Shown here one piece after another: positions 1 through 37,195 of a DNA stretch of 37,195 nucleotides (positions are counted from its first letter, which is position 1; the number at the start of each line of letters is the position of its first letter). The stretch comes from a virus. The position numbers and the translations under genes are program-made. Below the pieces are notes generated by a model, which did no database searches, had not been told where the DNA came from, and was given only the letters and a program-made list of their open reading frames with translations. The DNA is taken from the IMG/VR virus record IMGVR_UViG_3300025073_000108, positions 1-37,195 of that record, one strand, 5' to 3'.

Positions 1-2
1 AA

Positions 3-89
3 ATCAATACAGAACTCGCCAAGGCTATGCGCGAAAGCGTACCCTCAAAGAGGCGGGTCTTTGCGAAGAGGCCGCCCTCCGTCTTTTGA
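3..89 (+). CDS. Possible 3' end of an upstream gene (partial)
   Basis: Reading frame 3 is open from the window edge to a TGA at 87-89 and would encode the last 28 residues of a basic protein ending in KRPPSVF. The stop falls in the loop of the terminator at 69-112, which is a natural place for a gene end. Frame 1 is also open (to about 165) but would run through the terminator. With so little sequence no function can be given, and the call rests only on position. Confidence 0.25.
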   Translation: MNTELAKAMRESVPSKRRVFAKRPPSVF

Positions 90-112
90 TAAGCGGGCCG
101 GGGCGGCCTTTT
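69..112 (+). terminator. Rho-independent terminator
   Basis: An 8-bp GC-only inverted repeat, GGCCGCCC (70-77) with GGGCGGCC (101-108), is followed by TTTT (109-112); an A-T pair extends it by one. The loop is long (23 nt). It would end transcription entering from the left, isolating the two RNA units that follow. Confidence 0.65.
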
Positions 113-192
113 CAGTCGTCAATAATTTGTGTACAACTGGGTTTGAAAAAGATATTGAAGTTTAGTATTTTCTGTAGTAGTATAATAGTAGT

Positions 193-290
193 ATCGAGCC
201 GGAGGTCTTAACCTTTCTACTCCGGTTCGATCAATAAGCGCCCCACACGGGCGGCTGGTAATTGGCTCCCTCATATCGGGGAGCCTTTTG
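193..290 (+). ncRNA. Candidate small RNA with three hairpins and terminator
   Basis: No ORF fits here. A TATAAT box (181-186) lies just upstream, though its -35 is poor (TTGAAG at 155-160, 20-nt spacing). The region contains an 11-bp stem (194-204 with 220-230, 15-nt loop, one G-U pair), a CGCCC/GGGCG hairpin (239-253) and a clean terminator, GGCTCCC (264-270) with GGGAGCC (279-285) then TTTT (286-289). This is the layout of a ~97-nt independently transcribed small RNA. GGTTCGATC at 224-232 looks like a tRNA T-loop but the surrounding pairing is wrong for a tRNA. Function unknown. Confidence 0.4.
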
Positions 291-308
291 CTTTCTACCA
301 GAAAATAG

Positions 309-337
309 TTGCATTTGAAAAAGTTTAAGCCTACAAT
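309..337 (+). promoter_or_regulatory. Sigma-70-type promoter for the tmRNA-like RNA
   Basis: TTGCAT (309-314), a 17-bp spacer and TACAAT (332-337). Expected transcription start is about 343-346, that is, at or within a few bases of the first G of the acceptor stem at 346, so the RNA would need little or no 5' trimming. Confidence 0.75.
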
Positions 338-345
338 GTTAATCA

Positions 346-419
346 GGGGGATGAATGGTTCGACAACCTCCAAGCCGGAAGGTCGGGGTTGGACCTGGGA
401 TCGTGACCCAGATCCTCCA
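346..419 (+). ncRNA. tmRNA-like tRNA-like domain without an mRNA-like domain
   Basis: Seen: a 7-bp acceptor stem GGGGGAT (346-352) with ATCCTCC (412-418), including a G-U at the third pair (G348-U416); a stemless D-arm GAATGGTTCGACA (353-365) that differs from the usual tmRNA D-arm by one missing U; a 7-bp stem 364-370 with 385-391 capped by a short GCC/GGT stem with a GGAA loop (374-383); a T-arm with stem CTGGG/CCCAG (395-399, 407-411) and 7-nt loop (400-406); discriminator A419; then six Ts (420-425). Known: G3-U70 with A73 is the alanine identity that charges tmRNA, and tmRNA also has a stemless D-arm. In full tmRNA, pseudoknots and a tag ORF of several hundred nt replace the short middle stem. 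No CCA is encoded. The T-loop is atypical (A54, U58). D-loop GG (357-358) could still contact T-loop UC (401-402). It cannot be a normal tRNA, because the middle arm lacks a 5+7+5 anticodon geometry. Confidence 0.68.
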
Positions 420-442
420 TTTTTTAGTTACTGGAGGGAGCC

Positions 443-664
443 GTGATCAAGATCAGTACTCTACTATTTGACTGCGGAATGCAGGTTGGTATTGGCTTCA
501 AGAACGAAGAAGATTCCTCCCGCTGTGCAATGATCTTTAGAACGCCGGAAGCGGCAGAACTTTTTCAGGCCGAATTTAACCAACAAATGGATCAAATTAT
601 TGCTGAATGCCGAGAAGAGATCAGATTGGGAAAGTTGAAATTCCCACCCAGGGAGGAGCAGTAG
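443..664 (+). CDS. Hypothetical protein, 73 aa
   Basis: A GTG start lies behind a good site (CTGGAGGGAG, 432-441), about 20 nt after the T-run of the tmRNA-like RNA. The protein has a beta-rich N-terminus and a charged helical C-terminus (AELFQAEFNQQMDQIIAE). No family is recognised. It directly abuts the next gene (stop at 662-664, next ATG at 665), so the two are probably translated together. It opens the first run of small genes. Confidence 0.65.
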   Translation: MIKISTLLFDCGMQVGIGFKNEEDSSRCAMIFRTPEAAELFQAEFNQQMDQIIAECREEIRLGKLKFPPREEQ

Positions 665-964
665 ATGCTGGAACTGAAGACGGCCATCAAACAGAATCCA
701 GGGTTTCTATCTATTGAAATTTATCTGGAAGAGAAATTAGCCGGTTCCAGATATAGCACTAAGAAAGTGCTTGATCTTTCGTTCTCAGATGCAATCCTAT
801 TAGGTTCTGAGCTAATCAACAAGGCATCGATGTTCTCTGATAAGATCTCCCCCCTCTTTCCTAAAGACGAGTCTCAGGAAGCGGAAGCGGAGATCATTGA
901 AGAAATTGAAGAACCAGTTGGTATTTTTCAAAAATTCAAAAATTGGGTAAGGGAGACGCTGTGA
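665..964 (+). CDS. Hypothetical acidic protein, 99 aa
   Basis: The ATG follows the previous stop with no gap; the site GGGAGGAGCAG lies inside the upstream gene. The C-terminal third is very acidic (SQEAEAEIIEEIEEP) followed by a short basic-aromatic tail (FQKFKNWVRETL). No recognised domain and no membrane segment. Its TGA (962-964) overlaps the next ATG, which points to translational coupling. Function unknown. Confidence 0.65.
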   Translation: MLELKTAIKQNPGFLSIEIYLEEKLAGSRYSTKKVLDLSFSDAILLGSELINKASMFSDKISPLFPKDESQEAEAEIIEEIEEPVGIFQKFKNWVRETL

Positions 965-1155
965 TGGGCTATAAACTAAGAGAAGAGGTAGAAAAAATTA
1001 TCGACGAGGCGTTCTCCTTCTATACCCCGGAACAGATTCGATCAGAAGGGGGAGGCCCTTCTCCAGGCGGTATTCCACAGAATATTTATCAAGAAATAGC
1101 CGATGAGCTGGAAGCCAAGCAACTACCCTATAAAATTTTCCGGGTAGACGATTGA
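964..1155 (+). CDS. Hypothetical protein, 63 aa
   Basis: Start chosen at ATG 964, overlapping the previous TGA, with AAGGGAGA 8-15 nt upstream; an in-frame TTG at 943 would add seven residues but lacks a site. The protein begins MGYKLREEVEKIIDEAF, a likely helix, followed by a Gly-Pro-rich turn (EGGGPSPGGIPQ) and a second helix. No family recognised. A promoter with a palindrome begins in its last codon region, so it probably ends this small operon. Confidence 0.6.
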   Translation: MGYKLREEVEKIIDEAFSFYTPEQIRSEGGGPSPGGIPQNIYQEIADELEAKQLPYKIFRVDD

Positions 1156-1180
1156 CATTATGTACCGCAATACATAATAA
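1152..1180 (+). promoter_or_regulatory. Promoter with overlapping 8-bp palindrome
   Basis: TTGACA (1152-1157) is a consensus -35. Candidate -10 boxes are TAATAA (1175-1180, 17-bp spacer) or CATAAT (1173-1178, 15-bp spacer). An inverted repeat ATTATGTA (1157-1164) with TACATAAT (1171-1178) fills the space between them, as an operator would. The first gene downstream encodes a two-HTH DNA-binding protein, so autoregulation is a reasonable inference. Confidence 0.6.
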
Positions 1181-1210
1181 AATTATGAACACCGAAAGGA
1201 ATCGTCAACT

Positions 1211-1534
1211 ATGTTTAAAAAAATGAGTGCCGATGAGGCTGAGGCGATCCGGGAGAGCTATAGTCGTGGCAGGCTAACCATGAAGGAGCTTGGAAAAATT
1301 TTTGGCCGTCACCAATCCGTCATCTGTCGGCTTGTCAATGGCAAGACCTTCAAAGAAGCCAAGCTCTACCCCAAGCCCAAGCGCCGACTTTCAGAGGCAG
1401 AGAGGGCTGAGATCGTTAGGCTGACACAAGAGACAGCCATGACAGACGGGGAGGTGGCCGAAAAATTTAATTGCTCCACCTCCACCGTACTTTATCACAG
1501 ACAAAAATTTGAGAGGAGCCTGGAACGTGTATAG
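1211..1534 (+). CDS. Two-HTH DNA-binding protein
   Basis: The 107-aa protein has two helix-turn-helix candidates. The first, about residues 22-45, contains LTMKELGKIFGRHQSVICRL; the second, about residues 75-98, contains MTDGEVAEKFNCSTSTVLYH. Both resemble the resolvase/transposase-type HTH, but no catalytic domain is present and the length suits a small regulator. The start ATG has CGAAAGGAATCG upstream. The promoter at 1152-1180 carries a palindrome, the likely binding site. Its last codons overlap the next gene. Probably a local transcriptional regulator; which genes it controls beyond its own unit is unknown. Confidence 0.75.
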   Translation: MFKKMSADEAEAIRESYSRGRLTMKELGKIFGRHQSVICRLVNGKTFKEAKLYPKPKRRLSEAERAEIVRLTQETAMTDGEVAEKFNCSTSTVLYHRQKFERSLERV

Positions 1535-1769
1535 TAAGAAGATTGAAGTAGATGAAGCAAAACTTGATAAGTTCGTCCAGGAATCTTTGGGAGACCCTAA
1601 TCATCCTAACCGTGGAAATAATGAGGGGTTGATGATCAGCGAACCGTACAAGGACGAGATAATTGACGTCCTAATTCAGCCAGAGCCAAGGGGAGGGAAA
1701 TACCCAACAGTAGTGGCAGGAGAGGGTAAACACTCAGTCGAAGGATATATTAACGAGAAGGGCTGGTAA
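1527..1769 (+). CDS. Hypothetical protein, 80 aa
   Basis: Start chosen at GTG 1527, which has GAGAGGAGCC 8-17 nt upstream and overlaps the end of the HTH gene by 8 nt; a TTG at 1509 would have no site. The product is acidic and Gly/Pro-rich with no hydrophobic segment. No family recognised. It is separated by 3 nt from the protease gene and is probably cotranscribed with both neighbours. Confidence 0.6.
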   Translation: MYSKKIEVDEAKLDKFVQESLGDPNHPNRGNNEGLMISEPYKDEIIDVLIQPEPRGGKYPTVVAGEGKHSVEGYINEKGW

Positions 1770-1772
1770 AGG

Positions 1773-2687
1773 GTGCGTCTAACAACTTTAGTCGCCCTAC
1801 TCCTCTGCGGGGCCTGTTCCACAAGTTCCCCTGTTCCACAAAGTGAGGAACAGCCAGAAAAACGGAACACCACCAACTTTATTACAGTGCCGATGAACGA
1901 CCCGTTACTTCCCCATCAAAAGTATCTCTACGAGAGCGGCATCGTCAAGGCTTGGCAGTTATCGACAGGAAATCGACAACTGAAGATCGCCATTATCGAC
2001 GGAGAGGTGAAGCCTCATTCTGACCTCCAACTTCTCCAGACCAAGCTCTACTCCCTCGATGCCCCGTCAGACCATGCCACGCCGATTGCCGGAATTATCG
2101 GAGCGACTCAGAACAACGGCCTGGGGATGGCGGGCATCGCGCAGTGCCAACTTCTCTCTTACGTCGCCCAGACAAGACTTGACCCGAAACTGGGAGATTT
2201 CTTACTCTCTGCCGTCACCCGGTCTTTTTATCAGGCGGCGGCGGACGGGGCCAAAATTATTAACTGTAGTTTCGGCGTCCGTCAGGATCTTCCAGAGATC
2301 CGGGCAGCAGTAGATTATGTCATACAGAGGGGCGTTACAGTCATAGCCTCCGCCAGTAATGACGGCAAAGACTGGAAAACCTACCCGGCAGCTTACCCGA
2401 CTGTCATTGGCGTCGGAGGATCTTATGAAGGAAGGCGCGCCGACTGGAGCAATTATGGGGAGTGGGTAACGATCTACGCTCCCGGACAGGGCCTACTGAC
2501 AGAAACGCCGGAAGGAACGACGCTGATCTCTGGAACCTCCGCCTCGGCTCCCATTGTCACAGGGACTGTCGCCCTGATGCTCTCAGTCAATCCAAAGCTA
2601 AAGCCAATGAAGATTAAAAAGATTATCCAACAGACAAGTAAAACTGGACAGTTGGATTCCTATCAAGCAGTTTTGAAAGCGAGGTAA
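1773..2687 (+). CDS. Subtilisin-like (S8) serine protease, probable lipoprotein
   Basis: A 304-aa protein with the full S8 catalytic set: Asp76 in KIAIIDGE, His101 in DHATPIAGIIG (normally HGTHVAGI), oxyanion Asn196 in IASASND, and Ser256 in SGTSASAP. The N-terminus has a short signal with Cys at 12 and 15 (LLLCGACSTSS); Cys15 is the likely lipidated residue, although the box CGA-C is imperfect. The mature part therefore probably sits on the outer face of a cell membrane and cuts proteins there. The domain is compact (about 230 aa), without a recognisable long propeptide. Start is GTG, with a weak site (TAAAGG). Proteases of this type are uncommon on phage-like elements; it could be a cargo gene, a processing enzyme for surface or virion proteins, or a defence trait. 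The family call is firm, the role is not. Confidence 0.9.
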   Translation: MRLTTLVALLLCGACSTSSPVPQSEEQPEKRNTTNFITVPMNDPLLPHQKYLYESGIVKAWQLSTGNRQLKIAIIDGEVKPHSDLQLLQTKLYSLDAPSDHATPIAGIIGATQNNGLGMAGIAQCQLLSYVAQTRLDPKLGDFLLSAVTRSFYQAAADGAKIINCSFGVRQDLPEIRAAVDYVIQRGVTVIASASNDGKDWKTYPAAYPTVIGVGGSYEGRRADWSNYGEWVTIYAPGQGLLTETPEGTTLISGTSASAPIVTGTVALMLSVNPKLKPMKIKKIIQQTSKTGQLDSYQAVLKAR

Positions 2688-2691
2688 TGAG

Positions 2692-3819
2692 ATGAAACTT
2701 TATGCGGTTCAGGGATTTGTCGTAGACGATCAAACTTTCAATCATGCGCCCTCCCTAAATCTTCCCAACCTGTCACTAGACACACTGGACGATTACCATC
2801 TTTCGGCAATCGTTGGTCAAGGGCCGTATCCTTACCTGGGAGCGCCAATTCCTCAACATAGCAGAAAAACTCTACTAGTTCCTGCAAGAGTCCGGTTTGA
2901 CTATATGCAAGCAACGGGAGGAAGCCTATTTTTAAAAGTCACTTGTGGGCAGCATGATGGAATTCTAACGGGGGCAGGATTTGAAATTTTTGAATTTCCT
3001 CCCCTGCATTTTCAAGGGCTAACTCATTGCCTGCTTTTATTAGATTATTCCAACGGGGAACTACAAGATTCTTTGGATCGCGGAAACCTCTGTATAAACC
3101 GCCAGAATTTAATATTATACTGTGCGCAATCAAGTTGGGGCCTAACTGGTATTTTAAACTTCTCTGCGAACATGGGCCAGACTCCTGCAACAGCGCCCAG
3201 TGGAATTAACAATATTACCCTACCTCCCCCGTCTCCGATACCAACTCCAGTTGCTGCTTGGACTGATACACTCGTCCTGTCCAGCGGGGTCAGAATCGAG
3301 CCTCAAAACAAAGATAAGTACAGCCCCGACCAAAAAGCAATTGGAGTTCTCGACCCGACAATCTGGTACAAGATCCTTTCCCTCGATGACAATTTACTAG
3401 GCAGCTATGCACTCAGCCTGGAGCAGAAGGAGATCGTCCTATTTACCTCAACTGTCCAGGAACACTCTCTGGTCCTCTACTATCGAGATTCGATCGATAA
3501 CACAAAAAATAAAAAATATTATTTAAGACCAAGGGTAAACGAAGGAGAGGTTTCTGGAGTTTTTGACGAAGACTCCGCTACCTATAATCTAGATGACCCA
3601 GCTAGATTAGTTTGCGTCTGCGACGCGGCGGAACGTTTGATTTGGAAACAGACGGTGGACAGGTATCCGAAACAAGAAGCTATGGAAGAGAATCCGGCGG
3701 CTCCCGGTAAGATCGATTGGTTTGCCCTGGCAGGTTTGCCGGTTTCCGGCAGTAACATCGTGTACCCCATAATGGGGGGCGGAAGCGCCTCTACTAATGC
3801 CTCTACGGGGAATCCATAG
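2692..3819 (+). CDS. Unknown 375-aa protein, possibly secreted or structural
   Basis: Starts 5 nt after the protease gene (ATG after TAATGAG), so the two are likely cotranslated. It is beta-rich, rich in Asn, Ser, Tyr and Pro, with a proline linker (PPPSPIPTP, about residues 178-186) separating two roughly equal halves. The C-terminus is low complexity (Gly, Ser, Asn). There is no signal peptide, membrane segment or known catalytic motif. A two-domain beta protein with a Pro linker fits a virion, adhesion or fibre component, or a partner or substrate of the protease. That is context inference only. Confidence 0.7.
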   Translation: MKLYAVQGFVVDDQTFNHAPSLNLPNLSLDTLDDYHLSAIVGQGPYPYLGAPIPQHSRKTLLVPARVRFDYMQATGGSLFLKVTCGQHDGILTGAGFEIFEFPPLHFQGLTHCLLLLDYSNGELQDSLDRGNLCINRQNLILYCAQSSWGLTGILNFSANMGQTPATAPSGINNITLPPPSPIPTPVAAWTDTLVLSSGVRIEPQNKDKYSPDQKAIGVLDPTIWYKILSLDDNLLGSYALSLEQKEIVLFTSTVQEHSLVLYYRDSIDNTKNKKYYLRPRVNEGEVSGVFDEDSATYNLDDPARLVCVCDAAERLIWKQTVDRYPKQEAMEENPAAPGKIDWFALAGLPVSGSNIVYPIMGGGSASTNASTGNP

Positions 3820-3822
3820 TAC

Positions 3823-4101
3823 ATGCCGCGCGGGAAAACTAAGGAGAACGCCGAGAGGCGGTTCAGGCGCTTTATCTATGAGATGCCAGAGATGGTCTAT
3901 ACGGGCAGCCCCTGTTGGGGCTGGTTCGGCGGCCATGATAAGGCTGGCTACCCCTGTTTCTGGCATCAGGGACAATCGATGCGGGCGTACCGGGCGGCCT
4001 GGCTAATCTTTAAAAAAGAGGAGCCGGAAGGGGAGATCGTTCGGGCCTGTATGAATAAATATTGCTGCAACCCAGACCACCTAGAGGGCGAGATAAAATG
4101 A
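3823..4101 (+). CDS. HNH-type protein (HNH_3-like), probably inactive
   Basis: A 92-aa protein with the layout of phage HNH_3 endonucleases: a Cys-Trp start (CWGWFGGHDKAGYPCFW), a central YRAAWLIF segment where the family has HRLAYELF, and a C-terminal IVRACMNKYCCNPDHLE where the family has a His-Cys...Cys-x-Asn-Pro-x-His-Leu pattern. The Cys residues and the final Asn-Pro-Asp-His-Leu are kept, but the first catalytic His (in the usual VRHxC) is Ala here and the central His is Tyr. The fold is therefore recognisable but nicking activity is doubtful. It could be a decayed homing nuclease or a DNA-binding derivative. ATG follows the previous stop by 3 nt. Confidence 0.72.
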   Translation: MPRGKTKENAERRFRRFIYEMPEMVYTGSPCWGWFGGHDKAGYPCFWHQGQSMRAYRAAWLIFKKEEPEGEIVRACMNKYCCNPDHLEGEIK

Positions 4102-4334
4102 GCGTTCTTTTTGAAAAGTACAAGACAAAGAGTTCCGACGGTTTAACTCTCTATCAAATTCCGATGGGAGAAGCCATAGCAACCTTTTTAGAACTAGAGG
4201 AGGCGTATAAGAACTTTTCTAAGCTTCCTTATAGTTCTGGCTGGTCGGTAGCAAGACAACAAATAGTAGAGCGTAGAGCGGAAATAAGAAAACTACTAGA
4301 CAAATTTATTATACACGCCAGCTCCTCAGAGTGA
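4098..4334 (+). CDS. Hypothetical protein, 78 aa
   Basis: ATG at 4098 overlaps the TGA of the HNH-like gene (ATGA). An upstream in-frame ATG at 4062 lies within the HNH gene and is not needed. The protein is largely helical (GEAIATFLELEEAYKNF and a C-terminal ERRAEIRKLLDKF). No family recognised. Confidence 0.6.
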   Translation: MSVLFEKYKTKSSDGLTLYQIPMGEAIATFLELEEAYKNFSKLPYSSGWSVARQQIVERRAEIRKLLDKFIIHASSSE

Positions 4335-4359
4335 GGCAGCAAAAAGGAGTATAGAAGCC

Positions 4360-4539
4360 ATGACAGAATTCGATAAATTAGGGGATTTCCTCCATAAATT
4401 TATACTTCTCGTCGTGGAGAAGAAGCGGGAGGAAGTCTTCCTACGCGGAGGTATGAGCTTAGAATACTTAGAACTCCAGGAGGAGTTAGAAAAGATGCAG
4501 GATCAGCTCAACCAGGTAAAGATTGTGGCCAAAAAATGA
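4360..4539 (+). CDS. Small coiled-coil protein, 59 aa
   Basis: ATG at 4360 follows AAAAAGGAG (4341-4349), a strong site. The protein is helical, with heptads in LEYLELQEELEKMQDQLNQV. Its segment KKREEVFLRGGMSLEYL is echoed in the next gene (EKLELEKGMSLDGYNYL), so the two look like tandem paralogues. ATGA overlap with the next gene suggests they are made together and may pair. Function unknown. Confidence 0.6.
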   Translation: MTEFDKLGDFLHKFILLVVEKKREEVFLRGGMSLEYLELQEELEKMQDQLNQVKIVAKK

Positions 4540-4745
4540 GGCAGATTGAAATAAAATTAGGGGAGGCGCTGGAACAGTACTATCATTTAGCGCGATCAGC
4601 GGAACAAGAGAAGCTAGAGCTTGAGAAAGGAATGTCTTTAGACGGTTATAACTATCTGAAAGAGAAGGAAAAGCTACAAAAGTTTCAGGCATTTCTCAAC
4701 CAGTGGACACTTTGTGGGAATTCCCCAAAGGAGATCAAAAAATGA
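4536..4745 (+). CDS. Small coiled-coil protein, 69 aa, paralogue of the preceding gene
   Basis: Begins inside the previous stop (ATGA). It shares the GMSL centre and a C-terminal helix ending FLNQW, comparable to DQLNQV in its neighbour. Mostly charged helix. Its own stop overlaps the ATG of the membrane micropeptide. No known family. Confidence 0.6.
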   Translation: MRQIEIKLGEALEQYYHLARSAEQEKLELEKGMSLDGYNYLKEKEKLQKFQAFLNQWTLCGNSPKEIKK

Positions 4746-4825
4746 TCTGGTTAATCGTCTTAAACCTTATTATCCTGACCTGGGCATTAGCCCTCTGGGT
4801 GATGTGGCGCTCTCGGAGGGGATAA
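4742..4825 (+). CDS. 27-aa membrane micropeptide
   Basis: ATG overlaps the previous TGA (4742-4745). The peptide is one hydrophobic helix (MIWLIVLNLIILTWALALWV, residues 1-20) ending in a positive tail MWRSRRG, a standard single-pass inner-membrane layout with the tail inside. The coding frame is closed by TAA 3 nt before the next ATG, and the site GGAGGGG for the next gene lies in its last codons. Spacing and overlap on both sides support it as real. Possible roles include a small holin-like or regulatory membrane peptide; none is shown. Confidence 0.6.
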   Translation: MIWLIVLNLIILTWALALWVMWRSRRG

Positions 4826-4827
4826 AA

Positions 4828-5208
4828 ATGAAACTATTATTCTGTAATCAATGCCACGACATCGTGAAAATGCGCTTCGAGGAACGATTTTGCTTCTGCG
4901 GCAAGGTCAAGGGAAGGTATTTAGAGGATGGCCACCGTGCTGAGTATTCAGGGGAGGGGGCGGTGCCCCTGGGAATGGACAACCACGAATTTACACAGAC
5001 TTTGAAACAGTGGCCGAACTGGAAGCACAGCAGGGGCTTGAGATTTGATGCCTTTTTTATCGGGAAAAATTGTAAAACCTTCGTCAATTTGGATGCCCCG
5101 GCAGAGCCTGTTCAGGTCGATCCGGAGATCAGACAAATTGCCGACAGGGAAAAGATCGTTCAAGAGGTCATCGCTGAATTGATGAGGGCGGGCGTTATCC
5201 ATGATTAA
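4828..5208 (+). CDS. Zinc-ribbon protein, 126 aa
   Basis: Start chosen at ATG 4828 behind GGAGGGG; the longer frame from 4714 would overlap two real genes. It has CNQC (residues 6-9) and CFCG (23-26), a likely zinc ribbon, then a GKVKGRYLEDG...EYSGEGAVPLGM stretch. I recall this pattern from widespread small bacterial and phage proteins with a CxxC/CxCG head and a PLG-F core, whose function is not established. The C-terminal 30 residues form an acidic helix. No enzymatic motif seen. Confidence 0.7.
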   Translation: MKLLFCNQCHDIVKMRFEERFCFCGKVKGRYLEDGHRAEYSGEGAVPLGMDNHEFTQTLKQWPNWKHSRGLRFDAFFIGKNCKTFVNLDAPAEPVQVDPEIRQIADREKIVQEVIAELMRAGVIHD

Positions 5209-5225
5209 TATTACAAAAATTTTAG

Positions 5226-5597
5226 ATGTTCCGGCAGGACAACCCGATTAAATTGTATTCACATGAGAAAATTTTTATGGCGTTGCTCGACATGCTTAAA
5301 GCATTAGAGGAAGTGAGGGTCAACCAAATGAGTAAAACTACCAAACCTGCGGCGGTACACAACGCAGAAGTGGCCACGAACTATCAAAACGGAGAAAATA
5401 AATCTCCCAGTCCTTTCGCCGCCAATCCTAAATATTTTCAAGGGGCGGCCAAATTGTATGACAAAGATGTAAGTTGCGCTTGTGGAGGCCCCCTCTTCAA
5501 GTCAGAGCTGTCGATCGTTCAGTATGACAAACCTGAAAAAGTATTTGTGTTCTGCGGACGTTGTGCCCAGGTATCTCTCTTACTGGAGGCAAAGTAA
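5226..5597 (+). CDS. Hypothetical protein with C-terminal zinc ribbon, 123 aa
   Basis: The start is uncertain: ATG 5226 has no site, TTG 5253 would follow a 16-codon ORF (5201-5251), and ATG 5329 is also possible. The N-terminal helix YSHEKIFMALLDMLKALEEV is closely matched in the next gene (YYDYEKIFAAMIKRIEYLEERV), so it is probably translated. The C-terminus has CACGG and FCGRC, a likely zinc ribbon. The two genes look like partial paralogues that share an oligomerising helix. Confidence 0.6.
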   Translation: MFRQDNPIKLYSHEKIFMALLDMLKALEEVRVNQMSKTTKPAAVHNAEVATNYQNGENKSPSPFAANPKYFQGAAKLYDKDVSCACGGPLFKSELSIVQYDKPEKVFVFCGRCAQVSLLLEAK

Positions 5598-5785
5598 TGA
5601 TTGGAACTAATAGCCCCATAATTAAAGATGTCGCTGAATGCTTGGAGGTCCGGGCCACCAGAAAACCAGGCATAACTCCAGAAAGCGACCTTGTTTACTA
5701 TGACTACGAAAAAATCTTTGCTGCTATGATAAAGAGGATAGAATATCTGGAAGAAAGAGTCACAAATATGGAATTGGGGATATAA
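5597..5785 (+). CDS. Small helical protein, 62 aa
   Basis: ATG 5597 overlaps the previous TAA and has CTGGAGGCAAAG upstream. An N-terminal Pro-rich segment is followed by the helix YYDYEKIFAAMIKRIEYLEERV, similar to that of its neighbour. Probably a dimerising or hetero-oligomerising small protein. It overlaps the next ATG by one base. Confidence 0.6.
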   Translation: MIGTNSPIIKDVAECLEVRATRKPGITPESDLVYYDYEKIFAAMIKRIEYLEERVTNMELGI

Positions 5786-5922
5786 TGATTAACAAGCAGA
5801 AAATACCTATTGAAAATATCAAAGACGGAATCATTACGTTTATCCTCCCCAAAGGACTCTTACGTCTAGCTGGAAAGGGGACACTTAGCCCAACAAAATC
5901 AGACCCAGGAGGACATAAATGA
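5785..5922 (+). CDS. Hypothetical protein, 45 aa
   Basis: Starts in the stop of the preceding gene (TATAATG, TAA 5783-5785) and ends with an ATGA overlap with the next. It has a short hydrophobic stretch (GIITFILPKGLLRLAG) and a Pro-Gly tail; the site AGGAGG for the next gene lies in its last codons. The tight fit on both sides is the evidence. Function unknown. Confidence 0.5.
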   Translation: MINKQKIPIENIKDGIITFILPKGLLRLAGKGTLSPTKSDPGGHK

Positions 5923-6224
5923 CCAATAAAGAACAACCACGGGGGGAGATCGTCTACATCTCTGGCAAAGACGATGATGGTTCTTATTACTTGGAGAAGA
6001 TCCGGGCTGAATTGGGCCCGGTCAGGTCTGGAGATGAAAAACCTCTTTGGTTCGATGTCAATGATAGTTATGGCTGGGAAGGGTATGCCATAGTCCACAA
6101 AACTGAGGAGGAGGCCAGAGCTTCCCTATGTAAACTGGCCGCAAAAGATTTTGGTTATTTGGGAAGACTAGTGAACCAGATCTATTTCGGAGAATTTCGT
6201 CTGGAGGATTGTACTCTTGACTAA
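5919..6224 (+). CDS. Hypothetical protein, 101 aa
   Basis: ATG behind CCAGGAGGACATAA, a strong site. Mixed alpha/beta, acidic, with aromatic segments (LWFDVNDSYGWEGYAIV). No family recognised. Its final codons carry CTGGAGG, which serves the TTG start of the next gene 7 nt before its stop. Confidence 0.65.
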   Translation: MTNKEQPRGEIVYISGKDDDGSYYLEKIRAELGPVRSGDEKPLWFDVNDSYGWEGYAIVHKTEEEARASLCKLAAKDFGYLGRLVNQIYFGEFRLEDCTLD

Positions 6225-6849
6225 GAAAAAGGAAGAAAACACACAAGAAGAGCTTTTTCAACTTACTGCAAACCGTAAGCAGTTTGAGCTAATCAGCCGG
6301 GGCCTGGAACTTCTATCTAGAGTTCGCGCAGGACAGTTAACCTATCTGCGAGATGAACTAATTGGTGTCGAAGGTGTCACCAAAGATTACGAAGCCCTCC
6401 ACAATGCCCTAGAAGCCCTACACCGCACTGTCTTTCCCCAGGATGCCTATAACGAGTCCAACCATAGCCGGAAGGACTGCTGGGAATGCTATGATATCCA
6501 ACAAGTTATCCGAAATGGGTTAAGCTGGTCCAAATACCCGGAGGGAGATTGTACGAGAAGTTTTGACGAGCCCATGCTCTTCGGCCAGGAGCCTCACCCA
6601 TACCTGATGCGCTGGAACGGGACTGAGGCTACAAGGATTAGAAATCAAATAAACAAAAAATACTTCCTCCGGGATGCGTTTTCCGATCTCATCAAAACTT
6701 CCGACCTACAAGACGGGATTGAGATTCTGAAAAAATGGAAGGAAGCTTACGATATCCAGGAAGAGGCCATGGCAGAGGCCCGGAAATTCTTCGGAGAAAA
6801 ATCTTATGATACAATTATGGACTCTTTCAAAACTCCCGGGGAGGTTTAA
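6217..6849 (+). CDS. Hypothetical protein, 210 aa
   Basis: TTG start with CTGGAGGATTG upstream, overlapping the previous gene by 8 nt. Helix-rich and charged throughout. A single Cys-x-x-Cys (SRKDCWECYDIQ, about residue 90) and no other metal ligands. No catalytic motif seen. It overlaps the next small gene by one base. Function unknown. Confidence 0.7.
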   Translation: MTKKKEENTQEELFQLTANRKQFELISRGLELLSRVRAGQLTYLRDELIGVEGVTKDYEALHNALEALHRTVFPQDAYNESNHSRKDCWECYDIQQVIRNGLSWSKYPEGDCTRSFDEPMLFGQEPHPYLMRWNGTEATRIRNQINKKYFLRDAFSDLIKTSDLQDGIEILKKWKEAYDIQEEAMAEARKFFGEKSYDTIMDSFKTPGEV

Positions 6850-7013
6850 TGAAGGGAATACTGACTGGTACGGACGGCTCTCGTGTTCTTTTAAAGATCG
6901 GCGAAGAGCAGGCTGTTACCGTGTGGCTGGAACCACAAGAGGCACGTTTTCTAGCGGCTCAGTTGAATTTACTGTCTGATCAGGCGGAGGAAAGGTCAAC
7001 TACCTCCCCCTAA
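6849..7013 (+). CDS. Small protein, 54 aa
   Basis: ATG overlaps the previous TAA (TTTAATG). It reads MKGILTGTDGSRVLLKIG, then a beta segment and a helix (EARFLAAQLNLLSDQAEE), a compact one-domain layout. Ends just before the strong AAAGGAG site of the next gene. Unknown function; support is position, spacing and a plausible composition. Confidence 0.55.
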   Translation: MKGILTGTDGSRVLLKIGEEQAVTVWLEPQEARFLAAQLNLLSDQAEERSTTSP

Positions 7014-7028
7014 AGGAGTTGGTCCGCG

Positions 7029-7457
7029 ATGAAGTTATTTGGGTTTATGTTAGAGGACGCTAAGGGAATCTGGAAGAAATTCCAGGAGTCAGAGCGAAAG
7101 TTAAGAAATTCCCAGGAGTTGATCTACGCCCTAATTCAGATTATCTTAATGCTGCGGTACGAATTGAGGCAGAAAAAGGAATATGAGTTATCTGATAGGG
7201 TAAGGAATTATCTAGCTCTCAAAGGTATTCAGGCAAAAGATCCGGGTAAGGGGGGTCAAGAGGTTTTTAGGTACACAATTTCTTTGGATAAACCAAAAGA
7301 ACTAACACTTCTGACCGATTTAGAATGGATGAACCGAATGGGTGCCCTTGACTCTCTCTGCTGCCGGGACCGGCATTACGATCCGGTTGTTTGGTTAAAG
7401 CCTAAACCCAATAAGGAATTTGAAGCCTACAAGAAAGGTCTACAAGGAAAGGAGTAA
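7029..7457 (+). CDS. Hypothetical protein, 142 aa
   Basis: ATG with AAAGGAGTTGG upstream (7013-7023). The N-terminal 60 residues are helical (a coiled-coil-like run including ESERKLRNSQELIYALIQII), the rest mixed. Basic overall. No recognised family. Four bases separate it from the next gene. Confidence 0.65.
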   Translation: MKLFGFMLEDAKGIWKKFQESERKLRNSQELIYALIQIILMLRYELRQKKEYELSDRVRNYLALKGIQAKDPGKGGQEVFRYTISLDKPKELTLLTDLEWMNRMGALDSLCCRDRHYDPVVWLKPKPNKEFEAYKKGLQGKE

Positions 7458-7461
7458 ATAA

Positions 7462-8103
7462 ATGGAAAAAAGATTTACGCTTGGTTTTGGGCGTACAAAA
7501 GGAACAGAGTACTCACTGATTTCATTGCGTCAGGGCAAGGGATTGGAGATCTTCGGCTGGTCTAAAAACGAAAAAAAGGACTGGGTAGAACTTAATTTCG
7601 ACACTTTTGCCCAACTTCGGGACTTCATAGCAATTCTTCAGAGAGAGCTGGACAATTATCTGACTCGTGATCTGAACGCTGAGAAGGAAGAGATCGAAAG
7701 AGTAACCTATATTCAAAATAATGACTACTATAACGAGGAAGCACACTCCGCCTTGGAGTTATTAGGAGGGGTTACGATTACCGGACCAACAGATAATGGG
7801 TGGTGGACAGCTAAAGCGAATGGAAGTGTTGTGGGACCGAAAAATTTATCGACCATTATCGCTTCCGGGAAATGTAAAAACGGTGCCGTCAATCTACTCT
7901 TTGCCAATATTACGGCTCAGGATACCGTTCTTCAACTTCCTGGTAGGGAAGGGCTGTTGAGATGGTCTGGAACCTATTGGGAACCCTGCTCTCCCCCGCC
8001 GAGTAATCCCTTTTACCGGGAACAGAACTCCAGACTCCTTTCTGTTTTTACGGAGGGCGTACAGCCGGTTGGAATTCTCGATCTTTCGCCCACGGACGAA
8101 TAA
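7462..8103 (+). CDS. Hypothetical protein, 213 aa
   Basis: ATG with AAGGAAAGGAGTAAATA upstream. Beta-rich N-terminus, a helix at about 50-75, then a Gly/Trp-rich C-terminal half (GPTDNGWWTAKANGSVV and LLRWSGTYWEPCSPPP). No catalytic motif or membrane segment. It is the last gene before the non-coding, repeat-bearing block starting at 8104, so it likely ends the first gene run, although no clear terminator follows. Confidence 0.65.
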   Translation: MEKRFTLGFGRTKGTEYSLISLRQGKGLEIFGWSKNEKKDWVELNFDTFAQLRDFIAILQRELDNYLTRDLNAEKEEIERVTYIQNNDYYNEEAHSALELLGGVTITGPTDNGWWTAKANGSVVGPKNLSTIIASGKCKNGAVNLLFANITAQDTVLQLPGREGLLRWSGTYWEPCSPPPSNPFYREQNSRLLSVFTEGVQPVGILDLSPTDE

Positions 8104-8531
8104 AGACCCTACAAGGATAATCAATTTTATACTAGAAATAGCACAATAGGTTTTTCCGTCAGTAGTAAAAATAGCGGGAGCGGGTACACCACTCCGCCCA
8201 TTCGCTGATTTTTTGGCGCCCCCCGCCCATTTTTGGGCCCATTTTTCCGCCCATTTTATTGGTTACATGCAGGAAACCTAAACTCTATGGTTTAATGCAG
8301 GTTATCTAATCTCCAGTCACTAGGCCAATAAGTGCCGTGGGGATTGACACCGTAACCCGGTCTTGGTACGATGGGGGTATCGATCAGTGCCGACTGACCG
8401 AAGACACGGGGTAGCGCCCGCCATAGTCGGCTAAGAACTGTATCGCCGTAACCAGACGGCATGAACCTTGACAACTGAATAAGGTAGGAAGCTCCGACAG
8501 GCGCTACAAGCGCCATAAAGGAGCATCAAAT
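8104..8531. other. Non-coding block with repeats and hairpins
   Basis: No convincing ORF. It holds the 12-bp tandem repeats (8225-8260), a pair of ATGCAGG direct repeats (8267-8273 and 8296-8302), a CCGACT/AGTCGG stem around 8389-8433, a GCCGT/ACGGC hairpin near 8445-8461, and a perfect GGCGCT-ACA-AGCGCC hairpin (8500-8514) just before the AAAGGAG of the next gene. The base composition differs from the dense coding region to the left. It may be an origin or a structured leader. Confidence 0.5.
8225..8260 (+). repeat. Three tandem 12-bp repeats (iteron-like)
   Basis: GCCCATTTTTGG, GCCCATTTTTCC and GCCCATTTTATT follow one another at an exact 12-bp period (GCCCAT at 8225, 8237, 8249). A fourth, isolated GCCCATT is at 8196. 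Short tandem repeats with a G/C head and T-tract, in a non-coding block, resemble replication iterons or a multi-site operator. No Rep protein is recognisable nearby. Confidence 0.7.
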
Positions 8532-9068
8532 ATGTCTAAAAAGTCCTTAGCGCCTGTACACGCTATCCCCTCACGGGCACTTGCAATAGAGTCGAACGCC
8601 GCGCCTGCTGCCACGCTCATCGTATCGTCTGAGGCGGCCACAAACCGCTTTGAGACGTTGATAGAGCCCAAACAGGTTGGGCAAGACGCAGACGGTAACC
8701 CCGTCTACGCCGATGGTATGGCAGTGGATGTATCCGGTTTGGCCGGTTACTTCGCCGCCCTTTCCATCGAAAGTCTGTTACGGATTGACCGTCTGAAGTT
8801 TGACGGGGCGTTCGATAGCACAGCTTGGTTAACAGTAAGCCAGTATTTTCTCGCTATCTCTCCTGAACGTTCTAGCGACGTTCAGACTGATTCTGAGAAG
8901 ATGACCGGCTCTAAATCCGGTAGCAAGCCCGCCGAAAGGCAATACCGCAAGCTGGCCATGCCGGACTTGCGCCGGAAAGAAACGCCTCACCGTGCCGCCT
9001 GCTTGCTTAAGGCAAAAGAGGCGGCAAGCAATGCCCTTAATTCAAAGTTATTCCCCACAAAGGAGTAA
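8532..9068 (+). CDS. Unknown protein, 178 aa
   Basis: ATG with AAAGGAGCATCAAAT upstream; a 6-bp hairpin with a 3-nt loop sits 3 nt before the site and could affect initiation. Ala/Ser-rich N-terminus, a central segment (SGLAGYFAALSIESLLRIDRLKF) and a basic C-terminus (PAERQYRKLAMPDLRRKET). No recognised domain. It lies 5 nt before the next gene with AAAGGAG between, so the two form a unit flanked by non-coding blocks. Given the repeats upstream, a replication or maintenance role is possible but not shown. Confidence 0.6.
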   Translation: MSKKSLAPVHAIPSRALAIESNAAPAATLIVSSEAATNRFETLIEPKQVGQDADGNPVYADGMAVDVSGLAGYFAALSIESLLRIDRLKFDGAFDSTAWLTVSQYFLAISPERSSDVQTDSEKMTGSKSGSKPAERQYRKLAMPDLRRKETPHRAACLLKAKEAASNALNSKLFPTKE

Positions 9069-9073
9069 CTGTT

Positions 9074-9355
9074 ATGGGTATGGTTTATGCCCCTGTACCC
9101 AAACGAGTACAGGGAACCATGGCGAAATGGTTAATTTCTCTCTCTATTGGGGACTTCCAACGAGTTATCAGGGAACTACTAGGTTCCCCGACTAAACTAG
9201 GTTCCCAATTCATCTTTCCCTGTACTGGCTTTAAGCGCCTAGCCTGGGAAGACCAACAAGGTGTGATTGACGCGCTCCAACATCGGTTGAGAAGCAAGCT
9301 CAATCAAGCGCAGTCCCAATGGGTTAACCGATGGTTGAATGCCATCACCTATTAG
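9074..9355 (+). CDS. Unknown basic protein, 93 aa
   Basis: ATG behind AAAGGAGTAACTGTT. The protein is helical and basic, rich in Trp and Gln at the C-terminus (LRSKLNQAQSQWVNRWLNA). Inside the gene, CCCTGTAC (9091-9098) and GTACAGGG (9107-9114) form an inverted repeat, and ACTAGGTTCCC occurs twice (about 9178 and 9199), recurring as ACTAGGTTC at about 9386 in the non-coding block beyond. Unknown function. Confidence 0.55.
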   Translation: MGMVYAPVPKRVQGTMAKWLISLSIGDFQRVIRELLGSPTKLGSQFIFPCTGFKRLAWEDQQGVIDALQHRLRSKLNQAQSQWVNRWLNAITY

Positions 9356-9735
9356 TAAAATGAGCTTTCTACCTTATTCTTTGTCACTAGGTTCTAATTG
9401 GTTCTACTCGAATAGAATCAATTAGAGTCTAGCAAACTCTTCCTAAGGTCACTTGGGAACCACGGCGGAATTGACCGTCAAGCGAGGTCATCCCCTCACG
9501 CTGACCACGTGAGACATAGGCCGGAGGTATAGCCTGTCAGGGGCTAAAGTACCCTGGATAGACAGGCGAAGGGGATGTATGGCAATTTGCCATACATCCA
9601 CAAACCCGCATGGGGATTCATTCCCTATGATCGGGGACTTTTCCATGTCTACTTTTTATTTTTCCAGCCTAGACAGGATAATCACGGAGAGGACTTCTCC
9701 TCTTTCTCATTTGGGAGAGGAGAGGAGTAATTGAC
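9356..9735. other. Non-coding block of strong hairpins
   Basis: No credible ORF. Four stems lie within 210 nt: 9393-9400 with 9419-9426 plus an inner 9402-9406/9413-9417 (6-nt loop); a 9477-9505 stem with a bulge that excludes an alternative CTCACG/CGTGAG stem (9495-9500, 9508-9513); GCCTGTC (9532-9538) with GACAGGC (9561-9567) and inner AGGG/CCCT; and a perfect 27-nt palindrome (9573-9599). None is followed by a T-run, so these are not ordinary terminators. It fits a structured RNA or a single-strand replication signal. The last ~80 nt overlap the end region of the minus-strand unit. Confidence 0.5.
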
Positions 9736-10035
9736 TTAGATTCTATGTCTCTTACCCTTGCGCAAAAGACCTAACTCCATGAGAAGTGACCCAGTTCCTA
9801 ATGAGTTCTGAGGAAGACCCTCCCCCCTCAATTTCTGAAGATCGTCTATGAGTTCAGATTTTGAGAAGAGGAGTTCAGGAGTAATTAGATTTTCTATCCC
9901 CTCCAACTCTAAGATGAGATTTATAATAGTATTAGGGAGAAGATTATGGTCTTTGTGGGCCACGCCTATAATCCTAATCTTCTGCTTGCTCTGTTCAGTT
10001 AATTTCAATCCTTGAGTATCGTAAAATATGGTCAT
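9736..10035 (-). CDS. Possible ribbon-helix-helix protein, 99 aa
   Basis: Minus strand, ATG with AGGAGCTAGTT upstream. The segment KIRIIGVAHKDHNLLPNTIINLILELEG resembles the helix-turn-helix part of ribbon-helix-helix proteins (residue pattern like ISPNALINQIL), followed by a charged C-terminal half. It follows the RHH gene in the same direction, and a 21-bp palindrome in the 41-bp gap matches the one upstream of that gene. Probably the second gene of a two-gene regulatory or copy-control unit. The RHH call is by eye and moderate. Confidence 0.55.
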   Translation of the reverse strand: MTIFYDTQGLKLTEQSKQKIRIIGVAHKDHNLLPNTIINLILELEGIENLITPELLFSKSELIDDLQKLRGEGLPQNSLGTGSLLMELGLLRKGKRHRI

Positions 10036-10051
10036 AACTAGCTCCTAGCTC

Positions 10052-10072
10052 TGTGTTTCAAATTGAAACACA
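10052..10072. promoter_or_regulatory. Operator palindrome, copy 1
   Basis: A perfect 10-bp inverted repeat around one base: TGTGTTTCAA, A, TTGAAACACA. It lies between the two minus-strand genes, about 17 nt before the ATG of the second. The same 19-bp core with a different central base recurs at 10315-10333. Two copies, one per gene, strongly suggest a shared DNA-binding site. Confidence 0.75.
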
Positions 10073-10076
10073 AGGT

Positions 10077-10280
10077 CTAATCCCAGAAAGGATCGTGTGT
10101 GTTATCGCTTTGATCCTGCGTCAATCTCGTTACCTGTTGTTCCACAACCTGGATATCATCAGATTCCAGAATGCGGTTAATGACGGCGTTAGACGAGGTT
10201 CCCCATCTTCCTGACAACCTCTCTAGCATATAGAGGGCCTTGTCAGAGAAGCGGACGCTCTTGATGTTTGGTCTTGTCAT
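10077..10280 (-). CDS. Ribbon-helix-helix (CopG/Arc-like) DNA-binding protein
   Basis: A 67-aa minus-strand protein. KSVRFSDKALYMLERLSGRW is followed by GTSSNAVINRILES, which is the RHH pattern: a short beta strand with basic residues (SVRF), a helix, a turn with Ser/Asn, and a second helix. Its size is typical of CopG-like copy-control or antitoxin proteins. AGGAGG lies 7 nt before the ATG. A perfect palindrome covers its -35 region (10315-10333), consistent with autorepression. Its partner gene follows after 41 nt. It could be a plasmid copy regulator or an antitoxin; no toxin is recognised next to it. Confidence 0.75.
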   Translation of the reverse strand: MTRPNIKSVRFSDKALYMLERLSGRWGTSSNAVINRILESDDIQVVEQQVTRLTQDQSDNTHDPFWD

Positions 10281-10300
10281 GTCTTATACCTCCTAATAAG

Positions 10301-10333
10301 AGTATAGCATGGCTGTGTTTCAAGTTGAAACAC
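10301..10333 (-). promoter_or_regulatory. Minus-strand promoter with operator palindrome, copy 2
   Basis: Reading the minus strand, a TATACT -10 lies at 10306-10301. GTGTTTCAA, one base, TTGAAACAC (10315-10333) covers the -35 region, where TTTCAA at 10330-10325 gives an 18-bp spacer. A bound RHH dimer pair would block the promoter. The half-site CGTGTTTC appears again at about 10578. Confidence 0.65.
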
Positions 10334-10417
10334 GAAGCTAAAACATAGAGAGGACGCCGTTCTTTCTTTTTAGGAACTGATGTGAGTAAGTTAAAGCTCC
10401 TCGTAAGGAACCTTAGC

Positions 10418-10446
10418 TTGTCAAAATCCCAAGGAATCTATATGAT
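10418..10446 (+). promoter_or_regulatory. Promoter of the long + strand operon
   Basis: TTGTCA (10418-10423), 17-bp spacer, TATGAT (10441-10446). Start expected at about 10453. A GGAATC/GATTCC hairpin (10433-10449) overlaps the -10. No better promoter is seen before the first + strand gene, so a leader of nearly 400 nt is implied. Confidence 0.55.
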
Positions 10447-10452
10447 TCCGGC

Positions 10453-10846
10453 CCACTATGTCGGCTTGTAATTAGGGATAATTGGCATGATGGTTTTGAA
10501 GAGGAGAAACGGCGAAACACCTGTAGACTTGCGGGTCTACAGTATTTAGAAGATCAGAAATCTCTATTTGAGACGGCTTCGTGTTTCTAATTCTCAAGGC
10601 CAAACTTGAATGTGGTAAAGAATTGGATTGTCTGAAGGTGAGACAGGAAACTCAATAGAGACGCCAGATATTAGAAAGAAAAGGATAATCTATCTCTAGT
10701 AAGATATCCTGTGAACGAGCAGGAATAAGAATATCTTACAGGAACTAGGTTATCCTTATCTATCTCTAGAATAAGAGAGTATTCATGCGGGTTAGATATC
10801 TGTATGAATACTCTCTTTTCCTTTTCATTAGGTATCTTATGGAAAG
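10453..10846 (+). promoter_or_regulatory. Long structured 5' leader of the operon
   Basis: No good ORF or site until AAAGGAG at about 10844. Folds by eye: CTGTAGAC/GTCTACAG (10521-10542, 6-nt loop); an extended stem over about 10679-10758 with nested arms AAGGATAA/TTATCCTT, CTAG/CTAG, TAAGATAT/ATATCTTA and CCTG/CAGG; and a 14-bp perfect stem, 10773-10786 with 10804-10817 (17-nt loop). ATCTATCTCTAG is repeated just before each of the last two stems' inner arms. It may act in cis on the operon as an attenuator, antiterminator or RNA-processing site. Confidence 0.5.
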
Positions 10847-11076
10847 GAGTGAGGAACTTCCTAATTAGATCGTCTTTGTACTTTTTAATTAGGTTTGAGC
10901 ATGACCAAATTAGCATAGACCGGATCATGCTGGATCGGTTCATAGCCTCCATACAGTTTCCTAGTGGAGATTGTATAGAGGTTATAGCCTATGTGAATAG
11001 GTTTAACCTTGTAATAGAGGATAGAACTGTAGAAAATCGGGAGTATGGGTTCTGCCCATTCTGTCGGATTAAGTAA
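10804..11076 (+). CDS. Hypothetical protein, up to 90 aa, start uncertain
   Basis: The frame opens at ATG 10804, but this codon sits in the 3' arm of a 14-bp hairpin and has no site. The obvious AAAGGAG (10843-10849) is in frame further on and would serve a start near 10855-10880, where only rare or TTG (10876) codons exist. The C-terminal half (SGDCIEVIAYVNRFNLVIEDRTVE and CPFCRIK) reads like real protein. A minus-strand frame (10671-10952) overlaps and seems less likely. Confidence 0.4.
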   Translation: MNTLFSFSLGILWKGVRNFLIRSSLYFLIRFEHDQISIDRIMLDRFIASIQFPSGDCIEVIAYVNRFNLVIEDRTVENREYGFCPFCRIK

Positions 11077-11091
11077 AAGGAGGGTTAAATT

Positions 11092-11310
11092 TTGAGAATC
11101 GGCACCAGTCACTTTGTTTCGTTGGCAACAGCCGTGAACTACTACAGGGGGTACTACTGTGCGCGTAAGGATTTCATCCAGCTCCATGTGAGGCACAAAA
11201 TTGAGCTGGGTGAAATCCATATTGGTCCTCCCCCTGTTAAAGAAGGAGAGACCCTCTCTGTGAATGAAGAGGGGAGATATGTACTTGAATATAAGGAGGT
11301 GAAATCATGA
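11092..11310 (+). CDS. Hypothetical protein, 72 aa
   Basis: TTG start with AAGGAGGGTTAAAT upstream. MRIGTSHFVSLATAVNYYRGY followed by a C-terminal beta part (IHIGPPPVKEGETLSVNEEGRY). I recall this layout (short conserved MRIGTSHF head and a GE-IHIG-P motif) from small phage and proteobacterial proteins of unknown function. ATGA overlap with the next gene. Confidence 0.65.
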   Translation: MRIGTSHFVSLATAVNYYRGYYCARKDFIQLHVRHKIELGEIHIGPPPVKEGETLSVNEEGRYVLEYKEVKS

Positions 11311-11507
11311 GTACCTATATCCTCTATACTATCGTTGCTGGGGAGATGACAGAGTTCTCTCCCCCGTTGCATTTTCATTCAATTGCCAAAGCAGAGTCTG
11401 CTCGACAACTGGAGGAACGCTTCCAGAGGACATACCTCTGCTCCCAAGAAGATTGGGATAAACTGAAGAAGTATGAAGACGAAAGGAAGGCAAAGTATGG
11501 AAACTAA
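11307..11507 (+). CDS. Hypothetical protein, 66 aa
   Basis: ATG overlaps the previous TGA; AAGGAGGTGAAATC upstream is a strong site. Mixed beta then charged helix (CSQEDWDKLKKYEDERKAKY). No family recognised. Overlaps the next gene by 11 nt. Confidence 0.6.
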   Translation: MSTYILYTIVAGEMTEFSPPLHFHSIAKAESARQLEERFQRTYLCSQEDWDKLKKYEDERKAKYGN

Positions 11508-11685
11508 CGAGTACAAACGGGCGGAATTTAACCTAATAGGTTATAAATTTATTCCTTATTTGGAGGAGATGTACTCTAGAGAGTACAACTCTCAAAACCA
11601 CGCTTGGGCCTTCCAAAAGGCTCTCTTAGAGGGGCGGATAAAAGACGCCGAGGCGATTGATAAGGAGGTTCGATATTATGTCTAA
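11497..11685 (+). CDS. Hypothetical protein, 62 aa
   Basis: Start chosen at ATG 11497, behind GAAAGGAAGGCAAAGT; an in-frame ATG at 11473 lacks a site. Helical, aromatic-rich (FIPYLEEMYSREYNS). Its last codons contain AAGGAGG for the next gene. Function unknown. Confidence 0.6.
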   Translation: METNEYKRAEFNLIGYKFIPYLEEMYSREYNSQNHAWAFQKALLEGRIKDAEAIDKEVRYYV

Positions 11686-12022
11686 CCGTTACTTCACCCG
11701 ATACGATAACCTTGTAAAAGAGGAGGGGTTCTCCCAACAAGAGGCACTTGACGCTATCAACCGAAATATCTACCAAGATGGAGCCCATATCTGGAATGGA
11801 GCCTGTAACCCAGTGGCGGTTGCCAATTCCTTGGCTGAGGCCACTCACTTCATTTCCCATTATCTGGGAGGACACCCCGCCGTCAAGGAACACCCGGCCA
11901 TCCGCCTCATGGTCTATCAGCTTTCCTTTGTTATCTTCGGAACGGAGTACCGGCAAGAGGATCTGGTCACTCAAGCCTCGGAACAGGTCGAAGAGTTCTT
12001 AAAAGAGAGGACGAAGGTATGA
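11678..12022 (+). CDS. Hypothetical protein, 114 aa
   Basis: ATG 11678 with AAGGAGGTTCGATATT upstream. Largely helical with His residues in ATHFISHYLGGHPAVKEHPA, no clear metal motif. One of the better-conserved-looking members of this gene run. ATGA overlap with the next gene. Confidence 0.65.
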   Translation: MSNRYFTRYDNLVKEEGFSQQEALDAINRNIYQDGAHIWNGACNPVAVANSLAEATHFISHYLGGHPAVKEHPAIRLMVYQLSFVIFGTEYRQEDLVTQASEQVEEFLKERTKV

Positions 12023-12483
12023 GTGAGATAGCCCAAGTTCAGGCTGAATGGATCGGTTGGGATACCTACGAGATTATCAAATCTCAAATTGAATTTCTCA
12101 AGGAGGAAGGAGATGAGGACTTCCTCGCTATGAGTGAGGCTGAACAATTTAACTATGTGGCAGGAGACCAAGACCTCTTTCAGTGGCAATGGGAAGATCT
12201 GCTGGGGGAGTTAGATGATTGGGTTGAAGAGCTGAACCCCAATCATTGGTATACCGCCAAGGTCTTTGGTTTTGGTTGGCGGAAACTAGATGGAACGAAA
12301 GACTTCTATGCCAAAAATGCTAAGGAGTTCTTACGGGAAGTCCTGCCCGATTGTGAGTGTACCTTCAAGAGCTACCGGGAGCCTGGACTCTTGCGGATTC
12401 AGAATAGCCATCATGATGCCCCAGCCAGAGAAAGGTATGAAATCACTGCTCTTCAGGAGGAATACGATGAAACTGAAAATTGA
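12019..12483 (+). CDS. Hypothetical acidic protein, 154 aa
   Basis: ATG in the previous TGA. Strongly acidic with many Trp (WEDLLGELDDWVEELNPNHW). The segment NPNHWYTAKVFGFGWRKLDGTKDF is comparable to HPGVWYTAYGEQNWRDGSYKNQ in the gene at 12821, hinting at a shared fold. Overlaps the next gene by 17 nt. Unknown function. Confidence 0.65.
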   Translation: MSEIAQVQAEWIGWDTYEIIKSQIEFLKEEGDEDFLAMSEAEQFNYVAGDQDLFQWQWEDLLGELDDWVEELNPNHWYTAKVFGFGWRKLDGTKDFYAKNAKEFLREVLPDCECTFKSYREPGLLRIQNSHHDAPARERYEITALQEEYDETEN

Positions 12484-12664
12484 AATCAAGCTAGATAACG
12501 CCGCTTTTGAGGACGACCCAAATGAGATTAGCAGAATTTTACATGACATCGCAACACTGAAAAAACTGGCCTACGGTTACCCGCAACCCCGTGAACGCGA
12601 AAATGTTTACGATTTCAACGGGAACAACATAGGATACTGGGAGATTACAGATGAGGAGAGTTAA
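12467..12664 (+). CDS. Hypothetical protein, 65 aa
   Basis: Start at ATG 12467 with CAGGAGGAATACG upstream; the longer frame from 12290 would overlap the previous gene widely. MKLKIEIKLDN is a beta strand, then a helix (ISRILHDIATLKKLA) and a final FNGNNIGYWEIT strand, a compact alpha/beta protein. Overlaps the next gene by 14 nt. Confidence 0.6.
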   Translation: MKLKIEIKLDNAAFEDDPNEISRILHDIATLKKLAYGYPQPRERENVYDFNGNNIGYWEITDEES

Positions 12665-12824
12665 CGTCAAAGACCTTCGGGTAGGGGACCATCTGATCAA
12701 CAACGGGAAGATTACACACTTAGATATCTCCCCAACTTACGTCCGCGTCTTTACGGCAGAGATGGGCGACCTAGCGTTTCAATTCTGGCCGCAAGAGTTT
12801 ATCCAAATAGAGGAGGTAACATGA
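12651..12824 (+). CDS. Small beta-rich protein, 57 aa
   Basis: ATG 12651, overlapping the previous gene, closed by ATGA at 12821-12824. It reads MRRVNVKDLRVGDHLINNGK, then ITHLDISPTYVRVFTAEM and LAFQFWPQEFIQIEEV: alternating strands around a VGD turn, like a small SH3- or Hint-like beta barrel. Function unknown. Bounded tightly on both sides. Confidence 0.6.
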   Translation: MRRVNVKDLRVGDHLINNGKITHLDISPTYVRVFTAEMGDLAFQFWPQEFIQIEEVT

Positions 12825-13168
12825 CTGAATTATCAACCAAGCGTATCAGAATCGCCTATGAGATTATTACCCCTGAATCGGCGGAACAAGGAGATGCGGA
12901 GGAACGGGGGTGGATAGATGAGGAGGGGATTGCTGTTAGCCCTGATGAGTGGGACGAAGAAATCACTGCCGCTGCCAAAACTGTCATGTTTTTGAAGAAC
13001 GAGGGAGTATCAGAGCCTTCCTCCTCCGCCTTCCATCCAGGGGTCTGGTATACCGCCTATGGGGAACAAAACTGGAGGGACGGGAGTTACAAAAATCAGA
13101 GCTATCATCTGGTTAGGTTTACTCCCGAAGAGGAAGAGGAAGTTTATAAGAGGATTACAGAAAAATGA
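12821..13168 (+). CDS. Hypothetical acidic protein, 115 aa
   Basis: ATG with AGAGGAGGTAAC upstream, overlapping the previous stop. Acidic; PGVWYTAYGEQNWRDG resembles the NHWYTAKVFGFGWRKLDG segment of the gene at 12019. Ends in a charged helix (TPEEEEEVYKRITEK). ATGA overlap with the next gene. Unknown function. Confidence 0.65.
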   Translation: MTELSTKRIRIAYEIITPESAEQGDAEERGWIDEEGIAVSPDEWDEEITAAAKTVMFLKNEGVSEPSSSAFHPGVWYTAYGEQNWRDGSYKNQSYHLVRFTPEEEEEVYKRITEK

Positions 13169-13416
13169 ACCAAGAAGACCTAAAAGAGGTCAGAACATAC
13201 CTGACCGAAGATATCCAGCACGATCTAGCCGGTTACTATGCTGATAAAGAAAAGGGGCCTCACCTCTATCACGCTGACCTCGTAGAAATCTTTGAGACTG
13301 TCTTGCAAGAACGAGATGAACTTCTGCCGGTGAATTGCCGGTGGGAGTACAATATCTATGCGCGGGGGAAACAGAAGCTACTTTATGAGCTAGCTGGAAA
13401 GGAGTGTTGGGGATGA
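13165..13416 (+). CDS. Hypothetical protein, 83 aa
   Basis: ATG in the previous TGA. Helical, with DIQHDLAGYYADKEKGPHLYHADL and a C-terminal YARGKQKLLYELAGKEC. No family recognised. Its end contains AAAGGAG for the next start. Confidence 0.6.
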   Translation: MNQEDLKEVRTYLTEDIQHDLAGYYADKEKGPHLYHADLVEIFETVLQERDELLPVNCRWEYNIYARGKQKLLYELAGKECWG

Positions 13417-13907
13417 GTAGGCCAATTATCAAACACAGTGAGGACTATCTAGGCTCTGGGAGTGTCCCCGGACGTAAAGAGAGTTGGCCTACATTGAAAA
13501 GACGAAACATCTATAAAGTTCTCTCGTTGGGGAACGTGTTCCAAAGCCACTTCTTTGTCGATAATCTCCTTATAGAAATGGAGACGTACCGAGATGAAAT
13601 ACCTCCTGTGTTCAAACGAGACGGTTCTTACTACGACCGCTACTCCGGTGTTGCTTGGTTGGAATGGCAAGGGAGAGCTTGGTTGGAGAAGAGAAAGGAC
13701 GACTTCCTCTACTCCCTACAAATAGAGGATCACCGACCCCTCATGCCTAGAGAGATTGAGGCGATTAAAACACTCCTTCGCACCAATAGATGCCCTAAAA
13801 ATCTCCTCAAGTTGTACCAAACTGACTGTAGATGGAAGGAACTGAGAAACGTCAGAAGGAACACCAGATTGTTTATGATGAAGAATTTAAAGGAGTTAGG
13901 AACATGA
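13413..13907 (+). CDS. Hypothetical basic protein, 164 aa
   Basis: Start chosen at ATG 13413, which overlaps the previous TGA and follows AAAGGAGTGTTGGGG. The protein is basic and Arg/Lys/Tyr-rich, with helices in the C-terminal half (MPREIEAIKTLLRTNRCPKN). A nucleic-acid-binding role is possible from the charge only. ATGA overlap with the next gene. Confidence 0.65.
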   Translation: MSRPIIKHSEDYLGSGSVPGRKESWPTLKRRNIYKVLSLGNVFQSHFFVDNLLIEMETYRDEIPPVFKRDGSYYDRYSGVAWLEWQGRAWLEKRKDDFLYSLQIEDHRPLMPREIEAIKTLLRTNRCPKNLLKLYQTDCRWKELRNVRRNTRLFMMKNLKELGT

Positions 13908-14236
13908 CCAAAATAGCAGAGCTGGATTTGACACGGGGCTTGATCTATGACGAGGAGGGAGGAGAACGATTAGCTAAGGCTTTCGCCTTCTCGATTGAGA
14001 AAGGAATCCTCCCCCAACTCTTACGTATTATCAACCACTACAGTAAGGAGGAGGGGGATGGTTGCTACTTGAGGACGAGAATCCGCCCTTACGACCGCTC
14101 ACCCTATGACATGGTGTTCTTCTATGAGCAACTCCGGTTCGATCAGGTTGAAAAAGGCTGGGTGGAGATCTTTAACGGGGGTTGGAATTTACATGGGATA
14201 GATGGGGATAACCCCCAATGGAGCAGTAACACATAA
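13904..14236 (+). CDS. Hypothetical protein, 110 aa
   Basis: Start at ATG 13904, overlapping the previous TGA, with AAGGAGTTAGGAAC upstream. Mixed fold: a helix (ERLAKAFAFSIEKGILPQLLRII) and a C-terminal aromatic beta region (WVEIFNGGWNLHGIDGDNPQW). No family recognised. Confidence 0.65.
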   Translation: MTKIAELDLTRGLIYDEEGGERLAKAFAFSIEKGILPQLLRIINHYSKEEGDGCYLRTRIRPYDRSPYDMVFFYEQLRFDQVEKGWVEIFNGGWNLHGIDGDNPQWSSNT

Positions 14237-14250
14237 GGAAGGAGAGTTGA

Positions 14251-14577
14251 GTGACAGTCAAGAATAAAGGTGCCTTACTGGATTGGAAGAAGATCCGGGA
14301 ACGGTTAGATTTTGAACCTGTCCAAGAAGATGAGTTCGGGAATAAGGTAAAGTGTTTATTCATCGGAACGGTGATGAACCTGACGCCCAGTGGGAAATAC
14401 TACGCTCTCTTTACCTCCAATCAAACTGAGAAGGATGTAAGGGAGGATCAGAAATGGTGGGAGAAACAAGAGAGGCAGGCTAGTCGGTACGGACTCTCAA
14501 TTGATACCAATCCGGGATGTCCGACTGATGTTCTAGCGGTATTGCGTTTGAATGTAGAGGAGGAAGATGATGACTGA
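14251..14577 (+). CDS. Hypothetical protein, 108 aa
   Basis: GTG start behind AAGGAAGGAGAGTTGA. N-terminal KKIRERLDFEPVQEDEFGNKV, then VKCLFIGTVMNLTPSGKYYALF and a charged WWEKQERQASRYGL helix. The pattern of a gene-expression-size phage protein of unknown role. The C-terminus is acidic (VEEEDDD). Overlaps the next gene by 8-11 nt. Confidence 0.65.
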   Translation: MTVKNKGALLDWKKIRERLDFEPVQEDEFGNKVKCLFIGTVMNLTPSGKYYALFTSNQTEKDVREDQKWWEKQERQASRYGLSIDTNPGCPTDVLAVLRLNVEEEDDD

Positions 14578-14908
14578 TTGGTTTTTAATCATATCCATCG
14601 GAGAAGGAGGTAGTATCCGACACGTCGAACTTTTCGATTCTTTGAGCGAAGCCCAGACTGCCTCTAAGAAACACCACGCTCAAATATTTGGCTTCGATTA
14701 CCGTGGGGTAGGAAAGCCGGTCAGATTGTCTCATCAGTTTCGAGAACCTTGCCCTGGTTGTGGGATTCCGGTAGAGCTGGAGGATTATAGCCCCGTTGCT
14801 GACTGTGACAAGTACGACGCTACGCTCTGCGACACCTGCTACGATCGGAAGAGTCGAGGATTCAATTGGATGACCAAGGAGAAAGATGATGAGAAACCTA
14901 CTGCCTGA
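14567..14908 (+). CDS. Zinc-ribbon protein, 113 aa
   Basis: Two adjacent ATGs (14567, 14570) behind TAGAGGAGGAAG. The second half has CPGCG and CDTCYDRK, two CxxC pairs about 30 residues apart, forming a probable zinc ribbon. The first half is a small alpha/beta unit (SIGEGGSIRHVELFDSLSEAQ). A DNA- or protein-binding adaptor is likely; partner unknown. Overlaps the next gene by about 20 nt. Confidence 0.65.
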   Translation: MMTDWFLIISIGEGGSIRHVELFDSLSEAQTASKKHHAQIFGFDYRGVGKPVRLSHQFREPCPGCGIPVELEDYSPVADCDKYDATLCDTCYDRKSRGFNWMTKEKDDEKPTA

Positions 14909-15143
14909 GCTGTTTAGTTTCAATCTATATAAGTTCTCCGACGAGGTTCGTCTTTTAGATCAGTTAGGTTTAGAACAATTCAAAGTCAAAGACGACCCGT
15001 TCTTACACTCCGTTACCTACAGAATCCCGGAGACGGCCATGAAGAAATTGATGGTTCATTTGCGATCTTCCCGCCTCAAATGGAAACAGGAATTTCTTAG
15101 AGGTATTGAAGAAAGGCTTGGGGGAGAAGAAGAGGATGAGTAA
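14886..15143 (+). CDS. Hypothetical protein, 85 aa
   Basis: ATG 14886 or 14889 behind AAGGAGAAAGATG. Helical; PETAMKKLMVHLRSSRLKWKQ is basic, the end is acidic (GGEEEDE). No family recognised. Overlaps the next gene by 8 nt. Confidence 0.6.
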   Translation: MMRNLLPELFSFNLYKFSDEVRLLDQLGLEQFKVKDDPFLHSVTYRIPETAMKKLMVHLRSSRLKWKQEFLRGIEERLGGEEEDE

Positions 15144-15456
15144 ACACACTTCTGAATCTATCTCTTATCTCTATGGAGATGAGTTGGATGAGGCTGTTAA
15201 GGAACTGGCTCCGGCTGAGGGCTATACGATGAAACCCAACCGATCCGACTGGGAGCTATTAGCTTACTGTGTCAACGAGGGAATAGATTCTCATTTGGAA
15301 GGCTTTACCAAAAGTAGCTTTGATAATCCTACTGGAGAAGTCCTGATTCACCCAGAAGAGTTACATATCTTAGTCAGGAGACTGAGTGAACTATCAGAAG
15401 GGGCTGGGAACTTTAAGGATTGTATCTTGGAGACATTAGTTAAGGAGGAAGAATGA
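15136..15456 (+). CDS. Hypothetical protein, 106 aa
   Basis: Start chosen at ATG 15136 behind GGGGGAGAAGAGG. Acidic and helical, with DSHLEGFTKSSFDNPTGEVL and a C-terminal LHILVRRLSELSEG helix. Unknown function. ATGA overlap with the next gene. Confidence 0.6.
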   Translation: MSKHTSESISYLYGDELDEAVKELAPAEGYTMKPNRSDWELLAYCVNEGIDSHLEGFTKSSFDNPTGEVLIHPEELHILVRRLSELSEGAGNFKDCILETLVKEEE

Positions 15457-16031
15457 GCACAGAAATTCAAACAATCCCACAAAACCTATTAGACTTGGCT
15501 GACGCCCTGGAGATGAACTTACGAGGTAGTCACAACCCCGGTAACTATGTCCTCTATGACAAAGAAGGGTTTAAGCTCTTTTTTACTACCAGTTATAACA
15601 AGAGAGAACACTGGCAAGTCTCAGTACTCTGGCAGGACGAAAATGGCGAATACATCTATCACAACTGCACAGGACTGGTAGCCGAGACCTACATCTTGAA
15701 AACTAAGGCGGCGGCACAGATGGCGAGCCAGATCAAGCGGACTCTCTTCCCTATGCGAACTTTCTTCTTGGAGCAGCTAGAATCCCATAGAAAAGAAAAG
15801 AAGAGAAAGGAGGGGGCACAACAGATCACGCAGACCCTGGCACGTCTCTACGGGGGCTCTGTTTCCAAGTACGGGGAGGGAGATAAGTTTCACGGAATGG
15901 CAGGAGAAATCCGCTACGAGGTTCAGATATCGGGAGATGGGGCTTACAAAGTTGAGTTAAGATATCTCCCCATTCCTTTGTTACGGCAGGTTTTGGATCT
16001 TGTAAAGGAGGAAAGTCATGTCAAAATTTAA
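15453..16031 (+). CDS. Hypothetical protein, 192 aa
   Basis: ATG overlaps the previous TGA with AAGGAGGAAGA upstream. Two halves: an alpha/beta part with FKLFFTTSYNKREHWQVSVLW, a basic linker around 118 (HRKEKKRKEGAQQ), and a second part with a similar strand order (GEIRYEVQISGDGAYKVELRY), possibly an internal duplication. Unknown function. Its end has AAAGGAGG for the next gene. Confidence 0.65.
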   Translation: MSTEIQTIPQNLLDLADALEMNLRGSHNPGNYVLYDKEGFKLFFTTSYNKREHWQVSVLWQDENGEYIYHNCTGLVAETYILKTKAAAQMASQIKRTLFPMRTFFLEQLESHRKEKKRKEGAQQITQTLARLYGGSVSKYGEGDKFHGMAGEIRYEVQISGDGAYKVELRYLPIPLLRQVLDLVKEESHVKI

Positions 16032-16335
16032 TGAATTTATTCAGGGTAAGGAGAAGGAGTACGGGGAAAGATTTGATCCCTCAGAGCTGGCTCCTCAGTT
16101 TATCCCTTTCTTTGATAGCGGAAAGAAGATCCGCGTCATGTTTAGGGGAGGGGAGGAGTTAACTGGCACGGTAGGCGTCTCTACCGGGTGGAGACCCGTC
16201 TTTCTTCTCATGCGGAGAACCAATAGTATCGGGTCTCTTCATGTCTTGAAGAGAGATACCATTATCACAGGGGTTTTGAGCGGCGGGAAAAACTACAGTG
16301 ATTATTTAGGATTGAAAGGAGAGCTAGCGAGATGA
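16018..16335 (+). CDS. Hypothetical protein, 105 aa, beta-rich
   Basis: ATG 16018 behind AAAGGAGGAAAGTC. The centre (KKIRVMFRGGEELTGTVGVSTGWRPVFLLMRR) resembles the strand-turn-strand of Sm- or SH3-like small barrels. An RNA- or protein-binding barrel is possible, unproven. ATGA overlap with the next gene. Confidence 0.6.
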   Translation: MSKFNEFIQGKEKEYGERFDPSELAPQFIPFFDSGKKIRVMFRGGEELTGTVGVSTGWRPVFLLMRRTNSIGSLHVLKRDTIITGVLSGGKNYSDYLGLKGELAR

Positions 16336-16571
16336 AGATTATTTTTGTCAAGACGGGGGAACACCGGATTCCCAAGTGCGGGGAATGGATTTTCAATTCA
16401 GGAACAGCTAACCTTATTTGTAAAGACAACCAAACTGATCGTCATCACGACATTGTTATGATCCTAAAAGTTGATGACGACTCCCCAATCTTGGCGGGGA
16501 GCCTGACTGAAATCCTGAGTAAAGATGCGGATCTTGTACAAAATCTGGAATATTCTCTCATTTTAAACTAA
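16332..16571 (+). CDS. Hypothetical protein, 79 aa
   Basis: ATG in the previous TGA, with AAAGGAGAGCTAGCG upstream. Beta-rich (MKIIFVKTGEHRIPKCGEW) with two Cys residues. No family recognised. Confidence 0.6.
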   Translation: MKIIFVKTGEHRIPKCGEWIFNSGTANLICKDNQTDRHHDIVMILKVDDDSPILAGSLTEILSKDADLVQNLEYSLILN

Positions 16572-16586
16572 GAAAGGAGGATTAAA

Positions 16587-16805
16587 ATGACACTTTGGAA
16601 AATAACCACACTTGAAGAAGGTGATTACGACGAGTACGATTCCTTTGTCGTTCGGGCTCCCAATGAGACCGAAGCGCGAGAACTTGCGGCGGTCGTCGGC
16701 TCACAAAATTATGATAGGTGGAGAGATCCAACTAGGTCAAGCTGCGTCGAACTAGACCAAAATGGACGGGCTGAAGTAATTATCGGTAGCTTCAATGCAG
16801 GCTAA
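16587..16805 (+). CDS. Hypothetical protein, 72 aa
   Basis: ATG behind AAAGGAGGATTAAA. MTLWKITTLEEGDYDEYDSFVVRAPNETEARELAAVV: two strands and a helix in the common pattern of small phage proteins that begin with a strand, then xVxApNExEARxLA. I recall this motif from unassigned phage genes. Role unknown. Confidence 0.65.
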   Translation: MTLWKITTLEEGDYDEYDSFVVRAPNETEARELAAVVGSQNYDRWRDPTRSSCVELDQNGRAEVIIGSFNAG

Positions 16806-16816
16806 AGAGGCTAAAT

Positions 16817-17071
16817 ATGGAACATGACCTAATAACCAAGGATACCCACGCGAAATATAACTTAAAGTTACTTGGGGAGGCGAACAGTCTATACTATGTT
16901 GGGGCTTGGTGGCGGGAGAAGGACACCAGAGGAAATAAAGAGGAGAGCTTAAAATATTTGAAACTCTATTATCCTTACCAGACGGAGGAGGTCTTATTGA
17001 GGGCATTAGAAACCGTCATCGCTCATCCGCCTGACTGGTTTCGTCAACCCAATACTAAAGAAAGGAAGTAA
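16817..17071 (+). CDS. Hypothetical protein, 84 aa
   Basis: ATG 16817; the upstream AAAGAGG is a modest site. Helical, with YYVGAWWREKDTRGNKEE and LLRALETVIAHPPDWF. No family recognised. Followed by AAAGAAAGGAAG and the repeat-protein gene. Confidence 0.6.
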   Translation: MEHDLITKDTHAKYNLKLLGEANSLYYVGAWWREKDTRGNKEESLKYLKLYYPYQTEEVLLRALETVIAHPPDWFRQPNTKERK

Positions 17072-17079
17072 AGATTAAA

Positions 17080-17733
17080 ATGTACTTTAAACTATTAGGC
17101 AGGGATGGAAAGTCCTGTAATGGAGGGAACTTTCAATACGATCTTCCCAAACGGAGGAAGGACGGAACCTGGAAACCGGGGGAGTGGACGCCAAAAATAG
17201 AAGTGATAGAACCATGTAAATCTGGTTGGCATGGCTGTGAATTGAAAGACGCCCTGACATGGGCAAACCACTCCATGTATCTCTTGGAGTACAAAGGAGA
17301 ACTTATAGATCACGGAGATAAGTTTGTCTTTCAGCAGATCCGCCTGATCCGCTCTGTAGAAGAATGGAACCCTAAGAACCTGAGACTCTTCGCCGCCGAT
17401 TGCGCTGAACGGGTTATTGCGATCTATGAAAAAGAATACCCTGAAGATCAACGGCCCCGCTTAGCGATTCAAGCAGCCCAGAAGTTCGCCCATGGTGAAA
17501 TTACCCAAGAAGAATTGAACGCTGCTGGGGATGCTGCTTGGGATGCTGCTTGGGATGCTGCTAGGACTGCTGCTGGGGCTGCTGCTTGGGATGCTGCTGG
17601 GGCTGCTGCTAGGACTGCTGCTGGGGCTGCTGCTTGGGATGCTGCTTGGGATGCTGCTGGGGATGCTGCTGGGGCTGCTGAGCAAGAATGGCAAATCTCC
17701 CGCCTCAAGTTTTATTTAAAGTTGAAGGATTAG
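17080..17733 (+). CDS. Ala-rich tetrapeptide-repeat protein, 217 aa
   Basis: ATG with AAAGGAAGTAAAGATTAAA upstream. Residues 1-145 form a globular part with CKSGWHGCELKDALTW (about 47-62) and a helical ERVIAIYEKEYPE region. Residues 148-199 are 13 tetrapeptides A-A-[W/G/R]-[D/A/T], for example AAWD and AARTAAGA, ending in a short charged tail (EQEWQISRLKFYLKL). The repeats are exact 12-nt DNA units. Similar proteins with a GWH-type head and an Ala-Trp-Asp repeat tail occur in phages and bacteria; I cannot give a firm family name or function. The repeat would be one long helix with period 4. It precedes the MoxR gene by 3 nt. Confidence 0.8.
   Translation: MYFKLLGRDGKSCNGGNFQYDLPKRRKDGTWKPGEWTPKIEVIEPCKSGWHGCELKDALTWANHSMYLLEYKGELIDHGDKFVFQQIRLIRSVEEWNPKNLRLFAADCAERVIAIYEKEYPEDQRPRLAIQAAQKFAHGEITQEELNAAGDAAWDAAWDAARTAAGAAAWDAAGAAARTAAGAAAWDAAWDAAGDAAGAAEQEWQISRLKFYLKLKD
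17521..17676 (+). repeat. Thirteen in-frame 12-nt tandem repeats
   Basis: Every unit starts GCTGCT; only positions 7, 10 and 11 vary, giving four unit types: TGGGAT, GGGGAT, GGGGCT and AGGACT. Encoded pairs in order are GD WD WD RT GA WD GA RT GA WD WD GD GA. Because the unit is 12 nt, loss or gain of units never shifts the frame, and all six frames stay open, which explains the spurious Leu/Gly and Ser/Pro ORFs here. Confidence 0.95.
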
Positions 17734-17736
17734 AGA

Positions 17737-18906
17737 ATGTCAAATTTAATTGCTATAGAGAAAGAGGACAACATGACGACAAGCAGCCCAGGAGAATTAG
17801 AGAAACTCCAACTATTGGCAGTAGAAACCCACCTCAACTCCCAAGTCGTGGAACGGGAAGAGGAGATCCGAGGGCTACTTCTTTCTTTACTCGCCAAGCA
17901 ACATGTCCTTCTCCTTGGCCCGCCAGGTACGGGAAAGAGCCTGACCGCAAATTTATTAACCCAATCGGTTACAGATTCTAACCTGTTTGAAATCCTCATG
18001 ACCCGCTTTACCAAGCCCGAAGAGGTCTTTGGACCTCCTTCCCTACCCGATCTCAAGGCCGGAAAGTACGCTTTTATCAAGGAGGGGACGATTCGCGAAT
18101 CGCAAATCGCGTTCCTCGATGAGATCTTCAAGGCCAACTCGGCCATTCTAAACTCGCTCTTGAAGATCGTCAATGAAAGGGTCTTCCACAACGGGAGTTG
18201 CGGGGCGGAGAAGGTGCCTCTGATGTCCCTGATCGGAGCAAGCAACGAGCTACCACAGGGGGAGGATTTGTCGGCCCTCTTTGACCGTTTTATGTGTAAG
18301 TATCTGGTCAAGCCGGTACAAGATCAGAACAATATCAGGAGAATGCTCCATTCCACTCCTCAGGTCGGTCCGACCATATACCTGTCTTCTTTGGAGACGC
18401 TACAAAAGCAGACCAATCAGGTCAAGACGGATACCTATCTGGATCAGCATCTTCATCTTCTCCTAAAACTACGGGGGGAGGGATTCAATATCTCTGACCG
18501 AAAGGCTAGGGAATCTCTTTCCCTTCTGAAAGCGTCGGCAGTCCTGGCGGGACGAAATCATGTCATCTTGGAAGATGCTCGAATTCTCGCCCACGTCTAC
18601 TGGCAGGAACCTGACCAAGTTAAGAAATTGAAGTCCTTGATCTGGGAGTTTATCAATCCGCATGATAAATATGCTCTAGAGCAGTACGACGCCGCAACTG
18701 AAATCTTCCAGAGGGCTACCAATCCGACAGATGACGGCAAGGTCTCGGTCGAAGAGTCTTTCAACTCGATTAGGACAATCCAGATCGAGCTGAAACAGAG
18801 AATCAGTAGTCTAACCCCGGAACAGAATCGAAAACTTGTAGAGGTTTCTGACAAGATTCAACTCTACCGGGAGGAGTTAGTCCAGTTTATGCTGGGGAGA
18901 AAATAG
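17737..18906 (+). CDS. MoxR/RavA-type AAA+ ATPase
   Basis: A 389-aa protein with Walker A GPPGTGKS (residues 61-68), Walker B IAFLDEIFKAN (124-134), sensor-1 Asn170 in GASNELP and Arg-rich FDRF (Arg184), the hallmarks of MoxR ATPases. They assemble hexamers and usually work with a VWA-domain protein as chaperones for protein complexes. A VWA protein is encoded at 20659, five genes on, so RavA-ViaA-like pairing is likely. The start may be ATG 17737 (used here) or ATG 17773, which has GAAAGAGGACAAC upstream. A C-terminal 100-aa helical region follows the AAA core. It directly abuts the methyltransferase gene. Confidence 0.9.
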   Translation: MSNLIAIEKEDNMTTSSPGELEKLQLLAVETHLNSQVVEREEEIRGLLLSLLAKQHVLLLGPPGTGKSLTANLLTQSVTDSNLFEILMTRFTKPEEVFGPPSLPDLKAGKYAFIKEGTIRESQIAFLDEIFKANSAILNSLLKIVNERVFHNGSCGAEKVPLMSLIGASNELPQGEDLSALFDRFMCKYLVKPVQDQNNIRRMLHSTPQVGPTIYLSSLETLQKQTNQVKTDTYLDQHLHLLLKLRGEGFNISDRKARESLSLLKASAVLAGRNHVILEDARILAHVYWQEPDQVKKLKSLIWEFINPHDKYALEQYDAATEIFQRATNPTDDGKVSVEESFNSIRTIQIELKQRISSLTPEQNRKLVEVSDKIQLYREELVQFMLGRK

Positions 18907-19404
18907 ATGCGGGGCTACTGCGGAGTTGGGCTAGTCAATCCCAAACACGAGGTCAATGTCGGCCATGTTCTACGAGCAGCGGGATGCTTCCAAATCCAGT
19001 GGGTTGCTGCAACAGGAAAACGGTATAAGCGGTCAGCCACTGACACCATGTCCGCCTATCGGCACATCCCCCTGCTATCGGGAATAGATGATCTTAAAAA
19101 GATTATTCCCTTTGACTGCATACCAGTCGCAGTGGACCTCGTAGAGGGAGCAAAAAGTGTACATAATTATGTGCATCCTGAACGCGCCTTTTATATCTTT
19201 GGACCGGAAGACGGGACACTCGGAAAGGAGGTACTGTCCTGGTGCCGGGATGTCATTTATATTCCAACGAGGGGCTGCCTTAATTTATCAGCGGCAGTCT
19301 CAATCATACTCTATGACCGGCAGCAAAAACAGGCGGGGGCCGAGTCCAGAGAAAAGTACTTCTTTAAGGAAGAAAAAATCACAAGAAGGGGAGGGTACAG
19401 GTGA
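18907..19404 (+). CDS. SpoU (TrmH/TrmL-like) RNA 2'-O-methyltransferase
   Basis: A 165-aa protein with the SPOUT motifs: NVGHVLRAAG (residues 17-26), FGPEDG (98-103) and the trefoil-knot motif RGCLNLSAAVSIILYD (122-137). Known family members transfer a methyl from SAM to ribose 2'-OH of tRNA or rRNA; the short, single-domain size matches TrmL (wobble base of tRNA-Leu) rather than longer rRNA enzymes. It starts with no gap after the MoxR stop (TAGATG). An RNA-modifying gene inside a AAA/VWA operon on an accessory element is unusual. Substrate not determinable from sequence. Confidence 0.88.
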   Translation: MRGYCGVGLVNPKHEVNVGHVLRAAGCFQIQWVAATGKRYKRSATDTMSAYRHIPLLSGIDDLKKIIPFDCIPVAVDLVEGAKSVHNYVHPERAFYIFGPEDGTLGKEVLSWCRDVIYIPTRGCLNLSAAVSIILYDRQQKQAGAESREKYFFKEEKITRRGGYR

Positions 19405-19574
19405 GCAGCTATAATCTATTTTCTATCGGGGAAATAATTGCCATTGTTCTCATTCTGGCCCTTGGCACAATCATAACACTCAGCTACGGCTGTAGTTGCA
19501 GGACTATCTATCAAGTGGATTATCAACTGTACGGAGATTTTCAGCCGGAGGAAGGATGGGTAGAATGTCGATAA
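19401..19574 (+). CDS. Small single-pass membrane protein, 57 aa
   Basis: GTG 19401 overlaps the TGA of the methyltransferase; GGGGAGGGTACAG lies upstream. A hydrophobic helix (EIIAIVLILALGTIITLSY, residues 11-29) is followed by a Cys pair (CSC) and an acidic soluble tail. Fits a small inner-membrane protein. Its end overlaps the next start. Function unknown. Confidence 0.55.
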   Translation: MSSYNLFSIGEIIAIVLILALGTIITLSYGCSCRTIYQVDYQLYGDFQPEEGWVECR

Positions 19575-19804
19575 AATTATTCAAAACGGTGGTGATGGTT
19601 CGGGTAGAACTAGAGCTATCTGGCCCCACCAAATATGATGTCAACGAGTATGCCAAGAATCTCGTGCTAACCTCACTTCTCTATAAACTATCAGAGGCAA
19701 AGGCAGATATTTTAGCGGTATGTTCAGAGGAGATCAAATTAGAAGATGCGAAAGGAAGACTATCAAGCGGAGAGAAGTCTCATGTTGGAGAGGACAAAAT
19801 TTAA
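19565..19804 (+). CDS. Hypothetical protein, 79 aa
   Basis: Start chosen at ATG 19565, about 8 nt after GGAGGAAGG; ATG 19556 is possible. Strand-rich start (IKLFKTVVMVRVELELSG), then a helix (NEYAKNLVLTSLLYKLSE). No family recognised. Followed by CCGGAGG and a micro-ORF. Confidence 0.6.
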   Translation: MSIKLFKTVVMVRVELELSGPTKYDVNEYAKNLVLTSLLYKLSEAKADILAVCSEEIKLEDAKGRLSSGEKSHVGEDKI

Positions 19805-19818
19805 CCGGAGGCACGGCT

Positions 19819-19863
19819 ATGTCAAAGCTCTTAGGTTTGTCCAACGAAGTCTGCTCCTGCTGA
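19819..19863 (+). CDS. Possible 14-codon leader peptide
   Basis: ATG 19819 has ACCGGAGGCACGGCT upstream, a good site, and reads 14 codons (ending EVCSC) to TGA. A further site, GGAAGGAGGGCGAGGCCCC, then serves the next gene. The good site with no longer ORF suggests translation; it could couple to or attenuate the gene at 19897. Confidence 0.35.
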   Translation: MSKLLGLSNEVCSC

Positions 19864-19896
19864 GATCCGACTATTACGGAAGGAGGGCGAGGCCCC

Positions 19897-20208
19897 ATGA
19901 CAAACGAAGAATATAAAAAGTTACAGGAAGCGGGGAGAAAAGAGGTAGAGGACCGGGCTAGGGCCATAGGGGAATCCAGAGTCCTCCTTTTAAGAAGGCT
20001 GAAAGAGGCCCGGCTAGTTCTAAATACGCCGGGAAGAGAGGGATTCCAGAAACTAATATTCGATTTTGCAAATAAACGACTCATTTCGGACGATGGTACT
20101 CTAGCCTTACAGTGGCTGGTTAGACGCTTTCCAAATGAGCCAGTAGGCTATGAAAACCAACAGACCAGCACTGGAGTGGTCATTCTAGCGGCAATCAAAG
20201 GGCCGTAG
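19897..20208 (+). CDS. Hypothetical protein, 103 aa
   Basis: ATG with GAAGGAGGGCGAGG upstream. Helical N-terminal half (KKLQEAGRKEVEDRARAIGE), then LIFDFANKRLISDDGTLALQWL. Its stop lies in the left arm of the 15-bp inverted repeat at 20205-20250. No family recognised. Confidence 0.6.
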   Translation: MTNEEYKKLQEAGRKEVEDRARAIGESRVLLLRRLKEARLVLNTPGREGFQKLIFDFANKRLISDDGTLALQWLVRRFPNEPVGYENQQTSTGVVILAAIKGP

Positions 20209-20250
20209 CAAAACGTCGGCATATATTTATAATTACCGACGTTTTGCTAC
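20205..20250. promoter_or_regulatory. 15-bp perfect inverted repeat around a TATAAT box
   Basis: GTAGCAAAACGTCGG (20205-20219) and CCGACGTTTTGCTAC (20236-20250) are exact complements, separated by a 16-nt AT-rich stretch that contains TATAAT (20228-20233). No T-run follows, so it is not a normal terminator. It could be an operator over an internal promoter for the genes from 20277, a recombination site, or a long RNA hairpin. The -35 position (20205-20210) is poor. Confidence 0.6.
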
Positions 20251-20276
20251 AAAGTACTAGAAAGGAAAGAGAAACA

Positions 20277-20666
20277 ATGAGTAAAATAACCATTGAGAAT
20301 GCAAGGATCAAATCTACAACACTAGGGGAAGCGGCAACTGACCGGGGCATGTTTAGCTACTGGCTCCATATCGAATGGGAGAGGAGCGGCTGTAGCTTTG
20401 GCGGTAAGGTACTGGACGAGAGACAATTCCCCGGACAGGAGTGTAAAGACTACACCCGAATTGGTACAGCCTACGGGATGACCCACTTGATGAGGATTCT
20501 GGAAACGCTGGAAGTCCGGAAATGGGAGGATCTCCCCGGTACTTACCTACGCATCAAGTCGGAGGGACTGGGAGGAGGGATTACAGCTATTGGGCATATC
20601 ATCAAAGATCAATGGTTTGATCCCAATGCTCTGAAATTCTTGTTAAAGGAGAAGGGGGATGGATGA
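20277..20666 (+). CDS. Phage protein of unknown function, 129 aa
   Basis: Start at ATG 20277 behind GAAAGGAAAGAGAAACA. The pattern IENARIKSTTLGEAATDRGMF, a Gly-rich CSFGGKVLD centre, GTAYGMTHLMRILETL and WFDP near the end matches a family common in phages and prophages (I recall the GTAYGME...GK-VR core). Its role is not established. It sits 8 nt into the VWA gene by overlap. Probably a soluble alpha/beta protein. Confidence 0.7.
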   Translation: MSKITIENARIKSTTLGEAATDRGMFSYWLHIEWERSGCSFGGKVLDERQFPGQECKDYTRIGTAYGMTHLMRILETLEVRKWEDLPGTYLRIKSEGLGGGITAIGHIIKDQWFDPNALKFLLKEKGDG

Positions 20667-22113
20667 TTGTGCAATCAAGCAACTCCAGTTCGACCAGCTT
20701 CAATTCAAGGAGATGACCGAAAAATCCCCGGCTCTCCAACAGAAAATAGATGCCAGCGATTATTCAAAGGCGTCAGAACTCTGTCGAGACTTATTTGCAT
20801 CAATGTTCAAGTATACGCCTGAGATTAACCCCGATGTCGCTCCCGACTATCTGGCCAATCAGAAGGTAATGAGAGAGTTGATGAATCTTAGAGAGTACGA
20901 AAATCTGCATGAGCAGACGAAAGGACAAGCAATTCTTTCTGCCTCCGCCACCCGTAAGTTCTGGGGGGAGGTAGAAGGAAAGTTGCCGGAGAGTGTTAAG
21001 GAACACGCCAGAACCACCGAAGAGATTCAAAAACGAATAAAAAACCTCGTTGAGCGTCAGAAGGCGTATGAGGAGCTGGTCAAAGACTACCCTGAATTAC
21101 AGGAGGAGTTAGACAGACAGAAGGAGGCTCAAATTGAAGAAGAGGCGGCCTTGGCAGGAATCCCTGCGCCCTGGACTGATCCGGACGTTACTGACGGACT
21201 TAGACAGGCCATCCGAGGAGCACTTGAGGCGGCGGCACAAGATTCTCAACAACTACAGGACGCTATGGATGTCTTTGGCTGGGGGGACGGCCCCGGAAAT
21301 GGAGGTGTGGTTGCAGAACGAGAGATCCAATTACTAGCATCTTCCTTACAACAAAGTAAGGATCTGCAACGACTGGTCGAGTTGGCCGGGAAGTTTCGAC
21401 GGATCGCCTTAGCTAAAAGGAAACAGAAACTTAGACATGAGCCGGATGAGATCGCCGGGATCGAGTTCGGTCAAGACCTGACCCGGATGATTCCCGCCGA
21501 GGCTCTCTACCTGGTCGATCCGGAACTGGAGGATCTCTTCTATAAGAAGTATCTCTCTAGTGAGCTGATGCAGTTAGAATTGGTCAGTAAACCCCCGGAA
21601 GGGAAGGGGCCGATCATTGTCTTCAGTGATGTCTCGGGCTCGATGCAGGGGATTCCTGATATCTGGAGTAAAGCGATCGGCCTAGCCATGCTGACCATTG
21701 CTCATAGAGAGGGACGAGATCTCTTTGTCGGTACCTTCGATACGTCGGTGTACCAGAGTTGGGAGTTTAAAAAAGGGAAGTCCAGAATTACAGACTTATT
21801 GAATTACGCCAATAGCTTTAGCGGAGGGGGCACTGCCTTTGCTCCTCCCTTGAGTAAGGCTCTTGTACAGATTCAAATGTCAGCTTTCAAAGAGGCCGAT
21901 CTGATCTTTATCACGGATGGGGTTGCCCCCCTGACCGATGACTTCCTAAAGAATTTTAACGCAGTGAGAAAGGAGAAAGCTTTTAATGTAATAACAGTAC
22001 TGATCGGAACAAGCAGTTACAGAGCAAAAGTAGAGGCATTTAGCGATGAGGTAATCAAAATACAGAACCTCCTGGACGATAAAGTTGTTGAGGAAATTCT
22101 AAAGTTACATTAA
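20659..22113 (+). CDS. VWA-domain protein (ViaA-like)
   Basis: A 484-aa protein with a complete MIDAS metal site: DVSGS (Asp324, Ser326, Ser328), Thr392 in SGGGTAF and Asp420 in FITDG. The N-terminal 300 residues are a charged, helical region (coiled-coil-like at 120-165) as in ViaA/CoxE-type partners of MoxR ATPases. Known pairs deliver or remodel metal- or protein complexes. The MoxR ATPase is at 17737. ATG overlaps the previous gene by 8 nt with AAAGGAGAAGGGG upstream. The VWA call is firm; the target is unknown. Confidence 0.9.
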   Translation: MDDCAIKQLQFDQLQFKEMTEKSPALQQKIDASDYSKASELCRDLFASMFKYTPEINPDVAPDYLANQKVMRELMNLREYENLHEQTKGQAILSASATRKFWGEVEGKLPESVKEHARTTEEIQKRIKNLVERQKAYEELVKDYPELQEELDRQKEAQIEEEAALAGIPAPWTDPDVTDGLRQAIRGALEAAAQDSQQLQDAMDVFGWGDGPGNGGVVAEREIQLLASSLQQSKDLQRLVELAGKFRRIALAKRKQKLRHEPDEIAGIEFGQDLTRMIPAEALYLVDPELEDLFYKKYLSSELMQLELVSKPPEGKGPIIVFSDVSGSMQGIPDIWSKAIGLAMLTIAHREGRDLFVGTFDTSVYQSWEFKKGKSRITDLLNYANSFSGGGTAFAPPLSKALVQIQMSAFKEADLIFITDGVAPLTDDFLKNFNAVRKEKAFNVITVLIGTSSYRAKVEAFSDEVIKIQNLLDDKVVEEILKLH

Positions 22114-22124
22114 GGAGGAAGAGA

Positions 22125-22322
22125 TTGTATATAGAAAAAGAAGACTGGTTTAGAATCCAGGACTTTTTTAAGCAAAACTGGGTCACTGAAGATGCTTCGC
22201 CAGGAGGTTACTCCGAGTATTGCCGCTACTGCGAATCTCCAGTCTGGCACCCGGAACATAAAGAAGGGAGGGCAGAGCATCTATCTAACTGTCTTTACGT
22301 ATTAGTTATGAAGTATAACTAA
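22125..22322 (+). CDS. Small zinc-binding protein, 65 aa
   Basis: TTG start behind TAAGGAGGAAGAGA. YCRYCESPVWHPEHKEGRAEHLSNC gives Cys-x2-Cys, spaced His residues and a final Cys, a likely single zinc site. No known family. Followed by AATAGGAGG for the next gene. Confidence 0.6.
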   Translation: MYIEKEDWFRIQDFFKQNWVTEDASPGGYSEYCRYCESPVWHPEHKEGRAEHLSNCLYVLVMKYN

Positions 22323-22339
22323 TAGGAGGAGATATAATT

Positions 22340-22813
22340 GTGATCTCTAAAGGCCACATCAGAAGCTGTCGAGCTAAAACACGGCGCGGAACCGTCTATG
22401 AAACCTTAGAGGAGGCGCAACAGTCAGCTGCGGCGGCCAATGTTGCTGAAAAAAGAAAAAAACAGGATCTACTTTACGGGTATCCCTGTCTGCGGTGTGG
22501 AAAATTCCACAAGGGAAGTCACAGACGACTGGAAGGAGCGGAACATGACCAAATTATCAAAAGACTGGAGGGCGGGGAAGATTTACAAGATAGAAGAAGA
22601 ATCAGCCTACTTCCTGCCGGAGCACGGAAATTGCGACAAGAACTGTATCGTTGGCACCTACATCTCAGAGACTGGTGTCTTATTCGATTATCACGCGCTC
22701 TACGAAACCTTCTTAGAAATTACCCCGACGGAGCTAAAAGAGCTGGAAGTATTTCTGTACAGGGAGAAAAAAAGACTAGAAGGCCAACTTATGAGGTTAG
22801 AGGGCCTTGTTAA
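22340..22813 (+). CDS. Zinc-ribbon protein with an unusual overlapping C-terminus, 157 aa
   Basis: GTG with AGGAGGAGATATAATT upstream. Residues 1-60 look real: a basic start, a helix (TLEEAQQSAAAANVAEK) and YPCLRCGKFHKGSH, the layout of common small phage zinc proteins (helix, then CxxCGxxHxGH). Residues after about 70 are Arg/Leu-rich and lie entirely over the next gene in another frame. Either the normal stop has been lost, a 1-nt indel is present (possibly at the A-run 22450-22463), or the tail is not functional. Confidence 0.55.
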   Translation: MISKGHIRSCRAKTRRGTVYETLEEAQQSAAAANVAEKRKKQDLLYGYPCLRCGKFHKGSHRRLEGAEHDQIIKRLEGGEDLQDRRRISLLPAGARKLRQELYRWHLHLRDWCLIRLSRALRNLLRNYPDGAKRAGSISVQGEKKTRRPTYEVRGPC

Positions 22814-22835
22814 AGCCCACAAACTGGAATATTGA
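22545..22835 (+). CDS. Hypothetical protein, 96 aa
   Basis: Start at ATG 22545 with GGAAGGAGCGGAAC upstream; the longer frame from 22440 lacks a site. It has CDKNC (about residue 29-33) and a helical C-terminus (ELEVFLYREKKRLEGQLMRL). It has the more convincing composition of the two overlapping frames. Ends before AAAGGAAACAAG of the next gene. Confidence 0.6.
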   Translation: MTKLSKDWRAGKIYKIEEESAYFLPEHGNCDKNCIVGTYISETGVLFDYHALYETFLEITPTELKELEVFLYREKKRLEGQLMRLEGLVKAHKLEY

Positions 22836-22855
22836 AGGGAAAGGAAACAAGAAAA

Positions 22856-23722
22856 ATGACGACAACTGAATTGGAAAAGATGATCGAGACCACCGCCGTA
22901 GATCAGAACGAGATCGGCACGAAAGAACTGGGACATCTGATCAACATGAAAATTCAAGGAGAGATCCCCCGGATCGAACTGGAGGAGCGTCAAAAGGCCG
23001 CCGGGTTGGAGCCTCTGCCCCGGCGGAAACAGAAGAAGACTGCCCTCTATCAAGCTTTAAAAGAGCTGGCGGGTAAGAACACTTTGCTGGCCTATGTCGG
23101 AATGGACGGGGAGTGGGCTGTCTACCGGCTGGTTGATCAGTTTATCGACAAGATCGCCAACGAGGTAGACTTCTCCAAGCGGAACCGTATTCGGTTTAAT
23201 ACCGTGACCGATACAATCATCTTTGAGCTACCGGAGAGTATCGAGCAGGAGGTAAAGAACCGGCTGGCCCATTACTTGGGAACTTATACCGCCGATGATA
23301 TTTACGATGTCTCCCAGCGGTATATTGAGTCCAAGTTCGCCGGGATTCGGATCGGTCGAGGTCTCTTCTTCGTCCCGGAGTCCTTCTCCGCCCAGACTTT
23401 GGCCCTCAAGTCGTTCGTCGATGCCATCCCCAACAGCAAGCTGCTGAGGATTGCCGTGGTTAATGACCAGGAGAACCAGAAGTCGATGTACAATGCCTTT
23501 ATCGAGCAGTTGACCGAGGAGTACGACACACTGAGAGAGAACATCAAAGAGTTGGCAACCCGAGACGGACACATCCGGGTCAAGAACTTCAATGATAACT
23601 TCCAATCCTTCCGGCAACGGGTCGATATCTACTCCACAGCCATGAACCGGGACAGCCGGGTACTGGAACAGAAGATCAACCAACTGGAGGCCGAGTTCAA
23701 ACAGGCGCTTGCAGGAAGGTAG
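22856..23722 (+). CDS. Coiled-coil protein of the MoxR/VWA cluster, 288 aa
   Basis: Start at ATG 22856 with GAAAGGAAACAAGAAAA upstream. N-terminal helical domain, then a basic linker (PLPRRKQKKTALYQALKEL), a central alpha/beta region and a long C-terminal coiled coil (ENIKELATRDGH to EQKINQLEAEFKQAL). I believe it belongs with the DUF6744-type proteins found near AAA and VWA genes in large phages, with moderate confidence. Codon composition is GC-richer than its neighbours, as in the MoxR and VWA genes, hinting at high expression. Last gene before the operon terminator. Confidence 0.7.
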   Translation: MTTTELEKMIETTAVDQNEIGTKELGHLINMKIQGEIPRIELEERQKAAGLEPLPRRKQKKTALYQALKELAGKNTLLAYVGMDGEWAVYRLVDQFIDKIANEVDFSKRNRIRFNTVTDTIIFELPESIEQEVKNRLAHYLGTYTADDIYDVSQRYIESKFAGIRIGRGLFFVPESFSAQTLALKSFVDAIPNSKLLRIAVVNDQENQKSMYNAFIEQLTEEYDTLRENIKELATRDGHIRVKNFNDNFQSFRQRVDIYSTAMNRDSRVLEQKINQLEAEFKQALAGR

Positions 23723-23742
23723 GTAAAACGAGTAAGATAAAA

Positions 23743-23785
23743 GGGGGCGGGAGCACCTGAAGACTGTTACCCCGCCCCCCTCTTT
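23743..23785 (+). terminator. Strong rho-independent terminator
   Basis: GGGGGCGGG (23743-23751) pairs with CCCGCCCCC (23771-23779), an 18-nt loop between, then TCTTT. It is the first clear terminator after the promoter at 10418, more than 13 kb upstream. Confidence 0.85.
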
Positions 23786-23815
23786 AATTCAGTAAGGTGT
23801 TTGGGAGAAGGTATT

Positions 23816-25339
23816 GTGCTTGTAGAAACCAAACTTAATTCTGCTGAACAGCTAGCAAGACTCTACCCAGGGGCGGAACAGGAATACAACAACTTTATCG
23901 CCTACATCTATAAAAATCATCGTCAATCCCTCCGGTTCAACCAGGAGATTATTGACCAGTTATTAATCGATAGCTTCTCCAAAAAACAAACACTAAAGAA
24001 AGTCTTAAATCTCGGAGACAATCTAAGGCGAGACATTCCCTTCTCTGTAGAAACAGGGGGGAAGCCCTTCTTTCTCTGGATACGAAAAGCGATCTCCCAC
24101 CTTATTTACGAAGGATTTATGTCGGTCGAAGATAACCTCCCATTTTATAAACTCGTCTCCAAAATCAACTTCCCGATTAAGGGCGGGAAAGGCGCAAAAA
24201 GATTTCTAGGGGACTGCATAGAAAACAAACTATTTCCTATTAAAAATTCTAAAAACTCTTTAAAAATAACCAAATTCTTCAGCCTAGTCAAACAAATAGC
24301 GCCCAAAGAATACACCCTCGTAAAAGAAAAACTATGTTGCGGAGACGACCCGCTGGATCTTCTAGCTCTGTTTTACGCCCTACCAAATATCGGAACCTTC
24401 ACTCTGACAGCAAATCCCTTTGATTTGCTTCTTCTGTCGGAGAACGCGCTCTATAAAGTCTGCACCTGCCTGAACCCGCGTTCCAAGGCCAACAATATTG
24501 ATGCTGATTACAGTAACGGGCTGATTAGCTATTGCCGAGACAAGTTCACACTAGCGGCCCTTGTTCTAGGCGAGAAGGATCAATATCCAAAGAAAAGAAG
24601 GGGGAGGCTTCTCCTGCATGTCATGCCGGAGAAGAATAGCCTGATTCTAGGCCGTCGCTACGGAGAGGTCAGTCATAAAATGCTGCTCCTGCTGCAAAAA
24701 GAGCTGGTCGTGACCTTAAACAAAACAATGCGGACAGAGACAACCTGGTACAGCAAAAACTACCAACACCCCTATACCAAGATCAAAAAAGCAAAGTCCC
24801 GCAACCTGACCAAAGTAGAGGGAGCTGTCTATTTCGACAAACTGGACACTCGCATTGTCATCAACAGAAAAGAGTTGAAACAAAGAATCACCAATTCCGA
24901 TATACCCACGATCCAATTTGAACCCGCGCTCTGCTTTCGCTGTGGGAAGAACACCTACCATACCTCCTATTGGCAATGTAAAAAGTGCGCCCCCTACCCT
25001 TATAAGTGTCGAGAATGTAGGTGCAGGCTCTCCCAGGAAACCGACTTTGCCGACGATAGCCGAGAGATCAGAAATCATTTCTGTGAACGTTGCTATGGAA
25101 AGACAGTCAAAAAGTGCGGCTGCTGTAACAAGGAGTACTACCAATCTCTATTAGCCACCTATCAAAAAGAGGAGGAAGGAGTAAAAATAAATCTTTGCTT
25201 AAAGTGTCTAAAAAACTATACAATTTCGTGCTCTAGATGCACAGAGGTGATTTATATTAATCTCCAAGGAAAGCTTCCAGACGAATACATCTGTAATGAA
25301 TGTGTAGAAACGACAGTAGCTGATGCGCCCAATCATTGA
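23816..25339 (+). CDS. Large multi-zinc protein, 507 aa
   Basis: Start taken at GTG 23816 (site GGGAGAAGG); TTG 23801 is the alternative. Residues 1-340 are mixed alpha/beta, with NPFDLLLLSENALYKVCTCLNP and, later, NGLISYCRDKFTLAALVL, a pattern I recall from large phage proteins with a DFLxMSxN...SC and S-Y-xD-x-T core, function unknown. Residues ~385-500 hold about ten Cys-x2-Cys pairs (CFRCG, CKKC, CRECRC, CERC, CGCC, CLKC, CSRC, CNEC), so several zinc ribbons in tandem. Likely nucleic-acid or protein binding. Long tracts of A-rich codons mark it off from the operon before the terminator. Confidence 0.75.
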   Translation: MLVETKLNSAEQLARLYPGAEQEYNNFIAYIYKNHRQSLRFNQEIIDQLLIDSFSKKQTLKKVLNLGDNLRRDIPFSVETGGKPFFLWIRKAISHLIYEGFMSVEDNLPFYKLVSKINFPIKGGKGAKRFLGDCIENKLFPIKNSKNSLKITKFFSLVKQIAPKEYTLVKEKLCCGDDPLDLLALFYALPNIGTFTLTANPFDLLLLSENALYKVCTCLNPRSKANNIDADYSNGLISYCRDKFTLAALVLGEKDQYPKKRRGRLLLHVMPEKNSLILGRRYGEVSHKMLLLLQKELVVTLNKTMRTETTWYSKNYQHPYTKIKKAKSRNLTKVEGAVYFDKLDTRIVINRKELKQRITNSDIPTIQFEPALCFRCGKNTYHTSYWQCKKCAPYPYKCRECRCRLSQETDFADDSREIRNHFCERCYGKTVKKCGCCNKEYYQSLLATYQKEEEGVKINLCLKCLKNYTISCSRCTEVIYINLQGKLPDEYICNECVETTVADAPNH

Positions 25340-25529
25340 CGTTGGGAGATCCTACTATCTTGTTGGAGGCGAAATAATCAAAATTGTGAAATTCGACGAG
25401 CGCCGAGGATTCATAGACAACCGGGGTAACGCCCATAATGGGTACGGGGGTCAAGATATTGTACGGGAGTTGACCCCCGACGAGTACACAATCAGACGAT
25501 TAGAAGATGATTGGGAGGCCGCTAATTGA
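25323..25529 (+). CDS. Hypothetical protein, 68 aa
   Basis: ATG inside the end of the previous gene (17-nt overlap). Beta-rich (SYYLVGGEIIKIVKFDERRGFID) then a helix. No clear ribosome site, so probably coupled to its neighbour. Unknown function. Confidence 0.5.
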   Translation: MRPIIDVGRSYYLVGGEIIKIVKFDERRGFIDNRGNAHNGYGGQDIVRELTPDEYTIRRLEDDWEAAN

Positions 25530-25762
25530 AATCACCAACCTATATTCACAACTGCCCAAGTTGCTACTTCTTAGGACAATTCAAACAGGCGGACCTTTAC
25601 GCCTGTCTCAAAAACGGAAAACCGCATTCCTTTGTGGCAAGAACTGGGAATCGCCCGGATACCTACATTTCGGGCGGTAGTGTCAGAGATATAAGATTGA
25701 GGAGGGCAAAAGAGCTGTGGGAAACCCAAATGTTGAAAGTATCCACAACCGTCCAGACCTGA
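25526..25762 (+). CDS. Small zinc-binding phage protein, 78 aa
   Basis: TTG start overlapping the previous TGA. IHNCPSCYFLGQFKQADLYAC has CPSC plus a later Cys, with RPDTYISG after it. I recall this CxxC-x-FLG...DLYxC...Y-S pattern from small phage proteins with no assigned role. Its end overlaps the next start by about 46 nt. Confidence 0.6.
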   Translation: MKSPTYIHNCPSCYFLGQFKQADLYACLKNGKPHSFVARTGNRPDTYISGGSVRDIRLRRAKELWETQMLKVSTTVQT

Positions 25763-25998
25763 TCGAGAAACGTCTCAGATACGCCCGCCATCATATTCCA
25801 GAACTAGAATACCGGCGGGCCTTCAAACAATGTAAATTTTACCCAGATAAAGATATTCTTGTCTCATTAAACGGCAAGTTTGCCCTGTCATGGAGAGAGA
25901 AGCCGGAGGTGATTGTAGGAAAGCAGAATATCGGGTCAGTTCAATTCTTAATGTTAGACGAAGTGAAGGAGGCGCTCAGTGAGTCCATACGCAATTGA
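25717..25998 (+). CDS. Hypothetical protein, 93 aa
   Basis: GTG 25717 with TTGAGGAGGGCAAAAGAGCT upstream. Basic, with LIEKRLRYARHHIPELEYRR and a C-terminal helix. It shares a long overlap with the gene before. No family recognised. Confidence 0.55.
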   Translation: MGNPNVESIHNRPDLIEKRLRYARHHIPELEYRRAFKQCKFYPDKDILVSLNGKFALSWREKPEVIVGKQNIGSVQFLMLDEVKEALSESIRN

Positions 25999-26182
25999 AA
26001 AAAGAGGCGGAGAATTTCTGATCACAACTCCCAATGGAGGATGGGAAACCAGGAACCTCTATACAGGGAAACTAACTGATTTTTCGATAGACCCGGAACT
26101 CGACTATGTTGATTTTCGAGAGATGGAACAAGAACTTCAAAAACTTGTACAAGAGGAAAGAAATCAGCCTCAAAAACCGTAA
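25979..26182 (+). CDS. Hypothetical protein, 67 aa
   Basis: GTG 25979 with GAAGGAGGCGCTCA upstream, 19-nt overlap with the previous gene. Beta-rich start and an acidic helical end (FREMEQELQKLVQEE). Unknown function. Confidence 0.55.
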   Translation: MSPYAIEKRGGEFLITTPNGGWETRNLYTGKLTDFSIDPELDYVDFREMEQELQKLVQEERNQPQKP

Positions 26183-26198
26183 AAGAAAGGAAAGGAAC

Positions 26199-26417
26199 AT
26201 GGGTAAACTATTTATGCGGCTGGGAGGCTGGACTCTCAAACAGATCTGGGACAAGTACAAGGGGCCAGGGCAAAATGTAGAAAATGTCATGGCCGTTGTC
26301 AAAGAACACGCAATTTACCGAGAGGGCGAGAAAGAAAATACCCGTTATCTCTTTTGTGACGGGGTAGCCAAGATCCAACCAAGCGGGCAAACTTCCATCT
26401 CTCTCAACGATGAGTAG
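26199..26417 (+). CDS. Hypothetical protein, 72 aa
   Basis: Start at ATG 26199 behind AAAGAAAGGAAAGGAAC. WTLKQIWDKYKGPGQNVENVMAVVKEHAIY is a helical segment, then a beta part. The frame extends upstream to 26106, but that stretch overlaps the prior gene and is Lys-rich. Unknown function. Confidence 0.6.
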   Translation: MGKLFMRLGGWTLKQIWDKYKGPGQNVENVMAVVKEHAIYREGEKENTRYLFCDGVAKIQPSGQTSISLNDE

Positions 26418-26423
26418 AAAAAT

Positions 26424-26467
26424 TTGAAACTGTACAAGCCCTCCGTCTATAATAAAGAAGGAGGGCT
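26424..26467 (+). promoter_or_regulatory. Promoter with palindrome flanking the -10
   Basis: TTGAAA (26424-26429), 18-bp spacer, TATAAT (26448-26453). AGCCCTCC (26437-26444) and GGAGGGCT (26460-26467) form an 8-bp inverted repeat around the -10. The right arm is also the ribosome site of the gene at 26474. The left arm lies before the expected start (about 26460), so it acts as DNA, not as RNA, unless transcription starts upstream. Confidence 0.7.
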
Positions 26468-26473
26468 AAAGAT

Positions 26474-26872
26474 GTGGATAAATTATTATGGAAGAAATTA
26501 ACCAAAGCCCTGCATGAGCAGTCTATTGCCAGAGTAGAGCTGGAAGACGGAGAGTGTCTGATCGGTTTTATCCGAGAGATCGGAGAGGAATATTTTGAGA
26601 TCCGTTGCCGATCCTACATCGCCAACAACCTCCACATGATGGACGACAACGAACCGGCTGATCTAAAATATTCTGATCGAGCCGTCTCTTTAGGAAGCAT
26701 CTATCAGTTTGAGGGCGACAGCTCGCACTCTCTCCTACCGGATCAACTCAACGGCCTTCTTTTCCACAAGCAGGCAATCTCAAAAGAGGATTGGCGAGGA
26801 AAAGAGCTAAAAGGAAAACTTCCCAAGAAAGAGGAGGAACCGTGCGAGAACACAACTCAGAAGACATCTTAA
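26474..26872 (+). CDS. Hypothetical protein with Sm-like start, 132 aa
   Basis: GTG start 6 nt after GAGGGCT, behind its own promoter. SIARVELEDGECLIGFIREIGEEYFEIR has the strand-turn-strand look of Sm/Hfq-like or SH3-like barrels; the rest is acidic and ends in a Lys-rich tail. The barrel call is a weak inference. Overlaps the next gene by 31 nt. Confidence 0.6.
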   Translation: MDKLLWKKLTKALHEQSIARVELEDGECLIGFIREIGEEYFEIRCRSYIANNLHMMDDNEPADLKYSDRAVSLGSIYQFEGDSSHSLLPDQLNGLLFHKQAISKEDWRGKELKGKLPKKEEEPCENTTQKTS

Positions 26873-27228
26873 GGGCGATGGGGTTAACCCCGGAAATCCT
26901 CAAACAAATGGGTATGACGGCTCACGTGGTCTTTGGAAATCAACAGCTCCAAAACGAACCTGTTGTTGTCGGAGAAATGGAGGATAGCGAGATCTTCACC
27001 CAAAAAGCTCTCATTGTCCGAAGCAAGGAGATCAATCGAGAACTAGACGAACTTCGACTGAAAAAAGACCAGATCGCTCACGACCTGGAACAACTCAACC
27101 TCTCTATTGTAAAGCGGCTGGGGCTTGTCCGGGAGGATCTGATCTCAACCACCCTCGATAATAAGATTGTTGTTTACAAATCAGCAGCAATCAGAGAGGG
27201 CCTACCCTACAGTAAACATTCCTCCTAA
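26842..27228 (+). CDS. Coiled-coil protein, 128 aa
   Basis: Start chosen at GTG 26842, 5 nt after GAGGAGG. The middle (SKEINRELDELRLKKDQIAHDLEQLNLSIV) is a clear coiled coil. No family recognised. Followed by a terminator, so it ends the unit that starts at 26424. Confidence 0.65.
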   Translation: MREHNSEDILRAMGLTPEILKQMGMTAHVVFGNQQLQNEPVVVGEMEDSEIFTQKALIVRSKEINRELDELRLKKDQIAHDLEQLNLSIVKRLGLVREDLISTTLDNKIVVYKSAAIREGLPYSKHSS

Positions 27229-27252
27229 CGCTATCCCACCTGCCCACAGGAA

Positions 27253-27283
27253 GACCCCCCGGATTACAGTCTGGGGGGTCTTT
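27253..27283. terminator. Terminator between converging genes
   Basis: GACCCCCC (27253-27260) pairs with GGGGGGTC (27273-27280), 12-nt loop, then TTT. It lies between the + strand gene ending at 27228 and the minus gene ending at 27296, and may stop both; the minus-strand tail (TCTTCC) is weaker. Confidence 0.8.
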
Positions 27284-27295
27284 CCTACAACCTAA

Positions 27296-27676
27296 TCAGC
27301 GGACGGAGGTAACGAGTTCAGATGCCTTGATCCGGCTAGGGCCGAGCTTTCCTGTGTCCCGGAGCAGCTTGTAGTAGTGGGGGTTCAGACTTCCCTGGTA
27401 GCCAGAGGCGATCATCTGCCGCTTCCAGTTCTGAAACTCCTCCTTCTTGACTCCCTCCGGCCAACCGATCTTATTTTTCACAGTTGCTTTAACCAGGTTG
27501 GGGGAGGGTCTAAAGGTGACTTCATTGATCATCGGCGCAGCCTCCTGGACAGGCTCCTGGGGGGCCTGATTGGCAACAGAGAGCATATCCACAATCAATG
27601 CCGGAATCTCATGTGGATTAACGTCTGAACGCCTAATCAGAAGCTCCATTAACTCGTAAATCTTATCCTTGGCCAT
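27296..27676 (-). CDS. Unknown basic protein on the minus strand, 126 aa
   Basis: Start at the internal ATG 27676 (minus), behind AAAGAGGTTTGTCAC; the frame upstream adds 11 residues with no site. N-terminal helices (KDKIYELMELLIRRSDV), a Gln/Pro-rich linker, then a basic C-terminus (WPEGVKKEEFQNWKRQMIASGY and HYYKLLRDTGKLGPSRI). One of only three minus-strand genes in the window, flanked by a terminator and its own promoter, which is typical for a regulator or a separately controlled cargo gene. No HTH is clear. Confidence 0.65.
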   Translation of the reverse strand: MAKDKIYELMELLIRRSDVNPHEIPALIVDMLSVANQAPQEPVQEAAPMINEVTFRPSPNLVKATVKNKIGWPEGVKKEEFQNWKRQMIASGYQGSLNPHYYKLLRDTGKLGPSRIKASELVTSVR

Positions 27677-27713
27677 GTGACAAACCTCTTTCTTACTTCG
27701 ATATTCCAACTGT

Positions 27714-27758
27714 GTTATAGCTATATTATAGGGGATACGTCAAGTGGTCTTGCGTATC
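27714..27758 (-). promoter_or_regulatory. Minus-strand promoter with inverted repeat
   Basis: On the minus strand, TTGACG (27743-27738), 18-bp spacer, TATAAC (27719-27714). GATACG (27734-27739) and CGTATC (27753-27758) form an inverted repeat covering and preceding the -35. TATAGCTATA, a small palindrome, lies near the -10. A repressor or activator site is likely; the divergent gene at 27799 may share it. Confidence 0.55.
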
Positions 27759-27798
27759 AGATTGAAAATTTAACCTTAGTTAGAAAGGAGAAATAAAA

Positions 27799-28332
27799 TT
27801 GAAAGTGATTACATTGCGCCCTCTCAGACTGGCAGATTGGGGAGGCAGACCTACTCTGACCAGATTTGGTGTGGATCAAAAAACTGACTGCCCTAAAGGC
27901 GCAACCTTTCCGGTCATTGGAGAATTGAAATACAACTACATCATTGACTTGGGAGAGGGATACTCAGCCAAAGTCTCCAAACACGACGTCCTTATTTTAC
28001 AAGGAGGAAGAGAGATGCATAGCAAAATTAATGGCCTCAGCTTCAGGACCAACATTCCCTGGGACCAAATCAAAGTTGGGGATAGCCTGATGCTGGTCCA
28101 CGACCCCTGCGGTAAGACTTCCCAGATGGAACACACGGACCCTTTTGCTCTCATGATTGTCCATGAAAAAACGAATTTCCACCTGGGATTTGTCCCAAAG
28201 GAGACCGCTAAACTTCTTTTGGATAATATCAAGGCTACCCTCTTCCAATGTCAGATCACAGAGATTACAGGAGGTTACGGAGAGAAGACAAATAAGGGCG
28301 TAAATATCAAGATCTGTTACGAATTAGAATAA
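27799..28332 (+). CDS. HIRAN-domain protein, 177 aa
   Basis: TTG start with AAAGGAGAAATAAAA upstream. Residues ~78-175 fit the HIRAN fold: a strand (GLSFRTN), VGDSLMLVHDP, DPFALMIVHEKTNFHLGFVPKETAKLL and a final VNIKICYE strand. HIRAN domains bind 3' single-strand ends or damaged DNA and often occur with SNF2 helicases; a SNF2-type helicase follows at 29179. Residues 1-75 are another beta-rich region with no match. Likely acts on stalled or broken DNA ends. Confidence 0.72.
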   Translation: MKVITLRPLRLADWGGRPTLTRFGVDQKTDCPKGATFPVIGELKYNYIIDLGEGYSAKVSKHDVLILQGGREMHSKINGLSFRTNIPWDQIKVGDSLMLVHDPCGKTSQMEHTDPFALMIVHEKTNFHLGFVPKETAKLLLDNIKATLFQCQITEITGGYGEKTNKGVNIKICYELE

Positions 28333-28336
28333 ATGA

Positions 28337-28430
28337 TTGACAGAAAATAGGAGACAAACTACTATAAAATTAGGCTCAAACAGGAGCAAAATAAGAGCGA
28401 AAAACAGGAGCATTTTAGGAGCATTTTATG
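28337..28430 (+). promoter_or_regulatory. Promoter followed by a four-copy repeat operator
   Basis: TTGACA (28337-28342), 17-bp spacer, TACTAT (28360-28365). Just downstream lie four copies of a GGAGCA-type element followed by an A/T tract, with GAGC at 28384, 28395, 28408 and 28419 (spacing 11, 13, 11 bp); three are GGAGC and one AGAGC. Regular near-helical spacing suits side-by-side binding of a ribbon-helix-helix protein such as the one encoded next. Confidence 0.7.
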
Positions 28431-28457
28431 GACTTGATTTTGAAAGGAGTCGAATAG

Positions 28458-29186
28458 ATGCCCAAACCACCAACAGTTAAGGTTGTATTAAGTGTACCTA
28501 CCGTTCACGCTGAATGTGTCAGACGTGTAGCGGCAGAGGTTGGTCTCACCATGTCAGCTCTGTATCGGGTTATTCTCAAGGAGTATTTACAAAAGTACAT
28601 ACAGAACGGGAAAAATCTTAATTTAAATTTCAGTAAAGAAACCTTGACAGAACTGGAAAATCCCGCTACCCTTAATTTTTTTAATAAAAGAGAAAGAAGA
28701 AAAATTATAAATCGTCCTTCTATCGTCCCTCCTGTATCTATCTATCCGACAGACAGAATCCCGAAAGACGAAGGAATGACGACCTCTCACTTTTCTCTCC
28801 CCCCGGGAGGAGAAGAGGCCACACTAAACGCTTTAATATTTCAAAATTTAAAAACCTTTAAACTTATCCAAAAAAATAATACTCATCAATACCTTGCTAA
28901 ACTCCTTGGAGATACTTTTGGAAAGATAAAAATAATTCAAATATTGATTGATAAAGATTGGAATAGCCTGAATCAAATTATCTATAAAATAAATTCAAAA
29001 AAAGAAAAGAATCAGTTAATAGATAATGAGATTAGTTATTTCCTTAAGTCCATAGAATCAAGTAAAGTGGATAGAATTCCCTTTGATAACTTCAAACCGT
29101 TTTTAAAAAATTTCCTAAAAAATAAAAAATCAGAGGATTATTGGACAATTACCAATGGTTTTCCAACAGAGGCTGAACATGATTGA
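28458..29186 (+). CDS. Ribbon-helix-helix-like protein with AT-rich C-terminal part, 242 aa
   Basis: ATG behind TGAAAGGAGTCGAAT. Residues 6-45 (VKVVLSVPTVHAECVRRVAAEVG, then LTMSALYRVILKEYL) look like a ribbon-helix-helix: a strand, a helix, a TMSALYR turn and a second helix. Residues ~50-242 are Lys/Asn/Ile-rich and encoded by strongly AT-rich DNA (28610-29150), unlike all neighbours. The operator-like repeats upstream suggest autoregulation. The C-terminal part has no recognised domain. Ends with an 8-nt overlap with the helicase gene. Confidence 0.65.
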   Translation: MPKPPTVKVVLSVPTVHAECVRRVAAEVGLTMSALYRVILKEYLQKYIQNGKNLNLNFSKETLTELENPATLNFFNKRERRKIINRPSIVPPVSIYPTDRIPKDEGMTTSHFSLPPGGEEATLNALIFQNLKTFKLIQKNNTHQYLAKLLGDTFGKIKIIQILIDKDWNSLNQIIYKINSKKEKNQLIDNEISYFLKSIESSKVDRIPFDNFKPFLKNFLKNKKSEDYWTITNGFPTEAEHD

Positions 29187-30924
29187 AATAAGTAAGCAGA
29201 GTAATCAAATAGGTCTTTCCATTAAGACCCAGGAAGATCGTATTTTTCAGAAAGCCATTCAGATCTGTAAAGAGATGAAGGGACGGTATGAACCAGAGAA
29301 TCGTCAGTGGCTTTTCCCAACGTATCGTCTCCTGGAAATATTGGAGAAGCTAAGTCTGGTTGATCATCTGGAGTTGGACTATCCCCTAAGAAAAGAGATG
29401 GAAAGACAAATTTCCGGTCTTTCCCCTGAAGCAGAAGCTATTCTTCATGAGCTTTCCCCCGTATTGATGAAACATCAAATCTCAGGAGCTAAATTCCTTC
29501 TGCAAGGACACTCTCTCTTGTTGGATTCCCTGGGGGTCGGGAAAACCCGTGCCACCTTAGCTTCTCTGCTGGTTCGGCTGAAAACCCAACAAATATCCCG
29601 CTTTCTTATCCTCTGTCCCGCCTCAGTTATTTCCTCTTGGCAGAGTGAATACGAGATCTGCTCCCAACAAATTGGTCTGAAGGTGCCGCTAATTTTCATT
29701 GCTTCATCAAGTAAGATGACCTCGTACAAGGCCAAATTAGAGGAGGAAAAGTCTTTTGGGTGCATTATGACCTCCGACCTATTTAAGAGGGCTCCTGAGA
29801 AGTGTCAGGCACTTCTCAACGAGTTTAAGCAGGTCAACGGAAACATCCATATTCTTGATTGGGTAATTATATTCGACGAAATTCACGCCCTGGCAAATCC
29901 AGCAAGTAATATTTCAAAGGCGATCCGACTTGTAAGTCCTACTTACAAGATCGGTCTAACGGCGACCCTCTTGCCTAAGAATGTCGAGAACGTTTGGAGT
30001 CCAGTTGATTGGGTCAGGCCGGATTATCTAGGCAATTACTGGGCCTTCTACAGCCGTCATGTCGTCACCCAGGATCGGAAAATTAGAACACCGCAAGGCC
30101 CGAGAACAATCAAAGAGAAGATCGGCTATAAGAACCTTGATCATCTCCGGAAGCAGATCCAGGAGATCTCTTTAAGAAGGGAAAGGCATGAGGTTCTAGA
30201 TCTGCCGCCTCAGATTTTTATTACCCGGTACGTGAGCATGACCAAAGAACAGCAGAAGATCTATGAGGCAGTGAAACAACAGCTTTATGATGAGTTGAAA
30301 GGAATGAACGCGGATGAGATTTACAAAGCCATTGTTCTCTTTCCGATGGTTAAAGCGATACGGCTTCTGCAAGCGGCCAACGATCCCTCTCTGTTCGGAG
30401 AGGCAGGTTCATCTATCAAGCTGGAAGAGATGGAGAGGGTTCTCGAAGAATCTGAAGAACCAGCGATTATCTGGACAAATTGGCAAGGGCAGATGGATCG
30501 TCTTAAGGAGCATTTCCGAGATGCCGCTGTCTACATAGATGGCCGTACCCCTCAGAATCAGAGAGCCTCGGCAGTGGCCAGGTTCCAAGCTGGTGAAGTA
30601 GACATCTTCTGCGGAAATCCCGCAGCAGCAGGTGAAGGGATCAATCTTCAACGCGCTACCTTAGCGATCTATCTGGACCGTTCTTATTCAGCCGTAGATC
30701 GGATTCAAAGCCTCGCCAGAAATTATCGTTATGGGAGTGTTAATAGAGTTACTGTGGTTGATTTGATAACTCGCGGCACCATTGATGAAATACCACTTCG
30801 CGTTATTAGTCAGAATTTTGAGACGATGGAAAAGGTAATAAGAGGAGGAGACATAGATAAGAAAAAACTTTACGAAGAGTTGATTCAGGCGGGAGTAGTT
30901 GAACTCCCCAAAGGAAAAGTGTAA
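29179..30924 (+). CDS. SNF2-type DEAD-like helicase
   Basis: Start at ATG 29179 overlapping the previous stop; the frame from 29155 adds eight residues. A 581-aa protein with Walker A LGVGKT (residues 118-123), DEIH box (233-236), TATLLP (261-266), motif V AAAGEGINLQ (482-491) and motif VI RIQSLARNYRYG (508-519) in place of the usual QAxDRxHRIGQ. Residues ~12-50 (SIKTQEDRIFQKA and YEPENRQWLFP) resemble a HARP-like start found in SMARCAL1-type annealing helicases. Such enzymes move on double-stranded DNA and remodel forks. It neighbours the HIRAN-domain protein, so repair or replication restart is likely. Confidence 0.88.
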   Translation: MIEISKQSNQIGLSIKTQEDRIFQKAIQICKEMKGRYEPENRQWLFPTYRLLEILEKLSLVDHLELDYPLRKEMERQISGLSPEAEAILHELSPVLMKHQISGAKFLLQGHSLLLDSLGVGKTRATLASLLVRLKTQQISRFLILCPASVISSWQSEYEICSQQIGLKVPLIFIASSSKMTSYKAKLEEEKSFGCIMTSDLFKRAPEKCQALLNEFKQVNGNIHILDWVIIFDEIHALANPASNISKAIRLVSPTYKIGLTATLLPKNVENVWSPVDWVRPDYLGNYWAFYSRHVVTQDRKIRTPQGPRTIKEKIGYKNLDHLRKQIQEISLRRERHEVLDLPPQIFITRYVSMTKEQQKIYEAVKQQLYDELKGMNADEIYKAIVLFPMVKAIRLLQAANDPSLFGEAGSSIKLEEMERVLEESEEPAIIWTNWQGQMDRLKEHFRDAAVYIDGRTPQNQRASAVARFQAGEVDIFCGNPAAAGEGINLQRATLAIYLDRSYSAVDRIQSLARNYRYGSVNRVTVVDLITRGTIDEIPLRVISQNFETMEKVIRGGDIDKKKLYEELIQAGVVELPKGKV

Positions 30925-30948
30925 GCTGAAGAGGCAAGGAGAAAAAAG

Positions 30949-31575
30949 GTGAAAAAAACTATTACCAGAACTGATCAGCCGGTTATTTCGGTTTTGATGC
31001 GGCAGACAGCAATGGGTCGGGTCATCAATGGTGTTGAGGTATCGGTTTATTCCGGCCCTTCCGGAGAGTATTTTCTTAGGGGTACAGAAATTGTAAGGGC
31101 GCTGGGGCATAGTCCTTGTTGGATCTCTAATAAAGTAGCCGAAAATAAAGATAAGTTGCAGGGAGGATATATTTATGTTAACAACCTACAAAAGCCTCAC
31201 TTGCCCTATGCCCTGTATATAAAAATAGGCAGCGCCCAAACACTTTTGGAGACCAGCAAAAGGAGCCCTTTTAGGGATGAGTTGGAAAATTTTGTCAGGT
31301 CTGTGTTGAATTACAATAAATTGACAACTGCTAAAGAACGATTCAAAAGGTTTCCAGAGATTACTAACGGTGATAGCTCCGTTCCCGAACAGGAAGAGCT
31401 AGTCCCTAGTCCTTTGCGGCAAGATATTGAGAATGTGCCGAATCCTAGAGGAATAGTGGAGCTGGAAGATATTCCAGAGTTTCGGGTAGCGCCATCGAAT
31501 TTTCCTTGGGGAGTTTCGATTATTTCGTTTGTGCTAGGAATCGTGCTTGGGCTAGTTTTCCGAAAAGGAGTTTAA
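30949..31575 (+). CDS. BRO-N-like protein with C-terminal membrane anchor, 208 aa
   Basis: GTG start with AAGGAGAAAAAAG upstream. Residues 25-120 (VSVYSGPSGEYFLRGTEIVRALGH and RDELENFVRSVL) resemble the BRO-N domain of phage antirepressors. A linker of about 60 residues, rich in Pro and Glu, is followed by one hydrophobic helix (GVSIISFVLGIVLGLVF, about residues 187-203) and RKGV. An antirepressor-like domain held to the membrane by a tail anchor is unusual; it may sense or recruit at the membrane. The domain call is moderate. Confidence 0.65.
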   Translation: MKKTITRTDQPVISVLMRQTAMGRVINGVEVSVYSGPSGEYFLRGTEIVRALGHSPCWISNKVAENKDKLQGGYIYVNNLQKPHLPYALYIKIGSAQTLLETSKRSPFRDELENFVRSVLNYNKLTTAKERFKRFPEITNGDSSVPEQEELVPSPLRQDIENVPNPRGIVELEDIPEFRVAPSNFPWGVSIISFVLGIVLGLVFRKGV

Positions 31576-31576
31576 A

Positions 31577-31828
31577 ATGTTAAATCTGATTGAGGGAAAG
31601 AAGGTAGTTATCTGGACTGGAGACGGGCCTTTAAATACCTCAGAGACTTCTGGGCACCTGATGGGAGTTACAGATCGGTTCTTTCTGGTCGATGACGGGG
31701 TTGATCTGCATCTTGTGAATATTGATAAAGTTCGAGTGTTGAAGGTTTTAGGCGGCAGTGGTTCATTAGGAGACCCTTATGACATTGATGGTGGCAGAAC
31801 AGGCCAAACGATTAGCATCGCTGGCTAG
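31577..31828 (+). CDS. Small beta-rich protein, 83 aa
   Basis: ATG 31577 with AAAAGGAGTTTAAA upstream, one base after the previous stop. KKVVIWTGDGPLNTSETSGHLMGVTDRFFLVDDG has the strand pattern of a small barrel (like RNA-binding Sm or SH3 folds). Its C-terminal part is Gly/Asp-rich and overlaps the next gene by 50 nt. Unknown function. Confidence 0.55.
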   Translation: MLNLIEGKKVVIWTGDGPLNTSETSGHLMGVTDRFFLVDDGVDLHLVNIDKVRVLKVLGGSGSLGDPYDIDGGRTGQTISIAG

Positions 31829-32147
31829 GGACTATGTTCATTTACAGGTCTATGAGATTAATCCTCCTGGCTGTGAGGAAAAGCCTTATCCTCTCTACTG
31901 GGTAGTAAATAAGAAGAACGGTAAAGGCTATGAGGTAGATCTTGAAAATGTTAGGTGCTCGTGCTACGATTACAGGTTACTACACCGCATGGCCATGGAC
32001 AATATGTATCGGAAAGGAAAGGAGAGGAACTGGGCGGTCTGTAAACATATTTTGAAACTCGGTTTGACAATCAAACAATTAGAGAAAGGAGAGGCAAAGA
32101 TAAAATATATACAAAATTTACCAGAGGTTTGCTGGTGCTCAGATTAG
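31779..32147 (+). CDS. SWIM-type zinc-finger protein, 122 aa
   Basis: ATG 31779 with TTAGGAGACCCTT upstream (31788 is an alternative). Residues 60-95 carry CSCYDY and CKHIL, the Cys-x-Cys...Cys-x-His pattern of SWIM zinc fingers, which bind DNA or protein and often support recombination or transposase-related proteins. A late Cys pair (CWC) follows. Small size, no other domain. A single-strand or recombination accessory role is plausible, next to the SSB-like protein. Confidence 0.7.
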   Translation: MTLMVAEQAKRLASLARDYVHLQVYEINPPGCEEKPYPLYWVVNKKNGKGYEVDLENVRCSCYDYRLLHRMAMDNMYRKGKERNWAVCKHILKLGLTIKQLEKGEAKIKYIQNLPEVCWCSD

Positions 32148-32202
32148 GGCAATTTTGGAATTTTTTGAAGAAGTTTAGTCCCTGGTGTAGAAAGGTTAAA
32201 AA

Positions 32203-32394
32203 GTGAAGAGTGTAGTGTTGTTTAAGTTAGTCGTAGAGACTGAGATTGAGTTTGATCCAGATATTTATGAGGGGGAAAATTTGAGTTTTGAGGAGCTTGT
32301 AAAGATGGAGCATCAGGCTTATGAGAGTGTGCCGGAGATGTTGATTAGACCAGATTCTAAGGTTACAATTATGAGTGAAGTAAAGGAGGGCTAA
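32203..32394 (+). CDS. Hypothetical acidic protein, 63 aa
   Basis: GTG start with AGAAAGGTTAAAAA upstream. Strand (SVVLFKLVVETEIEF) then acidic helix. It precedes two other small genes that lead into the replication genes. No family recognised. Confidence 0.55.
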   Translation: MKSVVLFKLVVETEIEFDPDIYEGENLSFEELVKMEHQAYESVPEMLIRPDSKVTIMSEVKEG

Positions 32395-32398
32395 GAAG

Positions 32399-32614
32399 AT
32401 GTGGTTGAGGTTGACGTTACTTAATGAGTCTGTTGGTGTTTTTTATTTTGGCTCTGGGGGCGTTGTTCATTTTTATGAGGAGGTGGACGAAGTAGATGGT
32501 GAAATAGAATCTTATACAGTTTTGGAATTTCCAACGGGCGGAAAAGATTATGTTAAAGAATCAGTTGAGCAAATTTTAGATATGTTACGGACCAGCGAGA
32601 TTGTTAAGGGATAA
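32399..32614 (+). CDS. Hypothetical acidic protein, 71 aa
   Basis: ATG 4 nt after the previous gene, behind AAAGGAGGGCTAAGA. Beta-rich with an acidic centre (HFYEEVDEVDGEIESY). Unknown function. Confidence 0.55.
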   Translation: MWLRLTLLNESVGVFYFGSGGVVHFYEEVDEVDGEIESYTVLEFPTGGKDYVKESVEQILDMLRTSEIVKG

Positions 32615-32625
32615 GGAGAACTGAG

Positions 32626-33483
32626 ATGAATGAAGCTGTACAGAATTATCGAGACAATTTAAGAAAGCAGGCAGAGGAGGCGGCGGCGAGGAAAGAGGCG
32701 GCTAAGCAGTTTAAAGAGCAGCAACAAAACCGGAAGATGATCGAGCGGCTGGCTATTGAGAAGGGCGGTTCGGTTCTTTTCCATCCGTTCAATGATTTCT
32801 ATACGATTCCCCGGCTGACCGGACACAATGTGGTCAGGACTTCTAAAAAGGGGAATAGGCTCTTCCGCAAGGTCTTCTGTCCCGAGCAGTTTGGGCTGGC
32901 CTGTGGCCTCTGCGAGAAGAGGTTGGATTGGTCGAACCTCAGCCCGTCGGAGCAGGCCGAGGCCAGGATCTCTAAAGTGATGGTCATCTTTGGACTGGAT
33001 CAGGAGGCGATTGGAAAGACAACGACCTACACTAATCTCAAAGGAGAGGAGGTTACGGTACCGGTCAGTCCGATCAAATATTTTCACCGGACCTCCGGAA
33101 AGGCAGACGCTAATTTCTTTGAGCTTGAGAATTTTGAAATTGATACAGAGGTTCCGCTCAGTAAGATGGAGCTAAAGATCTCCCGCCACGAGGGAGAGGA
33201 TATCACAGAGTACACAGTTAGCTATCTACACAAGTCGGTGGGTAAAGAGCTGAAGATGCCGAAGGGTCTTTCTCCTGAGCAGGAGAAGCTGTTTAAAGAG
33301 ATGACGACAGCGCAGAAGAAGGGCGATATGCTCTTCTTATTCATGAAGGCACTCCAGACCTTTGATCTGCCGGAGGAGTGCAGCGAGTATCCGGATGTGG
33401 CCAATCATGAGTTACTGGTAGGAATGTATGAGTCCTCAACCTCACAAGCGGAGGAAGTAGAGCCAGAAGAAGTGCCCTACTAA
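32626..33483 (+). CDS. Single-stranded DNA-binding-like protein, 285 aa
   Basis: ATG 32626 with ATAAGGAGAACTGAG upstream. An N-terminal basic coiled segment (residues 8-40) leads into a probable OB-type domain: SVLFHPFNDFYTIPRL, a basic loop (VRTSKKGNRLFRKVF), and Cys85, Cys93, Cys96 as a possible zinc site. The C-terminus is acidic (EEVEPEEVPY), the tail found in SSB and gp32-type proteins where it contacts partner enzymes. Replication genes follow. Most likely coats single-stranded DNA during replication. Higher GC than its small neighbours, as expected for a highly expressed gene. Confidence 0.65.
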   Translation: MNEAVQNYRDNLRKQAEEAAARKEAAKQFKEQQQNRKMIERLAIEKGGSVLFHPFNDFYTIPRLTGHNVVRTSKKGNRLFRKVFCPEQFGLACGLCEKRLDWSNLSPSEQAEARISKVMVIFGLDQEAIGKTTTYTNLKGEEVTVPVSPIKYFHRTSGKADANFFELENFEIDTEVPLSKMELKISRHEGEDITEYTVSYLHKSVGKELKMPKGLSPEQEKLFKEMTTAQKKGDMLFLFMKALQTFDLPEECSEYPDVANHELLVGMYESSTSQAEEVEPEEVPY

Positions 33484-33501
33484 TCATCTAACTGCCAATC
33501 C

Positions 33502-33541
33502 GGGGAAGAGAATAGCCAATCCTCTGTTCTCTTCCCCCTTC
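33502..33541 (+). terminator. Rho-independent terminator
   Basis: GGGGAAGAGAA (33502-33512) pairs with TTCTCTTCCCC (33527-33537), an 11-bp perfect stem with a 14-nt loop, followed by CTTCAATTTTAT, a weak T-tract. It would cap the abundant SSB-like transcript while letting some pass to the polymerase genes. Confidence 0.65.
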
Positions 33542-33567
33542 AATTTTATAAAAAGGGGGAGTAGAGC

Positions 33568-33876
33568 ATGATTGTCCGACCTAAGGCACGTCAACTCAAG
33601 CACGTCCCGGAGCTGGAGATGCTACGGGCGATCCGGGCGTTTCGGGAGGATCTGGAAGGCGGTAATCTTCGTGCCCCTTTTCCATACGAGCGCCTTGGAG
33701 ACCGTTTTCCTTGGAAGGTTTTGTATCGGAAGATGGAGCAAATGGATGAAAAAGGGTATTTGGAGTACGGGGTTAGTCTGAGTACAGGCTGGTTAACGGA
33801 TAAAGGTAAAGCGAGACTGCGAGAATTAGAGGATGGGGCGAAACATGAAATCAAAATTGAAGAACAAGGAACTTGA
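33568..33876 (+). CDS. Winged-helix-like protein, 102 aa
   Basis: ATG with AGGGGGAGTAGAGC upstream. Basic; ELEMLRAIRAFREDLEGG, then LYRKMEQMDEKGYLEYGVSLSTGWLTDKGKARLREL has the helix-strand-strand order of winged-helix DNA-binding proteins (helix, wing, final helix with LTDKG). No catalytic motif. A regulator or replication accessory is possible. Overlaps the next gene by 32 nt. Confidence 0.6.
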   Translation: MIVRPKARQLKHVPELEMLRAIRAFREDLEGGNLRAPFPYERLGDRFPWKVLYRKMEQMDEKGYLEYGVSLSTGWLTDKGKARLRELEDGAKHEIKIEEQGT

Positions 33877-34111
33877 GTTTTTTAAAGAGTTTCATGAGCT
33901 GCTGCGGAAATATAGAGCTTCTATCGTCGTAGCGTTAGATGACAGTGCTACAGTTCTTATAGCGGGTAGAAAATTAAAGAATTTAGAGGCCACGCCTTAC
34001 GGGGTGACTGTGCAGGGAATCGGTGAATATTCCTGGGAAGACGTTCTGGTGGCCGGGAGGAGGTGCCCGGAGGTTCAGAGAAGGAAAATCTATGACTTAG
34101 CTTACGGGTAA
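33845..34111 (+). CDS. Hypothetical protein, 88 aa
   Basis: Start chosen at ATG 33845 behind AGAGGATGGGGCGAAAC; ATG 33833 is an alternative. Helix then beta (IVVALDDSATVLIAGRKL), basic end. Followed by AAGGAGAAATC and the polymerase gene. Unknown function. Confidence 0.55.
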   Translation: MKSKLKNKELEFFKEFHELLRKYRASIVVALDDSATVLIAGRKLKNLEATPYGVTVQGIGEYSWEDVLVAGRRCPEVQRRKIYDLAYG

Positions 34112-34126
34112 GGAGAAATCAAAAAG

Positions 34127-36061
34127 ATGACAACTGTTTTAGATAAAAAGTATAGGCTCATAGAAGACACAGAAGAGGCGATGAGGATTCTTTCTGATCT
34201 TGCTCGGTTTCCTACAGTCGGACTCGACTTTGAGACTGCTTTGAGGCCAGGATATTTGAAAGTATTTAAATATAATTGGGAGTGGGAGGGCACTGGCAAG
34301 AATCGACACGAGGAGAACTGGGCGACTGATATCAGAACAGCAGACATCCGACTAATGCAAATTGCCACTCCGGACGGCAGACAGTATGTCTTTGACATCT
34401 TTAAAATTCCCATTGGTAACTTTAAAGATTACTTAGAGTCTGGGGTGCAATTAATTGCCCACAATGCCAAGTTTGAAGCCTCATTTCTTCTAAAGTACGG
34501 AATCTCTCCGATAAATTGGGGAGATACGATGATTGCCCACCAGCTTATTACAGCGGGGCTCCCAGCCAAGCATGGCCTGGAGGAGGTTGTTTGGGAGGTT
34601 TTTCAAGTTAAATTAGACAAGACTGAGCAACGTTCAGATTGGTCTGGGGAGCTGAGAGAGTCCCAATATGATTATGCTGCTCAGGACACAACTTATCTTC
34701 TTCCTCTTTGGGATCTTTTTTATGGAGTCTGTCAAGCTGACGGATTGTTGGATGTTCTGGCCCTGGAGATGCGGACTCTTCCAGCAACAACGGCAATGGA
34801 GGCTAATGGGGTCTACGTCAATCTTCAGAGGACTGAGCTTCTTCGTCAAGCTTACGCGGAGGAGATGGCGAGCTATGCTGGTAAGGTTATGGAGATTGTT
34901 CGAGCGGCAAATCTTACGGTCAAAAATGAAAAGTTCCTAAACTCCTCTCAACAATTGATTCAAGCTTACACTGAATTAGGGCTGGATCTGGTTAAGTTGG
35001 AAAAGGGAGAATTTGATGAGGGTGGCAAGCCAAAGTATTCAACAGATGCCAAGTATCTTTCAACGATCAACCATCCCTTTACCAACAACCTGCTCAAGTA
35101 TCGGGAGTTTAAGAAGTTGATCTCAACCTATCTGGATAACTTTCCTCTGATGCGGCACCCTCTGACTGGGCGAATGCACTGTAATTGGATGCAGGCATTT
35201 ACTGATACCGGACGTTTTTCATGCAGTGCCTTAAATTTAATGAACATTCCCAAAGAGGGGGCAATGAGGGAACTTTTTGAGGCCCCGCCTGGATACCTAC
35301 TTTGTCTTGCAGATTTTGAGCAAATAGAGGTTAAGCTCGCTGCGATCCTTAGTTGTGATCCAGTTATGTCAGAAGTATTGAAACAGCCTGGAGCTGATCT
35401 TCATGCTGAGACGGCGATGAAACTGTTGGGGGCACATCCGGATGATCCTGACTGGAAAGAGAGCCGGGCCATTGGGAAGAACAGCGTATTCTCGGGGATG
35501 TACGGAAGTGGGGCCGAGGCACTGGCTGAAAAATCCAAGGGGAGGTTTACCTTGGCCCAGGCCCAGGAATTTCTCACAACTTTCTTCAATCACTATAAAG
35601 GATTCTCTCAGTATCTGAGCAGTGTTCGACACGGCGCTGTTTTTGGTAAGAAAGAGAGCCGGTCGATCTTGGGTAGGAGGCGCAGTTACCTACCCAAGGA
35701 GTGGGAAATTGACTATATCACGAGCCGTAATAAGGGGAAAGTCAAGAAGATATTTTTAACAGCAACGGAACGAGAGGCCGGTAATCATCCCTTTCAAAGT
35801 AGCGCCGCCGATTTTGTCAAATCTGCCATGTGCGAAGCCTATTATGTTCACAACTTAGAGGTTGTTATAAACTGTCATGATGAACTTCTCTGCTACACCA
35901 GGGCGGAAAACTCAGAGGAGGATAGAGCAAAGTTGGAGATGGCCATGGTTGAGGGAGCTAATAAAGTAATTTCCAAGGCCGTTAAACGAGGTTACAAGAT
36001 AGACTCCTCTGTTCCTATTATGGCCGAGGCTAAAGTTGTTCAGTCTTGGCGGGATAAATAG
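34127..36061 (+). CDS. Family A DNA polymerase with 3'-5' exonuclease
   Basis: A 644-aa protein with complete active sites. Exonuclease: Asp34/Glu36 in GLDFET, Asn113 in AHNAKFE, Asp187 in YAAQDTTYLL. Polymerase: motif A LCLADFEQIEVKLAA (Asp396; usually DYSQIELR), motif B Arg447-x3-Lys451 with GMYGSG (457-462), motif C HDE (584-586). It replicates DNA from 3' ends with proofreading. No 5'-3' exonuclease domain, as in T7-like and other phage polymerases. ATG 16 nt after the previous gene with AAGGAGAAATC. Phe in place of Tyr in motif A and Glu-Gln-Ile retention are mild departures. It is probably the element's replicase. Confidence 0.95.
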   Translation: MTTVLDKKYRLIEDTEEAMRILSDLARFPTVGLDFETALRPGYLKVFKYNWEWEGTGKNRHEENWATDIRTADIRLMQIATPDGRQYVFDIFKIPIGNFKDYLESGVQLIAHNAKFEASFLLKYGISPINWGDTMIAHQLITAGLPAKHGLEEVVWEVFQVKLDKTEQRSDWSGELRESQYDYAAQDTTYLLPLWDLFYGVCQADGLLDVLALEMRTLPATTAMEANGVYVNLQRTELLRQAYAEEMASYAGKVMEIVRAANLTVKNEKFLNSSQQLIQAYTELGLDLVKLEKGEFDEGGKPKYSTDAKYLSTINHPFTNNLLKYREFKKLISTYLDNFPLMRHPLTGRMHCNWMQAFTDTGRFSCSALNLMNIPKEGAMRELFEAPPGYLLCLADFEQIEVKLAAILSCDPVMSEVLKQPGADLHAETAMKLLGAHPDDPDWKESRAIGKNSVFSGMYGSGAEALAEKSKGRFTLAQAQEFLTTFFNHYKGFSQYLSSVRHGAVFGKKESRSILGRRRSYLPKEWEIDYITSRNKGKVKKIFLTATEREAGNHPFQSSAADFVKSAMCEAYYVHNLEVVINCHDELLCYTRAENSEEDRAKLEMAMVEGANKVISKAVKRGYKIDSSVPIMAEAKVVQSWRDK

Positions 36062-36063
36062 AC

Positions 36064-36360
36064 GTGCTTACTTCTACAGAGTACTCAATCTTAGCGTCGT
36101 TTGCAGAGGCCGCCATTGTTGATCCCTCTCATATTGATTTGCTATCCATGATAGCACTAGATATTGGGCCGAGCGATGACTTGAAACGATGTATTGGCTT
36201 AGTAAAATCAGTAATTTGTGGGGTGCGGACAGAGGATCAGATTCTAAAAGAGGCCGAAAAATTTATAAAATCAAGGGATGAGGCTGAGCGTCTTGTCGGG
36301 ATAGTCTTGAAATCGGACATACATTGCCTGAGAAGTGTGCGAAAGCAGAGAGGGGCGTAA
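36064..36360 (+). CDS. Hypothetical protein, 98 aa
   Basis: GTG 36064, two bases after the polymerase stop, so probably coupled. Helical, with VDPSHIDLLSMIALDIG and ILKEAEKFIKSRDEAERL. No family recognised. Confidence 0.6.
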   Translation: MLTSTEYSILASFAEAAIVDPSHIDLLSMIALDIGPSDDLKRCIGLVKSVICGVRTEDQILKEAEKFIKSRDEAERLVGIVLKSDIHCLRSVRKQRGA

Positions 36361-36361
36361 C

Positions 36362-36390
36362 TTGATTACTGAGGGTATTTGAGGTATACT
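36362..36390 (+). promoter_or_regulatory. Promoter for the gene at 36440
   Basis: TTGATT (36362-36367), 17-bp spacer, TATACT (36385-36390). It lies right after the preceding stop and could also drive the omega RNA and IscB gene downstream. Confidence 0.65.
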
Positions 36391-36439
36391 TGTAGTTTAG
36401 AAGAAATTGTTGGAGTTACGAGAAAGAAGGAGTTCTTGC

Positions 36440-36676
36440 GTGATTGACGATCCGAGTTTTCGTCTTCCGGTCTTTTACCCTATTGAAAATAAGATATTTC
36501 AATATCAGAAAGTTCTGGATGGTTGGGCGTTCTCCAGCCAGAGAAAGGTGGCGGAAGAGCTGGTCAAAGCTCTGGAGGTGGCGCTGTACTGGAAAAGGCG
36601 GTTTGAACAAGCGGAGGAGTTGTATGGAGGGTTAAAGCTTAAGGAGTTAGAAAAAGTGTCAACTACTCCGCCTTGA
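36440..36676 (+). CDS. Hypothetical protein, 78 aa
   Basis: Start chosen at GTG 36440 behind AGAAGGAGTTCTTGC; the TTG at 36407 lacks a site. N-terminal beta part (FRLPVFYPIENKIFQY) and helical C-terminus. Its stop falls inside the CTCCGCC/GGCGGAG hairpin at 36666-36685, at the left border of the IscB unit. The C-terminus could be truncated or altered by that insertion. Confidence 0.55.
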   Translation: MIDDPSFRLPVFYPIENKIFQYQKVLDGWAFSSQRKVAEELVKALEVALYWKRRFEQAEELYGGLKLKELEKVSTTPP

Positions 36677-36682
36677 AAGGCG

Positions 36683-36930
36683 GAGCTTGAGGAAAACTTC
36701 AGGCTCGGGTTGACCAGGAAAAGCGGTACCCAATCCGCTACGTTGTAGATAGGTTAAAGACCGACGTTGGGATGCTTCCTCAGTTCCAACCTCTCGAAGC
36801 TCCGGTTGCAGACACGCAACAGGGTAAGCACGAAACGGATCGGAGCCTAATGCCGGTCTACAACATTTCCGAGGGGAGAGGTTCGTAAGAACCCGTTACA
36901 AGGCCCGTAAGGGCAATTAAAAGGAGGATG
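36683..36930 (+). ncRNA. Omega (HEARO) RNA of the IscB system
   Basis: Known: IscB uses an omega RNA encoded directly upstream of its ORF. Seen: a dense set of stems ending at the AAAGGAGG of the IscB gene. They include GAGC/GCTC (36683-36706), AGCGG/CCGCT (36722-36739), GTTGTAGA with TCTACAAC over a long range (36742-36749, 36857-36864), GTTGG/CCAAC (36766-36790), GCTCCG/CGGAGC (36799-36846) with inner GTTGC/GCAAC (36805-36820), AACCTCTC/GAGAGGTT (36788-36795, 36876-36883) competing with GGTTC/GAACC (36880-36893), and GCCC-GTAA-GGGC (36903-36914). The 5' end is not defined; the guide would lie just upstream of the first stem. Confidence 0.8.
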
Positions 36931-36934
36931 GCCC

Positions 36935-37195
36935 ATGGCCGTCTGTGTTTTGGATCGTCACAGCAAGGCTTTGATGCCCTGCAGCGAAAAACGAGCCCGA
37001 TTGCTGCTGGAACGGGGTCGGGCAAGGGTGCATCGGCTGATGCCGTTTGTGATTCGGCTGATAGACCGTGAAGTAGAGGAATGCGAATTTCAACCGCTGC
37101 GCCTGAAGTGTGATCCTGGCAGCCGAACCACGGGTATGGCGCTGGTGCGTATTCAGGAGGATGGAGGAACAGTCGTACTTCACTTGTTCGAGCTC
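36935..37195 (+). CDS. iscB: IscB RNA-guided nuclease, N-terminal part (cut by window end)
   Basis: ATG 36935 with AAAGGAGGATGGCCC upstream. The first 87 residues contain the PLMP-type start (KALMPCSEKRARLLLERGRA), a basic segment that binds omega RNA, and RuvC-I with Asp60 in LKCDPGSRTTGMALV. Both features are diagnostic of IscB, the ancestor of Cas9; the bridge helix, HNH and RuvC-II/III lie beyond the window. Known: it nicks or cuts DNA matching the omega RNA guide and is linked to IS200/IS605-type elements. No tnpA is seen nearby. Whether it is active cannot be judged here. Confidence 0.92.
   Translation, partial: MAVCVLDRHSKALMPCSEKRARLLLERGRARVHRLMPFVIRLIDREVEECEFQPLRLKCDPGSRTTGMALVRIQEDGGTVVLHLFEL

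Follow-up and report, generated by a model that had tools for sequence, protein, structure and literature searches.

A putative phage tmRNA reduced to the tRNA-like domain and its relatives in other phages

Anatomy of the element at positions 346–419

The DNA analyzed here, referred to as the window, is a 37,195-nt stretch of viral sequence (IMG/VR record IMGVR_UViG_3300025073_000108, positions 1 to 37,195). The source virus is a virus of bacteria, and the PHROGs matches of the window proteins include DNA polymerase, helicase and protease; a similarity search of the window DNA against an annotated phage collection gave no match. In bacteria, ribosomes that have become stuck are rescued by tmRNA. 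Positions 346–419 hold a 74-nt element with the features of a tmRNA of which only the tRNA-like domain (TLD) is left. Its segments follow one another in the order GGGGGAT-GAAT-GGTTCGA-[CAACCTC..GCC-GGAA-GGU..GGGGTTG]-GAC-CTGGG-ATCGTGA-CCCAG-ATCCTCC-A, and its unpaired segment is GAATGGTTCGA. The features of the locus are given below, with the evidence from a relative (L007) and a covariance model (R2), both described in the next section.

309–314, plus strand: −35-like hexamer TTGCAT, below the consensus threshold of the promoter tool; five of six letters identical in L007
332–337, plus strand: −10-like hexamer TACAAT, 8 nt before G346; six of six letters identical in L007
346–419, plus strand: predicted TLD-only tmRNA, from G1 to A73, no CCA encoded; matched by R2, with compensatory changes relative to L007
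346–352, plus strand: 5′ strand of the acceptor stem, GGGGGAT; 7/7 pairs with 412–418, G3-U70 included
353–363, plus strand: stemless D-loop region, GAAT-GGTTCGA, unpaired in the model; GG(T/C)TCGA is common to L007 and most members of the family
364–391, plus strand: single central hairpin in place of the pseudoknots and tag ORF (P2 of seven pairs, inner stem of three pairs, GGAA tetraloop), from the pairing comparison with L007
364–370 and 385–391, plus strand: the two P2 strands; in L007 two pairs are the same, two are changed on both sides and kept, two are changed on one side and kept, and one is broken
395–411, plus strand: T-arm, CTGGG-ATCGTGA-CCCAG, with a loop that deviates from TTCRANY; in L007, three of five stem pairs have two-sided changes that maintain pairing
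412–419, plus strand: 3′ strand of the acceptor stem, ATCCTCC, pairing with 346–352, followed by A419, which corresponds to A73
420–425, plus strand: T run outside the element, a possible terminator tail (a terminator-like site at 397–416 plus the tail); not conserved in L007

The tmRNA consensus letters comprise a GGTTCGA D-loop and a GAC followed by the T-arm, and a G3-U70 pair has a role in recognition by AlaRS. In the window, GGTTCGA occupies 357–363 as a stemless D-loop with the tmRNA consensus, as also found in family members that exceed the Rfam tmRNA threshold, and GAC stands between the central hairpin (CAACCTC/GGGGTTG, enclosing GCC-GGAA-GGU) and the T-arm. The element has in common with the standard one-piece tmRNA (RF00023) the acceptor with G3-U70, the GGTTCGA D-loop, the GAC before the T-arm and A73, but it differs in lacking pseudoknots and a tag message and in escaping detection by that model, whereas several of its siblings score over threshold. 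A tag CDS and pseudoknots are the standard tmRNA criteria, and the 74 nt contain neither. No anticodon arm is present, and no stop codon was found at 364–394 in any frame, so that no tag is possible. This anatomy bears out the preliminary description of the locus, which had proposed a tmRNA-like RNA cut down to the TLD (acceptor, stemless D-loop, T-arm, G3-U70 and A73), with one GGAA-capped stem replacing the pseudoknots and tag ORF, an atypical T-loop (ATCGTGA) and no encoded CCA.

ARAGORN did not call the element in the window. In an Rfam search of the window up to E 10 no family matched it, RF00023 and RF00005 both being absent, and the L007 copy was likewise not called up to E 10. The folding energy alone was unremarkable (z −1.29), with 21 of 200 shuffles folding equally well. 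A descriptor of the anatomy, written after the element had been seen, gave one match in the window and none in 30 Mb of first-order random sequence.

Comparison with a syntenic relative and recognition by a covariance model

A copy identical to the window element is carried by record L006. A diverged copy was found in L007, which was reached by protein synteny (via a protein belonging to that phage group) and not by the RNA pattern; the copy lies at the syntenic position and is identical to the window in 48 of 74 letters. Among the 22 pairs compared, nine had changed and eight of these were kept. Six of the seven two-sided changes were compensatory, and one P2 pair was broken. In a null model in which the changed letters were re-dealt, the pair retention of L007 was matched in 0.17% of trials. 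The tetraloop reads GGAA in the window and GAGA in L007, both conforming to GNRA, and the T-loop, which is off TTCRANY in the window, reads TTCGACT in L007 above a compensated 5-bp T-stem. Conservation of the stems and of G3-U70 in a relative, the absence of which had been named beforehand as refuting, is thus what the L007 copy displays.

The sequences flanking the element gave a mixed picture. A promoter starting transcription within a few bases of G346 had been proposed, and the promoter-like layout (TTGCAT, 17 nt, TACAAT, 8 nt, G346) is supported insofar as the hexamers are kept in L007 while only 5 of the 17 spacer letters are identical; a promoter scan of the window at the consensus threshold, however, found none. 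To that extent the promoter had been over-read. The T-tail had also been over-read, as part of a self-contained unit, because L007 has no T run and continues into a tRNA: a tRNA-Tyr starts 4 nt after A73, where the window has the T run. This tRNA-Tyr lies directly 3′ of the TLD in two relatives (L007:2643-2727 and L039:4479-4563) and is absent from the window.

A covariance model, R2, was built from the RNAs of three other phage records (L018, L023 and L089), the window being excluded. In the window it matched exactly 346–419, with 44.8 bits (E 6.6e-10), the next match scoring 12.1 bits (E 0.44). The L007 copy scored 45.7 bits (E 1.1e-9) and the L007 tRNA-Tyr 13.7 bits. Of the check by tmRNA and tRNA models suggested in the preliminary description, the Rfam half was negative, whereas the model derived from other phages found the element. 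The R2 members were obtained with patterns that share letters with the window, and their likeness to it is therefore partly ascertained. These results bear on the view that the locus is a terminator or a leader structure whose likeness to a TLD is accidental. Such a structure would account for the T run at 420–425, the terminator-like match and the low folding z-score, but not for the E-value of a model taken from other phages, the missing T run in L007 or the lack of descriptor matches in random sequence, and we consider it extremely improbable.

The specificity of R2 was examined in bacteria. A D-loop/T-loop pattern gave at least 80 stretches with at least 82 matches, four of which passed a loose filter, and the best R2 score over the 80 bacterial stretches listed was 24.4 bits. 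On 28 loci with complete tmRNAs or tRNAs, most of them the top-scoring places in over 1,500 genomes, the 3′ parts of tmRNAs scored from 24 to 43.8 bits, tRNA-Ala 33.5–37.4 bits, and tRNA-Glu and tRNA-Met 20–24 bits. These scores show that R2 recognizes the acceptor and T-arm common to tmRNA and tRNA-Ala. Since the 3′ parts of complete tmRNAs reach 43.8 bits, an R2 match shows kinship and not the loss of the tag. The TLD-only assignment consequently depends on further features: the 5′ acceptor strand and GGTTCGA loop present locally, the lack of both an anticodon arm and a message, and the finding of no longer tmRNA. On this basis, we regard it as confirmed, at the level of sequence, that window 346–419 represents a phage tmRNA reduced to the TLD, without a tag message.

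TLD-only RNAs in other phages

The search for homologues proposed in the preliminary description was fruitful: the family comprises 12 distinct sequences in 14 virus records (alignment A6), namely window/L006, L007/L039, L018, L023, L062/L098, L067, L089, L100, L097, L132/L140, L142 and L157/L162. The record of L097 holds two different copies, the second being L132/L140, and L142 and L089 sit in the same record. Members beyond the window's relatives came from pattern scans of viral contigs and from Rfam searches; the D-loop/T-loop pattern applied to bacteria above gave 13 viral stretches, six of which were members. When three members were compared with the annotated phage collection, every match was partial and fell short of 80% query coverage. 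Several members encode CCA.

In two sets of records, of 10 and 13, RF00023 matched end to end and above threshold in seven and two, respectively (51–77 bits, 76–84 nt). The three records missed among the ten were relatives of the window, one of which, L008, does not cover the locus, and most of the 13 were pattern matches without a TLD. The Rfam control search also matched archaeal genomes at E up to 0.001, and for this reason only scores over the cut-off, which 9 of 14 controls reached, were counted. The copy of L089 scored 34.9 bits with the Rfam tmRNA model, which is below threshold, and a tRNA-Glu 23.6 bits. Rfam filters vary between tools, as L067 and L142 passed in one search and were unlisted in another. 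ARAGORN called no gene at the members' places. Thus, TLD-only RNAs are missed by ARAGORN, and the most diverged copies are missed by Rfam.

In A6, 96.8% of the cells of the 18 pairs were paired, and two-sided changes occurred at 14 of the 18 pairs. The two-sided cells numbered 50, against 3–10 in a control in which the partners were slid. All six P2 pairs in the alignment had two-sided changes, with 91.7% of cells pairing. A6 was fitted to the model structure, and discovery had partly relied on acceptor and T-stem pairing and on the letters GG-TCGA and TCCA; members were sought without imposing P2 pairing or Rfam scores. By eye, most members have an A-rich motif (AAAGCC, TAAAG and similar) after the P2 5′ strand, and this motif perhaps makes a tertiary contact.

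All 12 members have G3-U70, including three (L007, L132 and L142) that were found without a pattern fixing U70. Together with the R2 scores of tRNA-Ala, this conservation would fit an alanine-accepting tRNA-like RNA aimed at AlaRS or an alanine-using enzyme, and not at SmpB or the ribosome. We think this quite unlikely, as it accounts neither for the tmRNA-type GGTTCGA loop and the GAC that precedes the T-stem nor for the absence of an anticodon arm and the over-threshold Rfam tmRNA scores of the siblings.

A second model, R3, includes the window, for which its score of 62.2 bits holds by construction. R3 was run over 398, 395, 398 and 346 bacterial genomes, and 8, 37, 35 and 8 places were listed, respectively. 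ARAGORN was applied to 8, 5, 7 and 8 of these (n = 28); 20 places lay in tmRNA genes, three were tRNA-Ala and five had no called gene. Among the uncalled places, L275/L285 (G897), which neighbors terminase and portal genes, contains a good TLD (53.6 bits), and L277 (G864) a weaker one (43.2 bits). L265 (G771) and L266 (G709) were rejected as members, being TLD-like RNAs of another type, and L264 was rejected because by eye it is a permuted tmRNA.

The other TLD-like type of G771 and G709 (L288:5715-5789, L288:9574-9648, L287:7860-7934 and L265:450-524) occurs more than once per genome. It has the acceptor GGGCATG..CATGTCC, with G3-U70 in the copies read, and scores 48–50 bits with R3; L288:9574, a copy with mismatches, reaches 37.5 bits. 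The L288 flanks that were searched are not clearly phage. Separately, L148:6124-6198 is a borderline TLD-like RNA (GGGGCTG/CAGCTCC, CCA encoded, 21.5 bits with R2), and L149 gave no match with R2.

Possible function and genomic neighborhood

Mao 2009 is reportedly the experimental paper on the TLD-only RNA of mycobacteriophage DS6A. DS6A is listed as "TLD only" among tmRNAs (PMC4131195), thereby superseding the statement in the preliminary description that no described tmRNA of this kind was known, and Table 3 of PMC11915505 gives nine "Standard, no CDS" tmRNAs among 97,179 unique sequences. The kind is therefore already known and is rare. It is reported that the DS6A TLD-only RNA inhibits E. 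coli tmRNA, and that a similar molecule inhibits tmRNA in E. coli whether or not it can be charged (PMC4131195, PMC11915505). The window copy differs in that its T-loop is atypical and CCA is unencoded. Mitochondrial tmRNAs without a tag frame (jakobids; RF02544) have likewise kept the TLD and lost the tag, but these are usually permuted genes in organelles, whereas the window has a one-piece phage gene. In the literature covered, which included few subscription papers and no supplements, we found no published account of a broad phage family of TLD-only RNAs (including PMC4131195, PMC11915505 and PMC9004378), and DS6A was the one named phage example.

The main reading, to which we assign a probability of roughly 60%, is that the TLD-only RNA acts as a decoy that damps or redirects trans-translation in the host. 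Transcription would begin at about G346, the transcript would be trimmed and receive CCA from host enzymes, and charging with alanine would be possible through G3-U70. The RNA would then bind host SmpB, and either hold SmpB away from the host tmRNA or enter a stalled ribosome with no message for the ribosome to switch to; in both cases host trans-translation would be damped or redirected during infection. No SmpB gene was found in any of the 11 records given, of which many are fragments, and host SmpB would thus be the partner. The decoy, already put forward in the preliminary description, would agree with the inhibition reported for the DS6A RNA, the one published precedent.

The main rival is a tagless rescue, in which the charged RNA and host SmpB enter stalled ribosomes and the nascent chain is released untagged, helping phage translation. 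The retention of G3-U70 and A73, and the CCA encoded by several members, point to selection for charging, and some help with incomplete mRNAs has been proposed for mitochondrial tmRNAs that lack the tag and occur together with SmpB (PMC11915505). However, without a stop codon there is no obvious exit for the ribosome, the published TLD-only phage RNA inhibits, and CCA is unencoded in the window; we hold such a rescue to be rather unlikely. The lack of a message and stop codon, and hence of tagging, the inhibition of the DS6A type and the lack of smpB in the records together favor the decoy.

With respect to genomic position, head or packaging genes adjoin the RNA or lie no more than about 2.5 kb from it in seven of nine contexts, as a raw count over unevenly covered flanks. 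L018 is flanked by terminase and portal genes, the L132 copy within L097 adjoins a terminase small subunit gene, L062 follows one gene after a terminase-small-like gene, L162 is upstream of a portal gene, L023 is upstream of a major head gene, and in the window group (L039) a terminase large gene is about 2.5 kb off on the other strand. L285, in a bacterial assembly, is upstream of genes for terminase and portal, with a tRNA-Pro/Met/Ile cluster at a distance of 10 nt. L089 has a DNA polymerase processivity factor gene about 1.1 kb away, and L067 a Sak4-like gene about 3.4 kb away. In their proximity to tRNAs, L007 and L285 recall phage tRNA genes, but the members have no anticodon arm and are uncalled by ARAGORN.

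A remnant of host ssrA, either a fossil or an attachment-site copy dating from integration or imprecise excision, would be in keeping with the report that tmRNA genes are common integration sites (PMC11915505). This origin is nevertheless very unlikely, because both ends of the element are present, the stems are kept by compensatory change, two different copies occur in one record, and Phage_integrase (PF00589) was found in none of the 13 records given, of which many are fragments.

More tentatively, and with somewhat less than an even chance in our estimation, TLD-only tmRNAs may constitute a recurrent class of phage RNA that antagonizes or redirects host trans-translation. Selection would have kept them in numerous phages not related to one another, frequently next to tRNA genes or the packaging module and in some cases as two copies, and the window copy would be a far-diverged member unseen by current finders. 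With 12 distinct sequences and strong covariation, phage RNA decoys against ribosome rescue become a directly testable hypothesis, and the members offer natural minimal TLDs for work on SmpB and AlaRS.

Other structured sequences were noted in the window. Positions 1–296 are non-coding and almost unchanged relative to L007, with one difference up to 296. Combined with the upstream sequence of L006 (L006:2985-3310), this region folds better than 100 of 100 shuffles (z −3.25), gives no credible Rfam match and is possibly part of a larger structured RNA. Two related-phage contigs, L248 and L249, end within or beside a strong hairpin (L006:3286-3308, window about 94–116), before the TLD locus. Finally, a HEARO RNA was detected at window 36658–36884 with 116 bits.
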